This document shows positions 1 to 64,000 of a stretch of DNA of 64,000 nucleotides, piece by piece. The DNA comes from an uncultured Verrucomicrobiales bacterium (GTDB lineage Bacteria; Verrucomicrobiota; Verrucomicrobiia; Verrucomicrobiales; Akkermansiaceae), in contig CALGJQ010000007.1 in assembly GCA_937928545.1 (NCBI GenBank), positions 62,001 to 126,000 on the forward strand, read 5' to 3'. Numbering within the stretch: the first letter of the stretch is position 1; each line of letters begins with the position of its first letter. Both the position numbers and the translations under genes were made by a program. The notes beneath the pieces are model-generated. The model ran no database searches. It was given only the letters and a program-made list of their open reading frames with translations, and was not told where the DNA came from.

Positions 1-925
1 AGAAGTCACGGATTTGCTCCGCGACTTGGATGCCGACGTTCTCTTGTGCTTCGTTGGTGGAAGCTCCGAGGTGCGGGGTGAAAGTGATGTGCTTGCCGAG
101 GCTGAAAAGAGGATGATCTGCAGAAGGAGGCTCTTCTTCAAAAACATCGAGACCGCAGCCGGCGATGTGACCGGAGTCGATGGCTGATTTGAGCGCGACT
201 TCATCGATGAGGCCGCCGCGAGCGCAGTTGATGACGAGCGCCCCTTGGTTCATGAGGGCGAGGCGGTCGGCATTGAGAATGTGCTTCGTGTCCTCCGTCA
301 TGGGGACGTGAAGAGTGACGACGTCGGCACCTGTGAGAGCTTCATCTGGAGTGGCAGCGAGGCGAACCTTCATCTCATCGGCCCGAGCCTGAGTGAGGAA
401 GGGGTCGTATGCAACGATGGACATGTTGAAGGCTTGGGCGCGTTTCGCGAACTCGGAGCCGATGCGGCCCATGCCGATGACGGCGAGAGTCTTTCCGTTA
501 AGTTCGATTCCCTGGAAGGCTTTGCGAGCGGCTTTGAAATCACCGGCAAGGACTCCGGCATGTCCGAGAGCGATGTTACGCGCGGTGGCGCACATGAGCG
601 TGAAAGCATGCTCGGCGGTCGAGATGGTGTTGCCGGTGGGCGTGTTCATCACGATGACCCCGTGAGCGTTTGCGGCATCGCGGTCGATGTTATCAACTCC
701 GACTCCGGCACGGCCGACGGCTTTAAGCTTGGAAGCGGCGGCGAGAACCTCGGGGGTGACTTTGGTCTGGGAGCGGACGATGAGGGCATCGTAGTCGGCA
801 ATGATGGAGATCAATTCCTCTGGCGAAAGTCCTACCTTAAAGTCGGCAGTGATATCGGGATGGGCATTGAGAAGTTCAACACCTTTTTCAGAGATGGGGT
901 CGGAGACCAGAACGCGGCTTGGCAT
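1..925 (-). CDS. serA: D-3-phosphoglycerate dehydrogenase, 3' end outside window
   Basis: This is the N-terminal 308 residues of a D-3-phosphoglycerate dehydrogenase, which oxidises 3-phosphoglycerate with NAD+ in the first step of serine synthesis in the cytoplasm. The protein begins MPSRVLVSDPIS at an ATG at 925. Visible family signatures are GVGVDNID in the substrate domain, the dinucleotide motif VIGMGRIGSEF, the catalytic arginine in NCARGGLIDE, the acidic CGLDVFEEEP segment and the catalytic histidine in TPHLGAST. The frame stays open to base 1, so any regulatory (ASB and ACT) domains are not seen. It lies downstream of korB on the same strand, but a terminator-like hairpin at 979-1013 separates them. 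The assignment is firm; long versus short form cannot be decided here. Confidence 0.95.
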   Translation of the reverse strand, partial: MPSRVLVSDPISEKGVELLNAHPDITADFKVGLSPEELISIIADYDALIVRSQTKVTPEVLAAASKLKAVGRAGVGVDNIDRDAANAHGVIVMNTPTGNTISTAEHAFTLMCATARNIALGHAGVLAGDFKAARKAFQGIELNGKTLAVIGMGRIGSEFAKRAQAFNMSIVAYDPFLTQARADEMKVRLAATPDEALTGADVVTLHVPMTEDTKHILNADRLALMNQGALVINCARGGLIDEVALKSAIDSGHIAGCGLDVFEEEPPSADHPLFSLGKHITFTPHLGASTNEAQENVGIQVAEQIRDF

Positions 926-978
926 AACAGGGGCAGCGGTAGACTAGGTTTCGCGACAAAGCAAGGGTGAGGGCGCGT

Positions 979-1013
979 AAAAAAAGCGCGCTGGAGTGAA
1001 CCAGAGCGCTTTT
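979..1013 (-). terminator. Rho-independent terminator after korB
   Basis: Read on the minus strand, AGCGCTCTGG and CCAGCGCGCT form a stem with one mismatch around the loop TTCACT, and seven T residues follow (979-985). It sits just past the korB stop and before serA, so it probably ends the korAB transcript. Confidence 0.8.
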
Positions 1014-1037
1014 GTTGAAAAGAATCAAAGATGAACT

Positions 1038-1937
1038 CTATCGCATGGAAGCGAAGCGCTGCTTGAGAAGGTCGCGCTGGCTGAGATCACCGATTTTGCT
1101 TTGAGCGTCAGTGAGCCATTCGCGCTCGAGCTCGTTTTTGGTGGGACGCTTGGTTTCGTAGTAGACGCCAAACTTGCCGGGTGAGAGGTCCTGCGAGAGG
1201 TCCATGGCGGCGGCGATGGACTCAAGGTCTTGGGCTTCTTCGTCGACGAGATCAAAGACGCCACCCTTTCTGGGGATGGAGTCATCAAAGGAGCCGGGGT
1301 TGAACATGGTGCACTCGGAAAGCGTTTCGACCACTGCGAAGCCGGGGTGGAGGATCGCGCGCTCAAACATCTCGTTCATGTGCTTCACCTGAGAAGCGTG
1401 GGTGCGAGCAATGAAGGTCGCACCGCTGGAGACGAGCTGAGACATGGGATTGATGGGCTGGTCGATCGCTCCACGGGGGTCTGTTTTGGAACGTTGACCG
1501 ATGGGGGTGGTGGGAGAGGTTTGGTTTTTGGTCAAACCGTAGACGAAGTTGTCCATCACCACGTAGGAGAGATTGACGTTTTTGCGAGCGGCGTGGTTGA
1601 GGTGGTTTCCACCGATTGAGAAGCCGTCGCCGTCGCCGCCGAAGACGAAGACGTGGAGATCGGGTCGCGAAAGGGAAATGCCAGTCGCGAGCGGCAGAGC
1701 CCGGCCGTGGATGAAGTGAATCCCGTGGGTATTCACGAAGTATGGGAAACGGGATGAGCAGCCGATGCCGGCAACGCAGACGATCTTCTCGTGCGGGATA
1801 TTGAGTTTTTGCACCACGTTAAAGAAGGATGCGAGAACGGCGAAATCACCACAAGCCGGACACCAGGTAGGTTTGTCGGCTTTCAGTTGTTTCTTGGTGA
1901 GCTTTTCAGCAGGAGCGGCGGAGGTGGTGTCAGACAT
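1038..1937 (-). CDS. korB: 2-oxoacid:ferredoxin oxidoreductase, beta subunit
   Basis: This 299-residue protein is the thiamine-diphosphate subunit of a 2-oxoacid (probably 2-oxoglutarate):ferredoxin oxidoreductase, which decarboxylates the oxoacid to acyl-CoA and reduces ferredoxin. It shows the family pattern: PTWCPACGDF near the N-terminus, GIGCSSRFP, the ThDP/Mg motif FGGDGDGFSIGGNH, and the stretch ending VYGLTKNQTSPTTP. The ATG at 1937 gives MSDTTSAAP; a TTG two codons upstream is less likely. The alpha subunit gene ends 36 bases upstream, so the two form one operon. Substrate preference for 2-oxoglutarate over pyruvate is inferred from the KorAB-type subunit architecture. Confidence 0.93.
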   Translation of the reverse strand: MSDTTSAAPAEKLTKKQLKADKPTWCPACGDFAVLASFFNVVQKLNIPHEKIVCVAGIGCSSRFPYFVNTHGIHFIHGRALPLATGISLSRPDLHVFVFGGDGDGFSIGGNHLNHAARKNVNLSYVVMDNFVYGLTKNQTSPTTPIGQRSKTDPRGAIDQPINPMSQLVSSGATFIARTHASQVKHMNEMFERAILHPGFAVVETLSECTMFNPGSFDDSIPRKGGVFDLVDEEAQDLESIAAAMDLSQDLSPGKFGVYYETKRPTKNELEREWLTDAQSKIGDLSQRDLLKQRFASMR

Positions 1938-1973
1938 AATCAAGTCGGGTTTTTAAAAGGTGAGTAGAGGAAA

Positions 1974-3761
1974 TTATTTTCCAGCAATTAGGGCTTCGGA
2001 GGCTTCGGTAATTTCTTTGACGCGGAAGCTGATGCCTTGAACTTTGTTCACCGACTTGATGGCGGCGTTGCAGGTCTTGGCGCGGAGGAGGGTGGCGAGT
2101 TGGCCGTAGCCATACATGCCGGAGTCGTTCATTTCAGGAACGAGGATGTGATCGTATTTTTCAAAGAGCTCGGTGAGGCCGTTTGGAAGTGGATGGACGT
2201 GGCGGATGTTGATCGAGCCGACTTTTTGGCCGTTGGAGTTGAGGCGATCGGTCGCTTCTTTGATCGGGCCGTAGGTGGATCCCCAACCGACGAGGAGGAG
2301 GGAGCCTTCTGCTTCTCCATGAACTTCCGGAGTGGGGAGAGATTCGGCGAGGGCGACGAGCTTGTTGCGTCGCTTCTCGGTCATCTTCTGGTGATTGTCT
2401 GGGTTGCCAGAAGGGTGGCCCCATTCATCGTGCTCCAAACCGGTAACGACGGGGTATTTTCCTTCAGAGGAACGCGCGCCTGGAGGGGAGTGGCGGGTGA
2501 TTTTGTCGAGCGGGTAGGGCTTGAAGTCTGCGCCGCGTTCGGAGAGGTCGAGCGTGGGCTCTTCCCAGTGCTCTTCGAGATCGGGCTCTTGGAAGGCTTC
2601 GAGACGAGTCGCGATGGCTTGGTCCGAGAGGATGAAAACGGGAGTGGAATATTTTCTGGCGAGGCGGCAAGCCTCGAGCGCGGTGTAGAAGCAGTCTTCG
2701 ACGTTTTTAGGAGCGAGGACGATGCGGGGGGCGTCGCCATGTGATCCGTAGATGGCCTGCATGAGGTCGGATTGCTCGACGGAAGTTGGGAGACCGGTTG
2801 AAGGTCCGCCGCGTTGGATGTTGACCACGATGACGGGGAGCTCTGCCATGCTGGCGTAGCCGAGAGCTTCAGCCTTCAGCGCGAGTCCCGGGCCGGATGA
2901 TCCGGTGATGGCAAGGTGACCGGAGTAAGCGGCACCGAGTGCGAGGGAGACGGCAGCGAGCTCGTCCTCACACTGGATGAACATGCCGTCGTATTTGGGG
3001 AGCTCAGAGCGAAGGAACTCCATGATGGTGGTCCAAGGAGTGATGGGATACCCGGCACCGAAGCGAACGCCACCCGCGATGAGGCCGAGAGCGATCATGG
3101 TGTTCCCGTCGGTGGAAATTCGTTTGTCTCCTTCGTTTTCACCAGGTGCCATCGGCATGTGCTCGATGTCGTGAACGGGCCAAGCGTATCCCGCATCGAA
3201 GGCGAGCATGGCATTGCGGAGAATGTCTTCGGACTTCTTCCCGAACTTGCGGCCCATGATTTCGGAGAGGCGCTCGCGGTCGAGTTGGTAAACGGCGCAG
3301 AGGAGTCCGAGGACGAAGATATTTTTACCACGAGACTTGGCGCTACCGCCGATGGCTTCGATGGTGGCGGAGGTGAAGGGAACCCCGATGTGAATGATGC
3401 CGCGCTCTTCTTTGATTTCTTCCACCTCATCGCTGTCGTAGAAGCAGATTCCGCCATCTTTGAGGGTGTGAAGGTGGTTCTCGTAAGAATGTTGGTAGAA
3501 GGCGACGAGGGTGTCGGCTTGGTCACCGGGGTGGAGGACTTCGCCTGATCCAAGGTGGACTTGGAAGATGGAAGGGCCGCCAGAAATGGTGCTGGGAATG
3601 GTCATATAAGTCATGACCTCTTGAGCGGTAGATCCAGCCAATTGGCCGAGGAAGGCACCGATAGATTGAATTCCATCTTGAGAATTACCGGCGAGGCGAA
3701 TGACGGCGTTACGAATGTCGGATGAAGAATCCGCTGGCGTAGGAGTGGCTGTTTGCGACAT
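1974..3761 (-). CDS. korA: 2-oxoacid:ferredoxin oxidoreductase, fused gamma-alpha subunit
   Basis: This 595-residue protein is the partner of korB. About the first 190 residues match the gamma domain (FLGQLAGSTAQEVMTYMTIPSTISGG, then GKNIFVLGLL). The alpha or pyrimidine-binding domain follows, with NTMIALGLIAGGVRFGAGYPITPWT, the GPGLALKAEALGYASMAELP segment and RGGPSTGLPTSVEQSDLMQA. The C-terminal domain carries LLVGWGSTYGPIKEA. This gamma-alpha fusion is the usual two-subunit arrangement in Bacteroidota and Verrucomicrobiota relatives. No ferredoxin-like 4Fe-4S domain is seen in either subunit, so an external ferredoxin is expected. It is first in an operon with korB. Confidence 0.93.
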   Translation of the reverse strand: MSQTATPTPADSSSDIRNAVIRLAGNSQDGIQSIGAFLGQLAGSTAQEVMTYMTIPSTISGGPSIFQVHLGSGEVLHPGDQADTLVAFYQHSYENHLHTLKDGGICFYDSDEVEEIKEERGIIHIGVPFTSATIEAIGGSAKSRGKNIFVLGLLCAVYQLDRERLSEIMGRKFGKKSEDILRNAMLAFDAGYAWPVHDIEHMPMAPGENEGDKRISTDGNTMIALGLIAGGVRFGAGYPITPWTTIMEFLRSELPKYDGMFIQCEDELAAVSLALGAAYSGHLAITGSSGPGLALKAEALGYASMAELPVIVVNIQRGGPSTGLPTSVEQSDLMQAIYGSHGDAPRIVLAPKNVEDCFYTALEACRLARKYSTPVFILSDQAIATRLEAFQEPDLEEHWEEPTLDLSERGADFKPYPLDKITRHSPPGARSSEGKYPVVTGLEHDEWGHPSGNPDNHQKMTEKRRNKLVALAESLPTPEVHGEAEGSLLLVGWGSTYGPIKEATDRLNSNGQKVGSINIRHVHPLPNGLTELFEKYDHILVPEMNDSGMYGYGQLATLLRAKTCNAAIKSVNKVQGISFRVKEITEASEALIAGK

Positions 3762-3843
3762 GGGGCAGGCGTGAGAAAAAGAGCTAGCGGGCGGGGAATA
3801 CCGTTTAAGACCTCTAAACTAAAGGAAAAAAAAGGGTTTTGAG

Positions 3844-6417
3844 CTAGCGTTGTCGCGAGATTCCCTGTTCGAGGCGGATTCGTTCGGCGCTCTCTTGCGC
3901 ATTCTTGGCTCGTGGGCTGCCGCTGGCGGCCAATTTTTCAGCTAGCTTGATGGCTGCGAGCCAACGCTTTTCGCGCTCAAGAAGGGCTAGGGCGCGTTCG
4001 CCACACTTGTTGAACCAGGTCCACTCAAGACTTGTTGTCTTGTTGGGGTCAAAGTCGCGGTTGACGACAGAAAGGTAGCAATCAAGGGCTTCTGCTTTTT
4101 GCTCGAGTCTTTCGTGGGCCTCTCCCATTTGGAAGCTGGCTTGATTTCGAGTGGATTCGGGCAGGTTTTCAATTTTCAGGAGCTCTGCATAGGAGGAGAG
4201 AACCTCATCGTGTTGTCCGACTTGACCGTGGGCATCAGCTTCGAGGATGAGGAGCCGGCGGCGGTCGCTATCACTCAATTTGGGGGTCTTGAGAAATTCT
4301 TCGATTTCGTTGAGAGCGGTTTTTTGGTCCTCGCGATCAATGAGAAGGCTGGCGAGGGAAACTGCGGCTTCACTGGCAAGGACGCCCTTGCTTTCGATGA
4401 GTTCCTTGAAGCGAGTGATGGCATTGATCTGGCCGGATTCGACTCCGGTGGCTGCAGATGATTTCGCACTGAGGAAGCGAGCGGCATTGGCGAATTCGCT
4501 CTCGGGGTATTCGGTTAAAAACTTCTCAAAGGTGCCGTAGGCTTTTCCGATGAGGTCAACTCGTCGTTGCGTTTGGCCAAGTTGAAAGAGGATGCGAGGT
4601 GAGAGTGGGTAATCGGGTGCTCTGGCGACAAAGTCCGAGGCTTGGTCTTGTCCAAGGTCGAGGGCGAGAAGGGCAAGGATCCGGCGAGATTCTAGGAGAG
4701 GTTGGGTTTCAAAATCAAACTTCAGCAGGGTGAGGTCGGACTTGATGAGGTCGGTGAGAACCGGGTCAGCTGGCTCGGCGTGAATGGAGCTTTCGGCAAG
4801 GGCGAGCAGTGCTTCGTCTTTGCGCGGGCTATTTGGGAAGTCGGCGATAAAACTGGCGAGAAGATCGCGCGCGGCGGGGTCGGCGATGCTATTTAGATAG
4901 AGACCACGTTCGAGGATGAGGAAGGACTTGGCTTCGGGGTTTCGCAAATTCCCGGTGAGGGTGTCGAGATCCTTGGACTTCGTGGTGGCGAGCAAGCTGA
5001 TGCCGGCATTGAGCTCACTGGTGGCGCGGAGTGAGGTTTCTCGGAGGCGGGAGGCGATTTCCGAGGCTTCTAAGAAAGATGCGCTGGCTTCTTCAGGTTT
5101 GTTTTTTGCAAAGAAGGCCTTGCCCGAAAGCGCGCTAGCGTAGGCTGTTAAAAGGGGGGATTGGCGACTCTCGCTCAGGAGATCGAAGAGGGTGATGGCG
5201 CGATCGAATTCTTCCTTCTTGAGGTGAGTTATGCCGAGATCGAGGAGGGAGCGGTTGATCAAAGGGGTGTCAATTTTTCCGGCAAATTGAAGTTGTTCGA
5301 TTTGCTTGATTCCTTTGGCGATCACGTTGGGGTCTGAGGATTTCAGATTAGTTGAGGCGATGAATTCGAGAGCGTGAAGAGAGCGGGGGGGAAGGAATTC
5401 TAGGTTGGTAGTGCCAGCAAAAGATTCGCGGATTGCGCGAAATTCAGGATCGGCATCGGGGACGTTTTGAGGAATCCAAGTGGAGAGCTTAGCGAGTAAG
5501 GGGGCGGTTTCGATTTTTGGGGACCAGAGCTTGAGGCGAGTAAAGATCTCTTCGAGGCGCGGGGAGTCGGGGTGTTTTTCGAGAGTTTGAAGGAGGGAGG
5601 TGACACCGGCTTCTTCGTTATTATCGAGAGCGAGGCTATCGGCTAAAGCGAGAGTGGCTTCGTGCAAAAGTTCTAATGGAAGAGGCTGGGCATCTTCTGG
5701 AGTGGAAGTGAGATTTTGAAAAGTTCCAGCCGCTTCGCGTCGCTGACCACGGAGTAGCTGGAGGCGCCCAGTGAGGTATTTTTGGAGGCTAATTTCCTGA
5801 GGGCTTTCAAGCTCGAGAGTCTTGAGAAGACGTTCCATTTCATCGGGCTGATTTTCAGCAATGGTGATGGAGATGAGTCTCAGTTTGGCACCTTCTGCTA
5901 AAGTGGAATTCTTGGATTTGAGGAAGGTGAGGAGTTTGGCTTTTGCTTTTTCCAAGTCTCCAATCGCGATCAAGAGAGAGGCGATTTGGAATTTCGCTTC
6001 ATCGAGGAGGTTGGGTTGGGTGACTTTCTCGAGTTCTTCGATGGCTTCGCGAAGGCGGCCGAGATTTGAGAGGGCGTAGCTACGCCAAAGATGAGAAGGG
6101 CTGAACTTGAGAAGCGATGGGTCGTCGAGTGTTTCGAGAGCTTCGGCGAGGGCTTTTGATTTTTCAGGTTCTGGGGAATCTACGGCGGCGCGAACTTGAG
6201 CTTCGCCGAGAAGAGTGAGGAGGGAAGCCTTCGCCGTTTGATCAAGTTTCAGACGAGTCAGGAGTGATTGAACCTTTGGAATCGCAAGTTCTGGGAGATA
6301 ATCGGCGAGGTATTTTTTGGCGGCGAGGTAATCACGCTCCTGCTGAGCCTGGGGCCAAGTGGTGGCTTGGCAGGGAAGGCTGAGGCAGAGAACGAAGATG
6401 AGATTTAAAAATCGCAC
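3844..6417 (-). CDS. Secreted tetratricopeptide-repeat protein
   Basis: An 857-residue protein with a cleavable signal peptide (MRFLNLIFVLCLSLPCQATT, probable cut after QA) followed almost entirely by helical TPR-like repeats. Recognisable repeat units include AKYYLADYL-type segments at the start, SHLWRSYALSNLGRLREAIEELEKV, LLDLGITHLKKEEFDRAITLFDLL and LIGKAYGTFEKFLTEYPESEFANAA. The repeats with a YPESEFA/FPNSPRK signature resemble periplasmic TPR proteins such as YbgF/CpoB and BamD, which act in envelope assembly. It has no enzymatic motif that I can see. It stands alone between korA and upp, with a short gap on each side. The role is inferred as a periplasmic scaffold; a precise function cannot be assigned. 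Confidence 0.8.
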   Translation of the reverse strand: MRFLNLIFVLCLSLPCQATTWPQAQQERDYLAAKKYLADYLPELAIPKVQSLLTRLKLDQTAKASLLTLLGEAQVRAAVDSPEPEKSKALAEALETLDDPSLLKFSPSHLWRSYALSNLGRLREAIEELEKVTQPNLLDEAKFQIASLLIAIGDLEKAKAKLLTFLKSKNSTLAEGAKLRLISITIAENQPDEMERLLKTLELESPQEISLQKYLTGRLQLLRGQRREAAGTFQNLTSTPEDAQPLPLELLHEATLALADSLALDNNEEAGVTSLLQTLEKHPDSPRLEEIFTRLKLWSPKIETAPLLAKLSTWIPQNVPDADPEFRAIRESFAGTTNLEFLPPRSLHALEFIASTNLKSSDPNVIAKGIKQIEQLQFAGKIDTPLINRSLLDLGITHLKKEEFDRAITLFDLLSESRQSPLLTAYASALSGKAFFAKNKPEEASASFLEASEIASRLRETSLRATSELNAGISLLATTKSKDLDTLTGNLRNPEAKSFLILERGLYLNSIADPAARDLLASFIADFPNSPRKDEALLALAESSIHAEPADPVLTDLIKSDLTLLKFDFETQPLLESRRILALLALDLGQDQASDFVARAPDYPLSPRILFQLGQTQRRVDLIGKAYGTFEKFLTEYPESEFANAARFLSAKSSAATGVESGQINAITRFKELIESKGVLASEAAVSLASLLIDREDQKTALNEIEEFLKTPKLSDSDRRRLLILEADAHGQVGQHDEVLSSYAELLKIENLPESTRNQASFQMGEAHERLEQKAEALDCYLSVVNRDFDPNKTTSLEWTWFNKCGERALALLEREKRWLAAIKLAEKLAASGSPRAKNAQESAERIRLEQGISRQR

Positions 6418-6454
6418 GCAGCGATTGTAATCTCATTCGAGCAATTTCGCCATC

Positions 6455-7067
6455 TTATAAGGTGCCGAAGATGCGGTCGCCAGCGTCGCCGAGGCCGGGG
6501 ACGATGTAGCCGTTTTCGTTGAGGCCTTCGTCGATCGCCGCGCTGGTGACGGGGACGTCGGGGTGGGTTTCTTTGAGGAGCTGAATGCCTTCGGGGCTGG
6601 CGACGAGGCAGACGAAGTGAAGATGTTTCGCTCCGCTTTCTTTGAGTCCCGTGAGGGCGGCGGAGGCGCTCCCGCCGGTGGCGAGCATGGGATCGAGGAC
6701 GATGACTTCGGCTTTGCCAAGGTCGGTGGGGAACTTTTCAAAGTAAACCTCAGGCTGCAGGGTTTCCTCATTACGCGCGACGCCGTAGTGGGAGACGGAG
6801 GCCTCGGGAAGGAGTTGGTGAAAGGCATCGCTAATGCCGAGGCCGGCGCGGAGGATGGGGACGAGGACGATGGGTCGAGCGATCGTCTGTCCGGTCATCT
6901 CAGTGATCGGAGTGGTGACCGGGATGTCCGTGGTGTCGAGATTTGCGGTGGCGGGGAGGACGAGGAGGCGAGCGATGTCGGCGACGTGGCGTCGGAATTC
7001 GTGCGGGGGGCAGTCAATTGAGCGCAGTTTAGCAAGGCGGTCCGCGACAAGGGGGTGGTGATTGAGA

Positions 7068-7075
<8 letters not shown>
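6455..7075 (-). CDS. upp: Uracil phosphoribosyltransferase
   Basis: A 206-residue enzyme that joins uracil to PRPP to give UMP in pyrimidine salvage. It has the normal family length. The PRPP loop is seen as VIVLDPMLATGGSASAAL, and the conserved IVPILRAGLGISDAF and the C-terminal YIVPGLGDAGDRIFGT are typical of Upp. The start MPDLNHHPLV lies inside the end of the upstream regulator gene: the two overlap by 8 bases, which suggests translational coupling. Pairing upp with an NtrC-type regulator is unusual and does not by itself show that the regulator controls pyrimidine salvage. Confidence 0.95.
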
Positions 7076-8459
<1,384 letters not shown>

Positions 8460-8474
8460 GGTGAAAGTGTGTGC

Positions 8475-9182
8475 TTAGAGTCCCCCGAAGCGGCGATGTC
8501 TGCGAGAATAATCTTCTACAGCGTCACGAAAGTCACTTTTGTTGAAATCAGGCCAATTTTTCTCGCTGATGAAGAATTCGGCGTAGCTGAGTTGCCAGAG
8601 GAGGAAATTTGAGAGTCGAAATTCGCCCGAGGTGCGGATGAGGAGATCGGGATCGGGGAATTCGGCGGTGTCGAGGTGTTGGGCGACGGTCTCTTTGGTG
8701 ACGTCCTCGGGGGAGAGCTCGCCGGTGGAAACTTTCTCGGCGATGCGGCGTGAGGCATCGGCGATTTCTTCACGTCCTCCATATGAAAGGGCGAGGATGA
8801 CGGTGAGGGCGCTGTTGTTTGCGGTTTCCTTTTCAACCTTGGCGAGTTGGGCGCGGCAGGAGTCGGGGAGGAGGTGAGTTTGTCCGATGGTGCGGAGGCG
8901 GACGTTTTTCTTCATGAACTCTTTCCCTTTGGTTTTGAGAAATTGCTCAAGGAGCTTCATGAGGGCCTCGATCTCCTTTTCGGGGCGATTCCAGTTCTCG
9001 GAAGAAAAGGCGTAAAGCGTGATGAACTCGATCCCGAGGTCGAGGCAGGCATCGACTGCTTCGCGAACGGATTCCGCGCCCGCGCGGTGGCCTGCTTTGC
9101 GAGGGAGTCCGCGTGCTTGAGCCCAGCGCCCGTTGCCATCCATGATGACGGCGACATGACGTGGGGTGGCGGAGTCGCTCAT
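8475..9182 (-). CDS. uppS: Isoprenyl transferase (undecaprenyl diphosphate synthase family)
   Basis: A 235-residue cis-prenyltransferase that extends farnesyl diphosphate with isopentenyl units to make the lipid carrier for cell-wall precursors. The signature HVAVIMDGNGRWAQARGLPRKAGHRAG holds the catalytic aspartate and phosphate-binding residues. FITLYAFSSENWNRP and the C-terminal DLLIRTSGEFRLSNFLLWQLSYAEFFIS complete the family pattern. Length is normal. It follows purA with only a 6-base gap, so purA and uppS are probably co-transcribed. Confidence 0.95.
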   Translation of the reverse strand: MSDSATPRHVAVIMDGNGRWAQARGLPRKAGHRAGAESVREAVDACLDLGIEFITLYAFSSENWNRPEKEIEALMKLLEQFLKTKGKEFMKKNVRLRTIGQTHLLPDSCRAQLAKVEKETANNSALTVILALSYGGREEIADASRRIAEKVSTGELSPEDVTKETVAQHLDTAEFPDPDLLIRTSGEFRLSNFLLWQLSYAEFFISEKNWPDFNKSDFRDAVEDYSRRHRRFGGL

Positions 9183-9188
9183 GAGGAG

Positions 9189-11610
<2,422 letters not shown>

Positions 11611-11680
11611 GGCGGGGCGGATTAGAGGCTAGTGGGGGACATGGTGCAAGAGCTTCTTTTCAGAGATCTGACGGTACATG

Positions 11681-11716
11681 GATACCCGGTGACTTTCGAG
11701 AAAGCCACCGGGTATC
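11681..11716. terminator. Strong hairpin between the LysM gene and carA
   Basis: GATACCCGGTG and CACCGGGTATC are perfectly complementary 11-base arms (11681-11691, 11706-11716). The 14-base loop can itself pair CTTT with AAAG. No T-run follows on either strand, so it is a weak terminator candidate or a protective 3' hairpin for the LysM transcript. Confidence 0.5.
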
Positions 11717-11758
11717 GCCCTGCCTTGCCTTAGAGAAGGTGCTGTTATGAATAATCTC

Positions 11759-12631
11759 TTATTGAGGCACGTAGATCTCAGATCCACGGGCAAGAACGGT
11801 AGCCTTTGGCAGGTTCCATCCATTCAGCGCATTGAGCTGAGCGGTGTCGGTTCCATGCTTACTTGCGAAGGCATCGAAGGTGGTTTGATCGGTCAAAATC
11901 ACCGAGGCGACAGAAGAAGTGATGGTTGGTGGAACCGGAGCTTCAAGTGAAGGAGGGTCAACCATTGGGAAATCCGCTGCTGGGGGAGAATCCACAGGAG
12001 GGGTATCGAGCAATGGTGGTGCCGGAGGAGTTGAAATTGGAGTGCTTTCATCCTTGAGGACGACAGCCACGGACTCCTCCTTAGGAGCCGGGCTTGTTGT
12101 CTTCTTGTTTGCAAGGGTGATTGCAGCTGAAATCTTTTTAGGAGCGGGCCTTTCAGCCTTCTTTTGAGTCACCTTTTTCTGGCTGACTTTCGCCACTGTG
12201 ACTGGCTTCTTCTCAATCTTCTTCACGATGGGGGCGGCCTTTCCTGTGACGGCAAGAGTCTGGCCTGGAGAGATCAAATGAGAGCTGACACTTGGGTTCA
12301 AAGCGCGAAGCTTAGAGACTGAAATCTTGTGACGGCGAGCGATCGAGTAGAATGTGTCACCTTTAGCAACTTTATACTTACTGGTGCTCGAAGATCTAGA
12401 TGATGACGAAGACTTCTTTTTAGAAGAAGAGCCAGAAACACTGAGAGATTGTCCGACGCGCAATTTGGTAGGATCAGAAATCTTGTTGAGAGACATGATC
12501 TTCGAAACTGACACTTTATGCTTCCGTGAAATGGAATGAAGAGTATCGCCAGACTTTACGGTGTAGCTGCCAGCGAAAGCGGTCAGCGAGAGTGCTGCGA
12601 GGAGCGTTGTAGTAAGGGAAGTTGCTTTCAT
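11759..12631 (-). CDS. Secreted LysM-repeat protein
   Basis: A 290-residue exported protein with a signal peptide (MKATSLTTTLLAALSLTAFAG). Two clear LysM peptidoglycan-binding repeats follow: YTVKSGDTLHSISRKHKVSV at about 23-66 and YKVAKGDTFYSIARRHKISV at about 85-130. A Lys/Pro-rich linker then leads to a third, degenerate LysM-like stretch near the C-terminus (TTFDAFASKHGTDTAQLNAL ... GSEIYVP). No catalytic domain is present, so it probably anchors to or organises the cell wall. It is transcribed away from the sigma-factor gene, and the AT-rich 200-base gap between them (12632-12833) probably holds both promoters. Confidence 0.85.
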   Translation of the reverse strand: MKATSLTTTLLAALSLTAFAGSYTVKSGDTLHSISRKHKVSVSKIMSLNKISDPTKLRVGQSLSVSGSSSKKKSSSSSRSSSTSKYKVAKGDTFYSIARRHKISVSKLRALNPSVSSHLISPGQTLAVTGKAAPIVKKIEKKPVTVAKVSQKKVTQKKAERPAPKKISAAITLANKKTTSPAPKEESVAVVLKDESTPISTPPAPPLLDTPPVDSPPAADFPMVDPPSLEAPVPPTITSSVASVILTDQTTFDAFASKHGTDTAQLNALNGWNLPKATVLARGSEIYVPQ

Positions 12632-12833
12632 AACTGGGGGGAGAGTAAGGTTGATAGTTAAGATTGGTCAACTTTATTTTTAATAAATGTTAATAAAATT
12701 TTTAGAAATTCGAAAAAATAACGTTCTTTGTTGCTTTGTGGGCCTTCTGGAAGAGCGAGGAATCGGAAAATAAACTCAAAAAGGACCTAAGAGACGTGGT
12801 CTCGAGTGCGTTTCTGCATTACTAATCACCTCA

Positions 12834-13388
12834 ATGGCGAAAGGGCAGGACGACATGGTCACCATCAAGGAAGACTTCATCAAACAAGCACTCGTGGACT
12901 ACGAGTCGCCTTTGATTGGCTATGCCACGACCTTTTTACATGACGTGGAGCGGGCTCGCGATGTGGTCCAAGACACCTTTATCCGGCTTTATCAGCAGGA
13001 TATCGATAAGGTCAAAGACGGGCTAAAGGCTTGGCTCTTCACGGTTTGTCGAAATCGCGCGCTCGATATCATCCGCAAAGAAAAACGCATTGTGGGCCTT
13101 GAGGAAGAGCAAATGGCGCGAGTTCCTTCCCTTCGCAGAACTCCTTCCGAGCGGGCTGACCTAGAGGAAAGGGTGGGGCAAGTTCATGAAGCGCTGGCTC
13201 GTCTCTCGGAGAACCAGCGTGAGGTCATTCTTTTGAAATTCGAACAAGGCCTCAGCTACGAGGAGATCAGTGAAGTGACCAGTCTGAGCTCGGGAAACGT
13301 CGGTTTCCTCTTACATACGGGCTTAAAACGCCTTCGTAGCTTCCTGCCAGACGACCTTATTCAGAATATCACCCCCCAAACTGCATAA
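12834..13388 (+). CDS. ECF-like RNA polymerase sigma factor
   Basis: A 184-residue sigma-70 family protein. Region 2 is seen as YESPLIGYATTFLHDVERARDVVQDTFIRLYQQD with the following LKAWLFTVCRNRALDIIRKEKR. Region 4 is LSENQREVILLKFEQGLSYEEISEVTSLSSGNVGFLLHTGLKRLRSFL. No regions 1 or 3 are present, so it is of the small extracytoplasmic-function type. Two starts are possible: ATG at 12834, or ATG at 12855, which has GGCAGGA just upstream. The next gene begins 6 bases after the stop and encodes a membrane protein that probably serves as its partner. Confidence 0.9.
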   Translation: MAKGQDDMVTIKEDFIKQALVDYESPLIGYATTFLHDVERARDVVQDTFIRLYQQDIDKVKDGLKAWLFTVCRNRALDIIRKEKRIVGLEEEQMARVPSLRRTPSERADLEERVGQVHEALARLSENQREVILLKFEQGLSYEEISEVTSLSSGNVGFLLHTGLKRLRSFLPDDLIQNITPQTA

Positions 13389-13394
13389 AATTTT

Positions 13395-14510
13395 ATGAAA
13401 ATCAGTCCTGAAGACCCAATTTTGACAGCTTACGCCCTCGGCGAGCTTGATGAATCTTCTCGTGCCTCGGTTGAGGCGGCTTTTGCGAAAGACGAGGCTC
13501 TCGCTCTCGAAGGGGCGAAGATTGCTTCGCTGGCGGGCTTTATGTCCGAGACCTTGCAGGGGGAGAGCTTTTCCTTGGGTGACGAGCGCCGGGATGAAAT
13601 TCTCAAAGCGGGCCGTCTTCCTGATGCGGATGTTTTGGTGCTCGATCATCGTCGTCGTTCCCGGCGGCAGTCGCTTCTCGCGCTTGTCGGGGTCGCGGCG
13701 GTGGTGGTGGCGGGTTTTGTGGGGCTCTCAAAGTTGGGGACGAGTGGTCCTTCGGCTTCTGGTTCGGGCGAAGCGGCGTCGGGAGCTGATTTTCCGAAAG
13801 TGGAAGGCTTGGGAGGAGAGACAAGCGAGGTCACTTTGCAGAGTGGTCATTCCGTGAAGGCGGTCGATCCCTCCTTTGTCGAAAGAACTCTGAATGAGAA
13901 GGGGGACTTACCGGAGCGGGATCGCTTTCAACTCGCTGAGTGGATCAATGCGGGGGCTTTGTCTTCGGAACCACTTTTAACCGTGAACAATATCGGGGCT
14001 TATGCCGAACTCGGGCCCTGCTCGTGGGATGAGCGAAAGTCCTTACTCCTCGTGAATCTTCGTTCGCTCGATGGCAAGAAGGCTTCGGTTAAGGCGAAGC
14101 TCAATTTCAACTCGGAGCGAGTGAAGTCTTCCACCCTTCTTGGCTCAGTAAAATCTGCGACTGACGGAGAGTTACAAACTGGCGTGATGGAGAGTGAACA
14201 AAGCTGCCTCTACGAACTGGACTTGCTTCCGGGCGAGGGGCAAGTGGGCTCGCTAGATCTCGATGTTGCCGATGAGGCGGCGGGTTATCTTCCTTTGTCC
14301 AATGCGTCGCGCGAGAACCTTTCCGACGATTTTGTGATGGCGCGGGTCTTTGCCGAGTTCGCGCAGTGGGGGAAGTCGGAGGCGCGTGATCCCGAAGCGC
14401 TCAGAGCGACCGCCACAAGTGCACGTTCCTTGCTGGGCCGCGTGACCGATGAAAAGGCGCGCTATGCGCTCGATATGATCCTCTTGGCCGAGGAGTCATT
14501 GAAGAAGTAA
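13395..14510 (+). CDS. YfbK-like membrane protein without VWA domain, putative anti-sigma partner
   Basis: A 371-residue protein. The N-terminus (DPILTAYALGELDESSRASVEAAF) looks like the segment that opens many planctomycete and verrucomicrobial anti-sigma or YfbK proteins. One membrane helix follows at about 93-112 (SLLALVGVAAVVVAGFVGL). The soluble part resembles pieces of YfbK: a short pre-VWA region (DPSFVERTL ... FQLAEWINAG), the LGPCSWDERKSLLLVNL strand, and a C-terminal DUF3520-like region (SVKAKLNFNSERVKSSTLLG ... DDFVMARVFAEFAQWGKSE). The VWA metal-binding domain expected between them is absent. Coupling to the sigma factor 6 bases upstream suggests it controls that factor. The function is inferred. 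Confidence 0.65.
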   Translation: MKISPEDPILTAYALGELDESSRASVEAAFAKDEALALEGAKIASLAGFMSETLQGESFSLGDERRDEILKAGRLPDADVLVLDHRRRSRRQSLLALVGVAAVVVAGFVGLSKLGTSGPSASGSGEAASGADFPKVEGLGGETSEVTLQSGHSVKAVDPSFVERTLNEKGDLPERDRFQLAEWINAGALSSEPLLTVNNIGAYAELGPCSWDERKSLLLVNLRSLDGKKASVKAKLNFNSERVKSSTLLGSVKSATDGELQTGVMESEQSCLYELDLLPGEGQVGSLDLDVADEAAGYLPLSNASRENLSDDFVMARVFAEFAQWGKSEARDPEALRATATSARSLLGRVTDEKARYALDMILLAEESLKK

Positions 14511-14526
14511 ACGAAGGAAGGGGGGA

Positions 14527-15072
14527 TTACATCATCCCCAGCTTCATCTTCCCTTCCTCGGAAATCATTTCCTGATTCCAAGCGGGATCCCAAACGAGTT
14601 CCACGCGGGCTTCGTTGATTTCGCTTAGCGACATGATGCGCGCTTGGGCATCGGCCGCGATGACGGGGCCCATTCCGCAACCGGGTGCGGTGAGAGTCAT
14701 TTTGACATCGACGTCAGTTCCTTCATCGACTTCTGAAAGTTTGCAATCGTAGACGAGGCCGAGGTTGACGATGTCGACGGGGATCTCGGGATCGAAGACC
14801 TGCTTCATCTGATGCCAGACCTGCTCTTCGAGCGAGGCATCCTTGAGGCGATTTTCCTCCGCTTGTTTCTCCTTCTGCTCTTCGGGATCGACGCCGAGGG
14901 CATCGGTATCCTTCGAGGAAATCCGTGCGAGCCCCGCAGAGGTTGCCACAGTGTAGGTGCCACCGAGAGTTTGAGTGATGACAACGGGAGTTCCCGCTGG
15001 GAGCGTGATGGTGTCTCCGGAGGGAATTTGAATCGCGTCGACTTCGCGGGTAAGGCTGACTTCTTCGTGCAT
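14527..15072 (-). CDS. SufT-like iron-sulphur assembly factor (MIP18/DUF59 family)
   Basis: A 181-residue protein. The C-terminal MIP18/DUF59 domain is clear: LEEQVWHQMKQVFDPEIPVDIVNLGLVYDCKL, then MTLTAPGCGMGPVIAADAQARI with the conserved cysteine, then ARVELVWDPAWNQEMISEEGK. The N-terminal extension (SLTREVDAIQIPSGDTITLPAGTPVVITQTLGG) is the extra domain typical of SufT, which helps mature Fe-S proteins. I chose the ATG at 15072 (MHEEVSLTREV); upstream in-frame sequence has poor composition. No other suf genes lie nearby. It converges on the sigma/YfbK-like pair with a 16-base gap. Confidence 0.8.
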   Translation of the reverse strand: MHEEVSLTREVDAIQIPSGDTITLPAGTPVVITQTLGGTYTVATSAGLARISSKDTDALGVDPEEQKEKQAEENRLKDASLEEQVWHQMKQVFDPEIPVDIVNLGLVYDCKLSEVDEGTDVDVKMTLTAPGCGMGPVIAADAQARIMSLSEINEARVELVWDPAWNQEMISEEGKMKLGMM

Positions 15073-15181
15073 GATCTTGTTGGAGGAAGGTTCGTTGAAC
15101 TCGCGGGAGAGGCAATGGTTTATTTTGTCTTTTGAGCATTCTGGTGAATTTACTGGTGCTTTTAAAGAGAAGGGGAGTTGG

Positions 15182-15640
15182 TCAGCATCTGAGGTCTGAT
15201 GAGCTGTCTTTTCCACGAATTAGGGCTTTTTCTTCTTCAGAGACTTGTGAGCTGAGTTCGATTCCTGTGAGGATCTGTTCTAGAATATCCGTTGGGAGAT
15301 CGATTGGCTTCTTTTCCATGTCTGGCCAATGCTGGATGAGTTCAGCGAGCGGTTTAGAGAAAACTTTATTGCAGTTGATGCAGCTGTCTTTCGTGAGTTC
15401 AGAATAATCTGAAGGTTTGATCCTGACGAGGGTCTCCTCTGGGTGTCCGGCTCGGCTGATCGCGCGTTCTTGTTTCTCGATTTGAGAAGTGAAGACCGAC
15501 ATCAGGATGACTCGCTGCTCCACTGGAGCGGAATTGAGCACGATGAAGTAGTGGGGTTCCGCAGAACTGAGACTCCGGTGCTGGAGATAATAGACGGTTC
15601 CTCGGCGGAGGGTGAGCTTGATATCGAATGGGACTTCCAT
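15182..15640 (-). CDS. Putative toxin partner of the Panacea-domain gene
   Basis: A 152-residue protein that I cannot name with certainty. Its first half (RRGTVYYLQHRSLSSAEPHYFIVLNSAPVEQRVILMSVFTS) has the strand pattern of a PemK/MazF-like SH3 barrel: a G-x-V-Y opening followed by HYFIVLN. SCINCNKVFS in the middle is reminiscent of the conserved region that follows in such small RNase-like toxins. The C-terminal third is helical and charged. It ends a two-gene unit 27 bases after a DUF4065/Panacea gene, a domain known to neutralise many unrelated toxins. A toxin role is inferred mainly from that position. Confidence 0.5.
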   Translation of the reverse strand: MEVPFDIKLTLRRGTVYYLQHRSLSSAEPHYFIVLNSAPVEQRVILMSVFTSQIEKQERAISRAGHPEETLVRIKPSDYSELTKDSCINCNKVFSKPLAELIQHWPDMEKKPIDLPTDILEQILTGIELSSQVSEEEKALIRGKDSSSDLRC

Positions 15641-15667
15641 ACCAAGAGAAAGGTGGCGATTCTTGGA

Positions 15668-16270
15668 CTAGGACCACACGCCCTCGATGGCGTGGAGTTC
15701 GGTAATTTCATCTCGGAGATCCGCTTGATCTTCAGTGCTGAGAGGAGGAAGGGGGTCGACGTTTTTTTCCGGGTTTTCGAGAAAATCCGAGTAGGGCATG
15801 GGACGGCGTGAAACATCTGGAGTGCCCAGGGCCGCTTCATGTTTTTTCCATTCGGGGAAGCGGTGGGTTTCTTCCGCTAATTGAAACTGGTCTTGTTCCT
15901 GATAGGTGTTCCAAGCGAAGGAAAGGGCTTCGAGGTCGCTCTTCGAAAAGACGTCTTGGTCGATGTTTTTCCTTCTGGTGTAGTCGAGTTGCTTTGAGCA
16001 ATCGAGGAAATCACTGGCATAAGTATCAGCACCGGTGGGGCCGTATTCGTCGGGACCGTTTTGGAGGTTCCGGCAACCGGAAGCGACCGGGCCAAACTTC
16101 ATCGCAAAATAAGTGTCATTCGTAATCGAGCGCCCATACTTGCGGAGATGATATCGGTCGGCAAAAAAGATCAACTTCAGAGCCTTCATCTTATTGAGGG
16201 TTCCTCCTGCTTGGTCGGCAAAATAAGCGAGAGCTTGAGTTGCCTTACGATGTGAAAACGAAAGTTGCAT
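15668..16270 (-). CDS. Panacea (DUF4065, SocA-like) antitoxin-domain protein
   Basis: A 200-residue protein whose N-terminal two thirds match the DUF4065/Panacea domain: KATQALAYFADQAGGTLNKMKALKLIFFADRYHLRKYGRSIT, then DTYFAMKFGPVASGC. Panacea proteins act as antitoxins for many different small toxins and include the SocA proteolytic adaptor. The C-terminus is more variable (PEWKKHEAALGTP). It comes first in a two-gene unit with the 152-residue gene downstream, the usual order for such pairs. It marks the left edge of the accessory region. Confidence 0.85.
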   Translation of the reverse strand: MQLSFSHRKATQALAYFADQAGGTLNKMKALKLIFFADRYHLRKYGRSITNDTYFAMKFGPVASGCRNLQNGPDEYGPTGADTYASDFLDCSKQLDYTRRKNIDQDVFSKSDLEALSFAWNTYQEQDQFQLAEETHRFPEWKKHEAALGTPDVSRRPMPYSDFLENPEKNVDPLPPLSTEDQADLRDEITELHAIEGVWS

Positions 16271-16353
16271 CGGTTGAATTGCCTTTGGTATCGCTCAAAT
16301 AAGCTCGCGAGTCAATTGTTCAAATGAGTTGTGCTGTTTGACTTTGTTAAGAT

Positions 16354-16509
16354 CTACTTCCCGAGTTTTGTATTCCACACGAAGCCAATGGCATTGAGGT
16401 GCCGTATCTTTTCGGGATCTCCCAAATCTCCACGCTTGTAGTGAATCCTTAGGGTGAAGAAACCAGTCCCGTTAAATCGGTTGGCCCTAGGATGCCTTGG
16501 ATGATTCAT
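16354..16509 (-). CDS. Micro-ORF resembling a helicase-associated (HA) domain
   Basis: A 51-residue frame starting at ATG 16509 (MNHPRHPRANRFNGTG) and ending LNAIGFVWNTKLGK. The segment YKRGDLGDPEKIRHLNAIGFVW resembles the helicase-associated (HA) repeat, in which a Y-K-R start is followed by L-N-x-x-G-F-x-W. It could be a free-standing small protein or the last piece of a decayed helicase. The remainder of the 16271-16655 gap shows no other plausible frame. No clear ribosome-binding site was seen. Confidence 0.4.
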   Translation of the reverse strand: MNHPRHPRANRFNGTGFFTLRIHYKRGDLGDPEKIRHLNAIGFVWNTKLGK

Positions 16510-16655
16510 TTTTGGATGAGTAGCTCTTGAGCGGCTGCGCGGTTTGTGTCGTGCGAATAGGAAGAGAGCTGATTAGAAATTTATCTGACTGTGAAGCTCT
16601 TTGTATCTGGATTTACCACTTGATGAATTTAACGGATTAAGCGAGACACAATGGT

Positions 16656-17663
16656 TTATTTGATCTTCTTGGCAGCGTTGGTGGACGGGACGGGCTTACC
16701 CACTTTGTCGACCGGATGAGTGAAGAGGTAGCGCCAAACTGCTTCGTGTCGGTAAGCTCCTTTTTCATCTTTGAAGGATTTGCTGCCGGGGGTCACGGAG
16801 CTGTGAGCGTGTCCGGCGTTTCCTTTCACATCGAAGTCAGTGACGAGGCGACGGGTGTTTTCAAATGGGGGCTGAGATTTGTCGACATCGACGATGGGGC
16901 CGAATTGATGCAGCCCCATCAGCTCCCAAGAGCGTTGGTAATGAAATTCCTTCCAGCCCATGTCCTTCACATGGGTAAATCCGAAGAAGCGGTTATTGGG
17001 AGTTTTGGAAGGGAGGGCTTGCCAGGATTGGTATTGATCTCGAGGGCCACAAAAGGCGACGACGCGAGCGACTTTGGTGTGCTTGGCGAGGCGGGAGGCG
17101 GTGGTCGATCCGTGAGAGGCTCCGGTGAGAATGACTTTTTCCCAGAGGAGATCGCTTTGGTTTGAGTTGAGGAATTGCTCCCACTTTCCGGCGGGGTGTT
17201 CTTTGGCGAGGTGCTTTACGAAGAGAAGGGCGCGGCCCTTGATGCTATCGCGAACGGCAATGGCGGCTTCATCGCTGTGATCTTCGCCCGTGGCCGCTTC
17301 GAGTCTCATATTGCCGCGGCAATGTTCCGAGACGGGTCGTTGCTGGCAGCATTTCGAAAACCACTGGCGTGCGTAGTGGACTTGAATGGCGTGGATGCCA
17401 TAGGAATTGATGCGGTCCATCAGTTCCTGCTTCGGAGCCATGAGCCAGATCGCGAGGCGTCCTTTTGAGGCGATACGAGTATCGACGCTGGCGTGCTGGA
17501 AGTCTTGGGCTTTCCCTTTTGCGTCCTGTAAAACAAATCCAATGTCTGGGTAAGAACCGGCCTTGGGATCGATTTCGCTGGCGCGTGTTTTGAATTTAAA
17601 ATGCTCTCCCTGGGCAAAGAGGGTGGGGATTAAGGTGAAGAGGAGGAGGGCTCGGGAGATCAT
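16656..17663 (-). CDS. Secreted alpha/beta-hydrolase-like protein
   Basis: A 335-residue protein with a signal peptide (MISRALLLFTLIPTLFAQG). The nucleophile elbow is visible as VILTGASHGSTTASRLA (G-x-S-x-G variant GASHG), and GNAGHAHSSVTP near the C-terminus could supply the catalytic histidine. I think it belongs with BPSS1187-type alpha/beta hydrolases, but this is recall, not a search. The substrate is unknown. Its ATG at 17663 overlaps the stop of the upstream PIN gene (ATGA), which implies translational coupling with a toxin-antitoxin pair, an odd arrangement for an exported hydrolase. Confidence 0.65.
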   Translation of the reverse strand: MISRALLLFTLIPTLFAQGEHFKFKTRASEIDPKAGSYPDIGFVLQDAKGKAQDFQHASVDTRIASKGRLAIWLMAPKQELMDRINSYGIHAIQVHYARQWFSKCCQQRPVSEHCRGNMRLEAATGEDHSDEAAIAVRDSIKGRALLFVKHLAKEHPAGKWEQFLNSNQSDLLWEKVILTGASHGSTTASRLAKHTKVARVVAFCGPRDQYQSWQALPSKTPNNRFFGFTHVKDMGWKEFHYQRSWELMGLHQFGPIVDVDKSQPPFENTRRLVTDFDVKGNAGHAHSSVTPGSKSFKDEKGAYRHEAVWRYLFTHPVDKVGKPVPSTNAAKKIK

Positions 17664-18067
17664 GGACAAATGAGTTCGACGCTAGGGAAGTAGGTTTGGT
17701 ATCGGGCCACATCACGAGTCAGAATCGGAATACCAAGGGCGGCGGCGTGGGCACCGATGAAAAAGTCGGAGAGAGGTGTGGTCTTCGTGCCGCCGCGTGA
17801 GCGGTAGGTTTTGTAGGCTTGAGAGGCTGAAAAGAGGGCTTTCTTAGGTAGACTCTTGTAGTGGATTCCTAAGGTGAGGAGCAGGGCGTCAATCTCAGCG
17901 GAACCATCGGCATCATAACAAAGCTCCGCATAGATGATGGGATTCACGAGGAGCCGACCGACCAGCTGGCTGAGCTGATGGTTCGACCACTCTGACCAGT
18001 TGGGATCTGATCCTGAGACATCGAAGATGATGTTGCTATCGACGAGGACGAACGATTGATCAGTCAT
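17660..18067 (-). CDS. PIN-domain ribonuclease toxin (VapC/FitB-like)
   Basis: A 135-residue PIN protein. The first acidic residue lies in FVLVDSNIIFDV, a second in NPIIYAELCYD (the conserved glutamate), and the C-terminal acidic cluster in DFFIGAHAAALGIPILTRDVARYQTYFPSVELI. The pattern PIIYAEL and DFFIGAHAA is typical of FitB/VapC RNases that cut specific RNAs when freed from the antitoxin. The ATG at 18067 overlaps the antitoxin gene by 8 bases, in the usual antitoxin-first order. Confidence 0.9.
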   Translation of the reverse strand: MTDQSFVLVDSNIIFDVSGSDPNWSEWSNHQLSQLVGRLLVNPIIYAELCYDADGSAEIDALLLTLGIHYKSLPKKALFSASQAYKTYRSRGGTKTTPLSDFFIGAHAAALGIPILTRDVARYQTYFPSVELICP

Positions 18068-18323
18068 CACCTCTGAGCTCTTTCATAATTTCGTCCGTGC
18101 TCTTTCCTCCATAGCGATCTTTCCAAATGCCTTGGACGGCTTCTATACGAGCGCGCATTTCTTCTGGAGTGCGTGGGGGGGGGATGGTCTCGGGTTCTTC
18201 GACCGCTTTTTTTAAGATGGCACGCGCTTCCGCTTCCATGGAAGTTTGATGGCTGGCGGCTCGGAGACGGAGCTTGCGTTTCACCTCCTCGTCAAGGTTC
18301 CGGATCGTTAAGGTCGTACTCAT
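18060..18323 (-). CDS. FitA/VapB-like ribbon-helix-helix antitoxin
   Basis: An 87-residue protein beginning MSTTLTIRNLDEEVKRKLRLRAASHQTSMEAEARAIL, which is the ribbon-helix-helix pattern of FitA-type antitoxins: a short DNA-binding strand and two helices. The C-terminal half (PEEMRARIEAVQGIWKDRYGGKS) would wrap the PIN toxin and block its active site. It is first in a three-gene unit with the PIN gene and the hydrolase. The pair is expected to repress its own promoter. Confidence 0.88.
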   Translation of the reverse strand: MSTTLTIRNLDEEVKRKLRLRAASHQTSMEAEARAILKKAVEEPETIPPPRTPEEMRARIEAVQGIWKDRYGGKSTDEIMKELRGDD

Positions 18324-18615
18324 GAGGAGATGCTAGCATTGAAAGCATTGCAGTCAATTTTCAATCGATCCTCTTTCTGAACTGTTGCGGTTTTTACAAG
18401 AGTTGCCTCGCTATTGGGATATAGAGTCGGGATTCAAGCGGTGGCCTGCGGGTGAATGGAGGGAGGGGGCGGGAAATTATGGAAGAGAGACGGAGAGGTG
18501 GTGTGAGAAATTTCAGGAGTTACGCTTTCTGGGATAGACGTGCTAGAAGTCGAGTTACTTATGGGGGAGGGGGAGTTCAACGAAGGTGTCAATGTTGAGG
18601 TTGAACATGTGCTGT
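18324..18615. other. Gap between hsdR and the antitoxin gene, with a possible gene remnant
   Basis: No full gene is seen. On the plus strand the frame 18361-18537 is open and has protein-like composition (SELLRFLQELPRYWDIESG ... RETERWCEKFQELRFLG) but lacks an ATG, so it may be a gene remnant. The promoter of the antitoxin operon should lie near 18324-18380. Confidence 0.3.
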
Positions 18616-21600
18616 TCAACTCCCGTGATGCTGCTTGAAATTTTCAGCTTGCTCGAAGATCTCCTTATAAACCTCGTCGCGATCTACCGGAGGATACTTG
18701 TGTTTTGCGAGTAAGAGAATCAGCCCGACTTTGAGCTCGGCTTTGATGCTGTCCTTCTTGTCCCAGTCGGGATACTGGGCTTTGTCATCGACCACGGTTT
18801 TGACCTCTTTGGCGAGCATGAGGAGTTTGTCCTCGGGGTAGTCGAACTCGTATTTCTCAGCGAGGGTTTTGAGGATGTCGTAGAAGGCTTTTTCTTCGAG
18901 ATCGATGCCGAGGTCGCTGAATGAGTCGCGTTCTTTTTTGAGGGCTCCGATGAGGTCGAAGAATTCGTCAGTCAGTTTCGTGACGCCTTCGGTGGACCAT
19001 TGGTCGATCTCTTCGCGTTCGTTGTAGGTGTTGACGAGAGACTGGAATTTTTCGGTGAAGTCGAGGCTCTTGATCTTGTTGACCTTCTTGAAGTCCTCGA
19101 TCGCCTTCTTGAGCATCTGCTGGAGCAGCTTGATCTTGGTGTTGGGGAGCTTGATTTTGTCGATTTTATCAAGGTAGTCGTCGTCGAAGATGTCGATCTC
19201 GGTGGCTTCTTCGTCGCCGAGTTTGAAGATCTCTTCGACGCCGTCACTCTTTAGGGCTTCTGAGATCATGTCGCGGACCTTGGCGTTCATCTGGGCGCTG
19301 TCGGGGGCGTCGCCTTTGGTGAGCTTGAAGACGATGGATCTTACCGCGAGGTAGAAGTGGATGTGGTCGCGTTCGCTCTCGGTGATTTCTTCGCTGCCGC
19401 AGCAGATGTCGTAGGCGGCTTTGAGGCGCTTTACGAGGGACATGAAGTGAACTTCGATCTTCTCGGAACGCTGGGAAAACTCGGCGGCCTTGTTGAGACA
19501 TTCGAGTTGGGCCATCGGTTCGCCGCTGAAGTAGGGCTGCTTGTCGAATCGGTGGAAGAGCCGCGCAAGGAGATCGAGATGGTCCCGGACTACGGTGATC
19601 GATTGGGTGATCTCTTCGATGTTCGAGGCGTCGGACTTTGAATATTTGGCCAAGGCCTGATTCATCGCGGTCTTGATGCCGAAGTAATCGACAACGAGTC
19701 CTTTCTTCTTGTTCGCGAACTTTCGGTTCACGCGGGAGATTGTTTGGACGAGGTTGTGCTTCTGGAGCGGTTTATCGATATAGATCGTATCGAGGAAGGG
19801 GACATCGAATCCGGTGAGCCACATGTCCACCACGACCGCGATTTTGAAGTTCGATTTGCCGTTCTTAAACTGCTTGTCGGCTTCCTTGCGGTCGTCTTTG
19901 GTGCCGAGGAGGTCCCAGAGAACTTTGGGGTCATCTTTACCACGGGTCATGACCATCTTGAACCGGGGCATGGGCTTGATTTCCTTCTTCTCGCTTTCGG
20001 TAAGGATGGAGCCTTCGTCGCAGGCTTTGATCTCGGCCCAGTCGGGGCGGAGGGCGATGACTTGTTTGTAGAAGTCGTAGGCGATCTCGCGGCTGGTGCA
20101 GACGAACATCGCTTTGCCGTTCACGGTTGAGCCTTCGGTGACGCGGTTTTCGTAATGAGTGACGAAGTCGGCTGCCAGTGCTTTGAGTCGGTCGGGGTCG
20201 CCGAGGATGGACTTCATTTGAGCCATCGCCTTTTTACTCTCCTCGATCGAGTAGTCCGTAGCTCCCTGATCGGCGCAGCGGGCGTAGTAGTCTTCAATCT
20301 CCTGGAGCTTGGAATTTTCGAGGAGGATTTTGGCAGCGCGGCCTTCGTAGACGATGCGCACCGTGATCTCGTCCTTTACCGACTCGGTCATGGTGTAGGA
20401 ATCGATCACTTGGCCGAAGACATCGAGGGTGGCGTCGATAGGAGTTCCGGTGAAGCCGACGTAGGTGGCATTCGGGAGGGAGTCGTGGAGGTGCTTGGCG
20501 AAGCCGAAACTCTTCCTCACGCCCTCTTTCGTGGTCGTGATTTTTTGATCGAGGTTTGTCTGGCTGCGGTGGGCCTCGTCCGAGATGCAGATGACGTTGG
20601 TTCGGTCGGTGAGGAGGTCGGTGTCCTCATTGAACTTGTGAATGGTAGTGAGGAAGACGCCACCGCTGGCACGGCCTTTGAGTTTGTCGCGGAGGTCATC
20701 GCGGCTTTCGACACTCGCGACCTCGGCATCCCCGAGGTAGTTCTTACCATTGGTGAAGAGGCCGGAAAGCTGGCTGTCTAGGTCGGTGCGGTCGGTAATC
20801 AGGATGATGGTGGGGCTGGCGAGTTCCACGCTCTTCATGAGAAGGCGGGAGAGGAAGAGCATGGTGTAGCTCTTACCGCAGCCGGTCGCCCCGAAGTAGG
20901 TGCCGCCTTTGCCGTCGCCGTCTGGTCGCATGTGGGCGAGGATGTTTTTGTAGAGCTTGGTGGCGGCGTAGTATTGGGGATAGCGGCAGAGAATTTTCTC
21001 TTCTCTGCGGGAGGTGTCCGGGAGGTAGACGAAGTTGCGGATGATATCGCAGAGGCGCAGGGGATTGAAGAGTCCCTGAATCATGGTGTAGAGCGAGTTG
21101 ATTCCGTCTTTTTCGATCAGCTCGTTTCCGTCTGTTTTCCGCCACGCGTAGTAAAACTCGTAGGGGGCAAAAAAGGAGCCCGCTTTATTGTTCGCTCCAT
21201 CGCTGATCACGCAGAAGGCATTGTATTTGAAAAGCTCTGGGATGTCTCGTTTGTAGCGCTCAGTGAGTTGAACGTAAGCTTCGTGGATATTCACCTCTTC
21301 GCGGATCGCGCTCTTAAATTCAAAGACGACGAGCGGGAGGCCATTGATGTAGAGGATGCCATCCGGGATACGCTTTTCAGTTCCGATGATCTCCAGCTGA
21401 TTAACGATCTTGATGATGTTTCGGCCCTTGGGGTTAAAGATCGGGGTGTCTTCGGCGACGATATTAGGCACCTCGCCTGGCTTGGGTTTGTGAAACTCAG
21501 TGAGGCGCGAGTAGTCGATGAGTTGGATAAAGAGATCCTTCTGCGAGCGGTCCTCGCGCTTCAGGAGGAAGCCATCCGAAACCAGCTTCATGATCGCCTT

Positions 21601-21849
21601 ATTGCTCTCGTAGAGATCCGCTGAAGAATAGGCTTCGAGCTGCCGGATGACCGCGGTGATTTCCGCAGGTGTAATCTTATCGGTCTGATAGCGATGCGCG
21701 AGGAAGGCACGGAGATCTTCCTGAATCAGAACCTCATTTGGCTGCCGTTCAATCGCTTCGCCTAGCACATGCGGATAGCCTTCGGAACTCAGAAGCTCAA
21801 TAATCGCTAGCTCTAATTGAGCTTCTGAGAATTTTGAATGCTGAGTCAT
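18616..21849 (-). CDS. hsdR: Type I restriction enzyme, R subunit
   Basis: A 1077-residue HsdR, the motor and nuclease subunit of a type I restriction-modification complex. The N-terminal nuclease has LYINGLPLVVFEFKSAIREEVN (the E-x-K part of PD-(D/E)xK). The helicase has Walker A GATGCGKSYTMLF at about 320, the DEAH box ISDEAHRSQ, YVGFTGTPI, and motif VI-like QTISRVNRKF. The coiled C-terminus binds the methylase core. Its first residues MTQHS are encoded by a repeat arm (21829-21861) in place of the MKFTEAQ-like start seen in two fragments upstream. It is separated from hsdM/hsdS by 4.5 kb of inserted modules. Confidence 0.95.
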   Translation of the reverse strand: MTQHSKFSEAQLELAIIELLSSEGYPHVLGEAIERQPNEVLIQEDLRAFLAHRYQTDKITPAEITAVIRQLEAYSSADLYESNKAIMKLVSDGFLLKREDRSQKDLFIQLIDYSRLTEFHKPKPGEVPNIVAEDTPIFNPKGRNIIKIVNQLEIIGTEKRIPDGILYINGLPLVVFEFKSAIREEVNIHEAYVQLTERYKRDIPELFKYNAFCVISDGANNKAGSFFAPYEFYYAWRKTDGNELIEKDGINSLYTMIQGLFNPLRLCDIIRNFVYLPDTSRREEKILCRYPQYYAATKLYKNILAHMRPDGDGKGGTYFGATGCGKSYTMLFLSRLLMKSVELASPTIILITDRTDLDSQLSGLFTNGKNYLGDAEVASVESRDDLRDKLKGRASGGVFLTTIHKFNEDTDLLTDRTNVICISDEAHRSQTNLDQKITTTKEGVRKSFGFAKHLHDSLPNATYVGFTGTPIDATLDVFGQVIDSYTMTESVKDEITVRIVYEGRAAKILLENSKLQEIEDYYARCADQGATDYSIEESKKAMAQMKSILGDPDRLKALAADFVTHYENRVTEGSTVNGKAMFVCTSREIAYDFYKQVIALRPDWAEIKACDEGSILTESEKKEIKPMPRFKMVMTRGKDDPKVLWDLLGTKDDRKEADKQFKNGKSNFKIAVVVDMWLTGFDVPFLDTIYIDKPLQKHNLVQTISRVNRKFANKKKGLVVDYFGIKTAMNQALAKYSKSDASNIEEITQSITVVRDHLDLLARLFHRFDKQPYFSGEPMAQLECLNKAAEFSQRSEKIEVHFMSLVKRLKAAYDICCGSEEITESERDHIHFYLAVRSIVFKLTKGDAPDSAQMNAKVRDMISEALKSDGVEEIFKLGDEEATEIDIFDDDYLDKIDKIKLPNTKIKLLQQMLKKAIEDFKKVNKIKSLDFTEKFQSLVNTYNEREEIDQWSTEGVTKLTDEFFDLIGALKKERDSFSDLGIDLEEKAFYDILKTLAEKYEFDYPEDKLLMLAKEVKTVVDDKAQYPDWDKKDSIKAELKVGLILLLAKHKYPPVDRDEVYKEIFEQAENFKQHHGS

Positions 21850-21861
21850 GAGTTATGAATT
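21829..21861 (+). repeat. Island repeat copy R1, right arm of the four-helix-bundle element
   Basis: A 33-bp arm of the GAATGATGAATTNTGAGTGATG... family, inverted relative to R2. On the minus strand it provides the TAA stop of the four-helix-bundle gene and, three bases later, the ATG and first codons of hsdR. Confidence 0.75.
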
Positions 21862-22221
21862 TTTTCCTAGCTGCGAGGTCTTTACGATCGAGGTCAAGAT
21901 ACGGACGAGTTCATCAGCTTCTTTGGTGATGTGGGAGAGTTTGTCGGCTTCAACGATATCAGCTGCTTTGAGGAGTCGCAGCCAATAAAGCGTTTCCCTT
22001 GCTTCCTTTCGGGAAATTGACATCTTGGCGATGAAATCAGCCTTACTTTGTCCTGCTTGGGCTTCCTCGATGTTTGCCCCAATCGAGGTTCCCGATCTCA
22101 GTAATTGATTGGCTAGAGTTCGCGAAACTCGGTCCTGCGTTTCCATAAATCGACAAAGCCGAACCACCCGCACCGCAAACTCAAAGCTCCGCCCAATAAT
22201 ATTAAATTCAGCACTCATCAT
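21853..22221 (-). CDS. Four-helix-bundle protein (23S rRNA intervening-sequence protein family)
   Basis: A 122-residue helical protein. The family pattern is clear: FEFAVRVVRLCRFMETQDRVSRTLANQLLRSGTSIGANIEEAQAGQSKADFIAKMSISRKEARETLYWLRLL, with the conserved SGTSIGANIEEA. Members occur in 23S rRNA intervening sequences and as single genes in many genomes. The related Avd protein helps diversity-generating retroelements. The molecular job of the stand-alone form is not known. Its start (MMSAEF) lies in repeat arm R2 and its stop in R1, so the gene and two inverted arms form one compact unit of about 420 bp placed at the hsdR start. Confidence 0.9.
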   Translation of the reverse strand: MMSAEFNIIGRSFEFAVRVVRLCRFMETQDRVSRTLANQLLRSGTSIGANIEEAQAGQSKADFIAKMSISRKEARETLYWLRLLKAADIVEADKLSHITKEADELVRILTSIVKTSQLGKNS

Positions 22222-22251
22222 TCAAAATTTATCATTCGCCCCGTCGGGGCG
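22205..22251 (-). repeat. Island repeat copy R2, hairpin head plus left arm
   Basis: On the minus strand a hairpin CGCCCC-GAC-GGGGCG (22237-22251) is followed by a 33-bp arm ending ATGATGAGTGCTGAATT. The arm contains the start codon of the four-helix-bundle gene. It is inverted relative to R1. Confidence 0.75.
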
Positions 22252-22271
22252 TGGGCTTCGGTGAATTTCAT
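22218..22271 (-). pseudogene. hsdR 5'-end fragment interrupted by repeat R2
   Basis: The frame reads MKFTEAH and then runs into repeat R2 and stops after 17 codons. Its first 20 bases match the start of the longer hsdR fragment at 24173 at 19 of 20 positions (ATGAAATTYACCGAAGCCCA). It therefore looks like the severed start of hsdR. Its ATG overlaps the TGA of the AbiEii gene. Confidence 0.6.
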
Positions 22272-23266
22272 GGCGTATTGATCTCTGTTTCTAATGCGGT
22301 GAGTGAAGCGATGATCTCTTCAAAAGAGGGGCGAGGCCCAAAGATCATCTCTTGCATCGCGGCGTAGTCTTTTTCCATGGCTTTGAGGATATGGTTTGGC
22401 GGGATGAGTTTTAGCGAACCTCTCACGGCTGAATCATAGTTCGCCCAAGCGCGAGGGTAGAATTTCTTCTTAAAGAGGACGACATCGGCTAGTAACTGGA
22501 TCTTTTCTAAGACCGCCGTTTTTAGTGCTTCATCGGCGGCCATGAGGCAGAGGTCATAATAGTGCCTCGAATATCGCTCGGGAGTGACTGAGTCTGCGGG
22601 GCGATGCGCTTCATGATGTAGGATGGTGGCTTTTTCCCAAAAGGTGCGCTCCGCATCGATGGCGCGCACCTTGCATTTTGGTTCATCAAAGAGCTGTGGG
22701 AAGTCTTCAGCGGCGTAGGGTGTCACGCTATGTTCAGAGTGCGGCAACCATGAGGCCAGTGGTCCGATTTCTAACTGGATGTAGGGCAGGATACCGCTTG
22801 GGTTTTCGGTCTTGGGGTATTTGACCCGGACAACGTGACCTTGGTCTTTCTCGTCCGCTTTGATCTCCAGCTCACAGTGGGAGCCGAGTGCTTCGTGGAG
22901 CCATGGCATCATCGTTTCTGCAATGTAAGTGATGGCCTGCTCGTTGAGCGATTCGTTGATCTTACTTTGTTGCCTCTTGGAGCGCTCGGCCATCGGGTCT
23001 TGATCTTGATTCACCTCTCTCCAATCCAGAACGAGGTCCACGTCTTCTGAAAAGCGACTGATGAGTCCATAGGCTTTCGAGAGGCTGGTGCCACCTTTGA
23101 AGATGAGCTGCTTGGAGAGTTCGGGATGTTCGAAGAGTTGCTTTAGCGTCCAGCAGACCCAGAAGTCTTTTTCAATGATCGCAATCGAGCCGATGCCGCG
23201 TTGTTGGGCCGTGAGCGTGAAGAGTTCGTTTCGCTCCTTCTCGGGCAATGTTGCGACACCGTTCAT
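22268..23266 (-). CDS. AbiEii-type nucleotidyltransferase toxin
   Basis: A 332-residue protein of the AbiEii/AbiGii family. The nucleotidyltransferase core is visible as QLIFKGGTSLSKAYGLISRFSEDVDLVLDW, with the G-G-T-S and D-x-D catalytic pattern. FWEKATILHHEAHR and RYSRHYYDLCLM downstream are also typical. In characterised AbiE systems the toxin adds nucleotides to tRNA acceptor stems and causes growth arrest during phage infection. It overlaps the antitoxin gene by 4 bases (ATGA). The module sits between two fragments of the hsdR start, which suggests it was inserted into the restriction locus. Confidence 0.9.
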   Translation of the reverse strand: MNGVATLPEKERNELFTLTAQQRGIGSIAIIEKDFWVCWTLKQLFEHPELSKQLIFKGGTSLSKAYGLISRFSEDVDLVLDWREVNQDQDPMAERSKRQQSKINESLNEQAITYIAETMMPWLHEALGSHCELEIKADEKDQGHVVRVKYPKTENPSGILPYIQLEIGPLASWLPHSEHSVTPYAAEDFPQLFDEPKCKVRAIDAERTFWEKATILHHEAHRPADSVTPERYSRHYYDLCLMAADEALKTAVLEKIQLLADVVLFKKKFYPRAWANYDSAVRGSLKLIPPNHILKAMEKDYAAMQEMIFGPRPSFEEIIASLTALETEINTP

Positions 23267-23874
23267 GAATCAGAGCGCTTTGAAATGTTGCGGATCAGGT
23301 CACTGACCCAAGCTGGAGCGGTTTTGGTGTCTCGGAGAATCTTTTTCCAGATGCTTGGCGTCCAGGTTCCTGTAAGTTTTTGGAGGACTTTTTCATCAAT
23401 CCGTTCTTGCCCTAAAGCCTTCAGGGCTTGCACCACGAGTTCACTTTCCTTGTGCTTGAAGACCGATTCTTTGAGCGATCTTTTCTTGAAGACGAGCTGC
23501 TGCTTGCCGATCTCATACGTTTTGCTTGGGCCATCGGAAAGGTAGACGCTCTGAGCGGGAACTTGGGTCGAGAGTCCCAAGAGGTTGAGCGCGGTATTTT
23601 CCGAGGGCTGGATCCGCCAACCGGATCTGCGGGCCAAGGCGCGTGCCAGTTGATCCAGATCAGGCCCCATCTCGGTAGTGAGAAGCTTGCTGATCCGAGG
23701 GTAGTCATAGATCCCTCGTAAGACCCGACGGATGGTTCCTTTTGCTGCCAATTCAGAGAGCGCTTTTCGGATGTCGGCATCATTCCCCAAATCTAAAAAA
23801 TCAATCTTGGAAAACGCCCAACCCCTCTGGTTACCGTAAATCCTTGCAGATGATTTGTCTTCAATGGATTGCAT
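23263..23874 (-). CDS. AbiEi-like antitoxin/transcriptional regulator (DUF6088 type)
   Basis: A 203-residue protein with an N-terminal winged-helix segment (GWAFSKIDFLDLGNDADIRKALSELAAKGTIRRVLRGIYDYPR) followed by the AbiEi C-terminal region (IQPSENTALNLLGLSTQVPAQSVYLSDGPSKTYEIG). AbiEi antitoxins bind their own promoter and counteract AbiEii. A 9-bp inverted repeat 18-53 bases upstream of its ATG is a good operator candidate. It is first in the two-gene unit. Confidence 0.88.
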   Translation of the reverse strand: MQSIEDKSSARIYGNQRGWAFSKIDFLDLGNDADIRKALSELAAKGTIRRVLRGIYDYPRISKLLTTEMGPDLDQLARALARRSGWRIQPSENTALNLLGLSTQVPAQSVYLSDGPSKTYEIGKQQLVFKKRSLKESVFKHKESELVVQALKALGQERIDEKVLQKLTGTWTPSIWKKILRDTKTAPAWVSDLIRNISKRSDS

Positions 23875-23891
23875 GCCTATATCTTATTGTT

Positions 23892-23927
23892 TTTTTTCAC
23901 AAGTTGAAGGGTCTTTTTGTGAAAAAA
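23892..23927. promoter_or_regulatory. Inverted repeat, probable AbiEi operator
   Basis: TTTTTTCAC at 23892-23900 and GTGAAAAAA at 23919-23927 are perfect inverted repeats spaced 18 bases apart, directly upstream of the antitoxin start. AbiEi-type antitoxins bind inverted repeats in their promoters, so autoregulation here is likely. Confidence 0.5.
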
Positions 23928-23964
23928 TTCAGGAGAAATAGGAGCCGCTTGACAGCTGTTGTCC

Positions 23965-24005
23965 AGTGCATCACCCTGCGGGCTCTTCCCGCAGGGTGAT
24001 GCACT
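23965..24005. repeat. 18-bp perfect hairpin between the AbiE module and the hsdR fragment
   Basis: An 18-base arm beginning AGTGCATCACCCTGCGGG is perfectly complementary across a CTCTT loop. No T-run follows on either strand. It lies in the gap at the module boundary and may be a terminator-like structure or the end of the inserted module. Confidence 0.6.
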
Positions 24006-24053
24006 CGTAAATGCAGGATTTTCGTCCTTTAGAATGTTTAAATTCATCGGATT

Positions 24054-24173
24054 TTAATTGACGAGCAGCTCTTGCAGTTGGCGCTCAATCGCCTCGCCCA
24101 ACACGTGCGGGTAGCCCTCGACTCCGAGGAGTTCGATGATGGCTGATTCGAGTTGGGCTTCGGTAAATTTCAT
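24054..24173 (-). pseudogene. Truncated second copy of the hsdR N-terminus
   Basis: A 39-codon frame, MKFTEAQLESAIIELLGVEG...GYPHVLGEAIERQ, that matches the intact HsdR start (KFSEAQLELAIIELLSSEG...YPHVLGEAIERQ) at about 29 of 37 positions, then stops at TAA. It lies 6 bases after the RloC-like gene, where hsdR would be expected. It is a remnant of an hsdR gene whose body is now 2.2 kb away, or of a different hsdR allele. Confidence 0.85.
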
Positions 24174-24179
24174 GTGGAT

Positions 24180-26420
24180 CTAGCGGTTCGCTACATGTTC
24201 AACTTGGCCCTCAAACTTGTTGTCGATGAACTGAATTACAGCCTCGCAGCCACGCTGAATAATTTCCGGCGTGAACGGCTTATCAGTCCGAAGCGCACCG
24301 TGAGATCCATCGTGCATTAATGAATAGACGAATTCGTTGCCTTTTAGCTCTGCTATTTCATTGAAGTAGTCCTCTAGACCTGCCCTTGGCGCATCAAAGC
24401 GGCAAATGGTTTCAAGCACATGACGGATGGAGTTTGAGGTGGTGTGTGTGGCTTGCGCATTCTGCCGGGCAACTGCGTAGATATCCTTTAGATGGGACTC
24501 GTATGGCATAATTAAGTGTTCATTCAACTTTTCGAGTCTTCCTGATGAAAGAACCAAGCGTTGACTCACAATTTTATTACGGCACAGAATACTCATGAAC
24601 TCGATGTTGTGCGTTAGTACAATGAAACGGGCATTTCCTTGAAGATCGAAATAATCACCAATATTTCTAATCACTTGAGCGACCGCGTAGACATAATGAA
24701 AGTCCAAGCTTGAGATGGGATCATCGATAATAAAAAAGAGACGCTTGTAGTCGTCATCTGTCGTCAGCAAAACATGGGTTTCCGCTAGATAATGACAAAA
24801 TGACACGATGCTTTTTTCGCCGTCGCTCAGAACCTTTGCGATTTTTTTCCCCAACGACTTGCCCTGGAAGGTTATAGAATATTTCTCGTCATCGAAGGAA
24901 TATTTTCCAGCAAAGAATAGGTCGAGAAATTGAATAAGAGATTCAGCTACCTTCTGCTTCTTTTCTATTCGAACCTGTGCCTCCTTTTCTCGAATGCTTC
25001 GCTCTAGAGCTTGAGTGCATTCTTCCAATTTGGAAACATCTTCGAGCTTTCCCGAGAGTGCTGACTTAGTTTCAATGAAAAGCGCACGGCAGAGCCGTCT
25101 GTCTAGCTCTCGCTTTTCATGCTGAACGTTGTTCTTCGTAGAATTTAAGAGATCGATTCTACTTTGATTCTTGGCTATGGCCTTAGATAAGTCGGAAGAA
25201 TACTCGTCAACTTGCTTCGACGCGCTCTCAATTTTAAAACCTACTCGATCAATATTTTGAGCCTTATTTTCTAAGGCTGTGCAAATCTCTTTAATCGCCT
25301 CAGAAAGCGATTCCATAGGTTGATAGGCATTACAGGTTTCCTCTTTTAGCGATGGGATGAACTTCTTCTGCTCGTTGAAGCCCTGAGCGGTATTCAAAGC
25401 GTCAGCAAGCGACTTCTCTACAGTCCGCAGGTCTTGCTTGAGGGTTCTCACCAAACTTTCGCAGCGTTTTGCAACCTTTGCCTCTTCATCATCAAGATAG
25501 CGGTTGTAGCGACTGATTAGCTGGGCCGCTTCTTCTGTATATGTCTGGCCGCAGAAGGGGCATTCCTCACCATTGCTAGCCTTCAACCCTTCTTCCACCA
25601 GCACCTGCTTACTTTTGACTTCCGTTACGAAGTCTTCCGCCAAGCTACTTTTCGAATATGAAGTCTCTAGGAGGAGTGAAATTTCCTCAAAATCAGAAAT
25701 ACGAGACGGTTCAATAAGCGGAGACAAGTCGGGCAAGTCGTCTGGAAGCGCTTTTAGATCGTTGTGTAGAACTTTGAGATCTGCGAACGTTTGGGCTTCC
25801 TGAACCCCGGTGTTGCTCCCAATATTTTCATAGGTGAAAAAAGTGTAATCTCCTAGGTTCTTGCGAATGGAAAGGGCATCAAGTTTGCTTTTCTCCTTTT
25901 GGATCGCATTCTTCAGATCCGTTGTCAGAGCCTCTCGCTTGCTCTCCAGATCTGCCAATTCCTTCCGCTCCTTAGATAAGTCAATATTACCTTTGCCAAG
26001 GATGTATCCCTCAACCGATCCATCAGCGGAATACTCTCGCTCCTCAATGTTTTCCCGGACGTAGTCGCTGTTAAATGCATGGAATAGGTAGTCAGTGGAA
26101 TTTGTGATCGAGGCATTCGGATCGTCCCGCTTTATCTTAATACCTAAACTTCGTGTCCGGCCGTTTTCGCTTGGATTTTTTAGGCTAAAACTGAAATCAC
26201 CTTGTGCGGCATCAATGGTGAGCAGATCATTAATTTTCTCTAGTTCCTGATCGGGTGTTCCTGCGATTCGAAACATCCGACTGAGAAAAGTTTTCCCACT
26301 ACCGTTGTTCGCAAAAATTCCGATTTTGCAGCTGCCAATCTTCCCATCGAACGAGAAAGTCGTAAGAGGCCCGATGTTTGATGCTGCGAGCTTGAAATCT
26401 AGTTTCTTGCTATCGCTCAT
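24180..26420 (-). CDS. RloC/PrrC-like ATPase, candidate anticodon nuclease
   Basis: A 746-residue AAA_13-type ABC ATPase. Walker A is FANNGSGKT (36-44). Two coiled-coil arms meet at a zinc-hook motif CPFCGQ (287-292). The ABC signature LSDGEKS (531-537), Walker B LFFIIDDPISSLD and the H-loop LTHN follow. The C-terminal domain has R666 and E670 (SIRHVLE) and H703/H707 (MHDGSHG), close to the spacing of the Arg320-Glu324-His356 triad of the PrrC tRNA anticodon nuclease. Its ATG overlaps the hsdS stop (ATGA). PrrC is held inactive by its type I partner and freed by phage anti-restriction. Nuclease activity here is inferred. Confidence 0.72.
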   Translation of the reverse strand: MSDSKKLDFKLAASNIGPLTTFSFDGKIGSCKIGIFANNGSGKTFLSRMFRIAGTPDQELEKINDLLTIDAAQGDFSFSLKNPSENGRTRSLGIKIKRDDPNASITNSTDYLFHAFNSDYVRENIEEREYSADGSVEGYILGKGNIDLSKERKELADLESKREALTTDLKNAIQKEKSKLDALSIRKNLGDYTFFTYENIGSNTGVQEAQTFADLKVLHNDLKALPDDLPDLSPLIEPSRISDFEEISLLLETSYSKSSLAEDFVTEVKSKQVLVEEGLKASNGEECPFCGQTYTEEAAQLISRYNRYLDDEEAKVAKRCESLVRTLKQDLRTVEKSLADALNTAQGFNEQKKFIPSLKEETCNAYQPMESLSEAIKEICTALENKAQNIDRVGFKIESASKQVDEYSSDLSKAIAKNQSRIDLLNSTKNNVQHEKRELDRRLCRALFIETKSALSGKLEDVSKLEECTQALERSIREKEAQVRIEKKQKVAESLIQFLDLFFAGKYSFDDEKYSITFQGKSLGKKIAKVLSDGEKSIVSFCHYLAETHVLLTTDDDYKRLFFIIDDPISSLDFHYVYAVAQVIRNIGDYFDLQGNARFIVLTHNIEFMSILCRNKIVSQRLVLSSGRLEKLNEHLIMPYESHLKDIYAVARQNAQATHTTSNSIRHVLETICRFDAPRAGLEDYFNEIAELKGNEFVYSLMHDGSHGALRTDKPFTPEIIQRGCEAVIQFIDNKFEGQVEHVANR

Positions 26421-27775
26421 GCCATTGCCTCCTCGGTGAGTTGTTTCGCTTTGGCGATGCGGAGTTCTCCAGAGATGAGTTTCGGGAGAAGGGTGTCGCG
26501 GAGTTTGGTGAGTGTGTCCGTTGCTCTTTGGTGCTGACCGATTTTTTCAATGAGCGGGTAAATCTTCAGGTCAAACAGCTCCATGAGCTCTTGCGGGAAA
26601 GTTACGGTCTCTAGGTTCCCGACGACCTCGGGTTTGATGGCAGGGTAGGCACCTCCATCTGCAAGGTGGGCAAAATGATCGATGACGTCGTCTTGTGTTA
26701 GGCACAGGTAAACGTAGGAGCGGCATTCTTTCTTTTTAGGGCGCAACACGGCAAAGCCAGTGCTTCCGGTTAGACCGTCTTCGTGGATGTATGCGAATGA
26801 TCGATTCCCAGGTCGAACCGTTCCGATGATGGTGTCATCGACCTTTAATACTCTTCTCGCACGACTAGGGGCTTCTGAGTAGTCGTATGGGAACACTTCG
26901 TTGATTCGTCCATTCTTGGTGTTGGCGAGATCGACGTAGTTTGCGTGGTCAGGATGCGTTTTGTTGCTCCATGACTCAGAGTTTAAGTTGGCAAGATCGG
27001 TGATTTTTGCTGTCTTCCAGCCCTCCGGGATCCAGCCCATGGATTCGGTTTCTTGGAAGGCGGCGGGGAAGAGGGAATGATGAGTTCTGAGTGATGACTT
27101 ATGAATTTCAGCACTCAGTATTCTTAATTCAGCCCTCGCCTGAAACTCAGGCGGAATGGGATTGCCGGCGGCGAGAGCATTGTCGATCACTGGGTCAAAG
27201 TCCACAAACCAGCTTTTGAAGAGCGCCTGCGCCATCCCTTCCAGCGTCGCATTCATCCGCCGATTCAACTCAATCTTGTCATCCAAGGTGCCCAAGATGT
27301 GAGCGATCGCTTTTTGCTTGGGGAGGGGCGGGAGTGGGATGGGTAGTTCGGCAACGGCCTTGCCGGTCAAGTGCTGGATTGTTGTTCCTGTAAAATAGGG
27401 CTCAAGCAATTCAAACTTGCCCGCATAACAGAACCAATAATGCAGGAAGGTGCTATTGAGTTCAGGATGTGGTCGGATTCGGTGAAGTGCTTTTTGAATC
27501 TTCATGTTTGGAACTTCATCTTTCCAAAGTGCGCACCTCCCAGGCTCTCCTCCTTCGCAGACCACTAAATCGCCAAAGCTCAATCCATAGCGATCATGCT
27601 CGTGATCCTCGAATTTCATTTCTGCGAGATCGTCGAGATCAAAGCCCCCCCATCGAACCTGCTTATTTCCCAAGTATGGGTGAAGGGTTCCTCGGTTCTT
27701 GTTTTTATCCAACATCTTGCCAAGGGAGGCGTCGACGTGATCACCTAGGCGCACTGTCTTCCACTCACTTCCCAT
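26417..27775 (-). CDS. hsdS: Type I restriction enzyme, specificity (S) subunit
   Basis: A 452-residue HsdS that selects the DNA target. The first recognition domain (WKTVRLGDHVDASLGKM ...) leads into the central conserved helix IPLPPLPKQKAIAHILGTLDDKIELNRRMNATLEGMAQALFKSWFVDFDPV. A linker follows, then a second recognition domain starting MGWIPEGWKTAKITDLANL, and the distal helix. The linker at about residues 216-234 is encoded by repeat copy R3 (27075-27130), inserted in frame. It overlaps the RloC-like gene by 4 bases. The DUF1016 gene separates it from hsdM. Confidence 0.94.
   Translation of the reverse strand: MGSEWKTVRLGDHVDASLGKMLDKNKNRGTLHPYLGNKQVRWGGFDLDDLAEMKFEDHEHDRYGLSFGDLVVCEGGEPGRCALWKDEVPNMKIQKALHRIRPHPELNSTFLHYWFCYAGKFELLEPYFTGTTIQHLTGKAVAELPIPLPPLPKQKAIAHILGTLDDKIELNRRMNATLEGMAQALFKSWFVDFDPVIDNALAAGNPIPPEFQARAELRILSAEIHKSSLRTHHSLFPAAFQETESMGWIPEGWKTAKITDLANLNSESWSNKTHPDHANYVDLANTKNGRINEVFPYDYSEAPSRARRVLKVDDTIIGTVRPGNRSFAYIHEDGLTGSTGFAVLRPKKKECRSYVYLCLTQDDVIDHFAHLADGGAYPAIKPEVVGNLETVTFPQELMELFDLKIYPLIEKIGQHQRATDTLTKLRDTLLPKLISGELRIAKAKQLTEEAMA
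27075..27130 (+). repeat. Island repeat copy R3, palindromic, inside hsdS
   Basis: A 56-bp copy with a left arm (GAATGATGAGTTCTGAGTGA...) directly followed by a shortened inverted right arm (TCAGCACTCAGTATTCTTAATTC). It contains no stop in the hsdS frame and is translated as part of the inter-domain linker. Confidence 0.7.
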
Positions 27776-27793
27776 ACCCCAAGCCCTCCTTTA

Positions 27794-27836
27794 CGCCTAC
27801 GGCGAGTGATGAATTTTGAGTGATGAATGCTGAATT
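27794..27836 (+). repeat. Island repeat copy R4, between hsdS and the DUF1016 gene
   Basis: A hairpin CGCC-TAC-GGCG (27794-27804) followed by the arm AGTGATGAATTTTGAGTGAT...GCTGAATT. It is in the same orientation as R5, and the two bracket the DUF1016 gene. Confidence 0.75.
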
Positions 27837-27843
27837 CCGGAGA

Positions 27844-28893
27844 TTATTTTTCATCGTTGGCGTCTTGTTGGGGCTTTTCGTTTGAGAAAAGGCGTCGTTC
27901 GCGTTGAAGTTCGGCTTTGAGGGTTTCTTCGCTGGGGAGAATGGTGCGGTATTTTGAGGCGAAGAGTTGCTCGTTTTCTTTTAAGACGGAGTATTGCACG
28001 ATGGTCTCGTCTTTGTCGGCGCAGAGGATGATGCCGATGGTGGGGTTATCGTCTTCGCCGCGTTTGAGGTCGTCGAACATGCGGACATACATGTCCATTT
28101 GACCGATGTCCTGATGGGCGAGCTTTGTCGTTTTGAGGTCAAGAATGACAAAGCACTTTAAGAGGTAGTTGTAAAAGACGAGGTCGAGGTAGAAGTGGCT
28201 GGTCTCGGTGCTGAGGCGCATTTGGCGAGCGACGAAGGAGAAGCCGCCGCCTAGCTCGAGGAGAAACTTTTGGAGGTCGTTGATGAGAGCTGTTTCTAGC
28301 TCTTTCTCCAGAAGGCTGGGATCTTCGCTCAGTCCGAGAAATTCTAGGACGTAGGGATCTTTGAGCTGAGTGAGTATTTGCTCGCGTGGGCTAGGAGATG
28401 CCGGGTTCTCTGATTGGGTCGAAAGGAGTCTCTCAAAAGTCTGGGTGTTGATCTGCCTTTCGAGCACTCGGGTGCTCCAGTTTTGATCGGCTGAAGTGGT
28501 GAGGTAGTAGGCTCTGGCTTCTGGATCATCGACTCGCATGATGAGGCGGTGATGGGTCCAACTCAAAAGGCTACGCAGTGCGTAGCTTTTTCGCCCTGCT
28601 GGATAAGTGAGGTAGAATTGGCGGAAGTTCTTGAGGTTCGCCAAGGAAAAGCCTTTTCCGAATTCCTGAGAGAGTGATTTGGACAATTCCTTCAGGAGAC
28701 CTTTTCCATAGGCGGCTTGGGCAGAGCCTCCTTGCTCTTCTTCTACGATCCGTTGGCCAATGGTCCAATAGGCTTCGACCATCAGCGAATTGACAGACTG
28801 AGCTGCGTTGTGACGCGCCTGCTGGAGGATGTCGCGGATCTCGATGAAGAAATCCTTCGAGTGACTTGAAGAAAGGTCGTTAATTTCTGCCAT
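27844..28893 (-). CDS. DUF1016 (YhcG-like) PD-(D/E)XK nuclease family protein
   Basis: A 349-residue protein. The N-terminal DUF1016 domain is seen in NAAQSVNSLMVEAYWTIGQRIVEEEQGG and GKGFSLANLKNFRQFYLTYP. The C-terminal nuclease domain has VLEFLGLSE, SFVARQMRLSTETSHFYLDLVFYNYLLKCFVILDLKTTKLAHQDIGQMDMYV (the D ... D-x-K pattern) and ADKDETIVQYSVL. Such genes often sit inside type I restriction loci, and some relatives have been linked to recombination-promoting nucleases. The role here is unknown. It is bracketed by two same-orientation copies (R4, R5) of the island repeat, suggesting it entered the operon as a cassette. Confidence 0.85.
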   Translation of the reverse strand: MAEINDLSSSHSKDFFIEIRDILQQARHNAAQSVNSLMVEAYWTIGQRIVEEEQGGSAQAAYGKGLLKELSKSLSQEFGKGFSLANLKNFRQFYLTYPAGRKSYALRSLLSWTHHRLIMRVDDPEARAYYLTTSADQNWSTRVLERQINTQTFERLLSTQSENPASPSPREQILTQLKDPYVLEFLGLSEDPSLLEKELETALINDLQKFLLELGGGFSFVARQMRLSTETSHFYLDLVFYNYLLKCFVILDLKTTKLAHQDIGQMDMYVRMFDDLKRGEDDNPTIGIILCADKDETIVQYSVLKENEQLFASKYRTILPSEETLKAELQRERRLFSNEKPQQDANDEK

Positions 28894-28926
28894 AGCCGAG
28901 GGATTTGAGGTTTTCGGTGATGGTGG

Positions 28927-28967
28927 CGCCTGCGGCGAATGATGAATTATGAGTGATGAATGTTGAA

Positions 28968-28970
<3 letters not shown>
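28927..28970 (+). repeat. Island repeat copy R5, at the hsdM stop
   Basis: A hairpin CGCC-TGC-GGCG (28927-28937) followed by the arm AATGATGAATTATGAGTGAT...GTTGAATTA. On the minus strand its edge supplies the TAA stop of hsdM. Confidence 0.75.
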
Positions 28971-30578
<1,608 letters not shown>

Positions 30579-30859
30579 TTGCTTTTAGATATCAATTAAG
30601 CTCTTGGTGGGAATTTAGGGATTGATGGATGGGGTGGCGAGCTTGAAGACGTTTACTAGGTTTCAGGTTTCAGGCTTGGTTGGGGGGGAATTAGGAGAGT
30701 GGGTTTTTAGCCCGCTTTGGCTTGGTTGGGGGGTGGTTGAGGGGCTCTGGTTGAGGGTAAGCACCCAAGGGCATTTTACGGGTTGAAAACCCGCTCTCCA
30801 TATTAAAAAACGGCCACTGGCGAACCAGTGACCGTTTTGGAAGTTGTTCGAAGGGTGAA
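30579..30859. other. Gap between glnII and hsdM with short hairpins
   Basis: No gene is seen. The plus strand is G/T-rich with TTGGTTGGGGGG-type runs. Small hairpins occur, for example GGGTTGAAAACCC at 30780-30792 and GTGGGTTTTTAGCCCGC. One of these shares the GGAG-plus-hairpin layout found at 40566 and 60270. The hsdM promoter should lie at the right-hand (30.58 kb) edge. Confidence 0.45.
30805..30837 (-). terminator. Rho-independent terminator after glnII
   Basis: On the minus strand ACGGTCACTGG and CCAGTGGCCGT pair with one mismatch around TTCG, followed by a run of T residues. It lies about 25 bases past the glnII stop. Confidence 0.88.
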
Positions 30860-31867
30860 CTAGCCGACTTCTTCGATCGTCTTGAGGACGCGAGAGGCGA
30901 TGGCGTAGGGGTCTCCTTGAGAGTTGGGGCGACGGTCTTCGAGGTAGCCTTTCCAGTCATTCTTGGCGAAGGCGTGGGGGACACGAACGGAAGCTCCACG
31001 GTCAGCGATTCCCCATGAGAACTTGTCGATTGACTGAGTCTCGTGGAGGCCGGTGAGGCGTTGGTCGTTGTCTGGTCCGTAGACGGCGATGTGCTCCATG
31101 CAGTTCTTCTCGAACTGAGCCATGAGCTTATCGAAGTAGTCCTTACCACCTTCGTCACGGAGCTTAGCGGTGGAGAAGTTACAGTGCATTCCGGAACCGT
31201 TCCAGTCACCCTTGAGAGGCTTACAGTGGTAGTTCACGTCGACGGCATACTCTTCGCAGAGGCGCTCGAGGAGGAAGCGAGCGACCCAAATTTGGTCAGC
31301 AGCACGCTTGGAGCCTTTTCCGAAAACCTGGAATTCCCACTGGCCCATCGCGACTTCGGCGTTGATGCCTTCGTGGTTGATGCCGGCGTAGAGGCAGAGG
31401 TCGAGGTGCTCGTCAACGATCGCGCGGCCGATGTCGCCGACGTTCTTGTATCCGACACCGCAGTAGTAACCACCTTGTGGCTCAGGATATCCGTTTTTCG
31501 GGAAGCCGAGGATGTTTCCGTCCTTCTCGAGGAAGTACTCCTGCTCAAATCCGAACCATGCGTCTGGATCGTCGAGGATGCCTGCGCGGGCGTTGGAGGG
31601 ATGTGGATTTCCGTCTGGAAGCATGACTTCGCACATGACGAGGAGGCCATTTTCGCGAGTGCCGTCAGGGTAGAGAGCGACTGGCTTAAGGACACAATCG
31701 GAGTCACCTCCGTCGGCCTGTTGGGTTGAGGAACCATCGAAGCCCCACTCAGGAAGCTGCTCGAGGGTGGGCATGTCATCAAATTCCTTGATGCAGCATT
31801 TCGTGCGGAGATTTGGAACGGGCGTGTAGCCGTCCAGCCAGATGTAATCGAGTCGGTATTTAGCCAT
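30860..31867 (-). CDS. Glutamine synthetase, type II (GSII)
   Basis: A 335-residue glutamine synthetase that makes glutamine from glutamate, ammonia and ATP. The start MAKYRLDYIWLDGYTPVPNLRTK is the typical opening of type II enzymes, which are best known from eukaryotes and some bacteria. Further signatures are PEWGFDGSSTQQA, AWFGFEQEYFL, AGINHEGINAEVAMGQWEFQVF, NGSGMHCNFST and the ASVRVPHAF segment. Initiation 49 codons upstream would run into the neighbouring phosphatase gene, so the ATG at 31867 is preferred. Type II enzymes lack the adenylylation loop of type I. It is monocistronic with a strong terminator. Confidence 0.93.
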   Translation of the reverse strand: MAKYRLDYIWLDGYTPVPNLRTKCCIKEFDDMPTLEQLPEWGFDGSSTQQADGGDSDCVLKPVALYPDGTRENGLLVMCEVMLPDGNPHPSNARAGILDDPDAWFGFEQEYFLEKDGNILGFPKNGYPEPQGGYYCGVGYKNVGDIGRAIVDEHLDLCLYAGINHEGINAEVAMGQWEFQVFGKGSKRAADQIWVARFLLERLCEEYAVDVNYHCKPLKGDWNGSGMHCNFSTAKLRDEGGKDYFDKLMAQFEKNCMEHIAVYGPDNDQRLTGLHETQSIDKFSWGIADRGASVRVPHAFAKNDWKGYLEDRRPNSQGDPYAIASRVLKTIEEVG

Positions 31868-31991
31868 TGGTCTGATTTGTTTGCTTGGAAGTTGTCTTCC
31901 GTGCGTTTGGATCGCCGCGAGACTTGGAAAAATTCCCGCCTTAGGCAAATCCTTATGTTCGAAAAAGCACTTTGCGTGCCAAATCAGCTCC

Positions 31992-33200
31992 CTAGATCCG
32001 CGCGATTTGGGCAATCATGAGGGTGGTATCGTCCCGATCATCGTTTTCGATGGCGCGCTCGCTCATGAGTTTGACGATTTCGGCCACGGGGCGGTCTTCG
32101 GCGAGCATTTCGTGGATCGTTTTCTCCCAAAGCCCGTCCATGATTCCATCGGAGCAGAGCATGAGGCGTTGGCAGTCTTTGAGGGGGAGGGAGCCGGTTT
32201 TTGGGAAGGGTTCGTGCGGGCTTCCGCCGAGGACATCGCTGAGGATGGCTTTGCGCGGGTGATTGCGGTAGGCGTATTCGCTGATCTCGCCGCGTTGCCA
32301 TTGATACCAAGCTTGGTTGTCGTCTTTGCTCAACTGCCGCACGCCTTCGTCATCAATGAGATAGAGCCGAGAGTCGCCGATGTGGGCCCAGAAGAGTCGC
32401 TCGTGGCTGACCCAGACCATGGTCAGGGTGGCTCCCATTCCTTGGGTGTTGTCACTTTGCCAAGCGAGATTGGTGATGTCGTGATGGCATTGGCGGAGGA
32501 GTTGGTCGAGCGCGCTTTGGGCCTCTTCTTCACAGCCCAGTCGATGGTAAAGGTCGGCCGCTTCTTTGCGGATGCGGGCCATGAGAAGTCGGGAAGCAAA
32601 TTCGCCCGCGTTGCGCCCGCCCATCCCATCGGAGACGGCGAGGACGAGGTGCGAGGGATCGAGGAGGATTTCGCCCGAATCGGGAAGGGGGTCGGTCGAT
32701 TCGGGATTCACGGTGAGGACAAGGAAGGCGTCGTCGTTCGCGACATGACTTTCGCCTTTGACGCTGGAGGCGGCCCAAGTCGCTCTTAAGATGTCGGTCT
32801 TTGATTCCCGAACTGCGCTGGGCATGGGGAGGATTTCGGAGAGTTCGAAGTCGATGAGGCAGAATCGGCCCATTTGCTGCGAGTAGGTCACGTTGCGGGG
32901 CTCGGGGTCATCGTGTTTGATGCCGAAATTCTCTTCGAGCTCTTGAAAAAGAGCCTTGGCCTTTTTGTCGGTGATGAGAGGGGCGGGAGCGCCGCAGTTG
33001 GTGGTGACGAGGGTGAGCGTTTCGTGGTCGTGACTGAGCAAGCGGGGGACATTGGTGGCACCGCGATCTTCGAGAGCCTTAAGCACGGCGACCTCGTTGG
33101 CGAAGCGTTTGGCGGAATCGGTGCCACGAAACTGTTTGTGCACGTGGCCTTGGAAATCGAGGCGCACGAGTGATCTGATTCCGTCTTTCAATTCCTTCAT
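31992..33200 (-). CDS. Kinase-like domain fused to PP2C protein phosphatase
   Basis: A 402-residue fusion. Residues 1 to about 130 look like a compact protein kinase or RIO/LPS-kinase-like fold: K22 (VHKQFRG), E36 (FANEVAVLKAL), the catalytic loop HDDPEPRN (H96, D98, N103) and a DFG-like LIDFE (D117). Residues from about 150 form a PP2C phosphatase with LAVSDGMGGRNAGEFASRL, WAHIGDSRLYLI, LMLCSDGIMDGL and DDRDDTTLMIA. The ATG at 33200 is preferred over an upstream TTG. All key residues of both domains are kept, so one protein may both add and remove phosphate. It is divergent from rapA. Confidence 0.82.
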   Translation of the reverse strand: MKELKDGIRSLVRLDFQGHVHKQFRGTDSAKRFANEVAVLKALEDRGATNVPRLLSHDHETLTLVTTNCGAPAPLITDKKAKALFQELEENFGIKHDDPEPRNVTYSQQMGRFCLIDFELSEILPMPSAVRESKTDILRATWAASSVKGESHVANDDAFLVLTVNPESTDPLPDSGEILLDPSHLVLAVSDGMGGRNAGEFASRLLMARIRKEAADLYHRLGCEEEAQSALDQLLRQCHHDITNLAWQSDNTQGMGATLTMVWVSHERLFWAHIGDSRLYLIDDEGVRQLSKDDNQAWYQWQRGEISEYAYRNHPRKAILSDVLGGSPHEPFPKTGSLPLKDCQRLMLCSDGIMDGLWEKTIHEMLAEDRPVAEIVKLMSERAIENDDRDDTTLMIAQIARI

Positions 33201-33305
33201 AAAGCTCTGCGGGACGGTAGGCGCGGGGTGCAAATCTCCAAGTTTAATTCTTCCTTGCGAATTGGCAGTTTCCAGATGCGCTCATCCTCGTTATGGCTTT
33301 TGCGA

Positions 33306-35981
33306 ATGCAGGGCAATTATGAACCAGGTCAACGTTGGGTGAGCACGAGCGAGCCAGAATTGGGATTGGGCGTTTTACTGGAAGAGGAAGCGGGCAAGGC
33401 GACCATCCTTTTCACGGCGGCGGAGGAAAAGCGGATCTTTGCGATCGATTCCGCGCCCATCATGCGGGTTCGTTTTAAGGAGGGGGATGAGATTTTGATT
33501 CACACCGGCGAAACAATCACGGTGGATCGGGTCACGGAAGAAAACAATCTCCTCACTTATCATGAGGGAGACAAATCCTTCTCCGAGGGAGAGCTGGATG
33601 ACTCGATTAGCTTTTCCAAGCCGGACGATCGATTGCTAGGTGGGCAGGTCGATGAACTCCGGACCTTTAACATCCGGATCGAGTCACTTTTCCGTTCCTC
33701 GCAGATTCGCAAGTCGCCGGTGCGCGGTTTTTTGGGAGGACGCATCGACTACATCCCGCATCAAATCGCGATTGTCAAAGAAGTCTGCTCGCGCCTCGCG
33801 CCTCGGGTTCTTCTCGCCGATGAAGTGGGGCTTGGAAAGACGATTGAAGCCTGTCTCATCCTGCATCGACTTCATCTCACGGGGCGCGCGGATCGGGTGC
33901 TGATTCTCTTGCCTGAGCCGCTGGTGCACCAGTGGTTTGTCGAGCTGCTGCGTCGTTTTAATTTGCTCTTCGCGATCTTTGATGAGGAGCGGTGTCAGTC
34001 GCTGTCGGCTGAAAATCCCTTCTTAGAAAATCAGCTCATTCTTTGCTCACAAGACTTCCTCTTGGAAAATCCCGAGCGCGTTCCACAGGTCATCGAGGCG
34101 GGCTGGGATTTGCTCATTGTAGATGAGGCGCATCACTTGGAATGGACGCCGGAGGAGCCGAGTGAGGGCTATGAATTGGTGCAGGCGCTGGCGACGGAAA
34201 CGCCTTCGGTTCTGCTCCTCACCGCGACGCCGCAGCAGTTGGGGGCGGAAGGTCACTTTGCGCGACTACAGCTTCTTGATCCTCATCGTTACAATGATTT
34301 GGAGGCCTTTCTCGCGGAGTCGGATTACTACGAAAAAGTGGCCGATGCGATTGATGAAATCCAAGCCGGGAAGACGCCGGATGCGGCCTTGTTCGCGGAG
34401 CGTTCGCCCCGGATCGCGGAGGGTTTAGCCAAGCTTCCGGTGAACAAAGATGAGGTCATTCGTGACCTCCTCGACTCCTTTGGCACGGGCCGAGTGATGT
34501 TCCGAAATACCCGCAAGCAGCTCAGTGGATTTCCCGAGCGCAAGGCTCACCTGGTCGAGCTGGAAGGGGAGGAGCCCTTCGAGGCGAAGGTCGAGTGGTT
34601 GATCAATTTCTTGAAGCAATATCCGACGGAGAAGATCCTTCTCATCTGCAAGACGCTTGATTTGGTCGAGGACCTCACGGGAGCTTTGTTGGATCGCATC
34701 GATATGAAGATCGCGCAGTTTCATGAGGAACTGACCTTGCTGCAGCGGGATCGAAATGCCGCTTACTTTTCGGAAGATGATGGAGCGCAACTTCTCATCT
34801 GTTCTGAGATTGGGAGTGAGGGGCGGAACTTCCAATTCTCCCACCATCTCGTCCTTTTTGATCTGCCGGAGAATCCAGAATTACTGGAGCAGCGGATCGG
34901 GCGACTGGACCGGATTGGCCAGACTGAGACGATCAATATCCATGTTCCCTACGTGAAGGGAGACCCGGGGGAGCGCTATGCGCGATGGTATCAGGAGGGC
35001 TTGAATGCCTTTGAGAAAAACCTGCAAGGCGCGCAGCTTCTCGTGAAACGTTTGCAGCAGATTAAAGCGCCGACCTTGGACGAATTCATCGCGGAGTCGA
35101 AGAAGCTCCGGGACGAGACCGAAGCGCAAATGGAACGCGGTCCGGATCGCCTTCTCGCGCTCACTTCACAAGGAGATGGCGGGATTGATGAGACCCTAGA
35201 GTTGATGGACACTTGGGATGGGGATCGTAATTTCGAGGACTGGATTTTGCGCCTCTTTGATCACTTTGGCCTCTCGGTTGAGGAGTTGGGAATGCGGGGC
35301 TACTTGCTGGAACCCGGTAACGTCATCACGGATGCTTTCCCGGATCTTCCGGAGGATGGGATGAGTGTGACCTTTGATCGAGAGCGGGCGCTGACGCGGG
35401 AGGAAATCGGCCTCATGACGGCGGATCATCCGATGGTAAGGAATTCCATCGACCTCCTCCTTTCGGGCGAGGCTGGCAACAGCGCCTTCGGAGTCTGGGA
35501 GGCGGCGGGGACGACTTCGGTTATTTTGGAAGCGTATTACATCGTCGAGTGCATCGCGCCTGCCTCTTTGCAAACCGATCACTATTTGCCGGCGGTGCCG
35601 ATTCGGGTGGCGGTCGATTATCAGGCTAATGACATGACGGCGGATCTTTCTCTGATAAAAGCCGTACTTCGCCCGGGGAATCATCGGAAGCTCCTCGAAC
35701 AAGCGAAAATCAGGGGGGAGATGATCCCTGCGATGCTCAAGGCGCTGGAAGTCTTGGCGAAGAAACGCCGAGTCACCACCGTGAAAAAGGCGCTTGGTAA
35801 AATGGAAGAGTCCTTTGAAGTGGAGAAGAAACGCTTGGTCGATTTAGCTCAAGTGAATCCCTTGATTGACGAGGTTGAGATTGAAGCGCTCGATCGTCAC
35901 CGCGAGACCGTGAAGGATGCACTCGTGGGAGCGCGACTGCGTTTAGACTCACTGCGTTTGATCTATAAAATTCCGGGTTAA
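33306..35981 (+). CDS. rapA: RNA polymerase-associated helicase RapA
   Basis: A SWI2/SNF2 ATPase of about 891 residues that matches RapA along its length. RapA binds RNA polymerase and helps recycle it. Signatures are YEPGQRWVSTSEPELGLG (N-terminal Tudor-like domain), RVLLADEVGLGKTIEACLILH (Walker A), LLIVDEAHHLEW (DEAH), LLLTATPQQLG, LLICSEIGSEGRNFQFSHHLVLFDLP and EQRIGRLDRIGQ. The C-terminus matches RapA too (LRLDSLRLIY). The ATG at 33306 (MQGNYEPGQRWV) fits the E. coli protein best; upstream in-frame starts at 33276 and 33228 exist. Confidence 0.93.
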   Translation: MQGNYEPGQRWVSTSEPELGLGVLLEEEAGKATILFTAAEEKRIFAIDSAPIMRVRFKEGDEILIHTGETITVDRVTEENNLLTYHEGDKSFSEGELDDSISFSKPDDRLLGGQVDELRTFNIRIESLFRSSQIRKSPVRGFLGGRIDYIPHQIAIVKEVCSRLAPRVLLADEVGLGKTIEACLILHRLHLTGRADRVLILLPEPLVHQWFVELLRRFNLLFAIFDEERCQSLSAENPFLENQLILCSQDFLLENPERVPQVIEAGWDLLIVDEAHHLEWTPEEPSEGYELVQALATETPSVLLLTATPQQLGAEGHFARLQLLDPHRYNDLEAFLAESDYYEKVADAIDEIQAGKTPDAALFAERSPRIAEGLAKLPVNKDEVIRDLLDSFGTGRVMFRNTRKQLSGFPERKAHLVELEGEEPFEAKVEWLINFLKQYPTEKILLICKTLDLVEDLTGALLDRIDMKIAQFHEELTLLQRDRNAAYFSEDDGAQLLICSEIGSEGRNFQFSHHLVLFDLPENPELLEQRIGRLDRIGQTETINIHVPYVKGDPGERYARWYQEGLNAFEKNLQGAQLLVKRLQQIKAPTLDEFIAESKKLRDETEAQMERGPDRLLALTSQGDGGIDETLELMDTWDGDRNFEDWILRLFDHFGLSVEELGMRGYLLEPGNVITDAFPDLPEDGMSVTFDRERALTREEIGLMTADHPMVRNSIDLLLSGEAGNSAFGVWEAAGTTSVILEAYYIVECIAPASLQTDHYLPAVPIRVAVDYQANDMTADLSLIKAVLRPGNHRKLLEQAKIRGEMIPAMLKALEVLAKKRRVTTVKKALGKMEESFEVEKKRLVDLAQVNPLIDEVEIEALDRHRETVKDALVGARLRLDSLRLIYKIPG

Positions 35982-36029
35982 CTGAGAGCGGAACAGGAGG
36001 GGCTGTCTCCAGACTGCCCAGCGATTCGT

Positions 36030-36926
36030 CTAGGGGAACTTTGCCCAAACCGACTTTAGATAGGGCGTGTCGGTGAAGTCTTCGGGCATCTCGACCGCCT
36101 TTAAATCGGCACCTTTGAGTTGAGCCATGAATTCGCGCAGGCTCATGCCGCGGAAGTTGGTACAGGCGAGGATTCGTCCGCCCGGTTCGAGGCAGGAGGC
36201 GGCGAGTTGGAAGAGAGTTCCGTAGTCTTTTTCGACGCGGAAGACCTTGCCCTTGTCATCGCGTGAGAAAGTGGGGGGATCGAGGATGATGAAGTCAAAC
36301 TTGCGGCCTTGTTTCGCGAATCGACGGAGCCAGTGGAAGGTATCGCCTTTGCAGAAGTAGTGGTCTGCGGGATCCATGTCGTTGAGGCGGAAGTTTTCGC
36401 GCGCCCAATCGAGATAGACTTGAGAGAGATCGAGAGTGGAGGTCACCGCTCCGGCGGCGGCGGCGGCGATGGAGAAGAAGCCGGTGTAGGCGAAGGTGTT
36501 GAGGACGCTTTGGCCGGGCTTCACCATGGCGCGGAGGGCGGCGCGGTTGTCGCGTTGGTCGATGAAGATCCCTTGGGAATATCCGGATTGGAAAGAGAGG
36601 CGGCAGTTGAGGCCATTTTCCTTTCCGATGAAAAATTCCGGCATCTCAGGTCCGCTGACATGTAGGGGGGATTCTTTTTGATGTTGGTCGAGCCGTTTCC
36701 AGTAGAGCGGCTTGCCAAAATCGGAAAGGAGATCGCGGAGGTCGGGGTTCAGTCCGCTGCCGCTGGTCGAGATCATCCAGCCTTCGCCATAGCTCTCGAG
36801 GATGCTTCCGCGGAGCTCATCGCCGCCGCCATCGATGAGACGAATGAGGTCAGTTTCCCCATTTTGGAGCTTTTCGCGCTTTTGCAGCGATTTTGTGATG
36901 ATTTCTTGAAGGCGAGGGTTGGACAT
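36030..36926 (-). CDS. SAM-dependent RNA methyltransferase, RlmI-like
   Basis: A 298-residue methyltransferase. The middle domain has FFIGKENGLNCRLSFQSGYSQGIFIDQRDNRAAL, then SAM motif I VLNTFAYTGFFSIAAAAAGA, DLSQVYLDWARENF and the catalytic-type DFIILDPPTFSRD. This layout matches class I rRNA cytosine-C5 methyltransferases such as RlmI, though the usual N-terminal PUA domain is short or missing. The ATG at 36926 (MSNPRLQEIITK) is chosen; a longer frame would overlap the divergent phosphoglucomutase gene. The exact RNA target is unknown. Confidence 0.82.
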   Translation of the reverse strand: MSNPRLQEIITKSLQKREKLQNGETDLIRLIDGGGDELRGSILESYGEGWMISTSGSGLNPDLRDLLSDFGKPLYWKRLDQHQKESPLHVSGPEMPEFFIGKENGLNCRLSFQSGYSQGIFIDQRDNRAALRAMVKPGQSVLNTFAYTGFFSIAAAAAGAVTSTLDLSQVYLDWARENFRLNDMDPADHYFCKGDTFHWLRRFAKQGRKFDFIILDPPTFSRDDKGKVFRVEKDYGTLFQLAASCLEPGGRILACTNFRGMSLREFMAQLKGADLKAVEMPEDFTDTPYLKSVWAKFP

Positions 36927-36957
36927 TGCGCGCCGCCGTTTTAGCATCCTTGCAGAA

Positions 36958-38865
36958 ATGAGCGAATGGAAATCCCTTCTCGATGCTGCCGTGCAAAACG
37001 GCAAGGTCTCTGCCGAAGCTTGCGGCAATATTGAACTTTACCTCGCAGGGACTGCTTCGGCGGTCGGAGCGGCAGCCATTACGGAGCTTTTAAAAGCGGA
37101 GGAGTGGCAGGAAATTGATGATCGTTTCTTCAAAACGATGGCTTTTGGGACGGGTGGTTTACGGGGCCGCACCGTCGGTAAAATCGTCACGGCAGCCGAG
37201 CAAGGAACGGGTGGGCCACTAGGGCGGCCGGAGCATCCTTGTGTGGGAACGGCTTCGATGAACTTTTTCAACCTCAAGCGCGCGATGATTGGTCTGGTGA
37301 CCTATGCGCGGAAGAGTTTTACGGGCGAGGGGAAGCCTTCCTTGGTGATAGGTCATGATACGCGTCACTTCTCGCGCGACTTTGCCGAGACTTGCGCCAA
37401 GGTTTGCACCGATCTTGGTTGCGATGCTTACCTCTTCGAGGCCGAGCGCGCGACGCCGGAGATCTCCTTCGCGATTCGGCACCTGCGCGCCACTTCTGGA
37501 GTTTGCCTCACCGCGAGTCACAATCCATCGCATGATAATGGTTTCAAAGCCTACATCGATGATGGTGGGCAACTCGTCGAGCCGCACGCCACGGGCGTGA
37601 TTACGGAAGTGAACGCGCTCAAGAGTGAAGATTACGAGCCTGTGCCGGAGTCAGAGCAGGGATCACTGACGATTTTGGGTGAGGAGATGGACCGGATCTA
37701 TATGGATAAGCTTGGGACCACTTTGCTGCGTCCTGATCTCCTAGAGGGGCGGAAGGCCAAGGTGGTGTTCACCAACCTGCACGGAACGGGTGGTGTTATC
37801 ATCGTGCCGATGCTGCGTGAGCTGGGCTTCGAGGTCATCACGGTGCCGGAGCAGGATGGGGGAGATGGACGATTCCCGACGGTGGAGTCGCCGAATCCCG
37901 AGAATGCTTCCGCGCTCGCGAAGGGGATCGAGCTGGCTGAAGAGGTCGGGGCGGATGCCGTGATCGCGACTGATCCTGACTGCGACCGCATGGGCGTGGC
38001 AGTGCGAAATGGGGAGGGTGAAATGGAGTTATTAACAGGGAATCAGATCGGTTCCTTGCTCGGCTGGTATCGCATTAAGAGCATGTTTGAGCTGGGTTGG
38101 CTGACTGAGAGTAATCGCAGTCGCGCGGTTTTAGTGAAAACTCTCGTAACAACTGAATTACAGAGTGTTATCGCTGAAAAATACGGAATTAGTGTGGTTG
38201 ATACTTTGACTGGATTTAAGTTCATCGGGGAGAAATTGAAGAAGTATGAGGACGCCATTCCTGAATCAAAAAAGGGCGATTATCGCAGCCTGACTGAGGA
38301 AGAGAGCCGGAAGCTGCGTTTGGAGTATTCTAAGTTCTTCGTCTTCGGGGGTGAGGAGAGCTATGGCTACCTCTGCTCGGATTACGTTCGCGATAAGGAT
38401 GCCAATGCGGCGGCAGTGATGTTCGCGGAATTGGCGGCTTATGCCATGAGCGAAAATACCACCATCGCGGGTCTGCGAGATCGGGTCTGGGCGGAATACG
38501 GAGTTTACTTGGAGCAGGGGAAATCGATCGTCATGGAAGGCGGCGAAGGGGCGCGCAAGATCGCGGCCTTGGTGGAATCTTACAGCACGAATCCTCCACA
38601 AGAAATCGATGGCTCGGCTTCCACGGCGGTGAAGGATTACGCAAAAGGCGGCTTTTACGATCAAGAAGGTGACGAGCTTCCTGAATCAGCGATGTTGTTT
38701 GTCGATCTCGCGGACGGGCGTCGCTTTGCAGTTCGGCCATCGGGCACGGAACCTAAGATTAAATACTACCTCTTCGGCAAAGGGGAATCGAAGGAGGCAG
38801 TGGAGTCTTCGCTCGATGCTCTCTGGGCCGCTCTCGAAAAAGATGCCTTTGAACGAATGGGCTAA
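36958..38865 (+). CDS. Phospho-sugar mutase (phosphoglucomutase/phosphomannomutase)
   Basis: A 635-residue alpha-D-phosphohexomutase. The catalytic serine loop is TASHNPSHDNGFKAY, the Mg-binding loop ATDPDCDRMGVAV, the sugar loop FGGEESYGYLCSD and the phosphate loop RPSGTEPKIKYYLFG. It interconverts hexose 1- and 6-phosphates. Its length is closer to PgcA-type phosphoglucomutases than to the shorter GlmM. The ATG at 36958 (MSEWKSLLDAA) is preferred. Its stop overlaps the ATG of lnt (TAATG), so the two are coupled. Confidence 0.92.
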   Translation: MSEWKSLLDAAVQNGKVSAEACGNIELYLAGTASAVGAAAITELLKAEEWQEIDDRFFKTMAFGTGGLRGRTVGKIVTAAEQGTGGPLGRPEHPCVGTASMNFFNLKRAMIGLVTYARKSFTGEGKPSLVIGHDTRHFSRDFAETCAKVCTDLGCDAYLFEAERATPEISFAIRHLRATSGVCLTASHNPSHDNGFKAYIDDGGQLVEPHATGVITEVNALKSEDYEPVPESEQGSLTILGEEMDRIYMDKLGTTLLRPDLLEGRKAKVVFTNLHGTGGVIIVPMLRELGFEVITVPEQDGGDGRFPTVESPNPENASALAKGIELAEEVGADAVIATDPDCDRMGVAVRNGEGEMELLTGNQIGSLLGWYRIKSMFELGWLTESNRSRAVLVKTLVTTELQSVIAEKYGISVVDTLTGFKFIGEKLKKYEDAIPESKKGDYRSLTEEESRKLRLEYSKFFVFGGEESYGYLCSDYVRDKDANAAAVMFAELAAYAMSENTTIAGLRDRVWAEYGVYLEQGKSIVMEGGEGARKIAALVESYSTNPPQEIDGSASTAVKDYAKGGFYDQEGDELPESAMLFVDLADGRRFAVRPSGTEPKIKYYLFGKGESKEAVESSLDALWAALEKDAFERMG

Positions 38866-40619
38866 TGCGGGCATTTTTGAGAATTCTGGGCGTGGCCGCA
38901 TGTGGTGCGGCGCTCGCGATGTCCTTCACTCCCTTCGATCATTCGTGGTTGGTGTGGGGATGGATGTGGGTTCTCTTGCCGATCCTCTGGACGACTACTC
39001 CGAAGAAACGCGCGCTGCGGGGCTTCGGTCTCGCTTGGATTTCAGGGCTGGCCTTTTGGGTCATTAATCTCAAGTGGCTCGGTTCGGTGACTTGGCCGGG
39101 GGCGGTGGCCTTGTCGGCTTACCTTGCCCTTTATTTTGGGGTCTTTGGTGCCTTTGCCTCGACCGTGGCGAATCCCTGGGTTCGCAAATATGTCTCGCCT
39201 CAAAAGATCTGGGGTCGTTTTCGTGAGATGTGGCGAAGCCTCGGCTATGCGGCGCTGCTGGGAGGTTTTTGGTGCGGGTTGGAGTGGGCGCGCGGGATTC
39301 TTTTGACGGGCTTTGGCTGGAATGGGCTCGGGGTGACCTTTGCGAATAATCTCATCATGGCGCAGAATGCCGAATACGTCGGGGTGATCGGACTGGCTTT
39401 TTTGCCAGTCTTTTTGAGTGCAGTGGCGGTGCAGACGGGCTTGCGGTTTTACCGGCAATTCATGGCCGGAGAGGTGAAGATGCTTCACTGGGATTTTGCG
39501 GTTGGGCTTTTGGTCATCATGCTCTCCTTTTCGGTCGGAACGGCGCGCTTGGTTTCGGTCACGAATGCTCCAAAGATCGAAGCGCAAGTGCTCCTCGTGC
39601 AGCAAAATATTCCGCAGAAAGCGGGCGTGGTTGATCCGGCTTGGGGGCCGCAACGAACGGTTGATGGTTTCATTGAGCTGACCGAAAAGGGAATTGAGGA
39701 AGCGGAGCTGAAAGCGGGGGAGGCCTTGCGCGAGGCGGCTTCGGAAGAGGAGATTATTGGTTTGAAAATGCCGGATCTTGTCATCTGGCCGGAGGCTTGT
39801 TTGCCCGATATTTTGGAGCTGCAGGAGGGGGGGAGCTCGAAAGGTGGGCCTGAAATTGAGAGCATTTTTGACTACGTCACGGGGCTTGGTGATTTTACCT
39901 TTGTGACGGGGATGAATGAATTTTTGGGAGAGAATCCGATGGATCCTGAGGCTCAGGTTTATAATTCGTTCATCGCGGATTCGAAGGAAGGCGAGAGAGA
40001 GAGTTATCAAAAACACCATCTCGTCATCTTGGGAGAATACATTCCTGATCTGCCATTTTTGCGAAAGCTTTACTACGATGCGGCGGGCGTGGAATTTGGG
40101 AGCGGGATCACACCGGGGGAAAGTTTTGAAACGATTCCCTTTCAAGTGGGTGATGAGAAGGTGACGATGATTCCTTCGATCTGTTTCGAAGACACGGTGC
40201 AGCGGGTGACTCGAAAATTTGTGCGCAATGAGCCTCAGCTTTTGGTAAACTTGACGAACGATGGTTGGTTTGGAGAAAGCGAGGGAGCGGCCCAGCATTT
40301 TCGGAATGCTCTTTTTCGGACGATTGAGCTGAGGCGGCCGATGGTGCGGGCGGCGAATCGTGGGGTGACCGGAGTGGTCACGGCGGCGGGATCGTTGACC
40401 GATCCTTACACGGGGCAGAAGCGGAATTTGGTCGATAGGGAGGGGAGCCATTTTCATCGGGGATATCTTTTGGCGCCGGTTTACATTCCGGCTGAAGGTG
40501 GGGTGACGCTTTACGCGGCCTTTGGGGATTGGTTTGCGGTGACGGGTTTGCTTGTTGGGTTTCTTTACGGAGCTTGGGCTTTAGCCCGAGTGAGCCGGTC
40601 GACTGGGGACTCGGGCTAA
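38865..40619 (+). CDS. lnt: Apolipoprotein N-acyltransferase
   Basis: A 584-residue inner-membrane enzyme that adds the third acyl chain to lipoproteins. Several membrane helices fill the first 230 residues (FGLAWISGLAFWVINL, YAALLGGFWCGLEWARG, LVIMLSFSVGTARLV). The nitrilase-like domain has the glutamate in LVIWPEACLPDI, the lysine in YQKHHLVILGEYIP and the cysteine in IPSICFEDTV, the expected triad. A final helix (WFAVTGLLVGFLYGAWAL) ends the protein. The last residues, from about GAWALAR onward, are encoded by a 26-bp inverted repeat that also carries the stop codon. Confidence 0.94.
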   Translation: MRAFLRILGVAACGAALAMSFTPFDHSWLVWGWMWVLLPILWTTTPKKRALRGFGLAWISGLAFWVINLKWLGSVTWPGAVALSAYLALYFGVFGAFASTVANPWVRKYVSPQKIWGRFREMWRSLGYAALLGGFWCGLEWARGILLTGFGWNGLGVTFANNLIMAQNAEYVGVIGLAFLPVFLSAVAVQTGLRFYRQFMAGEVKMLHWDFAVGLLVIMLSFSVGTARLVSVTNAPKIEAQVLLVQQNIPQKAGVVDPAWGPQRTVDGFIELTEKGIEEAELKAGEALREAASEEEIIGLKMPDLVIWPEACLPDILELQEGGSSKGGPEIESIFDYVTGLGDFTFVTGMNEFLGENPMDPEAQVYNSFIADSKEGERESYQKHHLVILGEYIPDLPFLRKLYYDAAGVEFGSGITPGESFETIPFQVGDEKVTMIPSICFEDTVQRVTRKFVRNEPQLLVNLTNDGWFGESEGAAQHFRNALFRTIELRRPMVRAANRGVTGVVTAAGSLTDPYTGQKRNLVDREGSHFHRGYLLAPVYIPAEGGVTLYAAFGDWFAVTGLLVGFLYGAWALARVSRSTGDSG

Positions 40620-40634
40620 AGCCCAAGCTCCGTA
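40566..40634. repeat. Perfect 26-bp inverted repeat spanning the lnt stop
   Basis: The arm 40566-40591, which starts TACGGAGCTTGGGC, is exactly complementary to 40609-40634, with a 17-base loop. The left arm encodes the end of Lnt and the right arm contains its TAA; argA starts 5 bases later. No T-run follows. Confidence 0.9.
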
Positions 40635-40638
40635 ATCC

Positions 40639-41727
40639 ATGCATCGATTTGGCGTTTCAATTCCTGCCAAGTCCTTCTATCTTCTCGCCGTGCAGAGTGA
40701 TGTTCGGGCAGTCCTTCAATACGTGCCGTCTTTCCGAGGGAAGACTTTCGTGTTGGTTCTGAATGCTGCCCGGATGACTCAGCTCGCTTTGGCTGAGGCC
40801 TTGCTTGATTTGATCGCGCTGCAACAAGTGGGGGTGAAGCTTGTGGTGATTTCGACTGGCAGTGCGGAGGCGCAAGTGAGTCACCTTCTCATTGATGGGG
40901 AGTTGAAGTGGCAAGCGGCGGAGTTGGATTCCGAAAAGGTGAGCGCGATTCTTGAGCGGGGTCAATTGGCTCTGATTGAGAGTCCTGATCTTCCGTTTTT
41001 AGGAGACGAGGTTGTGAACTTCGCAGGAGAGTTGGGGGCTTTCAAATTGATCACCTTAATCCCGAAGCCTTCCGAGGGTGGGACGGCGATTTCTCGGGAA
41101 GACGCGCAAGGTTGGCAGGGCCCAGAAGAGGAATTGTTTCATCGCGCCGCCGAAGTTTGTGCGAGCGGAATTCCGCGGGTGCATCTTCTTGATGAGGTTC
41201 ATCAGGGAGTGTTGATGGATGAGCTTTTCTCGAACGAGGGTGTCGGGGTGATGGTTTACGCGGATGATTACCTTTCGATTCGTCCGATTGGGCCGGATGA
41301 TATTTCCGAGCTGCTGGCGATGGTGGGTCGGTCGATGCGGGATGCTCATTTGGTGCCGAGGTCCTATGAGGAGATCGAGACCTCATTGGAGGATTTTCAG
41401 GTTCTCACGATCGATGGAAACGTGGTGGGCTGCGTGGCGCTGCATCCTTCCGCTGAACCTCATTGTGCGGAGGTGGCTTGTCTTTACGTGAAGCAAAACC
41501 ACGGAGGGCTGGGTTACGGGCATCTCTTGGTGGAGGCGGCTGAGAAGCGGGCTCGCGAGTTAGGCATTCCGTGGGTCTTTGCGCTGAGCACGAGGGCAGT
41601 TGATTATTTTACGGAAAATTTGGCTTACCAAGCTTGTCCCATTGGGGATATTCCGGCTTCCCGACAGGAGCGTTTGAGGGCTAGCGGGAGAGAATCGATG
41701 GTGATTCGGAAAATGATCGCGGAATGA
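40639..41727 (+). CDS. argA: N-acetylglutamate synthase, ArgA-like with shortened kinase-like domain
   Basis: A 362-residue protein with the ArgA order: an N-terminal amino-acid-kinase-like domain (AVLQYVPSFRGKTFVLVLNAA, about 20-200) and a C-terminal GNAT domain (about 220-362; LSIRPIGPDDISELL, VVGCVALHPSAEPHCAEVACLYVKQNHGGLGYGHLLVEAA). The hinge IPRVHLLDEVHQGVLMDELFSNEGVG closely matches ArgA. It would acetylate glutamate in the first step of arginine synthesis. The kinase domain is about 80 residues shorter than in E. coli and the usual G-G-E after RGKTFV is changed to N-A-A, so arginine feedback may differ. Confidence 0.78.
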   Translation: MHRFGVSIPAKSFYLLAVQSDVRAVLQYVPSFRGKTFVLVLNAARMTQLALAEALLDLIALQQVGVKLVVISTGSAEAQVSHLLIDGELKWQAAELDSEKVSAILERGQLALIESPDLPFLGDEVVNFAGELGAFKLITLIPKPSEGGTAISREDAQGWQGPEEELFHRAAEVCASGIPRVHLLDEVHQGVLMDELFSNEGVGVMVYADDYLSIRPIGPDDISELLAMVGRSMRDAHLVPRSYEEIETSLEDFQVLTIDGNVVGCVALHPSAEPHCAEVACLYVKQNHGGLGYGHLLVEAAEKRARELGIPWVFALSTRAVDYFTENLAYQACPIGDIPASRQERLRASGRESMVIRKMIAE

Positions 41728-41809
41728 GTTCTTTAGAGAATCTCACCAGGTCGAATTTTTAAGATGTTCCCGAAAGGCTTGGCTGGGTAGTCTCGCCGCC
41801 GAAGAACCA

Positions 41810-42982
41810 ATGACGCCGCTCTTTCGCAAAATTCTCGGAATGAACTGGGTGCTCGTACTGACGATGTATGGGCTCCTCGTTTTTGGGATCTTTGCGATTG
41901 AAAGCGCGGCGCGGCATTTGCCTGGGCAGAATGGTTTGTCTGGCGGGGAATTTTATGCCGCTCGCCACAAGATGTGGATGGCGCTGGGGACGATTGTCTA
42001 TTTCGTGACGGCACTCGTTGATTATCGTTGGGTGCGCTGGCTGGGGATTCCAATGTATCTTGTGGGGCTGGCTCTCACCTTGAAGGCGATGGGTTTGGAT
42101 GATGAAGTCCACCGAATCAGTGTGGGACCGATTAGTTTTCAGCCTGCTCAGGTTGCGATTGCGGCGGGAATCATTGCGATTGCCACCTTGGCGCAAGATT
42201 TGCCCAAGATTCACCGCTTTTTTGCGGAGCCTTCGTTTCGGGTGATTTTGATCGCGACCCTGACGGGGATTCCTTTTTTGATGGTGGTGAAGCTGGGTGA
42301 TATGGGATCGGCTCTGGTCTGGTTGCCGGTTGCGATTGTTTCGATTTTGGTCAGTGGAATTCCATGGCGATACCTCACATTTTTAACCGCGATGGCGATT
42401 GGGATCGCTCCCATTGCCTACTTTATTGTCCTGCCTTCCGTTTCGGAACGGGGGACGAAACGGATCGAGATGTATTTGGAGTCGGTTGAAACTGGGATTG
42501 TGGCAAACAATGAAGGTGATAACTATGCGCCCTATTGGGTTTCGACTGCGGTCGGAAAGGCGGGTTGGAAAGGACTCGGCTGGGGGGCGATCGCGGAACG
42601 GGGGTCCCTTCACGATAAGAGATACATCCCGTGGAAGACCGCGCATAACGATTACATTTTTGCGGTGATTGCGGAGGAGCAGGGCTTTCGAGGAGCTTTA
42701 CTTTTGGTGACGGGCTTTGCACTGCTTTTGATTCAATGCCTCTTTATCGCCTTTTACAGCCGTGATCTGGCGGGGCGGATTATTGTGGGGGGAGTCGTGG
42801 GCTTATTCTTTGCCCACATGTTCGAAAACATTGGGATGTGTGTTCTTCTGACGCCCATCACCGGAATTCCGCTGCCCTTAGTGAGCTACTCGGGAACCTT
42901 CGTGGTGATTTGTATGTTCCTTCTCGGCCTCGTTCAGAGTGTCTGGCTCCATCGGAGCAAATACATTGAGGTGGAGGCTTAA
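41810..42982 (+). CDS. rodA: Rod shape-determining peptidoglycan polymerase RodA
   Basis: A 390-residue SEDS-family membrane protein with about ten helices. It has the family features MKLGDMGSALVWLPV (as VVKLGDMGSALVWL), ISVGPISFQPAQ in the early loop, the large periplasmic loop with SERGTKRIEMYLES, WKTAHNDYIFAVIAEEQGFRGALLLV, and GIPLPLVSYSGTF near the end. RodA polymerises glycan strands with PBP2 during side-wall growth. No pbp2 or mreBCD genes lie in this window. Confidence 0.92.
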   Translation: MTPLFRKILGMNWVLVLTMYGLLVFGIFAIESAARHLPGQNGLSGGEFYAARHKMWMALGTIVYFVTALVDYRWVRWLGIPMYLVGLALTLKAMGLDDEVHRISVGPISFQPAQVAIAAGIIAIATLAQDLPKIHRFFAEPSFRVILIATLTGIPFLMVVKLGDMGSALVWLPVAIVSILVSGIPWRYLTFLTAMAIGIAPIAYFIVLPSVSERGTKRIEMYLESVETGIVANNEGDNYAPYWVSTAVGKAGWKGLGWGAIAERGSLHDKRYIPWKTAHNDYIFAVIAEEQGFRGALLLVTGFALLLIQCLFIAFYSRDLAGRIIVGGVVGLFFAHMFENIGMCVLLTPITGIPLPLVSYSGTFVVICMFLLGLVQSVWLHRSKYIEVEA

Positions 42983-43022
42983 GGCTATCTTCCCTGCAAA
43001 AGCAAATCGTTCGCCATTCCTG

Positions 43023-43253
43023 ATGAGATCAATATTAGCCCTCGTTTCCAGTCTGGCTTATGCATGGGGTTTACTTGCTACTTTTGTTGCTGTCGTGCTA
43101 AGTTTGGGTTCCTTCTTTAAAGTTGGAAATGGTGATTGGGAGATTTACAGTTTCTTGTTTTTTCAGGGGATTGTTCTTCTGTATATTTCCAGATTTCTAG
43201 CTCGTGTGATCCGAAAGTCAGAAACAGCGGTATCTGGTCCTACAAGTAATTGA
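43023..43253 (+). CDS. Small membrane protein, unknown
   Basis: A 76-residue protein beginning MRSILALVSSLAYAWGLLATFVAVVLSLGSFF with two predicted membrane helices (about 3-28 and 38-60) and a short basic tail. No family is recognised. It follows rodA by 40 bases and precedes a good terminator on the same strand, which supports its being real. Lipid-facing composition without motifs prevents a functional guess. Confidence 0.55.
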   Translation: MRSILALVSSLAYAWGLLATFVAVVLSLGSFFKVGNGDWEIYSFLFFQGIVLLYISRFLARVIRKSETAVSGPTSN

Positions 43254-43280
43254 AGTAGGAGAGGAAGGCTGAGTAAGACG

Positions 43281-43308
43281 ACAAGCTTCGCTTTGTAAGC
43301 TTGTTTTT
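43281..43308 (+). terminator. Rho-independent terminator after the small membrane protein
   Basis: ACAAGCTT and AAGCTTGT pair around an 8-base loop, followed by TTTT on the plus strand. It probably ends the rodA transcript. Confidence 0.75.
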
Positions 43309-43385
43309 AACCTCTGCGTCACTCTCCGATCTCGGCGACTCTGCGGTTATTTTCCGCTTAGGCGTTTATCCGGTAGCCATTCCGC

Positions 43386-44057
43386 TTAGAGGTGGCTCTT
43401 GATCTGATTCAAGAAAGCCTGCCACTTGGCGCCGGGCTTGCCGTTGGTCATGAGGAAGTTGGGGCAGTTTTTGTGGCCGAGATTTTTGCCATCGGAGTAG
43501 CGGATACGCTCCCAGTGTTGGTGGGGAACGACGTTGCTCAGAGGGATGTTATGGCGACGCATGAGGTCGGCGGTGAGGCGGGCGGTGCGGTCGAGAGTTG
43601 CCGCGCGTGAGTTGCCTCGGTTCTCGCACATTTCGATACCGATGGATTTCCGATTTCCGGTGCCATCGTAGTCGGCATGCTGGCCTTGCTCGTTGGTGGG
43701 GAGGGTCTGATAGATCGAGTGGTCGTCGACCGAAAAGTGCCAGGTGAGGTAGCCGAGCGAGTTGTTTCTTGAAGTCAGTCCGCCACGTTGGAGGAGGCGG
43801 GCGTGCGTGCGAGCATCCGCGCCGGAGGCATAATTCTGAGTGGAATGAATGGTGATGTAGCGCGGAGACATGCGGCCGTTTTTGGCGCGTCCGTAGCGGC
43901 CTTCAGGAATGAGAGCCTGGGTGATTTGCACCGAGCTGCGGAAAGTTTTAGGGGTGGACAGAGAGGACGATGAGATGGGGTCGCTTCCGCAGGAAAGAAG
44001 GAGACCAGCGCCGGTCGTGACGGTGGCAAGGATGAGTGAAAGGGGGAGTTTCTTCAT
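43386..44057 (-). CDS. N-acetylmuramoyl-L-alanine amidase, lipoprotein
   Basis: A 223-residue amidase_2 family enzyme that cuts the bond between muramic acid and the stem peptide. The signal MKKLPLSLILATVTTGAGLLLSC ends in a lipobox cysteine, so it is probably a lipoprotein. Zinc ligands are visible in YITIHSTQNYASG, LTWHFSVDD and the C-terminal HKNCPNF. DGTGNRKSIGIEMCENRG is typical. Its start is 2 bases from the stop of yicC upstream, so the two share a transcript. Confidence 0.88.
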   Translation of the reverse strand: MKKLPLSLILATVTTGAGLLLSCGSDPISSSSLSTPKTFRSSVQITQALIPEGRYGRAKNGRMSPRYITIHSTQNYASGADARTHARLLQRGGLTSRNNSLGYLTWHFSVDDHSIYQTLPTNEQGQHADYDGTGNRKSIGIEMCENRGNSRAATLDRTARLTADLMRRHNIPLSNVVPHQHWERIRYSDGKNLGHKNCPNFLMTNGKPGAKWQAFLNQIKSHL

Positions 44058-44059
44058 AG

Positions 44060-44935
44060 CTATTCGATATTCTGGACTTGTTCGCGGATTTTTTCGAGTT
44101 CCGTTTTTGCGGCTACGACATTTTGACCGATACCGGCGTCGTTTGCTTTGGATCCGATGGTATTGAATTCGCGGTTGATTTCTTGGCAGAGGAAGTCGAG
44201 CGAGCGTCCGGATGGTTCGCCGGAGTCGAGGAATTCGCGAAAGCGTCCCAGATGGGAGGCGAGGCGAGTGGTTTCCTCGGAGATGTCGCAGCGTTCGGCA
44301 AAGAGGGCGATTTCTTTAAGGAGGCGTTCGTCGTTGAGGTCGAGTTCGATGCCGGCATCGCGGAGGCGATTGTTGAGAAGTTCGCGCTGGCGGGTGACCA
44401 CCTGCGGGGAGATTTCGGCGATGACCGAGACGTGGTCTTCGAGGATTTGAAGGCGGACGAGGAGGTCAGTCTTGAGGTCTGCTCCTTCCGAGCTGCGCAT
44501 TTCGACGAGCTTTTCGAGCGCTCCGGTAAGGGCGGGTTCGATGGCTTCAAGGGCTTCATCGGAATCCCAGCCAGAGTCATCGAAGGAAATGATGCCGGGG
44601 GTGCGGAGGAAGTCGTGCGCGCTGAGCTGGAGGGGGCGATTGAGCGCCTTCGAAAGCTCGGTGAAAGCGGCTTCGAGCGCTTGAGCGCGGTCGGTATCGA
44701 CGCCGAGAGTTTCCTCGCCGCTTCCGGTGCGTTCGAGGTGAATCGAGACATTGGCACGGCCACGGGAGACGATGGCGAGGACGCTTTTGCGGAGTCCGGC
44801 TTCAAGTCCACCGAGTTCGCGAGGGAGGCTAAAATGGATATCAGCTTGCTTTCGATTCACGGTGGTGATTTCCACTCGTGCGATGATTTTCTCGCTGGCA
44901 TGTTCGGCGCGGCCAAAGCCGGTCATTGATTGCAT
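44060..44935 (-). CDS. yicC: YicC-family endoribonuclease
   Basis: A 291-residue YicC protein. The opening MQSMTGFGRAEHASEKIIARVEITTVNRKQADIHFSLPREL and the closing HLGRFREFLDSGEPSGRSLDFLCQEINREFNTIGSKANDAGI are strongly conserved in the family. YicC proteins have been shown to be RNases acting on small RNAs or mRNA. It lies between tatC and the amidase on the same strand; it has no obvious functional link to either. Confidence 0.95.
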   Translation of the reverse strand: MQSMTGFGRAEHASEKIIARVEITTVNRKQADIHFSLPRELGGLEAGLRKSVLAIVSRGRANVSIHLERTGSGEETLGVDTDRAQALEAAFTELSKALNRPLQLSAHDFLRTPGIISFDDSGWDSDEALEAIEPALTGALEKLVEMRSSEGADLKTDLLVRLQILEDHVSVIAEISPQVVTRQRELLNNRLRDAGIELDLNDERLLKEIALFAERCDISEETTRLASHLGRFREFLDSGEPSGRSLDFLCQEINREFNTIGSKANDAGIGQNVVAAKTELEKIREQVQNIE

Positions 44936-44973
44936 GAATCAAAACTTACGGCAAAGGCGGGCTTTGACCAGAA

Positions 44974-46317
44974 TCACTTGCGGTCTTTTTCTTCGTCGGG
45001 AATGTGGTCCTCGGGAGCATCGGGATCGTGATCTGGATCTTCCTCGGGGGAGTGATGCTCGCCGGGGTAGTCCATGTAATCGTCGTGATGGTCGTCGTGA
45101 TGAAGCTCGTCGAAGTCTTCTTCACCTTCTTCGGTGAGATCGAGGTCGCTTTCTTCTTCATCTTCACCTGTTTCATCAGGTTCGGAGAGGAGTCGCTTCA
45201 TACGCTCGCCTTCTTCGGCCGCTTCTAGTTTGGCGAGTTTTTTCTCGTGGAAGTAGGAGAGCCAGATGCAAATTTCGTAGAGAATGACCATGGGGATCGC
45301 TAGGAGACCAAGAGTCATAGCGTCCGGAGTCGGGGTGATGAGAGCGGCGATGACAAAGATCGCAAGAATAGCGTAAGAGCGGGTCTCACGCATCACGCCG
45401 TGGCTGAGGAGGCCAATTTTGACCAAGGTCATGACGACGACGGGAAGCTCGAAAGCGAGGCCGAATATGAGAACGAAGGTGGTGGCAAAAGAAATGTAGT
45501 AACCAATACGCCAGTCGTTGGAGATGCCCATGCTTTTTCCCCATTCGTAGAAGAAGGTGAGGACATTTGGCAAGACGTAGAAGTAGGCGAAGAGGACGCC
45601 GCCAAGGAAAAGGCCGAAGCCAATTGCGAGGGCGGGCCAAAGGGCTTTGCGTTCTTCATCTTTGAGTCCGGGAACGATGAATTGAAGGAGGAAGTAGAGA
45701 AGGAAAGGGAAGGAGATAATGATGCCGGCGAAGAAGGCGAGCTTCATGGTGAGCATGAAGGTCTCGGTCGGTTTGAGCGAGCTCATGAGCCGCAGGTTGC
45801 CCTCGGCGTTGAGGTTTTCGGTTGGCTTGGAGACGAGGAGTTTGAGGGCGAGGTCTCGGGCTTCGCTTTGATCGTCTGAGATGGATTTTAAGAAGTCTTC
45901 CTGTTTGTCTTCCGGAAGTTTGAGCGCGGCGCGATAGACTACGGCGGCTTCGGCGAGGCGGCGGGTTCGTTCGTCGGTCGCTTGTTCCCACCAGCGCTCG
46001 GCAAGTTCCGGGTTGTATTGACCGAGGGGGGCGGAGACGGATGAGAGGGTGAGGGCGTTTTCCCAATCGTCGAGGGAGATTTCTTCATCTTCGGGAAGAG
46101 TGGCTTCGTGACGTTCTACCCAGACTTGCTCGACTGGCTTGCGGATGATCTCCATCAACTGATCCTTGTAGATGAAACAGGCAAGGGTGGAGATTAGGAG
46201 GGTGATCACGATGCGAGTGACCATGATGCGCAGGTCCTCGAGGTGATCGAGAAAGGGCTTTTCCTCATCCGGGTTCGCCTTATCCCGGAGTTTGAACATT
46301 TTGTTGAGAAAGAACAT
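44974..46317 (-). CDS. tatC: Twin-arginine translocase subunit TatC with large insertion
   Basis: A 447-residue TatC, much longer than the usual roughly 250. The conserved N-terminal FLDHLEDLRIMVTRIVITLLI and first helix are normal. About 115 residues of soluble, acidic sequence (EQVWVERHEATLPEDEEI ... LLVSKPTENLNAEG) then separate helix 1 from the remainder (SLKPTETFMLTMKLAFFAGIIISFPFLLYFL, ERKALWPALAIGFGLFLGGVLFAYFYVLP, and so on). The C-terminal 80 residues are Asp/Glu/His-rich. The start MFFLNKMFKLRDKANPDEEKP is kept. No tatA is nearby. Confidence 0.92.
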   Translation of the reverse strand: MFFLNKMFKLRDKANPDEEKPFLDHLEDLRIMVTRIVITLLISTLACFIYKDQLMEIIRKPVEQVWVERHEATLPEDEEISLDDWENALTLSSVSAPLGQYNPELAERWWEQATDERTRRLAEAAVVYRAALKLPEDKQEDFLKSISDDQSEARDLALKLLVSKPTENLNAEGNLRLMSSLKPTETFMLTMKLAFFAGIIISFPFLLYFLLQFIVPGLKDEERKALWPALAIGFGLFLGGVLFAYFYVLPNVLTFFYEWGKSMGISNDWRIGYYISFATTFVLIFGLAFELPVVVMTLVKIGLLSHGVMRETRSYAILAIFVIAALITPTPDAMTLGLLAIPMVILYEICIWLSYFHEKKLAKLEAAEEGERMKRLLSEPDETGEDEEESDLDLTEEGEEDFDELHHDDHHDDYMDYPGEHHSPEEDPDHDPDAPEDHIPDEEKDRK

Positions 46318-46453
46318 GCGGCGTGGATTGGCATACGCAGGAATCGGCCAAGAACAATCGAAATTTCTGCGAGGGGTGAATTACGTTTCCTGACAGGGAA
46401 ACTTTCAAGCCCGTGGTTGAGCTTTGTCTTTCTCTTGGTAGGATTCTGACACG

Positions 46454-47719
46454 ATGTCTGCGTTGACTCTCGATGACCTTAAGAAAGCGGCTCCCAAGGG
46501 AGGCTTTTTTGCTGACCGTGAATGGATTTGGTCACCTGAGCCCTTTCAGTTGTCAAAAGGTCAGAAGAAGGCGCTCACGAGGATGGGGCACCCTTTGCAC
46601 CGATTTCAACTCGCTTGTGATGAGCTTTACCGACTGAGCGGCGAGGGGCGTCGGCCAAAATGGATTGCGGAGCTTCTCAATGCGGGGAAACCGGATTGGA
46701 TGATTCAGCATCAGAACTTGGAGTCGCAGCGAGAAGTGACTCCGCGCGTGATTCGGCCCGACCTGTTGCTGACGGAGGAAGGGTTTACGGCTTCGGAGCT
46801 GGATGGCGTTCCGGGAGGGATTGGGACTTTGGCTTGGTTGAGCCAAACTTACGCGGCAGCGGGTTTTGAGGTTTTTGGAGGAGCGAAGGGGATGCTGGAA
46901 GGCTTTGCTTCAATTTTTGACGATGGTGCTGATATTTTAGTGTCTGAGGAATCGGGCGATTACCGTCCCGAGATGGATTGGTTGGCGGGGGAGTTGGGCG
47001 AGAAGTTTACGGTTCACAAAGCAGAGGCTTGGAAGGCGCAGGATCGTGAATCGTATCGATTTTTTGAGCTCTTTGACTGGGAATCTATTCCCGCGATTCG
47101 GGATTTGGCGGAAGGAGGAAAGGTGACGCCTCCGTTTAAACCGCATTTTGAGGAGAAGTTGTGGTTGGCGCTTTTTTGGTCGCCTTCGCTGCGGAAGATT
47201 TGGGAGAAGGAATTACGTGGAAGTCATTTGCAGCTTCTTCGGAAAATTATTCCTTATGGTTGGCCGGTGGATCCGGCGGAAATCCCTCCTCATGCGGCCT
47301 TGCCTCGTTTGAATGTCAGTTCGTGGGATGAAGTGGGGGAGTTTAGTCAGAAGGATCGACGGCTGGTGCTTAAGGTAAGCGGCTTTAGTGAGCTGGCCTG
47401 GGGATCGCGGGGGGTTACGATTGGTCACGATGTGTCTTCGCAAGAATGGAAAAGCATGGTGACTCGGGCGCAGAATGAATTTCCAAAGCAACCTTGGATG
47501 ATGCAGGAATTTCAAGAGACGAAGTTGGTCGAGCATCCATACTTTGATCGTGAAACAGGGGAGCGGAAGATGATGAAGGGGCGAGTCCGGCTCTGTCCTT
47601 ATTACTTTGTGGACGTTGAGGGGCAGAGCAAGCTAGGGGGATGTTTGGCGACCATTGTGCCTGCGGATAAGAAAAAGATTCACGGGATGCGAGACGGGGT
47701 TCTTGTTCCGTGTATGTAA
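46454..47719 (+). CDS. Conserved hypothetical protein, ATP-grasp-like
   Basis: A 421-residue cytoplasmic protein that I cannot name. One segment, RPDLLLTEEGFTASELDGVPGGIGTLAWLSQTYAAAGF, resembles the core of circularly permuted ATP-grasp proteins (glutathionylspermidine-synthase or DUF404-like), where an E-x-D and P-G-G-I-G occur. Later parts (RLVLKVSGFSELAWGSRGVTIGHD, RVRLCPYYFVDVEG) would fit ATP-grasp strands. It is single, divergent from tatC and convergent with the pseudopilin gene. Any ligase activity is a guess. Confidence 0.6.
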   Translation: MSALTLDDLKKAAPKGGFFADREWIWSPEPFQLSKGQKKALTRMGHPLHRFQLACDELYRLSGEGRRPKWIAELLNAGKPDWMIQHQNLESQREVTPRVIRPDLLLTEEGFTASELDGVPGGIGTLAWLSQTYAAAGFEVFGGAKGMLEGFASIFDDGADILVSEESGDYRPEMDWLAGELGEKFTVHKAEAWKAQDRESYRFFELFDWESIPAIRDLAEGGKVTPPFKPHFEEKLWLALFWSPSLRKIWEKELRGSHLQLLRKIIPYGWPVDPAEIPPHAALPRLNVSSWDEVGEFSQKDRRLVLKVSGFSELAWGSRGVTIGHDVSSQEWKSMVTRAQNEFPKQPWMMQEFQETKLVEHPYFDRETGERKMMKGRVRLCPYYFVDVEGQSKLGGCLATIVPADKKKIHGMRDGVLVPCM

Positions 47720-47750
47720 AAAAACCGGGCACCCGCAAGGATGACCGGTT
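47718..47750 (-). terminator. Terminator after the pseudopilin gene
   Basis: On the minus strand AACCGG and CCGGTT pair with a loop that can pair further, followed by seven T residues. The T-run overlaps the TAA of the convergent gene at 47717-47719. Confidence 0.75.
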
Positions 47751-47772
47751 GCTTGAAATTTGAGAAATGAGC

Positions 47773-48384
47773 TTAGTCGCTCTTGCTCCAAGAGTAGACG
47801 TTGTCTTGGTCGTTTTTGCCGCCAACTTTTCCGTCTTTGCCCATGTGGTAAATAATTGATTTTGCGTCGTAAACGATTTCGTTTCCGAGCGATTGAGGCT
47901 CACGAAGCTCGTTGTCGTAGTCGTAGTTATACATGACTCGGTAGTAGCGGTCTTCTTTCACTTTGTTCAACCATGGTCCGAGGAGTTCGGCTCGGTTGTC
48001 GGTACGCTCAATGCCATCATGTGCAGCTTGGCCCTTCTGTTTGGTCGCTTTGAAGGTGAAGAAGGTCGTGTTCTTAAAATTTTCTTCTTCGGCACTGGAA
48101 AGTCCCAGGAGAGCGGCCATGAGCGGGTTGTCAGTTTTCACCTCAGAATCTTGATTGGTTTCGCTACCGAGGGGAAGTTGCTGGTATTCCTCGTAGTAGT
48201 CGTCAGAGGCGAGAACGAGCTGGCCCATGCAGGTTTGCGCTGAGGTCTTTTTGGCTTTTTGGATCGCCATGTTAAATCCAGCGAATCCTAGCGCAGCGAG
48301 AACGGCGATGATAGCGATCACGACGAGGAGTTCCACGAGGGTGAAACCGCGGCGGAGGGATGAGAGATGTGGGTTGTGTTTCAT
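47773..48384 (-). CDS. Type II secretion/type IV pilin-like pseudopilin
   Basis: A 203-residue protein with a prepilin leader: RRGFTLVELLVVIAIIAVLAALGFAGFNMAI, in which G|F marks the peptidase cut and the E at position 5 of the mature protein is present. The C-terminal part (NELREPQSLGNEIVYDAKSIIYHMGKDGKVGGKNDQDNVYSW) resembles the GspG-type calcium loop found in many verrucomicrobial pseudopilins. The ATG at 48384 (MKHNPHLSS) is preferred to a longer frame. No secretion genes are adjacent, so it acts with machinery encoded elsewhere. Confidence 0.88.
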   Translation of the reverse strand: MKHNPHLSSLRRGFTLVELLVVIAIIAVLAALGFAGFNMAIQKAKKTSAQTCMGQLVLASDDYYEEYQQLPLGSETNQDSEVKTDNPLMAALLGLSSAEEENFKNTTFFTFKATKQKGQAAHDGIERTDNRAELLGPWLNKVKEDRYYRVMYNYDYDNELREPQSLGNEIVYDAKSIIYHMGKDGKVGGKNDQDNVYSWSKSD

Positions 48385-48558
48385 AGTGCTGAGTGTGAGT
48401 TTGTAAAACGAGGTCGGAGAGTAAAGTGATTTAAGAATGCATGGCAATTAAAGCATCTCAAGACCTTACATTGTGCCTACAAGATACTTTGAATATTTTT
48501 GATTACGAGAAATTTTTCCGTAGTTGTTCCGATCGCCAAGGCAGTCCAGAGTCTTGGC

Positions 48559-50937
48559 ATGTCGAAAGCAGAGGAAATGAGAAAGAGCATCATTGCACTT
48601 TTGGGGAAAGAGGGTGGACGACCTCTCAATAAGAGCGAAATGGCTCGGGCGCTAGAATTGCCCGGGAGTGAGCGGAAGTTGCTGCGCGAGACAATCGCGA
48701 AGATGGTGGATGCGGGTGAAGTTTCTGGAGGTAAGAAAGGGCGCTTTGCGCTGGGTGGGCAAAAGGAGGGGGATCGTAAGAATGCCTCAAGACCTCCGAG
48801 TAAGGGTGCACGGAGTGGGAAAAGTGGGGCTTCAACGACTTTGATTGGTAAGTTAAAGGTCAATGCGGGGGGGCACGGCTGGTTCTATGTTCATAAGACG
48901 GACGAGGAGAATATCGCGACTGGGGTGGATTTTGAGGAGCAGGATCGTTTCTATGTGTCGCCTCGCGCGATGGATATTGCTTTGGATGGCGACATTGTGA
49001 GGGTGAAGTTGGTTAAAAATGACGGTGGTTCCCGAGAGCATAATGACATGCGCGCTCGAGTGATCGAGGTGGTGGAACGTCGCTCGGGAACGGTGACGGG
49101 GCTCTTTCAAAAGAAGGGGAAAGCGGGCGTGCTGAAGACGACGGATGAGCGGCTTCCTCCGACGATTGAACTGAGTGAGACTCTCAATGCCAAGGCGGGG
49201 CAGTTGGTGGCGGTGCAAATTACCGATTGGACGCATCCTAAAGATCTTCCGAAAGGAAAGGTGGTCGAGATCCTTGGCTGGCCGGGTGATCCCGGGGTCG
49301 ATGTTGAGGCGATTGTGCATCAACATGGTATCAATGCGACCTTCCCCTCCGAGGTGGTGGAAGCAGCGCAGAAGATTCCGATGAAGATTCCTGATGAGGA
49401 AATTGCTCGTCGGGAAGATTGGCGGAAGCGGAAGGTGCTGACGATCGATCCGAAAACGGCGAAGGACTTTGATGATGCTATTTTGGTGGAGCGGACGGAT
49501 GACGGCTGGCTTTTGGCGGTGCACATTGCGGATGTTTCTCATTACGTGAAGCCGGAAGGGATCTTAGATCTGGAGGCGAGAGAGCGGGGGAACTCGACCT
49601 ATCTTGTGGATCGGGTGATCCCGATGTTGCCGGAAGAATTGAGTAATGGAATTTGCTCGCTTGTTCCGCAGGAGGATCGTCTGACGAAGTGCGCTCTTAT
49701 GATCTTCAATCTGGAAGGGAAGTTGCTGAAGAGTGAGTTCTTTGACGCGGTGATCTGCACGCCTCGGAAGTACGCTTACGAAGAGGCTCAGGAAATTTTA
49801 GAGAATCCCGGTAAAGGAGGAGAGTTGGGTGATGCGATTCGTGAGGCTTGGAAATTGGCTTCGATTTTGCGGAAGCGTCGCTTTGCGAATGGAGGGCTGG
49901 ATTTGGAAATGCCTGAGGTGAGCATCGTCCTGAATGATGAAGGAGTTCCGACGGGATACCATCGCGAGGAATACAACGAGAGCCACCAGTTGATTGAGGA
50001 GTTCATGCTGGCTGCAAATGAGGCGGTGGCGCGAAAGGTGAAGAATTCGAGTCGTCCCACGATCTATCGCGTTCACGAAGATCCTGATCCGGATAAGTTG
50101 AATGACTTTGCCGAGATGGCGCGTTCGCACGGGTATCAGGTGGGGGATTTGACGAATCGGAAACACATTCAGACTTTGATTGATGCCGCGAAGGGGAGTT
50201 TGGAGGAACCGGCAATCAAGGTGGGTCTTCTTAAAAGTCTGAAGCGTGCTTGTTATCTCTCGACGCCCGATGGCCACTACGGTTTGGGGAAGAATGATTA
50301 CTGTCACTTTACGAGCCCGATTCGTCGATATGCGGACTTGGTGATGCATCGTGCGCTGCAACCATTGTTAAAAAATCGGCCAGAAGAAACGGATCGCACG
50401 CCAGATGCGAAACGCTGTGTTGAGATTGCGGAGCACATTTCGGGAACTGAGCGGACGAGCTCGGATGCGGAGACCGAGAGCCGTCGCATGAAGATGCTAG
50501 AGTGGTTAGAGCTATCTTCGCAGGAAGAGAAGCCGCCGGTCTTTGAGGCCATCATTACTGAGGTGAGGGCGATGGGTCTCTTTATGGAGTGTACCGATAT
50601 TTTACAGCGTGGATTGATTAAGAGAGATGGTTTCCCGGAGGGGCGTTGGTTCTTTGAGAATAATTCTGACCGCTTTGCCAATAGTCGAGGGCAAGCCTTG
50701 CAGGCGGGAACTCGTCTAAAAGTGACGGTGGCTGAAGTGGATCGGGTCGGGATGAAAGTGGACTTTGATATCGTCGAAGTGGTGGGCGGCACCGCGAAGA
50801 AAAAGAGCGCGGCCAAGAAGGGGGCGCGGAGAATTTCTTCCAAAAGTGGCGGCTCGAGTCAGGGGAGGAAGAATTATTCTCCTCGGAAGAAGTCAGCAAA
50901 GAAAGCGGCGAAGAAAAGTTCGCGAAGGAGAAGGTAA
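48559..50937 (+). CDS. rnr: Ribonuclease R
   Basis: A 792-residue 3'-to-5' exoribonuclease. An N-terminal winged-helix (KSIIALLGKEGGRPLNKSEMARALELPGSERKLLRE), cold-shock domains (GHGWFYVHKTDEENIATG), the RNB catalytic domain (LTIDPKTAKDFDDAILVERTDDGWLLAVHIADVSHYV, and later YCHFTSPIRRYADLVMHRAL) and an S1 domain with a long Lys/Ser-rich tail (KKSAKKAAKKSSRRRR) are visible. The four catalytic aspartates lie in the DPKTAKDFDDA loop. RNase R degrades structured RNA. The ATG at 48559 (MSKAEEMRK) is preferred over 48499. Confidence 0.95.
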   Translation: MSKAEEMRKSIIALLGKEGGRPLNKSEMARALELPGSERKLLRETIAKMVDAGEVSGGKKGRFALGGQKEGDRKNASRPPSKGARSGKSGASTTLIGKLKVNAGGHGWFYVHKTDEENIATGVDFEEQDRFYVSPRAMDIALDGDIVRVKLVKNDGGSREHNDMRARVIEVVERRSGTVTGLFQKKGKAGVLKTTDERLPPTIELSETLNAKAGQLVAVQITDWTHPKDLPKGKVVEILGWPGDPGVDVEAIVHQHGINATFPSEVVEAAQKIPMKIPDEEIARREDWRKRKVLTIDPKTAKDFDDAILVERTDDGWLLAVHIADVSHYVKPEGILDLEARERGNSTYLVDRVIPMLPEELSNGICSLVPQEDRLTKCALMIFNLEGKLLKSEFFDAVICTPRKYAYEEAQEILENPGKGGELGDAIREAWKLASILRKRRFANGGLDLEMPEVSIVLNDEGVPTGYHREEYNESHQLIEEFMLAANEAVARKVKNSSRPTIYRVHEDPDPDKLNDFAEMARSHGYQVGDLTNRKHIQTLIDAAKGSLEEPAIKVGLLKSLKRACYLSTPDGHYGLGKNDYCHFTSPIRRYADLVMHRALQPLLKNRPEETDRTPDAKRCVEIAEHISGTERTSSDAETESRRMKMLEWLELSSQEEKPPVFEAIITEVRAMGLFMECTDILQRGLIKRDGFPEGRWFFENNSDRFANSRGQALQAGTRLKVTVAEVDRVGMKVDFDIVEVVGGTAKKKSAAKKGARRISSKSGGSSQGRKNYSPRKKSAKKAAKKSSRRRR

Positions 50938-50945
50938 CACGGAGG

Positions 50946-50962
50946 GGCGGCGACTCGCCGCC
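50946..50962. terminator. GC-rich hairpin between convergent rnr and rimO
   Basis: GGCGGCG and CGCCGCC pair around ACT. No T-run is present on either side. It may help end both convergent transcripts. Confidence 0.4.
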
Positions 50963-50991
50963 GCTTCGGTGTGAGTGCGGACGAGGGGAGG

Positions 50992-52365
50992 CTAGTTAGC
51001 AACGAGGTCGTAGCCGCGATGGTCTTTGACTTCGACGTCTAGGAAGCTTCCGACTTCGGAATCGATGGGGACGAAAATTCTCCCGTCGATGTCTGGGGCA
51101 TCCCACATCGAACGGGCGATGCCTTCTTCTTCGACTAAGACGCGCTTTGAGATTCCAAGCTGCCGTTCGTTGACGTCTTGAGCGACTTCATCGATCGCGG
51201 AGCTGAGTTCACGGTGGCGCTTTTTCTTGGTGGCGTGGTGGAGGTGGTCCTTCATCTTATGCGCGCGGGTTCCTTCTTCTTTGGAGTATTGGAAGATGCC
51301 GCAGCGTTCGAATTTGAAGGTCTTGATGAAGTCTAAAAGCTCATCGTGATCGGCCTCGGTCTCGCCGGGGAATCCGGTGATGAAGGTGGTGCGAATGGCG
51401 AGGTCTGGGATGCCATCGCGCATGCGTTGAAGGAGGTCGCGGATGTATTTACCATCGGTCTTGCGGTTCATCTTGCCGAGCATGTGATCGGAGATGTGTT
51501 GCAAGGGAATGTCGACGTAGCGGGCGACCTTGGGACATTCCGCGATGGTTTGGATGAGTTCATCGGACCAATGCGCGGGGTGCGTGTAGAGAAGGCGGAT
51601 CCAGAAGTCGCCTTCGAGATCATTGAGGGCGCGGAGAAGGGTGGCGAGGGATTCGCCTTTCTCGGAATTCACGCCAGAGGTGGGCTTGGGGCGATTGCCG
51701 ATGCCCTGCCACTTGTCCATGCCGAAGTAGGTGGTGTCTTGTGAGATGAGGTTAATTTCCTTCACGCCTTGAGCGATGAGGCCCTTGGCTTCCTTGACGA
51801 TGGAGTCTTGGGTGCGTGAGCGATGTTGGCCGCGGATCTTGGGGATGATGCAGAAGGCGCAGGTGTGATTGCAGCCCTCGGCAATCTTGATGTAAGCCAT
51901 GTGATTCGGGGTGAGGCGGAATCGAGGCGTGGTGTAGTCGGGGATGTAGCGCGACTTGGCGGTCACGGTGTCAAGTGATCCGTCTTCGGCAAGGTCGCGA
52001 TTGAGCGTCTTACGAACGATGCTGGCGACGTCGGTGATTTGGTCGAGGCCGATGAAGGCGTCGACTTCGGGAAGGAGTCCGGGGAGGTCTTTTTGGAAAC
52101 GTTGGGAAAGGCAGCCGGCCACGATGATCTTTTGCTTTTCGCGAGCGGGGTCTTCTTGGCGGGCGTTGACGGCCTCGATGATGGTGCCGACGGACTCGTC
52201 CTTCGCGACATCGATAAAGGAACAGGTGTTGATGATGAGGGCATCGGCCATCTCCGCATCAGGGATGAGGGTCATGCCTTCATCTTGGAGGTGTCCGAGC
52301 ATGATTTCGGAGTCGATGAGGTTCTTGGCGCAGCCGAGGGAGATGAGACCGATTTGAGTAGGCAT
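50992..52365 (-). CDS. rimO: Ribosomal protein S12 methylthiotransferase
   Basis: A 457-residue radical-SAM enzyme that adds a methylthio group to aspartate 89 of ribosomal protein S12. The N-terminal cluster cysteines are seen in ISLGCAKNLIDSE, INTCSFID and VAGCLSQRF, and the radical-SAM triad in IAEGCNHTCAFCIIPKIRG. A C-terminal TRAM-like domain ends with VEVKDHRGYDLV. RFRLTPNHMAYIKIAEGC and TFITGFPGETEADHDEL are characteristic of RimO. It converges with rnr. Confidence 0.95.
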   Translation of the reverse strand: MPTQIGLISLGCAKNLIDSEIMLGHLQDEGMTLIPDAEMADALIINTCSFIDVAKDESVGTIIEAVNARQEDPAREKQKIIVAGCLSQRFQKDLPGLLPEVDAFIGLDQITDVASIVRKTLNRDLAEDGSLDTVTAKSRYIPDYTTPRFRLTPNHMAYIKIAEGCNHTCAFCIIPKIRGQHRSRTQDSIVKEAKGLIAQGVKEINLISQDTTYFGMDKWQGIGNRPKPTSGVNSEKGESLATLLRALNDLEGDFWIRLLYTHPAHWSDELIQTIAECPKVARYVDIPLQHISDHMLGKMNRKTDGKYIRDLLQRMRDGIPDLAIRTTFITGFPGETEADHDELLDFIKTFKFERCGIFQYSKEEGTRAHKMKDHLHHATKKKRHRELSSAIDEVAQDVNERQLGISKRVLVEEEGIARSMWDAPDIDGRIFVPIDSEVGSFLDVEVKDHRGYDLVAN

Positions 52366-52451
52366 GGTTTTTCAGGAAGTGAAGAGGCCTCCGGCATACG
52401 CGCAGAGGCCTCGAAAGACAAGGAATTGAGTCTAAGAATCGTGGGGGTGAC

Positions 52452-53363
52452 TTAGCTGAGCCCAGCGCTTTGTCTCTGAGCAAAGAAGTTCACGGTATCG
52501 CACATTTGCTTTTTGCAGATGAGGAAAAGGATCATTCCGATGGGGGCGAGAATGAGAGTGAGGATGCAAACAAGAGAGGCGATGAACATACCTCGTGAGG
52601 CGACGGGAGCCGCTTGGAGATCTGGGTAGGAACTACGAATGCGATTCCAGTCCGTGGCCCAGCCGACAAAGGCGTTAAAGATCCAGTAGATATTGAAGAA
52701 CGGGATGAACATGAAGCCGATGGCCTTGCCTGGCGTGGTGCGAGCGCCACCGGGTTGAAGAACATGCCACGCGCGATACATGATGATGTAGCCGTAGATC
52801 GTCGAAAAGATTGAGAGCAGCCAAGCGAGCCCGATTCCTCCAAGAGCAAGGCCATTTGAGGCGTCGCTTTTGAATTCAGTTTTAAAAGCTTCGGTCTTCA
52901 CTCTGATCGCTTCTTGGGCTTGGGCAACTTCCTCAGCGGTTTCAGCTTGGGAGAATTGCCGGTTCTCTTCGCTAAGGTCTGGGACTTCGGGAGGAGTTGC
53001 CAAGGCACCGGAAAGAATGAGGAGGGCAATCGAGCCGAGAAGAAGTCCGAGATAAAGAGGGAATGAGGCTTTTTTGACGAAGGGAGCTGGGTAATTGCCT
53101 CCCATCGTCGCACCTGCCGGAGTGGCTGGAGCGGTGTAGGGATTTTGAGCTGCGGCGGGATTGGCTGGGGCCGCTGGAGTGCTTGAAGCATTAAAAACTC
53201 CCTGAACTTGGTTCGCGGGAGTCCAGTTTGGCATCCCTTCATTCCAGATGAGGGTGTTGGCTTGGATTTGCCCAGTGGCAGCAAGTTGCTGGATTTGGGC
53301 AAAGGTGACGGGGCCAAGCTGTTGTTGCTGGGCGTCGGAGTAGAACCATTGGGAGTCTGACAT
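52452..53363 (-). CDS. GYF-2 domain membrane protein
   Basis: A 303-residue protein. The N-terminal GYF-2 domain (WFYSDAQQQQLGPVTFAQIQQLAATGQIQANTLIWNEGMPNWTPA) is followed by an Ala/Pro linker and about four membrane helices (LYLGLLLGSIALLILSGAL, LGGIGLAWLLSIFSTIYGYIIMYRAW, PGKAIGFMFIPFFNIYWIFNAFVGW, FIASLVCILTLILAPIGMILFLI). GYF-2 probably binds proline-rich peptides. Such proteins are common in Verrucomicrobiota and Bacteroidota, but their role is unknown. Confidence 0.82.
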   Translation of the reverse strand: MSDSQWFYSDAQQQQLGPVTFAQIQQLAATGQIQANTLIWNEGMPNWTPANQVQGVFNASSTPAAPANPAAAQNPYTAPATPAGATMGGNYPAPFVKKASFPLYLGLLLGSIALLILSGALATPPEVPDLSEENRQFSQAETAEEVAQAQEAIRVKTEAFKTEFKSDASNGLALGGIGLAWLLSIFSTIYGYIIMYRAWHVLQPGGARTTPGKAIGFMFIPFFNIYWIFNAFVGWATDWNRIRSSYPDLQAAPVASRGMFIASLVCILTLILAPIGMILFLICKKQMCDTVNFFAQRQSAGLS

Positions 53364-53471
53364 AATAACTGATGGGAAGTTGAAAAAGAAATGGATGATT
53401 GGCGAGGAGATTTACACTGAAAGGTGAGCTTTGGAGTTGGTAAGGAGGATTGGATAGAGGAAGCTTTAGGC

Positions 53472-56174
53472 ATGCTTCCTCAGCTTGTGAATTTAGCTTG
53501 GTCCACTCCTTATGGAACCGCTGTCATCGATTGGTTGATTGAGCGGAAAGATGAGTTGCCGGAGCTTCTTGTAGTGGTGCCGACGGCTCAGAGTGGGAGG
53601 CGTTTGCGGGAGTCTCTCGCGGAGCGGGGCGCTTTGCTAGCGCCACGAGTGGTGACGACGGGGTTTTTGATGAGACCCGATGACTTTGCGCCAGAATCAG
53701 TCGAGACTCTCGCGTGGTGTGAGGTGTTTTCGAAGGTGAAAAATTGGGAGAAGTATGCGTCCGTTTTTCCACAAGCTCCGGAGGGTGAAGGATGGGAACT
53801 TGGATTGGCGCAGGCGATGGTTCAGGTGCGAGCTGGGCTTCAGGAAAATGGGCTTCTTTTTGCAACGGCCGTGAAGTGGTTGGAGGAGAGCCCTGAGGTG
53901 GAGCGCTGGGAAGGTCTCGCCCGCTTGGAGCGACAAGTGGAAGACCTCCTGAAGAAGTGGGGATATCAGAGTAAGAATTCCTGCCTGGCTGATGGCGTGC
54001 TTACTTTTCCGCCTGAGGTGACGCAGGTCGTCATTGCGGGGGTGCTGGATCTTCCGAAAGTGGGGGAGAGGATTTTAGAGGCTTCGGGTCTTTCGGTTTC
54101 GATTCTCGTGGCTGGGGAGAAAGAAGGTTTTGACCAATGGGGGCGGCCGGATGAATCATGGGGAGAAGAGATTTCATGGCCTAAGAATGGAAGTGTTACT
54201 TTGGCGGGTGATTCCTCTCAACAAGCGGCGATTGCCCTCGAAAAGATCGCGGAAGGTGGAAATGATTCTACTGGAGTGGTTCTCGGGACAGGTGATGAAG
54301 AGGTCTCAGGGGAGCTCGTTCAGACCTTTGGACGCAGTGGCTGGATTGTTCACGACCCGGGTGCAGGTTCGCCATCTCCGCTCGCGGGTTGGCTTCATGC
54401 TTGGCGACGGTACCTTGCGACCGGTGAGGTGGTTGAGGTCTTAAATTTACTTTCCTTTCCCCAAAGTGGAGCGATGGCAAAAGGTCAACGCGCGCAGCGA
54501 GCAATCGCTCTTTCGCAGCTTCGCGATGCCAGCCTCGTTCGCACGGCTGAGGATATTGAGCGGGCAATCAAGGTGATCGAAGTCCGTCTCGCCTCCGCAT
54601 CCTCCGAGCGCACCAAGAAGCGGCTCACTTTCCAAATCAAGTCGGCTAATAAAGCCCTTGAAACGATGACCCAATTTGAAAAATGGCGTGAGCCGTTTCT
54701 GGGCAAAAATTTCCACGGCTCGATGCGTCGCCTCCTCGCGGTGATTGATCCGGAGGACGAGTCTGGAATTTCCGATTGGTTGGACGAGACGGTGCCAGTC
54801 GCGAAGGAGGTGAAGCAGTCCGTTTCCTCTTGGTTGGAGCTTGTTCTGCAATCGCTCAATCAAGTCCCCGATGAAGTTCCGGTAGGACGCGCGCTTGATG
54901 TGCAAGGTTGGTTGGAGCTCCTTCATGATCCTGCGCCGCACCTTGTGGTCTGTGGAATGAACGAGGGTCGCATTCCCGGAAAAGCGAGCACGGATACTTG
55001 GCTTCCAGAGGGCACACGCCGTAAACTCGGTCTCGCAAATGACGCTGCGCGATCCGCTCGTGATGCCTACATTTTAACGGCCCTCATGCGGATGCGCGAG
55101 GATATTGGGCGGGTCGATTTGATTGCGGGGAAATCTACGATGGCTGGCGACATGCTGCAGCCTTCCCGACTCCTCCTCGCGGCAAAAGGACTAGAGCTCG
55201 CACAACGAGTGGAAGTTCTTTTTCGTGAGATCGAGCCATTCGACACTGGTCTTGCCTGGGGACTGGAGCCGCACTGGAAGTGGCAGCCTCGTGAGGTCGA
55301 GCCAAAGAACCGCGTTTCGGTCACCGCAATCAGTGCGTATCTCGCGTGTCCGTTCCGGTACTATCTTGAGCGGGTGGTTGGGATGAATGTCCCCGCGCCA
55401 GAGCGGGTCGAGTGGAGCAGTCAGGATTTTGGGAATATTATGCACGATATTCTTGAACGATGGGGGCTTGATGAAAGCGCGCGTGATTTGGAGGGTGCCA
55501 AGGATCTGGAGAGCTACTTTTTTGCGGCACTCGATGAGGTCATTGCGGCGCACTTTGGCGAAAAAATACCGCTCGCGATTCAGTTCCAGATTGAATCGAT
55601 GCGCCAACGCTTCTCATGGCTCGCGAAAGAGCAGGCCCAAATTCGTGCGGAGGGTTGGAAGATCGTAGAGATTGAAAAAGCCTTCGAGATCGAGCTGGAG
55701 GGGATCACGCTCACTGGAAAGATCGACCGGATCGACCAGCACGAAAGCGGTGCGATCCGAGTGCTCGATTACAAGACGGGTCAGAATGCCAAGGTTGTAA
55801 AAACGATGCACCTCGCCGGGACTCGTTCCACGGCACCTGCGCATCTTGAGGGAGTGGAAGAAATTCTCACTCCAGATGGTGAACGATGGACCAATGTTCA
55901 AGTTCCGCTTTATGCCGCTGCGCTCGATCGGGTTGATGAAGTCGGCTACTTCGCACTCGGTGAGACGGAGGCTGCGGTGAAGCTTTCGCTTTGGGATGAC
56001 TTTGGCGATGTTGAAAAAGAGTCTGCGTTAAAATGCTCGGCATGGGTGCTGAAGCAGATTCGCGAGCAAGTGTTCTGGCCTCCGGCTGAAAAGGAAAAGT
56101 GGGGCAAGTTCGATGTTCTCACCTATGGACGGCTCCTTAAGGATTCCGTCGTCGAGAAAGGAGGTGTCGCGTGA
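53472..56174 (+). CDS. AddB-like PD-(D/E)XK nuclease subunit
   Basis: A roughly 900-residue protein encoded just before an AddA-like helicase, so it is the AddB-type partner for double-strand break repair. The N-terminal half is an inactive-looking helicase fold (PELLVVVPTAQSGRRLRESL, DPAPHLVVCGMNEGRIPG). The C-terminal nuclease is clear: SAYLACPFRYYLERVVG, FGNIMHDILERWGLDE, and LTGKIDRIDQHESGAIRVLDYKTGQ with the D ... D-Y-K motif. I prefer the ATG at 53472, which has AGAGGAA upstream; a GTG at 53424 is in frame. Its stop overlaps the next start (GTGA). Confidence 0.78.
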   Translation: MLPQLVNLAWSTPYGTAVIDWLIERKDELPELLVVVPTAQSGRRLRESLAERGALLAPRVVTTGFLMRPDDFAPESVETLAWCEVFSKVKNWEKYASVFPQAPEGEGWELGLAQAMVQVRAGLQENGLLFATAVKWLEESPEVERWEGLARLERQVEDLLKKWGYQSKNSCLADGVLTFPPEVTQVVIAGVLDLPKVGERILEASGLSVSILVAGEKEGFDQWGRPDESWGEEISWPKNGSVTLAGDSSQQAAIALEKIAEGGNDSTGVVLGTGDEEVSGELVQTFGRSGWIVHDPGAGSPSPLAGWLHAWRRYLATGEVVEVLNLLSFPQSGAMAKGQRAQRAIALSQLRDASLVRTAEDIERAIKVIEVRLASASSERTKKRLTFQIKSANKALETMTQFEKWREPFLGKNFHGSMRRLLAVIDPEDESGISDWLDETVPVAKEVKQSVSSWLELVLQSLNQVPDEVPVGRALDVQGWLELLHDPAPHLVVCGMNEGRIPGKASTDTWLPEGTRRKLGLANDAARSARDAYILTALMRMREDIGRVDLIAGKSTMAGDMLQPSRLLLAAKGLELAQRVEVLFREIEPFDTGLAWGLEPHWKWQPREVEPKNRVSVTAISAYLACPFRYYLERVVGMNVPAPERVEWSSQDFGNIMHDILERWGLDESARDLEGAKDLESYFFAALDEVIAAHFGEKIPLAIQFQIESMRQRFSWLAKEQAQIRAEGWKIVEIEKAFEIELEGITLTGKIDRIDQHESGAIRVLDYKTGQNAKVVKTMHLAGTRSTAPAHLEGVEEILTPDGERWTNVQVPLYAAALDRVDEVGYFALGETEAAVKLSLWDDFGDVEKESALKCSAWVLKQIREQVFWPPAEKEKWGKFDVLTYGRLLKDSVVEKGGVA

Positions 56175-59134
56175 ATATCCTCGAAAAAAATCTCATGATC
56201 CTCGCCTCGGCGGGGTCGGGAAAAACTTACCAACTCGGCAACCGTGTCATTGGTAAGATCGCGCTGGAAGGTGTCTCGCCCGAGCGCATCGTTGCTCTCA
56301 CCTTTACGCGAAAGGCAGCGGGGGAGTTTGCTGATTCGGTTCTGACGAAACTTGCAAAAGGCACGCTCGATCCCGAAGAGGCCGCGAGTCTTTCACAAGA
56401 TCTCGGTCATGAGATCGATATTCCCGCCGTGCTGGAAGAGGTGGTGAAAGCCCTGCCACGCCTGAAGCTCACGACGATGGATGGTTTTTTTAACACGATC
56501 GTGCGCGGCTTTCAGTATGAACTGGGGATCACTGGCGGGACTTTTGAACTCCTGCAAGGCGAGCGTAAGAAGATGGCTGAAGCCGAAATTATCGACTCGG
56601 TTTTACGTGATCATTTTTCGGAGAATGAAGAGTTTTTCCACGCTTTCCGCCGCGCCACCTTTGGTAAGCCGGGGCAAGGCGTGTGGAAGACGCTTGATGA
56701 ATTTTTGAAGGATTGGTATGGGCTTTGGAAAACGATTGATCATCGCGAAGTCGGAATCCCTCACTTCGGTGATCTCCCAAACCCCAAAGAATGGGAGTCG
56801 CTCAAGCGACCTCTGATCGATGCCCTGCGTGAGGGAGAGTTAACGGATCAGTTGAGTAAGCAGCTCGATAATTTTGAGAATCACAGCATCAATAAATCAC
56901 TGACCACGAATGTGATCGGGGAGCAAATGATCGCGCAGCTCAAAGAGGATGGCCCTGTTGAGTTGCTCAGTCGCAAGAAAGAGATCGAATTTGATCAAGA
57001 AACTTGGCCGCTTTGGCGGGATCTTTTTGAACTCGCGATTCGTTGCGAGCTGGCGGCTGCGATCGAGCGCACCAAGCCGGTGATGGAGCTGATCGGGCAT
57101 CTCGATTCGGAGTTTGATAAGCAGCTCAAGAAGCGTGGCTTGCTCGGTTTTGACGATATTAAAAATCTCCTCGGTTCTGGCATGCAAAGCGAAGAGGGGA
57201 GGTTACGTCGGGAGGCTATCGATTACCGGCTTGATGGCCGCTTCGATCACTGGCTCCTCGATGAGTTTCAGGACACGAGTTACGCGGATTGGAATGGCCT
57301 TGTCTCACTTGTCGATGAAGCGGTCGGTGATCCGGAAGGCGGACTCTTCGTGGTGGGTGACCGGAAGCAGGCGATCTACGGATGGCGTGGTGGCGATGTC
57401 ACGATCTTCGATGACCTTATTTCTAAATATCAGAATGGCGATGACACGGATCTCCGCGTTGAACCGATGTCCAAGTCCTTTCGCTCTTGCCCAGCAGTGC
57501 TTTCGCTCGTGAATGCGGCTTGCGGAGATTTGGGCGAGATCGAACATCTCTTTGGTAAGGCTCTCAGTGAGCGCTGGGTCTGGGAAGATCATGAGTCGGC
57601 CAAGCCGGATGTTACGGGTGAGTCCAAGGTTGTGACTGTCCCGAAGAATGATGACGGGCAGGCCATGATTACTGAGATGAGACGGCTTGGGATTGGTGAG
57701 AAGCAGCTCAGCTGCGGAATTCTGGTTCGTCAGAAAAACGAAGTCGAAGCCTATGCCGATCTTCTTCGAAACGAAGGTTTCGATGTCATCGAGGAAGGTC
57801 AACGGAAGCCCGGGACGGATCATGCGGTGGGAGTCGCGCTCACTCACACGCTTGCTTGGCTTGCTGATCCGGCGGATTCGTTTTCACAAGAAGTGATCGC
57901 GATGTCACCGTTGGATGCGGTCTTGGAAAATCTCTATCCCAATGGTTGGCTTAGTCGATGGGAGGGTGCGCTTGGTAAGGCGCAGAGCGAAGGCTACGCG
58001 GCTCTTTTAGAAGCACTCGTTGCACCCGAGTGGGAAGCGCTTTCAGATTATGGGAAACGTCGTGCGACTGATCTTATCCATGCGTTGCGTGAGTTCGATG
58101 CTGGTCGAGATTCGTCTCCGCGAGCGGCACGTGATTGGGTTTCGGGCCTGGAAGTTTCCCAAGCTCCGGGAGCGGCGGCAGTCCAAATTATGACAATCCA
58201 CAAGTCGAAGGGCTTGGGCTTTGATGTCGTGATGCTTCCGGACTTCCAAGATAGTCAGGTGCCGAATTCTGGTCGCTTTAAGATCGCGCGCGGCGAGGGT
58301 TGGCTCCTGCAAGCACCGAACGCGATGGTGCGTGGGCAAGTTCCAGCGCTGGGAGAAGCCTTTGACCTCTGGGCTGCTGATCAACGATACGAAGCAATGT
58401 GCCTTCTTTATGTTGCTCTGACTCGGTCAAAGCGTGGGCTTTACGTTTACATGGAAGCTGAGCCGCCGAGCCGTTTGAAAAAGAAGGCAGAAGCCGAGGG
58501 CTGGAAGTCGCCCGCGAATTTGATTCGCCGGACTGCTGGGGGAGATTTTCAAGAGGGGGATCCGAATTGGACCGCCGATGTTGGTGTGCGAGAAGCGAAG
58601 CCGCCGAAGTCGCTTCCTCAACTCGCGAAGGCCGTTCCGCTTCGTTCGCGGAGCACGCCATCGGCGGCAAAAGGTGAGATCTCGGGAAGCGGGACTGGGC
58701 GAAAAATCGGGAATGAAGTTCACGCTCTCTTTGAGAAGATCGGCTGGCTTGAAACTGGTGCAGTTCCTGATCAACCACTCAGCCAGGCTGGGAAGATCGT
58801 CGAGGATGCGCTCAAGATTCCGCACCTTCATGCTGTTTTTGAAGATCAAGGTAGTCAGCTTTTTCGAGAGCAACAAATCGAGCTCATTCTCGATGAGAAA
58901 TGGATGACTGGGATTGTCGATCGGATGCATGTCTATCGAGAGAATGAGGTGATCACGCGGATCGAAGTGATCGATTTTAAGACGGACGCGGTCGAGGCTC
59001 TCGAACTCCTCGGGCGCTACGGAGGGCAGATGAAGGCGTATCGCCGTGCGCTTGCGCAAGTCTTTGAAGTCGAGGAATCGCTCATCGATTGCCAACTCCT
59101 CTCAACCCATCTTGGAGAACTGATTAAAGCATGA
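56171..59134 (+). CDS. AddA-like UvrD-family helicase-nuclease
   Basis: A 987-residue superfamily-1 helicase with a C-terminal RecB-type nuclease. Motifs are LASAGSGKTYQLGNRV (Walker A), ALTFTRKAAGEFA (Ia), DHWLLDEFQDTSYADW (II), FVVGDRKQAIYGWRGGD (III), ILVRQKNEVEAYADLL, MTIHKSKGLGFDVVMLPDF (V), and CLLYVALTRSKRGLYVY (VI). The nuclease has GNEVHALFEKIGW and IEVIDFKTDAVEALELLGRYGGQMKAY. It starts at GTG 56171 inside the AddB stop, and ends overlapping the next gene. Together they would process DNA ends for recombination. Confidence 0.85.
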   Translation: MNILEKNLMILASAGSGKTYQLGNRVIGKIALEGVSPERIVALTFTRKAAGEFADSVLTKLAKGTLDPEEAASLSQDLGHEIDIPAVLEEVVKALPRLKLTTMDGFFNTIVRGFQYELGITGGTFELLQGERKKMAEAEIIDSVLRDHFSENEEFFHAFRRATFGKPGQGVWKTLDEFLKDWYGLWKTIDHREVGIPHFGDLPNPKEWESLKRPLIDALREGELTDQLSKQLDNFENHSINKSLTTNVIGEQMIAQLKEDGPVELLSRKKEIEFDQETWPLWRDLFELAIRCELAAAIERTKPVMELIGHLDSEFDKQLKKRGLLGFDDIKNLLGSGMQSEEGRLRREAIDYRLDGRFDHWLLDEFQDTSYADWNGLVSLVDEAVGDPEGGLFVVGDRKQAIYGWRGGDVTIFDDLISKYQNGDDTDLRVEPMSKSFRSCPAVLSLVNAACGDLGEIEHLFGKALSERWVWEDHESAKPDVTGESKVVTVPKNDDGQAMITEMRRLGIGEKQLSCGILVRQKNEVEAYADLLRNEGFDVIEEGQRKPGTDHAVGVALTHTLAWLADPADSFSQEVIAMSPLDAVLENLYPNGWLSRWEGALGKAQSEGYAALLEALVAPEWEALSDYGKRRATDLIHALREFDAGRDSSPRAARDWVSGLEVSQAPGAAAVQIMTIHKSKGLGFDVVMLPDFQDSQVPNSGRFKIARGEGWLLQAPNAMVRGQVPALGEAFDLWAADQRYEAMCLLYVALTRSKRGLYVYMEAEPPSRLKKKAEAEGWKSPANLIRRTAGGDFQEGDPNWTADVGVREAKPPKSLPQLAKAVPLRSRSTPSAAKGEISGSGTGRKIGNEVHALFEKIGWLETGAVPDQPLSQAGKIVEDALKIPHLHAVFEDQGSQLFREQQIELILDEKWMTGIVDRMHVYRENEVITRIEVIDFKTDAVEALELLGRYGGQMKAYRRALAQVFEVEESLIDCQLLSTHLGELIKA

Positions 59135-60168
59135 TTGAAGAACGTTTTCAGCAGCTCCTCGCGGGTGAAGAACTTGGTGCGTCTTTCGTGGCGTGGAAGG
59201 ATGGGGAGGAGATTGTTTCTCTTCATGGCGGTTGGCGGGATCGTAATGAAACGGTCGCTTGGGACGAGGAAACGCTCGCGCCGGTTTGGTCGGCGACGAA
59301 GGGGCCGATGGCGGTGTGTGTTTGGATGGCTCTAGAACGAGCGGGGATGGATGGGGAGTCGCTGGTGCGGCGGGTGTGGCCGGAGTTGCAGGTGGGGGAT
59401 TTGACTTTTGAGGAGATGTTTTCGCATCAGGGAGGATTGGCGGGGCTGAATGAGAAATGCTCGATCTGGGATCGGGAGGCGGTGGTGGCTTCGCTGGAAA
59501 AACAGGAGCCGCTTTGGAAGGTGGGGACGCATGGCTATCATCCGAGGACGATTGGATTTTTGGCGGATGAGATTGTGAGGCGGGTCGATGGGAGATCGCT
59601 GGGGGAGTTTTGGCGGGAGGAGATCTCGGAGGAGAACGGGATTGATTTTTGGATCGGGCTGCCGGAGGCGGAGCATCATCGGGTGGCGGAATTGGTGCCG
59701 GCGAAGTTTGGGCGAGGGGGAGAGCCGAAGCCATTTTATGAGGCTTTGCTGGATAAGGGGTCGATGACTCGATTGGCTTTTTCGTCGCCTTCGGATTTAG
59801 CGGGGGTGAGTGAGATGAATCAGGCGCGGGCTTGGGAGGCGGGCTTTCCGGCGATGGGCGGAGTGGGGACGGCGCGGGGGCTGGCAAAGTTTTATGACTG
59901 GGTGCTGCGGCAAGAGTTTTTGGGAGAGCTGGTGAGGCCGAGAGTGAAGGGGCTCGATGTCATTCAGCGGGTTGAGAATTCCTTTGGTTTCGGAATGATG
60001 CTGGGGCTGGGGCCGGAAAAGGATTGCTTTGGGCATCCGGGAGCGGGGGGGAGTTATGGCTTTGCGAATGTGGAAACGGGGATGAGTTATGGATTCGTGA
60101 TGAATCACTTTGAGTCGAATTTGTATCCGAGTGGGGAGAGGTTGGGCTTGGTGACGGAGGTGGGGTGA
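59131..60168 (+). CDS. Beta-lactamase-family serine hydrolase
   Basis: A 345-residue hydrolase of the EstB/class C beta-lactamase-like fold. The S-x-x-K motif is SATK (S54-K57 in PVWSATKGPM), and a Y-x-P-like VGTHGYHPRTIGFLADEIV and GHPGAGGSYGF (H-x-G-like) complete the pattern. There is no signal peptide, so it is probably a cytoplasmic esterase. Its ATG overlaps the stop of the helicase gene (ATGA), a coupling with no evident functional reason. Confidence 0.82.
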   Translation: MIEERFQQLLAGEELGASFVAWKDGEEIVSLHGGWRDRNETVAWDEETLAPVWSATKGPMAVCVWMALERAGMDGESLVRRVWPELQVGDLTFEEMFSHQGGLAGLNEKCSIWDREAVVASLEKQEPLWKVGTHGYHPRTIGFLADEIVRRVDGRSLGEFWREEISEENGIDFWIGLPEAEHHRVAELVPAKFGRGGEPKPFYEALLDKGSMTRLAFSSPSDLAGVSEMNQARAWEAGFPAMGGVGTARGLAKFYDWVLRQEFLGELVRPRVKGLDVIQRVENSFGFGMMLGLGPEKDCFGHPGAGGSYGFANVETGMSYGFVMNHFESNLYPSGERLGLVTEVG

Positions 60169-60298
60169 ACCACGGAATACGCGGATGACGCGGAAGGTTG
60201 AGGGGCTTGGGTTGGTGGACTGTCTGGAGACAGTCCTTCCCTGCTTGGTTGAGGGGGCTTAGGTTTTGAATACGGGCGGGACGCCCGCGCTCCTTGAT
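60169..60298. repeat. Repeat-rich gap between the hydrolase and methyltransferase genes
   Basis: GGACTGTCT and AGACAGTCC pair around GG (60217-60236). A second hairpin, GGGCG-GGA-CGCCC, lies at about 60272-60284. The first part reads ACCACGGAATACGCGGATGA, a phrase with short direct CGCGGA repeats. A TCTGGAGACAG core like that of the first hairpin also occurs near 35999-36015. Confidence 0.55.
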
Positions 60299-60901
60299 TT
60301 ACTTGCGGAAGATGGCGAGGTGTTTGTCGACGGATTTTCCAGGGGCGTCGGAGAGGGTGCGGGAGTTGGGGTTGATGATGGAGCCGACTTGGATGGCGCC
60401 TAGTTTTTCGAGGGCGGCGGTGGCGAGTTCGTGCTCTTGATCAAAGTAGGAGGTGATGACGAGGAGGCCGTCGTCGTCGAGGCGTTCGAGTGCTTGGTCG
60501 AAGATTTGGGTCCAGACGGGTTTATCGTTCCAGTAGTTTTGATGACGGAGGAAGGCGATGTCGGGGGTGCCGATTTCGGCGAGGTCGCGGAGGCGGTCGC
60601 CGCGATGGGTGATGAAGTCGGTGGAGATGTTGCCCTCTTTTTCGGCGAGTTCTTTTTTCCAGCGCGAGTTGGCTTGGTCGATCTCGGCGGCGCGGATGTC
60701 GAGCCCTTGCAGGTGAGCGGACTTTGATTTTTCGGCGAGGAGCTTGGCAAGGACGCCGGTTTCATCGCCTCGACCGCAGGCGAGATTGAGGAGGGAAAGG
60801 TGCTCCTTTTCGGAGAGATGCGGGTCTAAAAGATCACGCAAATTGGCCTCCAAGGTTTGGAGATCGCCTTGGAGGAGTTCGCTGAAAGGAGTGTGGGCCA
60901 C
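60299..60901 (-). CDS. Class I SAM-dependent methyltransferase-like protein
   Basis: A 200-residue protein. SAM motif I is LSLLNLACGRGDETGVL, followed by LQGLDIRAAEIDQA (acidic end of strand 2) and the strand-4 region DIAFLRHQNYWNDKPVW. The closing half (DDDGLLVITSYFDQEHELATAALEKLGA) fits strands 5-7. The substrate is unknown. It is divergent from hemB with a 55-base gap, so both promoters are there. Confidence 0.75.
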   Translation of the reverse strand: MAHTPFSELLQGDLQTLEANLRDLLDPHLSEKEHLSLLNLACGRGDETGVLAKLLAEKSKSAHLQGLDIRAAEIDQANSRWKKELAEKEGNISTDFITHRGDRLRDLAEIGTPDIAFLRHQNYWNDKPVWTQIFDQALERLDDDGLLVITSYFDQEHELATAALEKLGAIQVGSIINPNSRTLSDAPGKSVDKHLAIFRK

Positions 60902-60956
60902 GGGAGAAGAGTAATTTAGGATTCGGATTTTGGAATTTCGAAATTAAGGTAGGGAC

Positions 60957-61931
60957 GTGGACTTACCGATTCGACCTCGACGTAACCGAAAATCAGCAGG
61001 CGTGCGCGCTTTGACTCGTGAGACTCTTTTGAGTGCGGGGGACTTTGTCTTGCCTTTATTCCTTCATGATTTGGAGGTGGATGAGCCGATTGAATCGATG
61101 CCGGGATGCACGCGTTGGTCGCTGGATGGCTTGGTGAAAGAAGCAGGGGAGGCTTTGGCGCTGGGGATTCCGGCGGTGGTGCTTTTTCCGGCGATTGAGG
61201 ATTCTTTGAAGACGAAGAAGGCGGAAGAGTGCTTTAATGCGGAGGGTTTGGTGCCTCGGGCGATTCGGGCTTTGAAAGCGGCGCACCCTGACTTGCAGGT
61301 GATGACGGATGTGGCCTTGGATCCTTACAATATTGATGGACACGATGGGCTGGTAGAAGAGGGGGAGATTTTGAATGACGAGACGGTGGAAGTCCTGTGC
61401 AAGCAGGCCGTTTGTCAGGCAGAGGCTGGGGCGGATATCATCGCGCCGAGTGACATGATGGATGGACGGGTGGCGGCACTGCGGGAGGCGCTGGATGCGG
61501 CGGGTTATGAGAAGGTTTCAATTTGTAGTTATACCGCGAAGTATGCTTCGGCGTATTACGGTCCGTTTCGAGGAGCTTTAGGATCGGCACCGAAGGCGGG
61601 GGATAAGAAAACTTATCAATTGGACCCCGCGAATCGTCGGGAGGCTCTCCGAGAGCTGATGCTCGATGAGGAGGAAGGTGCAGATATGGTGATGGTGAAA
61701 CCCGCGGGAGCTTATCTGGATATTATTCGTGATGTGCGGGACAATACCACCTTGCCGGTGGCGGCGTATCAAGTGAGTGGGGAGTATCTCATGATCAAGA
61801 GTGCCTCGGCCGATGGTTGGGTGAATGAAGAGGCCGTGATGATGGAGAGCTTGATCGCGATTAAGCGAGCGGGAGCGGACTTTGTTTTGACCTATTTTGC
61901 AAAAAATGCCGCGAAAGTGCTGAGGCGATAA
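60957..61931 (+). CDS. hemB: Porphobilinogen synthase (delta-aminolevulinate dehydratase)
   Basis: A 324-residue enzyme that joins two 5-aminolevulinate molecules to porphobilinogen in tetrapyrrole synthesis. The first part (PIRPRRNRKSAGVRALTRETLLSAGDFVLPLFL) is typical, and the active lysines are in CSYTAKYASAYYGPFRGA and MVMVKPAGAYLDI. The metal-site loop reads DVALDPYNIDGHDG, with aspartates (D118, D122, D127, D130) where zinc enzymes have cysteines, so it is of the magnesium-type. It starts with GTG at 60957. Confidence 0.95.
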   Translation: MDLPIRPRRNRKSAGVRALTRETLLSAGDFVLPLFLHDLEVDEPIESMPGCTRWSLDGLVKEAGEALALGIPAVVLFPAIEDSLKTKKAEECFNAEGLVPRAIRALKAAHPDLQVMTDVALDPYNIDGHDGLVEEGEILNDETVEVLCKQAVCQAEAGADIIAPSDMMDGRVAALREALDAAGYEKVSICSYTAKYASAYYGPFRGALGSAPKAGDKKTYQLDPANRREALRELMLDEEEGADMVMVKPAGAYLDIIRDVRDNTTLPVAAYQVSGEYLMIKSASADGWVNEEAVMMESLIAIKRAGADFVLTYFAKNAAKVLRR

Positions 61932-62228
61932 GTGGATTTGAAATGGTAGTTATGGCCACTTATTGGGAGAAGGGGAACTCGGTTGTGATGACTTGATCGG
62001 CGGGTTCACGGGCGTGAATGTTGTCGTTTAGGTCCTGCACGGTAAGGAAAGTGAGTAAGAGGTTCTTTGGGACTCTTCGTTACGCCACGATTAGGGGTTA
62101 TTGCATCAATCCAGATTCAGCGATATTTTGTTGATTCACATGCCCCGTGGAGATAATCGTGCTGGGTCATTTGTGGTTTCATTTCCAGTCAGTGTTACTA
62201 CTGAAATTTTAGAAGAGAGTTTAATTTG
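61932..62228. other. Gap with a probable gene remnant on the minus strand
   Basis: The minus strand holds an open frame of about 39 codons that ends in LNDNIHAREPADQVITTEFP followed by FSQ and a stop near 61960. It has protein-like composition but no ATG, and the frame is cut upstream by a TAA. No family was recognised. Nothing else coding was noticed. Confidence 0.3.
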
Positions 62229-62639
62229 ATGAGCCGAAGAAAAGAGAAAGCCGCCCGCTTGAAAGCGGAGCAAGAGAAGGAGTTGAAAATTCCAAATCCT
62301 TTCGCGGCGGGTGCCTTAGATGCGCTGGGTGATTTGCCAGATGGGCCGGAGGAGGTTCCGGAAAGGACTTCAAAACGTGGGCAGAAAAACATGAAGCGTG
62401 GTCGAGTGGATATTGTTCGGCAGACTGCGCATCGAGGCGGAAAGGCGGTGACGGTGGTGAAAAATTTTACGGGAATTGGTCTTCCTGAAAAAAAGGAACT
62501 CGCGAAGAAAATACAGAAAGCCTGTGGGGTGGGTGGAACCGTGAAGGACGGTTGCATCGAGATCCAGGGCGACAAGCGCGAGGAGGCGAAACGGATTTTG
62601 GAGGAGGAGGGATTTCAGCCCGTCTTTGCGGGTGGTTAG
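62229..62639 (+). CDS. SUI1/eIF1-family translation factor (YciH-like)
   Basis: A 136-residue protein with a charged N-terminus and a C-terminal SUI1 domain: VDIVRQTAHRGGKAVTVVKNFTGIGLPEKKELAKKIQKACGVGGTVKDGCIEIQGDKREEAKRILEEEGF. The basic KNFTGIG and GGTVKDG loops are the conserved parts of bacterial YciH, a homologue of eIF1 that affects start-codon fidelity. An adjacent TTG upstream is a possible but weaker start. Confidence 0.85.
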   Translation: MSRRKEKAARLKAEQEKELKIPNPFAAGALDALGDLPDGPEEVPERTSKRGQKNMKRGRVDIVRQTAHRGGKAVTVVKNFTGIGLPEKKELAKKIQKACGVGGTVKDGCIEIQGDKREEAKRILEEEGFQPVFAGG

Positions 62640-63037
62640 AGAGCTTTTGACCTCTCAGGGAGTGAGTAGCGCTCGTTTCGGAAACAGATCTTTCCATCAA
62701 AGACGAGTTGTTGCTCAGTGCGGGCTGGTTTTGTTTTTTCCAGTGATTGAGGAATAGATGGAGTGGTCTTTTCCAACTTCTTGGGGGAGTTCCTTTATGC
62801 TGAGAACTTGATCCTCGATGCCGCTCAAGAAGGTGAGGTGGTCAGAGATGAGCTGATGAGAGGGCGTTTTTGAATCAAGTGACATGGCGATGATCCAAGT
62901 GCCGAGTAGAATGCTGAGTCTTTGACTAACAATGTAAATTCGGATGCTGCCGGTGAAGTCGCTTTCAAGAAGGGCGGCTCGCGAGGTGACGATGAGATTT
63001 GGTCCGATGATCCAGCGAGCGATTTTCTTGTGTGGTT
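62640..63037. other. Gap with a startless minus-strand frame
   Basis: A minus-strand frame stays open for about 105 codons from the end of the exonuclease gene to a TGA at 62715-62717 (KIARWIIGPNLIVTSRAALL ... IYIVSQRLSILLGTWIIAMS). It has no good start codon in the first part, although it contains a later in-frame ATG, and could be a remnant or a chance frame. No repeats or RNAs were noticed here. Confidence 0.3.
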
Positions 63038-63730
63038 TTAGTGTCCTTTTAGGTCTTGTGCGCTGAAGCGTTCGTCTTGCTGTAAGCCTTCCAAGATTTT
63101 GAGGGCGGCATAGGCATCGTTCGCGGCGTAGGTGAGTTGTTTGTCGCTGAGTTCTTCAAGAGCCCAGTTGCTGGTGGTGGTGGATTTCGATTTCTTGAAG
63201 CAGAGATTGAGGAGGACGCCCATCGCGCCGCGCACTCCGATTTGTCCAGCGTAGCCGATTTTTCGGAAGACCTGATCGAGGTCGAGGACTTGGCTGAGGT
63301 CTATTCCGAAACGTCCTCGGATTTGCTTGTGGTCGTTTCTGAGGCCGAAGCCAACTTTGAGGACTTCCTTTGAAGCGATGATCTTGGCCGAGGCCTTTTC
63401 GCATTCGTCGCGATGCAGTTGAAAGATGAATGCTTTGTCGGTGAGGGAAAATTGCACGACATGAGGGCCATCGCATTTCTGGCCTTTTCGAAAGGTCGGT
63501 TTGGCTTCGGTGTCAAATCCGGTGATGCCAGCGGCGAAGATCTCTTCGACGGCGGCTTGGCATTCCTCCGCGTTCTTTGGGACGATTATTTTGTCCAAGG
63601 CTAGTCCGGGGAAAGGTTGGAGTAGCGCGGTTTCGGCTTTGGTTGGACCTAAGATTCTTTTTGGTTTGTCGGGTTTAGATGAACGCCGCCGGCGTGTTTT
63701 TTTTCTGGGGCTAGGGTCGGAATCGCTCAT
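63038..63730 (-). CDS. RNase D-like 3'-5' exonuclease
   Basis: A 230-residue DEDDy-type exonuclease. The N-terminus is basic (PRKKTRRRRSSKPDKPKRILG). The catalytic motifs are Exo I in ITGFDTEAKPTF, Exo II in VLKVGFGLRNDHKQI and Exo III in QLTYAANDAYAALKIL with Y-x-x-x-D. It lacks the HRDC domains of full RNase D, so it resembles the short plant/bacterial WRN-exo-like proteins. It may process RNA or DNA 3' ends. It begins 51 bases after the next minus-strand gene. Confidence 0.85.
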   Translation of the reverse strand: MSDSDPSPRKKTRRRRSSKPDKPKRILGPTKAETALLQPFPGLALDKIIVPKNAEECQAAVEEIFAAGITGFDTEAKPTFRKGQKCDGPHVVQFSLTDKAFIFQLHRDECEKASAKIIASKEVLKVGFGLRNDHKQIRGRFGIDLSQVLDLDQVFRKIGYAGQIGVRGAMGVLLNLCFKKSKSTTTSNWALEELSDKQLTYAANDAYAALKILEGLQQDERFSAQDLKGH

Positions 63731-63781
63731 CGTTTTGGGACGTCAGGAGATCTTTGCTTAAGTCGAGCGGTTCTGCAAACT

Positions 63782-64000
63782 TTAGAGCGAGGCAAGGACC
63801 TGTCGGCAAAGGCGTTCGCTGTATGAGTTGATTTTCCAATGCCCCGGACTCCAACCTTTGAGAAAGCGATGGAAGTCGGTCCATGCGATCGGGTAGAGGG
63901 CACGCCACTCGTTTTCAACTTCGTCAGGATCAATGGCTGGGTGTTTTTGAGTGAGGGATTGGCGAAGGGTGGCGAAGTAGTGAGCAAGGAGGTCGGACTC
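63782..64000 (-). CDS. C-terminal part of a phosphotransferase-like protein (tentative)
   Basis: The last 72 codons of a gene that starts outside the window: [20 protein letters not shown], then [20 protein letters not shown] followed by SPGHWKIN and a stop at 63782-63784. I associate this ending with aminoglycoside/choline-kinase-like phosphotransferases, but only weakly. The frame and composition show clearly that it is coding. The N-terminal part would be needed to name it. Confidence 0.5.

Follow-up and report, generated by a model that had tools for sequence, protein, structure and literature searches.

Why should a small gene lie between two inverted arrays of a 7-nucleotide word, in the middle of a type I restriction operon? 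The question is raised by a stretch of 64,000 nucleotides (here called the window) from an uncultured Verrucomicrobiales bacterium (NCBI GenBank assembly GCA_937928545.1, contig CALGJQ010000007.1, positions 62,001 to 126,000 of the forward strand). A first-pass annotation of the window had proposed that the gene and its arms move together as a small mobile unit, and that related copies nearby, which lack the gene, are its non-autonomous derivatives.

The gene and its arms in the window

The gene (21853-22221, reverse strand) belongs to the IVP family (PF05635, S23/four-helix bundle) and has 122 codons, just as had been annotated. Its Pfam score of 84.6 bits lies well above the family cut-off of 33.8; the match covers residues 6-110 of the protein and positions 3-105 of the 106 in the profile, and PF05635 is the only Pfam family in the protein. 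The structural model (pLDDT 90.6) has four helices, in the antiparallel arrangement of 2rld and 2gsc; 2rld is the best PDB match, with a TM score of 0.81-0.85 by query length. Avd, the accessory protein of diversity-generating retroelements (4dwl), has the same kind of four-helix fold, at a greater distance (TM 0.67-0.70 by query length, Foldseek E 0.08-0.3, identity 12-14%). The entries 2rld, 2gsc and 4dwl each hold five chains, and it is from these chain counts alone that a pentamer is read. The ratio dN/dS is 0.03-0.06 among the window gene and its relatives L036 and L037 (0.03-0.04 for the window gene versus either relative), with dS saturated, and 0.05 for L318 and L321; it is higher in L323/L307 (0.23) and in little-diverged pairs, where changes are few (0.40 and 0.53). 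This looks like purifying selection in the diverged pairs, and is less clear in the others.

The two arms were found by reading the sequence, by an inverted-repeat search and by a pattern count. Arm R1 (21829-21861, forward strand) and arm R2 (22205-22237, reverse strand; to 22251 with its hairpin) are both arrays of the 7-nucleotide unit GARTNNT, in inverted orientation to each other. They do enclose the gene, but the clean 33-bp pair of the first-pass annotation is an imperfect one: the best ungapped core is 25 nucleotides long and 84% identical (21830-21854 and 22205-22229, 350 nucleotides apart). Read directly from the sequence, R2 contains the ATG-ATG start of the gene and R1 its TAA, and the GC-rich hairpin that had been noted at the outer end of R2 is real (22237-22251, the first stem of the predicted fold). 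The whole element is thus about 420 bp long (423 bp), a single gene between two arrays of a word.

The element is placed between two genes of the restriction operon, both identified by ORF and Pfam match and both on the reverse strand: hsdR, the restriction subunit (18616-21849), and an AbiEii-type gene (22268-23266) on the opposite side. The first codons of hsdR are made from arm R1, which contains the hsdR start codon (the ORF begins at 21849) alongside the stop codon of the IVP gene. Of 80 relatives of the window protein, 15 have an hsdR match on their contig piece. As several close relatives share this siting in a restriction operon, the window copy has probably been resident there, and carried along with the operon, for a long time.

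In the predicted RNA fold of the element, R1 and R2 pair with each other, so that complementary terminal repeats enclose the S23p ORF; the complete element gives a z score of only -0.69, with 23 of 100 shuffles equally stable. There was no Rfam match across 18-31 kb of the window, and the element lies outside any 23S rRNA helix; a search of the draft genome with RF02541 found no 23S rRNA. Profile scans of seven proteins of the island found no reverse transcriptase, and the sole PF00078 match listed for this genome is on another contig (C14).

Inverted arms and words beside other IVP genes

A sample of 184 loci yielded 196 distinct IVP ORFs, of which 11 were dropped for short flanks and 185 were scored for inverted arms. 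The median score was 20, versus 12 for 302 control genes from the same loci (p 1.6e-48). A score of at least 18 was reached by 128 of the 185 IVP ORFs and by 11 of the 302 control genes; for arm pairs drawn at random across loci the count was 46 of 547, and for arms compared in direct orientation 26 of 185. The sample leans to the window subfamily, because 80 of the 184 loci were picked as relatives of the window protein. By sample group, the counts at this score were 59/82 (group A, the window subfamily), 25/32, 21/35 and 23/29, the last also being the figure for the phylum sample, which is free of that lean. It had been predicted that the arms would repeatedly accompany IVP genes, and that the proposal would fail if genes of this subfamily usually lacked them; most sampled loci, and 59 of the 82 in the subfamily, do carry arms. 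On plasmids, 16 of 25 matching records were taken, and one of these, near-identical to another, was left unscored; all 15 loci scored have inverted arms (scores 18-44, 14 cyanobacterial and one from Bacteroidota, a set with no control genes).

The repeat unit of seven is also general. The autocorrelation of the 80-nucleotide flanks peaks at lags 7 and 14, where control genes are flat, and at lag 7 is 0.402 and 0.387 on the two sides, versus 0.262 and 0.265 beside control genes. Under a strict cut-off, 108 of the 185 loci pass, with a best period of 7 in 96, 8 in nine, 6 in two and 11 in one, and 77 have no array; among 299 controls the best period was 7 in 20, 8 in three and 12 in four. A period-7 array is absent in 88 of the 185 loci and lies on both sides in only 37. 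The arrays most often have four to five copies (four units being commonest, median 35 nucleotides), adjoin or overlap the ends of the gene, and consist of C-poor repeats directed inward from both sides. GC hairpins occur in 43 of 370 IVP flanks and 44 of 442 control windows; the hairpin head is therefore rejected as a general part of the element, there being no enrichment.

The genome of the window itself has five PF05635 matches. Apart from the window gene, three have inverted flanks, each pair of a different sequence: 49 nucleotides at 80% identity (L002), 21 nucleotides at 81%, GA-rich (L003), and 27 nucleotides at 74% (L004). By eye, the L004 arms have a period of 8; this locus lies outside the nine with period 8 under the strict cut-off. 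The fifth gene, L006, has no inverted flanks. Genes of its type, a conserved paralogue, never reach a score of 18 (0 of 7; lag 7 = 0.235); L006 and L150-L155 are an arrayless paralogue kept in the genus, probably inherited vertically and serving a role for the host. PF05635 was found above cut-off in 92 of the 144 genomes of the phylum sample. A weak screen with nine short 23S rRNA words found one of them in a single locus (L104) among the 185.

The word itself varies from locus to locus but is common to both arms of one locus, and it follows the protein. Across genomes, the 5-mer similarity of arms rises with protein identity (Spearman 0.275; the highest of 300 permutations was 0.074), whereas flanks 270-470 bp away give only 0.073. 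The order of units is hardly common to the two arms: the average was 20.2 versus 19.8, with none of the 26 testable loci at p ≤ 0.05 (Wilcoxon p 0.03). The two arms, then, draw on one stock of words without duplicating each other exactly. Exact inverted copies have little support in this test of 26 loci, although several cyanobacterial plasmid loci have perfect arms.

Several comparisons bear on how the words change or are kept. L308 and L309 differ from L312 by one unit, exactly and on both arms; L008 and L012, which occupy one site in one genus and encode proteins 62% identical, have different words, again on both arms. These look like changes made in concert at the two ends. Conversely, the related elements L318 and L321 have four-copy TAATTCG arms (with an extra TTTGGAA row in the left arm of L318), and these arms have been kept although the dS of the gene is 2.57.

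Insertion sites and arrays without the gene

If the gene and its arrays are a unit, there should be relatives with the same neighbours and no insert. Such relatives exist. Between nuoI and nuoJ, G000 and G018 share one IVP insert and G040 and G043 have another, the proteins of the two being 28-29% identical; the insert is absent in 20 of the 23 relatives' loci listed, nine of which have 3-12 bp between the aligned blocks. The independent inserts here are counted as at least two, since L008 and L012 are 62% identical and from one genus. At the L002 site, 18 of the 19 relatives' loci listed divide into one that is filled, six with 8-12 bp, three with 26-42 bp and eight in which unrelated-looking sequence fills 87-235 bp. 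Among these eight, inspection by eye shows both arms and fragments of the gene in L276, and in L277 a gene-free palindrome of a different word. A search at the L003 site returned many weak paralogous matches.

Plasmids add further cases. In Nostoc (C052), the element replaces 188 bp that are still present on a plasmid of the same strain, 94.9% identical. In Aulosira plasmids (91.5% identical), it occupies a gene junction, where it takes the place of 25 bp; in Calothrix, the junction that follows in that operon, 10-11 bp wide in relatives, holds another IVP gene. In three Nostoc plasmids, the element replaces part of a methyltransferase gene (328-336 bp are gone in L309, the one measured). The TAATTCG pair mentioned above lies at different sites in Nostoc and Dolichospermum. 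The sequence comparisons thus show, at several sites, the gene and arrays as a single insert that lies at a gene junction or interrupts a gene; at these other sites the first proposal, of gene and arms as one unit, is supported. No target-site duplication was seen at the compared inserts (nuoI-nuoJ, the L002 site and the plasmids), where the closest insert-free relatives are 91-95% identical; instead, on the plasmids about 10-330 bp of target are missing. A classical insertion sequence or MITE with target duplication is therefore rejected. Among 95 same-genome protein pairs that were binned, none was 70-95% identical (pairs above 95% fell outside the bins), so that no recent multiplication is seen.

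The neighbours of these inserts are mixed. Counting one nearest neighbour per locus (76, from 80 loci), the 25 commonest of 119 families include HSDR_N 12 times, N6_Mtase three times and Methylase_S three times; PADLOC agrees, with 12 REase_I. Restriction-type neighbours thus make up 18 of 76 and MoeA 10 of 76 among those commonest families, and an association with defence only is not general. Some plasmid settings are worth recording. An arrayed IVP gene lies between cas2 and cas1, in reversed direction, in plasmids of Anabaena cylindrica PCC 7122 and Nostoc TCL26-01 (L307 and L323). In two Planktothrix plasmids (L305 and L306), the element lies between drmD (a helicase) and a PglX-type gene, a DISARM/BREX context by annotation. 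Nostoc plasmids (L320 and L322) have xisH/xisI or xisI genes next to IVP genes whose arrays are of CAAGTCG or GAAGTCG.

The arrays also occur without the gene. A pattern of three GARTNNT units plus GA, with at most two mismatches, has 21 matches in the window, where shuffles lead one to expect 0.09 and none of 100 shuffles reaches 21; none falls outside 21829-29277, a span within the restriction operon. They include two palindromes of GARTNNT heptads with no gene between them, one in frame within hsdS (27068-27137) and the other in frame within hsdM (29199-29280), and two solitary heptad arrays on the forward strand, each with a GC hairpin head, one between hsdS and a DUF1016 gene (27794-27836) and the other between the DUF1016 gene and hsdM (28927-28969). 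The two palindromes add peptide stretches to HsdS and HsdM; at the site of its palindrome, HsdM is about 25 residues longer than 3khk.

Across the whole draft genome, the same pattern with at most one mismatch has 52 matches, which form 24 clusters when joined at gaps of up to 100 bp (a reversed control pattern has 10 matches). Two of these clusters form the arms of the window gene, and at none of the remaining 22 is there an IVP gene. Gene-free arrays and palindromes thus outnumber IVP genes, and the expectation that the arm consensus would mostly accompany an IVP gene failed: that arms would mostly stand alone had been named as a finding against the proposal, and taken literally it is what was found. 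The dispersal would fit cargo-free copies derived from the element, though it is no proof of such descent. Many of the solitary arrays in this genome (L245-L258) are of the GAGTGGT or GAATGGT type; in the draft assembly, with its five IVP genes, this word was not seen in the arms of any of them.

In the phylum sample, 28 of 100 IVP-positive genomes have three pattern matches or more, and so do 3 of 44 IVP-negative genomes (Fisher p 0.004); for one match or more the counts are 52 of 100 and 12 of 44 (p 0.007), genome size and relatedness being uncontrolled in both tests. In G078 and G198, the reversed control pattern is itself frequent, and other heptad words may be numerous there. A Dolichospermum plasmid (pAfl69), of which 50 kb were scanned, resembles the window in the local clustering of its arrays: 10 of the 12 period-7 arrays in these 50 kb lie within 27.2-33.7 kb, the IVP gene being at 29.1 kb, and seven of these ten are inside neighbouring genes (helicase two, hypothetical two, methyltransferase three). 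In this region (L334, 27263-33654), mostly one word recurs in the helicase, hypothetical and DNA methyltransferase genes around the IVP gene.

How the element might work, and what else it might be

Known systems offer points of comparison. In REP/REPIN-RAYT systems, a single gene is flanked by inverted short repeats that are also dispersed without the gene, and RAYT is a Y1 (IS200-like) transposase. The element described here is alike in its single gene between inverted short repeats, which are also scattered elsewhere without it. It differs in that its protein is a four-helix protein with PF05635 only, no Y1 transposase domain being found in the window element by Pfam, and in that its arms are tandem arrays of words.

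Another is the intervening sequence of 23S rRNA. That of Coxiella, as described in PMC4990558, which also cites an older idea that such sequences are mobile, is 428 nucleotides long, carries an ORF of the same family and has a 28-bp terminal stem. Elements of this kind with an S23p/IVP ORF, in Coxiella and Leptospira, share with the present one the ORF family, the length (428 nucleotides against 423 bp), the terminal inverted repeats and a patchy distribution. In contrast to them, the element here lies in a protein-coding operon and not in rRNA, its arms are arrays of a 7-nucleotide word that varies between loci, and solitary arrays and palindromes occur. Insertions in both 16S and 23S rRNA of CPR bacteria contain IVP ORFs, according to PMC11270868, and IVP is named in a figure legend of PMC10910872. 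The best reading is that the element is an extra-ribosomal form of the 23S rRNA intervening-sequence element.

With a confidence slightly above even, the locus is explained as a compact mobile element, in which one gene lies between word arrays, a ring-forming protein would bind the ends and host enzymes would do the moving. Binding of the word arrays by the IVP protein is probable; a binding role is favoured because Pfam finds no other domain in this four-helix protein. The protein would assemble into a five-fold ring of the kind read for its solved relatives and for Avd, and the ring would bind an array with one word per subunit, from which it would follow that each subfamily has a word of its own. 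That a ring takes five words is speculation, the commonest array length being four units. Complexes of ring and array at the two ends might then mark the element for insertion, the cutting and copying being left to host or unlinked enzymes. Solitary arrays and palindromes would be by-products or deletion derivatives, and the element would live off the transcription of the operon it has invaded, like the intervening sequences of 23S rRNA. Against reading the locus as an element of this kind stand the 77 of 185 loci with no strict array, the 22 of 24 own-genome clusters with no gene, and the pattern matches in 12 of 44 IVP-less genomes, together with the missing target duplication, the lack of visible recent multiplication and a unit order that the two arms hardly have in common.

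The strongest rival, though rather unlikely, acts at the level of RNA: the arms would pair in the operon transcript, RNase III would cut the stem and the IVP message would be excised with hardly any harm to the host operon, so that the arms would be kept complementary for pairing and not for protein binding. The likeness to the Coxiella sequence in ORF family, length and terminal repeats (PMC4990558) speaks for this, as do the pairing of the arms in the predicted fold of the window and the finding that arms pair better with their own partners than with arms from other loci (median -39.2 versus -29.4 kcal/mol, p 7.5e-9). The complete window element, however, is no more stable than its shuffles, unit order is hardly common to both arms, and pairing of a stem explains neither a unit of seven nucleotides nor solitary single arrays. 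IVP genes are in sense to both neighbours in 107 of 143 cases and antisense to both in 10, a count that rests on crude ORF calls (L012, counted as antisense, reads sense at nuoI-nuoJ). This bias does not separate the DNA from the RNA reading, because ordinary triplets of neighbouring genes are biased no less, 15 to 1 (n = 22), which weakens sense orientation as a special mark of dependence on RNA; moreover, antisense inserts do occur, for example between cas2 and cas1 and at L324.

It is improbable that the gene serves the host as an accessory or regulator (of restriction operons, for example), with the arrays as operators or translational control sites and with movement only by homologous transfer of whole operons. 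The restriction-type neighbours counted above, the low dN/dS of diverged pairs and the gathering of arrays of the resident word near the gene, within its operon, would all suit such a role. It is hard to reconcile with inserts in a housekeeping operon (nuoI-nuoJ) whose relatives have nuo genes free of the insert, with inserts beside moeA, or with those inside interrupted genes.

Less probable still is that the arrays are ordinary repeats grown by slippage, into which IVP genes insert preferentially. Most own-genome arrays of the window type are indeed gene-free, the gene-free palindrome of another word at the L002 site would fit, and in many bacteria heptamer repeats are frequent (PMC4692102 and PMC4679880). 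But the gene-free relatives at nuoI-nuoJ (nine) and at the L002 site (six) leave no room for an array, the arms match in inverted and not in direct orientation, and the words track the protein.

Least probable, and very much so, is a retro-element in which the IVP protein, like Avd, works with a trans-acting reverse transcriptase that writes the arrays: the Avd-like fold, the resemblance of PF05635 to Avd pointed out in PMC10053308 and the C-poor, inward-directed repeats are in its favour. It gains a little from the more frequent occurrence of reverse transcriptases in IVP genomes rich in arrays (15 of 28, versus 32 of 116 others; Fisher p 0.013, genome size uncontrolled). Yet 13 of these 28 IVP-positive genomes with at least three array matches, in drafts at least 90% complete, have no PF00078 match, which weakens a reverse transcriptase as a required partner. 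Diversity-generating retroelements differ from the window element, whose scanned island proteins include no reverse transcriptase and whose protein has a low identity to Avd.

To return to the compact mobile element, its arrays have counterparts in the literature. Heptameric repeats are known as GGGAATC in Xanthomonas, GGGGA(C/T)T in Nostoc and TAACTGA in Beggiatoaceae and cyanobacteria (PMC4692102 and PMC4679880). Like the arrays described here, they are tandem arrays of a 7-nucleotide unit, with 2 to 26 units, mostly four; a Xanthomonas genome has 70-75 convergent (inverted) pairs of them (PMC4692102). In PMC4679880 it is speculated that the mobile element might be a protein which binds the repeats. 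The terms "intervening", "four helix" and "S23" are absent from the main texts of PMC4692102 and PMC4679880, and no paper tying heptamer repeats to IVP genes was found in the literature searched. The link between heptameric repeats and PF05635 proteins is what is added here.

A wider claim is put forward tentatively, at rather less than even confidence: that there is a new class of mobile elements which crosses phyla, consisting of a gene for a ring-forming four-helix protein, with no transposase, and of ends that are word arrays, co-evolving with the protein and rewritten in concert, of which 23S rRNA intervening sequences and many heptamer repeats would be special cases or footprints. PF05635 proteins are widespread in the samples searched yet unexplained, and for the heptamer repeats of Xanthomonas, cyanobacteria and Beggiatoaceae no cause is agreed. 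Should the arrays prove to be ends and footprints of IVP elements, these two puzzles become one testable question, that of whether each IVP protein binds its own word. The intervening sequences of rRNA would then be one branch of a general element that invades operons, and this would be an element whose ends change in sequence and yet stay matched to each other.
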